A stretch of DNA of 5,294 nucleotides from an uncultured Collinsella sp. (GTDB lineage: Bacteria; Actinomycetota; Coriobacteriia; Coriobacteriales; Coriobacteriaceae): positions 1-5,294 of the forward strand of contig CAJLAN010000130.1 in assembly GCA_905204635.1 (NCBI GenBank). Reading direction: 5' to 3'. The notes beneath the pieces were generated by a model. The model made no database searches, was not told the origin of the DNA, and saw nothing but the letters and a program-made list of their open reading frames with translations. Made by a program: the position numbers and the translations under genes. Shown piece after piece: positions 1 through 5,294 of the stretch (positions are counted from its first letter, which is position 1; every line of letters begins with the position of its first letter).

Positions 1-95
1 ACGGACTCGGGCGCCTCATCAACGGATTCATCTGGGATAAGTTCGGCTATCGCGTATGCCTCACCTGGATCGCCGTGGCCTTCGCCGCGGGCATG
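1..95 (+). pseudogene. Fragment of an MFS transporter gene, interrupted by the IS110 element
   Basis: Reading the plus strand in the frame that starts at base 3 gives GLGRLINGFIWDKFGYR (bases 3-53), followed by a hydrophobic run, VCLTWIAVAFAAGM (54-95). The G-x3-D-x2-G-x-R pattern is motif A of the major facilitator superfamily, the loop between TM2 and TM3 or between TM8 and TM9. The preceding GLGRLI..G resembles OxlT-like and other MFS carriers, and the hydrophobic run would be the start of the next membrane helix. The frame stays open to a stop at 222-224, but from about base 95 on it is only the antisense of the transposase. The gene therefore appears broken by the insertion, with the junction somewhere between about 60 and 95. 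The 5' part lies outside the window, and no continuation is visible beyond the far end of the element. The substrate cannot be named. The MFS call rests on fewer than 35 residues. Confidence 0.55.
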
Positions 96-1123
96 CCGCG
101 GGCGAGCATCTCCTCGCGCCGCCGCAGGAGCCGCTCGGACCCCTTCCTCCCGTGCATCCTTATCTCGAGGGGCACGCCCGTGTCCCTTGGCATGAGCTTC
201 GGCTGGGGCCGTGCCGCGGCGTAGCACCATGAACCCTCAACGGCCAGCTTCCTCACGAGCGCGTTGCCCGCACCGCTGATGCCTCCGAGCCGCACGGAGT
301 CGCCACTCGACCTCTGACTCGGCGCGAGGCCGAAATAGGCCGTGACCTGCCTTCCGGAACGGAACCTCGTGAAGTCGCCGACCTCGGCCGAGAAGGCTGC
401 GGCCAGCGCGAAGGCGCAGCCCTTGATCGACTGGAGGGCGGCCACCTCCGCGGCGATCGGGCTGGCATCCACGGCGGCCCTGTACTCGGAGAGCAGGTCC
501 GCCCGGGCCTCCGCCGCGGCCTCGACCTCGTTCCTCAGGGCGGCGAGCGTCCGAACCCCGCCATCGTCCTCCGGCCTGACCTTGTCGAGCCACCTCAGGA
601 AGTCGTAGGTCCAGTACTTCCTCGGGTTGCCGGCGGGCGTGGTGCCGCCGTAGACGAACCCCCGCTTTGCGAGGAAGGCGAGCAGCCGCTGCTTGGCGGG
701 CGCCAGGCGCGCGGTCGCCCCGTCGTAGGCGCCGGCGAGGTCCCTGATGCCTTCGACCTCGGGGGAGGGGACCCATACGGGGGAGATGTCGTGGGCGAGT
801 ATCGCCTTGGCCATCCTGGCGGCGTCGTTCCTGTCGTTCTTGGAGGCCGAGTCGGCGGCCGACCTGGGGATCTTCGAGACCGCGGCGACGACGCACTCGA
901 CGCCGAGCCCGGCGAGCTCCCTTTGCGGGGCGAAGCCGAGGGAGCCGCTCTCGTAGGCCGCGAGCGACGGCCCGGGGAACCCATCCATCCACCCGGCGAT
1001 CTCGCCCCAGGGGTTGCCGGGGAACCTCCTCGTCACGGCCTCGCCCGTCTCCGCGTCGAGCGCGCAGACGGTGGTGGACCTGAGGTGTACGTCCATTCCG
1101 AAGGCGGTAGAATATCTAGGCAC
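47..1123 (-). CDS. IS110-family DEDD transposase (bridge-RNA-guided recombinase type), C-terminus probably truncated
   Basis: The 358-residue protein has the two domains of IS110-family recombinases. The N-terminal RuvC-like DEDD domain shows Asp11 (GMDVH), Glu58 (AAYESG), and Asp97 and Asp100 (KNDRNDAARMAKA). The C-terminal Transposase_20 region (about 230-300) has QSIKG, then AYFGLAPSQRSSG (262-274, holding the likely catalytic serine), then GGISGAGN. Members of this family cut and rejoin DNA using a bridge RNA made from the element's own non-coding end. The start is GTG at 1121-1123, preceded by GGGAGG at 1129-1134 with a 5-base spacer. Relatives usually continue with a conserved basic helix after LLRRREEMLARG. 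Here the protein ends soon after, and its last 15 or so codons, including the TAG at 47-49, are antisense to an MFS-like reading frame. I infer that the native 3' end and right end of the element are lost or fused to target DNA. Family assignment is firm; present activity is doubtful. Confidence 0.9.
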   Translation of the reverse strand: MPRYSTAFGMDVHLRSTTVCALDAETGEAVTRRFPGNPWGEIAGWMDGFPGPSLAAYESGSLGFAPQRELAGLGVECVVAAVSKIPRSAADSASKNDRNDAARMAKAILAHDISPVWVPSPEVEGIRDLAGAYDGATARLAPAKQRLLAFLAKRGFVYGGTTPAGNPRKYWTYDFLRWLDKVRPEDDGGVRTLAALRNEVEAAAEARADLLSEYRAAVDASPIAAEVAALQSIKGCAFALAAAFSAEVGDFTRFRSGRQVTAYFGLAPSQRSSGDSVRLGGISGAGNALVRKLAVEGSWCYAAARPQPKLMPRDTGVPLEIRMHGRKGSERLLRRREEMLARGMPAAKATAIQVRHTR

Positions 1124-1134
1124 GGGAGCCTCCC
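1124..1134 (-). promoter_or_regulatory. Ribosome binding site inside a small inverted repeat before the transposase start
   Basis: On the minus strand GGGAGGCTCCC directly abuts the GTG start codon. GGGAGG (1129-1134) is a strong Shine-Dalgarno match at 5-base spacing. The 11 bases form GGGAG-G-CTCCC, an inverted repeat that covers the whole site. With a one-base centre it cannot close fully as RNA, but the DNA symmetry is exact. It may limit translation or simply be coincidence. Confidence 0.55.
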
Positions 1135-1271
1135 AACCTCGTTGCGGCGCGGCTGCGCCTCTGGCACTTCAACAACATTGTCGCAGCCCCGACCCGCGGT
1201 CACGAGCGGGGGCTCCTGTCGTTTCCGTGCCCCTGGATTGGGTCATAGTGTCTGTCGTTGCCAAAACAACG
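1124..1271 (-). mobile_element. Presumed left end of the IS110 element, candidate bridge RNA region
   Basis: In the IS110 group the bridge RNA is encoded in the non-coding end upstream of the transposase, which here is the minus strand to the right of 1123. The sequence shows a -10-like TATGAC (minus strand, within 1241-1250). It also has an imperfect hairpin at 1185-1214, with AGCCCC pairing GGGGCT plus an inner CGC/GCG, and a compact hairpin GGCGC-ggct-GCGCC at 1146-1159. The octamer CTGTCGTT occurs at 1216-1223 and 1252-1259. A short inverted repeat CGTTG-ccaaaa-CAACG lies at 1256-1271, near where the outer boundary may be. The boundary itself is not defined by the sequence and could lie further right, up to the palindromic repeats at about 1325. 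Target- and donor-binding loops cannot be assigned by eye. Confidence 0.5.
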
Positions 1272-1324
1272 GTGTTCCCTTGGCTGGCTTAAAGTGGCGC
1301 TTGTACCTGTGGCGTTGCCATCGC

Positions 1325-1338
1325 TGCCGAAGGCGGCA
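1325..1338. repeat. Short perfect hairpin TGCCG-AAGG-CGGCA
   Basis: TGCCG at 1325-1329 and CGGCA at 1334-1338 are exact reverse complements around the loop AAGG. The right arm runs into the first 27-bp GGCA...TGCC unit that begins at 1335, so it is probably part of the same palindromic element. No coding signal covers it. Confidence 0.5.
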
Positions 1339-1386
1339 CTTGGGGACGTTCCTTTTCTGCCGGCAGTTGGGGACACTCCTTGTGCC
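1335..1386. repeat. Two tandem GGCA...TGCC palindromic units with a shared TTGGGGAC core
   Basis: Unit 1 (1335-1361) opens with GGCAC, contains TTGGGGACGTTCCTT (1340-1354) and closes with TGCC. Unit 2 (1362-1386) opens with GGCAG, contains TTGGGGACACTCCTT (1367-1381) and closes with GTGCC. The 15-base cores match at 13 positions and are exactly 27 bases apart. The junction of the two units is the perfect palindrome CTGCCGGCAG (1357-1366), and GGCAC (1335-1339) is the inverse of GTGCC (1382-1386). Short GGGGAC-type palindromes of this sort are often dispersed intergenic elements of REP type, sometimes mobilised by Y1 (RAYT) transposases. That parallel is from memory and unproven here, and no such transposase gene is in the window. 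Confidence 0.6.
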
Positions 1387-1406
1387 AGCGTTGCATCGAG
1401 TGCTTG

Positions 1407-1576
1407 GGAAACCGCGACCCGGTTTTTGGCCGAATAGTGGGTCGAATTTTCCGGATGGGGTGGGTTGCGGAAAGTGCGACCCGGAATATTGCTCTGAAAC
1501 GGGATGCGGTTTCCCTGATGTGCCTCAAACGGAAAGCGCATCCCATTCCGGAGCTCCAAAACGGGATGCGCTTTCC
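1407..1576. repeat. Alternating inverted array: six 15-bp motifs at exact 31-bp period (BIME-like)
   Basis: A motif of the form GGAAA-N3-C-N2-CCC-(G/A) occurs at 1407 (+), 1438 (-), 1469 (+), 1500 (-), 1531 (+) and 1562 (-). Every start is 31 bases after the previous one, and orientation flips each time. The six versions, read on their own strands, are GGAAACCGCGACCCG, GGAAAATTCGACCCA, GGAAAGTGCGACCCG, GGAAACCGCATCCCG, GGAAAGCGCATCCCA and GGAAAGCGCATCCCG. The first three carry GA at positions 10-11 and the last three AT. The second is the weakest match. The 16-base spacers differ, although the minus-oriented copies at 1500 and 1562 also share the nine bases upstream (24-base units at 1491-1514 and 1553-1576, 21 of 24 identical). 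The layout is that of BIMEs, clusters of REP sequences in alternating orientation. It lies just beyond the stop codon of the phosphatase gene, where such clusters often affect mRNA ends. It is not a CRISPR array. Confidence 0.75.
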
Positions 1577-1577
1577 G
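1530..1577 (-). terminator. 48-bp near-palindrome; possible 3' end structure of the phosphatase transcript
   Basis: Bases 1530-1553 and 1554-1577 are inverse copies over 24 positions, with three mismatches (1545/1562, 1548/1559, 1549/1558). The centre is GGAGCTCC (1550-1557). All three mismatches become G-U pairs in minus-strand RNA, so the phosphatase transcript could fold here into an almost uninterrupted hairpin. Only three U residues follow it on that strand, so a classical intrinsic terminator is doubtful. A stabilising or processing structure, or a protein-binding palindrome, fits equally well. Confidence 0.4.
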
Positions 1578-1591
1578 CGCGGAAGAATTGT

Positions 1592-1601
1592 CGCAGCTGC
1601 G
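1592..1601. repeat. 10-bp palindrome CGCAGCTGCG beyond the phosphatase stop
   Basis: A perfect 10-base palindrome lies 18 bases past the phosphatase stop codon. It has no loop and no following T-run on the minus strand, so I do not call it a terminator. It partly overlaps ATTGTCGCAGC (1587-1597), which recurs at 1177-1187 in the presumed left end of the IS element. Confidence 0.3.
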
Positions 1602-1618
1602 TTAAGCAGTGTCGCTCG

Positions 1619-2287
1619 TTACTCGCCCAGGATTAGCGCTGCGAGCTCGCCCTGGGTGTCCACCACGTAGTCGGCGCCGGCGGCCTCCAGCTCTGCACGG
1701 CCGCGGAAACCCCAGCTGACGCCCGCGCTCTTAAGGCCGGCGTTGTGACCGGTCAGAACATCGACATTGGAATCGCCCACATAGAGCGTGGTCGCCGGAT
1801 CGGCGCCTAGCTCTTCCATCACATGCAGCGTAACAGGCGCCTCGGGCTTGGGGGGAAACGCATCGATGCGGCCCTGCACCAGCGCAAAGCGCTCGGAACC
1901 AAAATACTTCTCGATAAGCGGAGCCGCCGAGACGTGGTCCTTGTTAGTGAGCACGGCAAGCTGCACGCCCGCGGCGCGCAGGCGGTCGAGCATCTCGATC
2001 GTACCGGCATAGGGGGCGGTGTGGTCCTCCTTGTGCTCGCCGTAGTAAGCCCTAAACTCGGCAAGCGTTTGCTCAAACATACGGCTGTCGCCCGCATACT
2101 CGGCAGGCATAAAGCGCTCAACCAGCTTGAGCATGCCGTTTCCCACCTTGTAGCGGTACTCGTCAACGGCAAACGTGGGCCAGCCGTGCGCCTCGCAGGT
2201 ATGGTTGCCGGCGGCCGCCAGGTCCTCGAGCGTGTTGAGGATGGTGCCGTCCAGGTCAAAGATCACATGGGAAAAAGCTGCTGCCAT
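1619..2287 (-). CDS. gph: HAD-superfamily phosphatase, phosphoglycolate phosphatase-like
   Basis: A 222-residue cytosolic HAD hydrolase. Motif I is FDLDGT with nucleophile Asp11 and acid/base Asp13. Motif II is VLTNKD with Thr114, motif III Lys147 in PPKPEA, and motif IV GDSNVD with Asp172 and Asp176. Residues 16-90 form the helical cap typical of the Gph/PGMB type. The likely reaction is dephosphorylation of 2-phosphoglycolate or a similar small phosphate ester, but HAD substrates cannot be read from motifs, so the symbol is tentative. I chose the ATG at 2285-2287 because AGGAG sits 5 bases upstream (2293-2297) and FDLDGT falls at its normal distance from the N-terminus. An upstream in-frame ATG at 2348-2350 would add 21 residues unlike the family and has no ribosome binding site. 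The gene follows hypE by 105 bases on the same strand and may be read from the hyp transcript or its own promoter. A functional link to hydrogenase maturation is not evident. Confidence 0.85.
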   Translation of the reverse strand: MAAAFSHVIFDLDGTILNTLEDLAAAGNHTCEAHGWPTFAVDEYRYKVGNGMLKLVERFMPAEYAGDSRMFEQTLAEFRAYYGEHKEDHTAPYAGTIEMLDRLRAAGVQLAVLTNKDHVSAAPLIEKYFGSERFALVQGRIDAFPPKPEAPVTLHVMEELGADPATTLYVGDSNVDVLTGHNAGLKSAGVSWGFRGRAELEAAGADYVVDTQGELAALILGE

Positions 2288-2392
2288 GGGTGCTCCTGCC
2301 GCTTGAGTTGTAAAACGCACCCCATGATACTGGGCATGCGTGTCGGGCATGTTTGGAATCTGAATATCTTTAATAGCCCTGAGCCTTTGTCG
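2288..2392 (-). other. hypE-phosphatase intergenic gap with small hairpins
   Basis: The gap holds CCCA-tgatac-TGGG (2321-2334 region) and two direct copies of GGGCATG close together (2334-2350). On the minus strand there is a TATCAT that could act as a -10 box, but no convincing -35 box at the right spacing. There is no T-run after a hairpin, so I see no clear terminator after hypE. Confidence 0.25.
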
Positions 2393-3427
2393 TTAGCAAA
2401 TTCTCGGCAGCTGCTCTCCTACGAGCATGTCGAGGATGCGGGTCGAACCCCAGCCGGTGCGCACGCGCACGGCGGGGCGGGCGCCCTCGGCAAGTGGCAG
2501 CACGCGGCCGACGATGGCGGCATTCTCGCCGTAGCGGGCGGCGCGCATGGCGCTCAGCGCGGCATCGGCTTGCTCGGCCGGCACGACGGCAACCATCTTG
2601 CCCTCGTTTGCCACCTGCAGCACATCGTAGCCGAGCATCTCGCAGGCCGCCTGCACGTCGGGGCGCACGGGCACATCGTCCTCGTCGATCTCCATGGCAA
2701 CGCCGCTGGCCTGCGCAAACTCGTTGAGCGTCGAGGCCAGGCCACCGCGCGTGGGGTCGCGGAAGCAGCGTGTGTCGGGTGCTGCGGAAAGCACATCGGC
2801 AATCAGGTGGTTGAGCGGCGCGGCGTCGCTTTCGAGGGTGCTCGAAAACGCCAGACCCTCGCGTTGGCTCATGATGGCGATGCCGTGGTCGCCCAGTGTA
2901 CCCGAGACCAGGATGACATCGCCAGGCTGGCAGTTTGCGCCACTGAGCGCCACACCCGCGGGCACTTCGCCCACGCCGGCGGTATTGATGTAGACGCCGT
3001 CGGCCCCGCCGCGCTCAACCACTTTGGTGTCGCCGGTGATGATCGCCACGCCCGCTTCGCGCGCCGTCTCGGCCATGGTCTGCACAATCTGACGCAGCTT
3101 GTCCATGGGATAGCCTTCTTCGAGGATAAAGCCGCACGACAGGTAGCGCACGTTGGCGCCCGAGGTCGCGACGTCGTTGACGGTTCCACACACGGCGAGG
3201 CGGCCGATGTTGCCACCGGGGAAGAACTGCGGCGAGACTACAAAGCTGTCGGTCGACATGGCGATGCGCCCGCTCGCGGGCAGCGCGGCGACGCCGGCAT
3301 CGTTGCCTTCGAGCAGCTCGGGCGAACCAAAGGCATCTAAAAAGACCTCATCGATGATGCGTTTCATCATCTGGCCGCCGGAGCCGTGACCCAGCAGGAC
3401 GGTGCTATCGGTAACGCTATGGGACAT
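2393..3427 (-). CDS. hypE: Hydrogenase maturation protein HypE (carbamoyl dehydratase)
   Basis: A protein of 344 residues, the usual HypE length, ending in the diagnostic PRIC tail. Cys344 accepts the carbamoyl group from HypF. HypE then uses ATP to dehydrate it to a protein thiocyanate, which donates the CN ligands of the [NiFe] active site through HypC-HypD. It has the PurM/SelD-like ATP-binding fold: LLGHGSGGQMMKRII near the N-terminus (metal/ATP loop), NDAGV, then DSFVVSPQFFPGGNIGRLAV, GTVNDVATSGA and ITGDTKVVERG, with CFRDPTRGGLASTLNE opening the C-terminal domain. The start is ATG at 3425-3427 with GGAG 8 bases upstream (3436-3439). It lies 84 bases after hypD, a gap holding a strong hairpin that might alter the HypE to HypD ratio. 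All key residues are intact. Confidence 0.97.
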   Translation of the reverse strand: MSHSVTDSTVLLGHGSGGQMMKRIIDEVFLDAFGSPELLEGNDAGVAALPASGRIAMSTDSFVVSPQFFPGGNIGRLAVCGTVNDVATSGANVRYLSCGFILEEGYPMDKLRQIVQTMAETAREAGVAIITGDTKVVERGGADGVYINTAGVGEVPAGVALSGANCQPGDVILVSGTLGDHGIAIMSQREGLAFSSTLESDAAPLNHLIADVLSAAPDTRCFRDPTRGGLASTLNEFAQASGVAMEIDEDDVPVRPDVQAACEMLGYDVLQVANEGKMVAVVPAEQADAALSAMRAARYGENAAIVGRVLPLAEGARPAVRVRTGWGSTRILDMLVGEQLPRIC

Positions 3428-3480
3428 ATCGAAAACTCCAATCGTGGGTGGAATTATATGGGTGAGGCGCAGCGTCGACT

Positions 3481-3509
3481 GGTTCGCCGTTCGTTAGAAC
3501 GGCGGAACC
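3481..3509 (-). promoter_or_regulatory. Strong hairpin between hypD and hypE
   Basis: GGTTCGCCGTTC (3481-3492) pairs with GAACGGCGGAACC (3497-3509) around the loop GTTA, giving 12 base pairs with one bulged base. It begins only two bases after the hypD stop codon on the transcript. No U-run follows, so it is unlikely to be a full intrinsic terminator. A role in mRNA processing, 3' protection of hypCD or partial attenuation before hypE would fit. Confidence 0.6.
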
Positions 3510-3511
3510 TA

Positions 3512-4624
3512 TTAGCCTCGGTAGCGGAAATATGCTGCGCAGCTGCCCTCGGAGCTCACCATGCAGGGGCCGACGGGATGCTCGGGCGTACAAGCGTGGC
3601 CGAACAGGGGGCAGCTGCTCGGCGTAATGGCCCCGCGCAGCACGTCGCCGCAGCGGCACCCGCGCGGCTCAACCGTCGGCTCAACGGGCACGTCAAAGCG
3701 AACGCGGGCATCAAAGCGCGAGAACTCGGGGCGGATGGAAAGGCCCGAGTTGGCAATCGGCCCCAGCCCGCGCCATGTGGTATCGCACGGCTCAAATACC
3801 TGCTCGACCAGCTGGCGCGCCACAGGATTGCCGTCGGCATTGACGCCGCGACGGTATGCGTTGTCGATCGCGGGTTGCCCCTCAACAACCATCTGGACCA
3901 GCATGCAGATACCCTGCAAGATGTCGACCGGCTCAAATCCCGTTACCACGCCTGGAGTCTTAAACTCGTCGACCAAAAAGCCAAAGGGGGCCAAGCCCGT
4001 GATGGTGGCGACGTGGCCCGGCAGGATAAAGCCGTCGATGGCGGTCTCGGGGTCGTTGGCGATGGCGCGCAACGCCGGCGGCGTGGTCTTGTGGGCGCAA
4101 TAGACCGAGAAATTCAAAAGCCCGCGCGCCTCGGCCTCCAAGATGGCGGCGGCGATGGTGGGCGTCGTAGTCTCAAAGCCCACGCCCATAAAAATGACCG
4201 GGCGATCGGGGTTTTGCTCGGCAATGTCGAGCGCGTCGAGCGGGGAATAGACGATGCGGATGTCGCGTCCTGCCGCCTTTTGCGCAGCGAGCGAGGTGGA
4301 TGATCCGGGCACGCGCATCATGTCGCCAAAGGTGGTGATGATGGCTCCGTCTATGTTGGCGAGCGCGATTGCGTGGTCGATGTCGCGGTTGGCGGTGACG
4401 CAGACGGGGCAGCCCGGGCCGCTCAGCAGCTTGAGCCCGGCCGGCATAATGGAGCGAAAGCCATAGCGCCCGATGCTCACGGTATGCGTGCCGCAGACTT
4501 CCATAAGGTTGATGGCGCGGTCGCCGACAAGCTCATGAATGCGCTCGATGAGCTCGCGAGCCAGCTTGGGATCGCGGAATGCCGAGAAATCGATACCGGA
4601 GCGCGCCGGCTGCTCGGCCGCCAC
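3512..4624 (-). CDS. hypD: Hydrogenase maturation protein HypD (iron-sulfur scaffold)
   Basis: A protein of 370 residues, typical for HypD, the [4Fe-4S] protein that with HypC forms the scaffold on which Fe(CN)2CO is built. Conserved elements in order are MEVCGTHT (Cys44), GPGCPVCVT (Cys72, Cys75), FMGVGFETTTP, AHKTTPPA, GFILPGHV and GFEPVDILQGI. The C-terminal cysteine-rich segment CRCGDVLRG...CPLFG..C...GPCMVSSEGSCAAYFRY contains the cluster ligands. The start is GTG at 4622-4624, sharing its first G with the hypC stop TAG (TAGTG). GAGG at 4632-4635, inside the hypC coding end, lies 7 bases upstream. This overlap implies translational coupling and near equal synthesis of the two partners. 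No defect is seen. Confidence 0.97.
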   Translation of the reverse strand: MAAEQPARSGIDFSAFRDPKLARELIERIHELVGDRAINLMEVCGTHTVSIGRYGFRSIMPAGLKLLSGPGCPVCVTANRDIDHAIALANIDGAIITTFGDMMRVPGSSTSLAAQKAAGRDIRIVYSPLDALDIAEQNPDRPVIFMGVGFETTTPTIAAAILEAEARGLLNFSVYCAHKTTPPALRAIANDPETAIDGFILPGHVATITGLAPFGFLVDEFKTPGVVTGFEPVDILQGICMLVQMVVEGQPAIDNAYRRGVNADGNPVARQLVEQVFEPCDTTWRGLGPIANSGLSIRPEFSRFDARVRFDVPVEPTVEPRGCRCGDVLRGAITPSSCPLFGHACTPEHPVGPCMVSSEGSCAAYFRYRG

Positions 4625-4884
4625 TAGTATGCCTCGGCGGGGTTGGTGGCAAGCTGGTCTTCTTCGACCAGCTCGGACATGGCATTAACAAGCTCGAGCG
4701 TCTCTTGCGCTTCCTGCTCGTCGACAATCTGGATGCCAAAGCCGGCGTGCACGAGAACATAGTCTCCTACCTGCGCCGTCGGCACGAGTCTCAGCGAAAC
4801 AGGGCGCTCGATGCCCATCATGTCGACGGTGGCCTTGAGGTCATCGTCGCGTTTGACTACTTTACCGGGAACGGCAAGGCACAT
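4624..4884 (-). CDS. hypC: Hydrogenase maturation chaperone HypC
   Basis: A small HypC/HupF-family protein of 86 residues. It begins MCLAVPGKV, in which Cys2 (after removal of Met1) binds the iron being decorated and contacts HypD. It continues with the OB-like beta core (VGDYVLVHAGFGIQIVDEQEAQETLEL), and its C-terminal acidic helix matches the family. HypC carries iron with its CO and CN ligands between HypD and the hydrogenase large-subunit precursor. The ATG at 4882-4884 is preceded by AGAGGA (4890-4895) at good spacing. It ends by one-base overlap with hypD and is separated from hypF by 134 bases that hold palindromes, so hypC might have its own regulation or promoter. Confidence 0.96.
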   Translation of the reverse strand: MCLAVPGKVVKRDDDLKATVDMMGIERPVSLRLVPTAQVGDYVLVHAGFGIQIVDEQEAQETLELVNAMSELVEEDQLATNPAEAY

Positions 4885-5018
4885 AATGTTCCTCTTTTAT
4901 ACGCTTTGCGCTGGATGGGCGCTTAATAATCCATCAGTTGATGGTAGCGCTCGCGGGGTTCGCGGGCAAACGCGTTACGCCTGTGAGACGGTTGGGCACA
5001 GCGGCGTGTGAGGGCGAG
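4885..5018 (-). promoter_or_regulatory. hypF-hypC gap with a palindrome and competing stems
   Basis: The perfect inverted repeat CCATCA-GT-TGATGG lies at 4931-4944, about 47 bases before hypC. On the minus strand its GATGG arm could instead pair with CCATC a dozen bases downstream, so two hairpins exclude each other. Candidate promoter boxes TTGCCC and TACCAT at 17-base spacing, and a TATAAA just before the ribosome binding site, are weak by themselves. The gap is wider than expected for hypF and hypC in one tight operon. Whether it is an operator, an attenuator or neutral is open. Confidence 0.35.
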
Positions 5019-5294
5019 CTACTGCGATGCAATCTGCGCAAGACGAGTGCGTGCGACTGCCGCCTGACCGTAGGCGATGCAACCGTCATTGACGGGTACG
5101 GTGTGGGGGACAAGGACAGTAAAGCCTGCGCTTTTGAGCTCGCGGGTGAGGAGCTGGAGCAAAAGTCGGTTCATGAACACGCCGCCCGAGAGCGCGACGG
5201 TATCGATGCCTTCGCGCGCGCAGATTTCGCGTGCGATTCGTGCCGAAGAGCGCGCGATGGCGATATGGAAGTCGAGCGCGAGCCTGTAGGCGGG
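5019..5294 (-). CDS. hypF: Carbamoyltransferase HypF, C-terminal end (partial)
   Basis: The last 91 codons of a gene that enters from the right edge. The reading frame is open to the window end and stops with TAG at 5019-5021. The residues VALSGGVFMNRLLLQLL and, further on, VPHTVPVNDGCIAYGQA are the hallmark C-terminal part of the Kae1/TobZ-like domain of HypF. This domain takes carbamoyl adenylate formed from carbamoyl phosphate and ATP and passes the carbamoyl group to the HypE C-terminal cysteine. The N-terminal acylphosphatase, zinc-finger and YrdC domains would lie outside the window. hypF upstream of hypC on the same strand fits a hypFCDE order. Confidence 0.93.
   Translation of the reverse strand, partial: PAYRLALDFHIAIARSSARIAREICAREGIDTVALSGGVFMNRLLLQLLTRELKSAGFTVLVPHTVPVNDGCIAYGQAAVARTRLAQIASQ

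Follow-up and report, generated by a model that had tools for sequence, protein, structure and literature searches.

Dispersed bacterial repeats of alternating orientation are usually classed as REP or BIME elements, which are spread by RAYT proteins and recognised as hairpins. According to passages of two papers on these elements (PMC2817692, PMC8266576), REPs are palindromes with a tetranucleotide tag, mostly GTAG, and are kept by complementary mutations; a RAYT gene is flanked by two cognate REPs in inverted orientation, and the presence of the RAYT tracks that of its repeats. The same passages give more than 100 copies per genome as the usual number for REP/BIME elements and report that they bind IHF, gyrase and Pol I. 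Dispersed sites of another kind are those of Noc and SlmA, which are described in a section of PMC4726725 as under-represented in the terminus region.

Here we describe an array of short sites from an uncultured Collinsella sp., contained in a stretch of 5,294 nucleotides (the whole of the DNA analysed, referred to below as the window). In the literature searched, with most subscription journals and preprints outside its scope, we found no earlier description of such Collinsella repeats, and the word Collinsella is absent from the main text of the RepRanger paper (PMC12306157).

The motif GGAAANNNCNNCCC is matched exactly six times in the window, always within the array at 1407..1576 and nowhere else in the 5,294 bases; in 200 dinucleotide shuffles of the window the mean number of matches was 0.03 and the maximum 1. 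The copies are located at 1407..1420 (GGAAACCGCGACCC, plus strand), 1439..1452 (GGAAAATTCGACCC, minus), 1469..1482 (GGAAAGTGCGACCC, plus), 1501..1514 (GGAAACCGCATCCC, minus), 1531..1544 (GGAAAGCGCATCCC, plus) and 1563..1576 (GGAAAGCGCATCCC, minus), and all six are exact matches, as the first-pass annotation had it when it described six copies that change strand each time. The strict 31-bp phasing with 16-base spacers that it gave can be put more exactly: the period is 62 bp, with spacers of 18 bp on the CCC-to-GGG side (1421..1438, 1483..1500 and 1545..1562) and 16 bp on the TTTCC-to-GGAAA side (1453..1468 and 1515..1530) in alternation. The starts at 1438, 1500 and 1562 given earlier belong to a 15-base frame, while the 14-mers begin at 1439, 1501 and 1563; when the site is counted as 15 bp, the spacing becomes 31/31. 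The centres of the 14-mers are alternately 32 and 30 bp apart, and each 62-bp repeat contains two dyads, one of them at the centre of the 18-bp spacer. These lengths are typical of the array family described below, in which 104 of 107 spacers of the first kind are 18 bp long and 82 of 86 of the second kind are 16 bp long.

Three turns of the double helix measure 31 bp at 10.33 bp per turn, and at 10.5 bp per turn they exceed the 31-bp spacing by 0.5 bp. In the latter case the faces of the sites drift by about 17 degrees per site, which adds up to about 86 degrees between copy 1 and copy 6. As the match to three turns is inexact, the proposal that all sites face the same side of the helix is nearly but only approximately right, and the drift is relevant to the longest array known to us, which has 15 sites. 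A similar spacing is found in the NrdR boxes, AT-rich palindromes upstream of nrd operons which occur as cooperatively bound pairs about 31 bp, or about three turns, apart; NrdR has two boxes per site, whereas the Collinsella sites form dispersed arrays.

The array starts 42 bp beyond the stop codon of a gene for a HAD-family hydrolase (1619..2350, minus strand; Pfam HAD_2, E 5.9e-37), whose true start may alternatively be at 2287. The protein is 98% identical to that of one C. aerofaciens strain, and the window comes from the C. aerofaciens group. Besides this gene, the window encodes domains of HypE, HypD and HypC, a part of HypF and an IS110-family transposase. The IS110-family element lies beside the array, at 47-1123 with a non-coding end at about 1124-1250. 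By eye, this non-coding end resembles the contig ends of three homologous loci (L004, L014, L016) near their 3' ends, and three others (L001, L007, L013) stop elsewhere in this intergenic region, in another IS-like sequence. We considered whether the array could be the end of an IS110 element, with its non-coding RNA region, and rejected this because arrays are present at the same site without such an IS end, for example in L002, L005, L008 and L010 (700 bases inspected by eye). At 1334-1381 the window also has two direct copies of CGGCASTTGGGGACRYTCCTT, part of a second dispersed repeat, TTGGGGACRYTCYT, which has 27 and 37 matches in the array-positive genomes G006 and G007 and 0 in the array-negative genomes G015 and G021. 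Inverted doublets at a distance of 30 bp are frequent in this second repeat, which gives it a REPIN-like layout.

When the 170-bp block was used for a DNA search in five relatives, each gave 14-18 matches, shifted registers of the same array included. Exact matches to the 14-mer in these five numbered 49-91 per genome, compared with 9-14 for the backward pattern, and the range was the same over nine genomes overall (exact copies only, background included). There were 11, 8 and 13 array sites in three relatives, and about ten intergenic array places per genome in the genomes counted, that is C. aerofaciens and close relatives. In the loci that were fetched, copies on the same strand are separated by distances near 62, 124, 186 and 248 bp and copies on opposite strands by distances near 30/32, 92/94 and so on. 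The full motif lists of three genomes contain 111 pairs of neighbours, defined as exact copies separated by no more than 130 bp. Of these pairs, 109 lie no more than 1 bp off a strand-aware 62-bp grid and 98 exactly on it; both exceptions belong to a single genome (G007). The motif is thus not confined to the window, and elsewhere it is not without phase: both the phase and the alternation recur in related genomes.

To describe the family, we took 39 arrays, with the orthologous arrays of five genomes counted separately and with L040 and L050 (both from the site of the window array) and single-copy clusters omitted. They comprise 233 copies with 90 distinct 14-mers, 2 to 15 copies per array, and the consensus from their base counts is GGAAASYGYRWCCC. 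The division of the window array into a GA half (copies 1-3) and an AT half (copies 4-6), seen earlier, is real, and among the 233 copies the positions concerned vary freely (position 10, A 112 and G 120; position 11, T 190 and A 27).

The pattern of two facing copies, which occurs 3 times in the window against 0.00 expected, was found 9-28 times per genome in 22 of 43 Collinsella genomes and was absent from the other 21; the backward control of this pattern gave 0 in 43 of 43. Across 396 genomes of the class, 21 have matches at nine or more places, every one of them among the 22 array-positive Collinsella genomes, one other (G367) has a single match and 374 have none. At the HAD site all arrays fall in the 20 loci with a HAD protein 91-98% identical to that of the window, and no array was found in the 9 loci, of 29, with 55-81% identity. 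Judging from these comparisons, we take the array-bearing Collinsella genomes to be one clade. A phage origin was also considered and discarded, as only one IMG/VR viral contig matched, at one place within coding sequence, which was taken as chance.

The HAD loci were found through the neighbouring HAD protein and hence independently of the motif. By eye, an array was present at the same place 3' of the HAD gene in 15 of the 29 homologous loci, one locus had a single copy (L009), and none was seen in 13, nine of which are the more distant loci. The other four (L012, L016, L017 and L018) are close relatives in which no array was seen in the first 700 bases past the HAD gene, a short view in L012, L016 and L018, whose contigs stop 238, 314 and 301 bases past it. 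An array at the HAD site is therefore not essential. The place of the missing array in L012 and L018 is taken, from 6667 onwards, by other inverted repeats, among them GGGGTAGCTAA elements and a palindrome whose arms are AAGTTGCGGTGAAATAGGGACTG.

The window and the 15 loci with a full array were aligned (16 rows; L009, L012, L016-L018 and the outgroups were left out). The 170 columns of the array contain 0 gap columns. Only 4 of the 48 columns of fixed motif bases were polymorphic, compared with 51 of the 122 other array columns; the latter comprise 21 of 36 non-fixed motif columns (position 9, 2/6; variable positions, 19/30) and 30 of 86 spacer columns, and in the flanks 58 of 112 were polymorphic. 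Fisher tests gave p 1e-5 for the fixed against the other array columns and p 0.02 for spacers against flanks, values which serve as guides only because the rows share ancestry. The variation of inner bases next to invariant outer ones argues against homogenisation as the cause. Both the sites and their spacing are thus conserved among orthologs, which is consistent with the cooperative protein binding that had been expected from the layout.

The number of copies at a given site differs between genomes. One orthologous site has 2, 2, 2, 2, 6 and 8 copies and in addition a four-site array split by an IS (L060); a second has 5, 7, 7, 9, 13 and 15. At 6 of the 9 varying orthologous sites the copy number differs by even numbers, that is by multiples of 62 bp, in a count that takes the L060 array as four copies and omits a mixed hotspot group and the neighbouring array L105_0. 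At the other three the parity is altered (7/6/4/7/8; 7/6/6; 7/4/4/4), so that steps of 62 bp are common but no law, and the stepwise growth suggested earlier is partly supported. The split array belongs to G005. There, an 18-bp spacer is interrupted in its middle by an IS3-like element (L060, 1628-2908), which encodes a transposase with an integrase core (rve), has inverted ends and is apparently accompanied by a 3-bp duplication; three sites precede it and one follows.

Such steps would be expected if the arrays were a tandem repeat, neutral or selfish, that owed its regularity merely to duplication of a 62-bp unit, and some neighbouring copies are indeed identical. Adjacent copies are somewhat alike across the 16-bp spacer (15 identical pairs, 2.0 expected) and also across the 18-bp spacer (8 identical pairs, 2.9 expected), an excess which means that some duplication or conversion takes place. 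Same-strand copies two apart, however, were no more alike than in shuffles at five of the six variable positions (z 2.1 at the sixth), with 3 identical pairs against 3.8 expected. Together with the conservation of the fixed bases and the spacing among orthologs, this makes simple duplication a very unlikely explanation of the regularity.

It had also been suggested that neighbouring copies form alternative hairpins in RNA. Array RNA could then act at the 3' ends of genes, terminating transcription or protecting mRNA, and both the location and the predicted folds, which are strong, would suit such a role. The fold of the window array is unusually strong (z -5.2) because the copies are inverted repeats as such. 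Facing copies separated by the 18-bp spacer (107 pairs) agreed at the variable positions about as often as in shuffles (z below 1.8; at position 6, 44 against 40.2 expected), and agreement was slightly raised in the pairs across the 16-bp spacer (z up to 2.9). The helices on both sides paired far more cells of the ortholog alignment than slid versions did, as is expected of inverted repeats. Double-changed cells numbered 2 in the helices of the 18-bp spacers, worse than the 6.7 of shuffles, and 1 in those of the 16-bp spacers, no better than 0.7. A compensatory change was found in 0 of the 48 pairs of the predicted fold. Since facing copies do not covary, base pairing is not the conserved feature, which speaks against hairpins as the selected feature; conservation is on the fixed bases and not on pairs. 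Rfam gave no match at the gathering threshold, and a simple terminator scan found no terminator-like match within the array. On these grounds, the absent covariation and absent Rfam matches, an RNA regulator was rejected, and 3'-end hairpins of either function are in our estimate highly improbable.

The resemblance to BIMEs raises the question of whether the arrays are a new REP/BIME-like (REPIN) family, that is, non-autonomous mobile elements on which a RAYT acts through single-stranded DNA hairpins. Like BIME, REP and REPIN elements, as far as the parts of the sources consulted describe them, the arrays consist of short, regularly spaced repeats of alternating orientation, are mostly intergenic and near 3' ends, and vary in length between strains. 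A RAYT-like Y1 protein of 341 aa has orthologs of at least 72% identity in 21 of the 22 array-positive genomes and in 0 of the 21 array-negative ones, where Y1 matches did not exceed 41% identity except for a 47-residue fragment at 53%. The co-occurrence with a RAYT gene that was to be looked for is there, confounded by shared ancestry: if the arrays mark one clade, any clade-specific gene would give the same pattern, and gene and arrays possibly go back to one event. Five of the 21 orthologs have in-frame stops and two are partial, and one array-positive genome (G031) has no ortholog at all.

The flanks of the Y1 genes were then compared with the motif. A first check of six Y1 genes, of which four are the RAYT-like ortholog, found no exact motif closer than about 1.5 kb, and the flanks of five of the 21 orthologs (L080-L083, L118, L119) contained none even at 8 of 9 fixed bases. 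An unrelated Y1 locus (L079) had two scattered matches with one mismatch, and L078 had none. No inverted repeats of 12 bp or more were seen up to 240-370 bp beyond two Y1 genes (L081, L083), and a GTAG-type tetranucleotide tag is absent from the base counts of motif and spacers. Unlike the REP-type elements described in those sources, then, the Collinsella arrays lack such a tag, a palindrome maintained by complementary mutations and a motif around the RAYT-like genes checked; their linkers are nearly fixed at 16/18 bp, and their copies are fewer. The likeness to BIMEs holds for the layout, and membership in the family fails on the features examined. Mobilisation by a RAYT as the main account is weakened by the lack of motifs in these flanks and by the persistence of arrays in genomes whose ortholog is broken or missing, and the arrays occupy orthologous sites across genomes. 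We consider it unlikely that the arrays are a REPIN family.

The position of the arrays relative to genes was examined in 62 arrays with a home-made codon-usage gene caller; L040, L046, L050, L054 and L071, covered elsewhere, were skipped. Six of the 62 overlapped a predicted ORF and 5 were at locus edges, and of the 51 between two genes 24 were in convergent, 20 in tandem and 7 in divergent gaps. The background was 2 convergent gaps in 51, which derive partly from repeated copies of one locus, and the p-value of 1e-6 is optimistic because orthologs were counted separately and not collapsed. Arrays lay at a median of 69 bp from a stop (n=68) and 262.5 bp from a start (n=34); the preference for stops was not significant when only tandem gene pairs were considered (p 0.20). 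The arrays are thus mostly intergenic, nearer stops than starts and often close to the 3' ends of genes.

These positions bear on the idea that the arrays are operator clusters through which an ordinary transcription factor controls the adjacent genes. A site that is degenerate yet conserved, with fixed spacing, would be in keeping with an operator, as would 13 of the 34 start-side distances, which measure 48-126 bp. The nearness to stops and the 24 of 51 arrays between convergent genes speak against it, as do eight locus proteins that we examined, six of them array neighbours or in-array transposases, which had no common function. Control of adjacent genes appears improbable to us.

At one hotspot (L098 4612-8219, L099 7649-9441, and L100-L104) arrays bracket accessory genes, encoding a DUF234 ATPase and/or a 332-aa protein with no Pfam match, in combinations that differ between genomes. 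The 332-aa protein encoded between arrays was considered as the cognate factor and rejected: a copy of at least 92% identity is present in 10 of the 43 genomes, all of them array-positive, and the other 12 array-positive genomes have no such copy.

Finally, we looked at the position of the arrays on the chromosome. Three genomes have 1 of 11, 0 of 8 and 0 of 13 of their array sites (1/32 in total) beyond 0.62 of the half-chromosome, a cut-off picked after the positions were seen, and the sites share descent. The placement of dnaA in G024 was inferred from a lone motif 4,513 bp from dnaA, as in G006 and G007, and a length of 2.28 Mb was assumed. In G006 and G007, 16 of 36 lone motif matches lay beyond 0.62 (Fisher p 0.0025 against the arrays), and another repeat family had 13 of 51 there, a contrast with the arrays of p 0.09 in two genomes and p 0.007 when the G024 arrays were added. 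KS tests of the array positions against uniformity gave p 0.10, 0.13 and 0.017. A depletion of arrays in the terminus region is only weakly suggested by these values and is a lead. In both G006 and G007 the distance between the dnaA match and a lone match to GGAAACCACGTCCC (G006:C1:1729505, G007:C1:1746083) is exactly 4,513 bp, and the lone match lies between dnaA and an HTH_ParB match.

With Noc and SlmA sites, as described in the part of the source consulted, the arrays would share dispersed, sequence-specific sites in the tens that are under-represented at the terminus, for the arrays only a weak lead; Noc and SlmA have palindromic single sites, whereas the Collinsella sites are phased arrays. 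A Noc-type ParB paralog was tried as the partner and rejected, because none tracks the arrays: a second HTH_ParB match above the cut-off occurred in just one of the 43 Collinsella genomes (G009).

Taken as a whole, the block in the window is a member of an intergenic array family, and it is moderately likely that it forms a row of duplex DNA sites for a putative sequence-specific protein. Such a protein would dimerise over both dyads, which lie in the middle of the 18-bp and the 16-bp spacers, and its cooperative assembly would in this way follow nearly a single face of the helix. The resulting nucleoprotein patch might organise or insulate the chromosome at gene ends and not switch particular promoters, a step we put forward with more reserve. 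Quite unlikely is a more specific version in which the arrays are the DNA half of a system by which the C. aerofaciens group organises its chromosome or times its division: the putative protein would polymerise on 2-15 phased sites kept from the terminus third, and the arrays would take a Noc/SlmA-like role as ready-made nucleoprotein filaments.

One bacterial group has repeats that are laid out like BIMEs and conserved like a protein site on duplex DNA, with fixed bases, free inner bases, locked spacing and no pairing constraint. The 62-bp unit is a defined bait with which a candidate DNA-binding protein of this human gut genus may be found, and the natural series of copy numbers, from 2 to 15 sites, suits tests of cooperativity and helical phasing.
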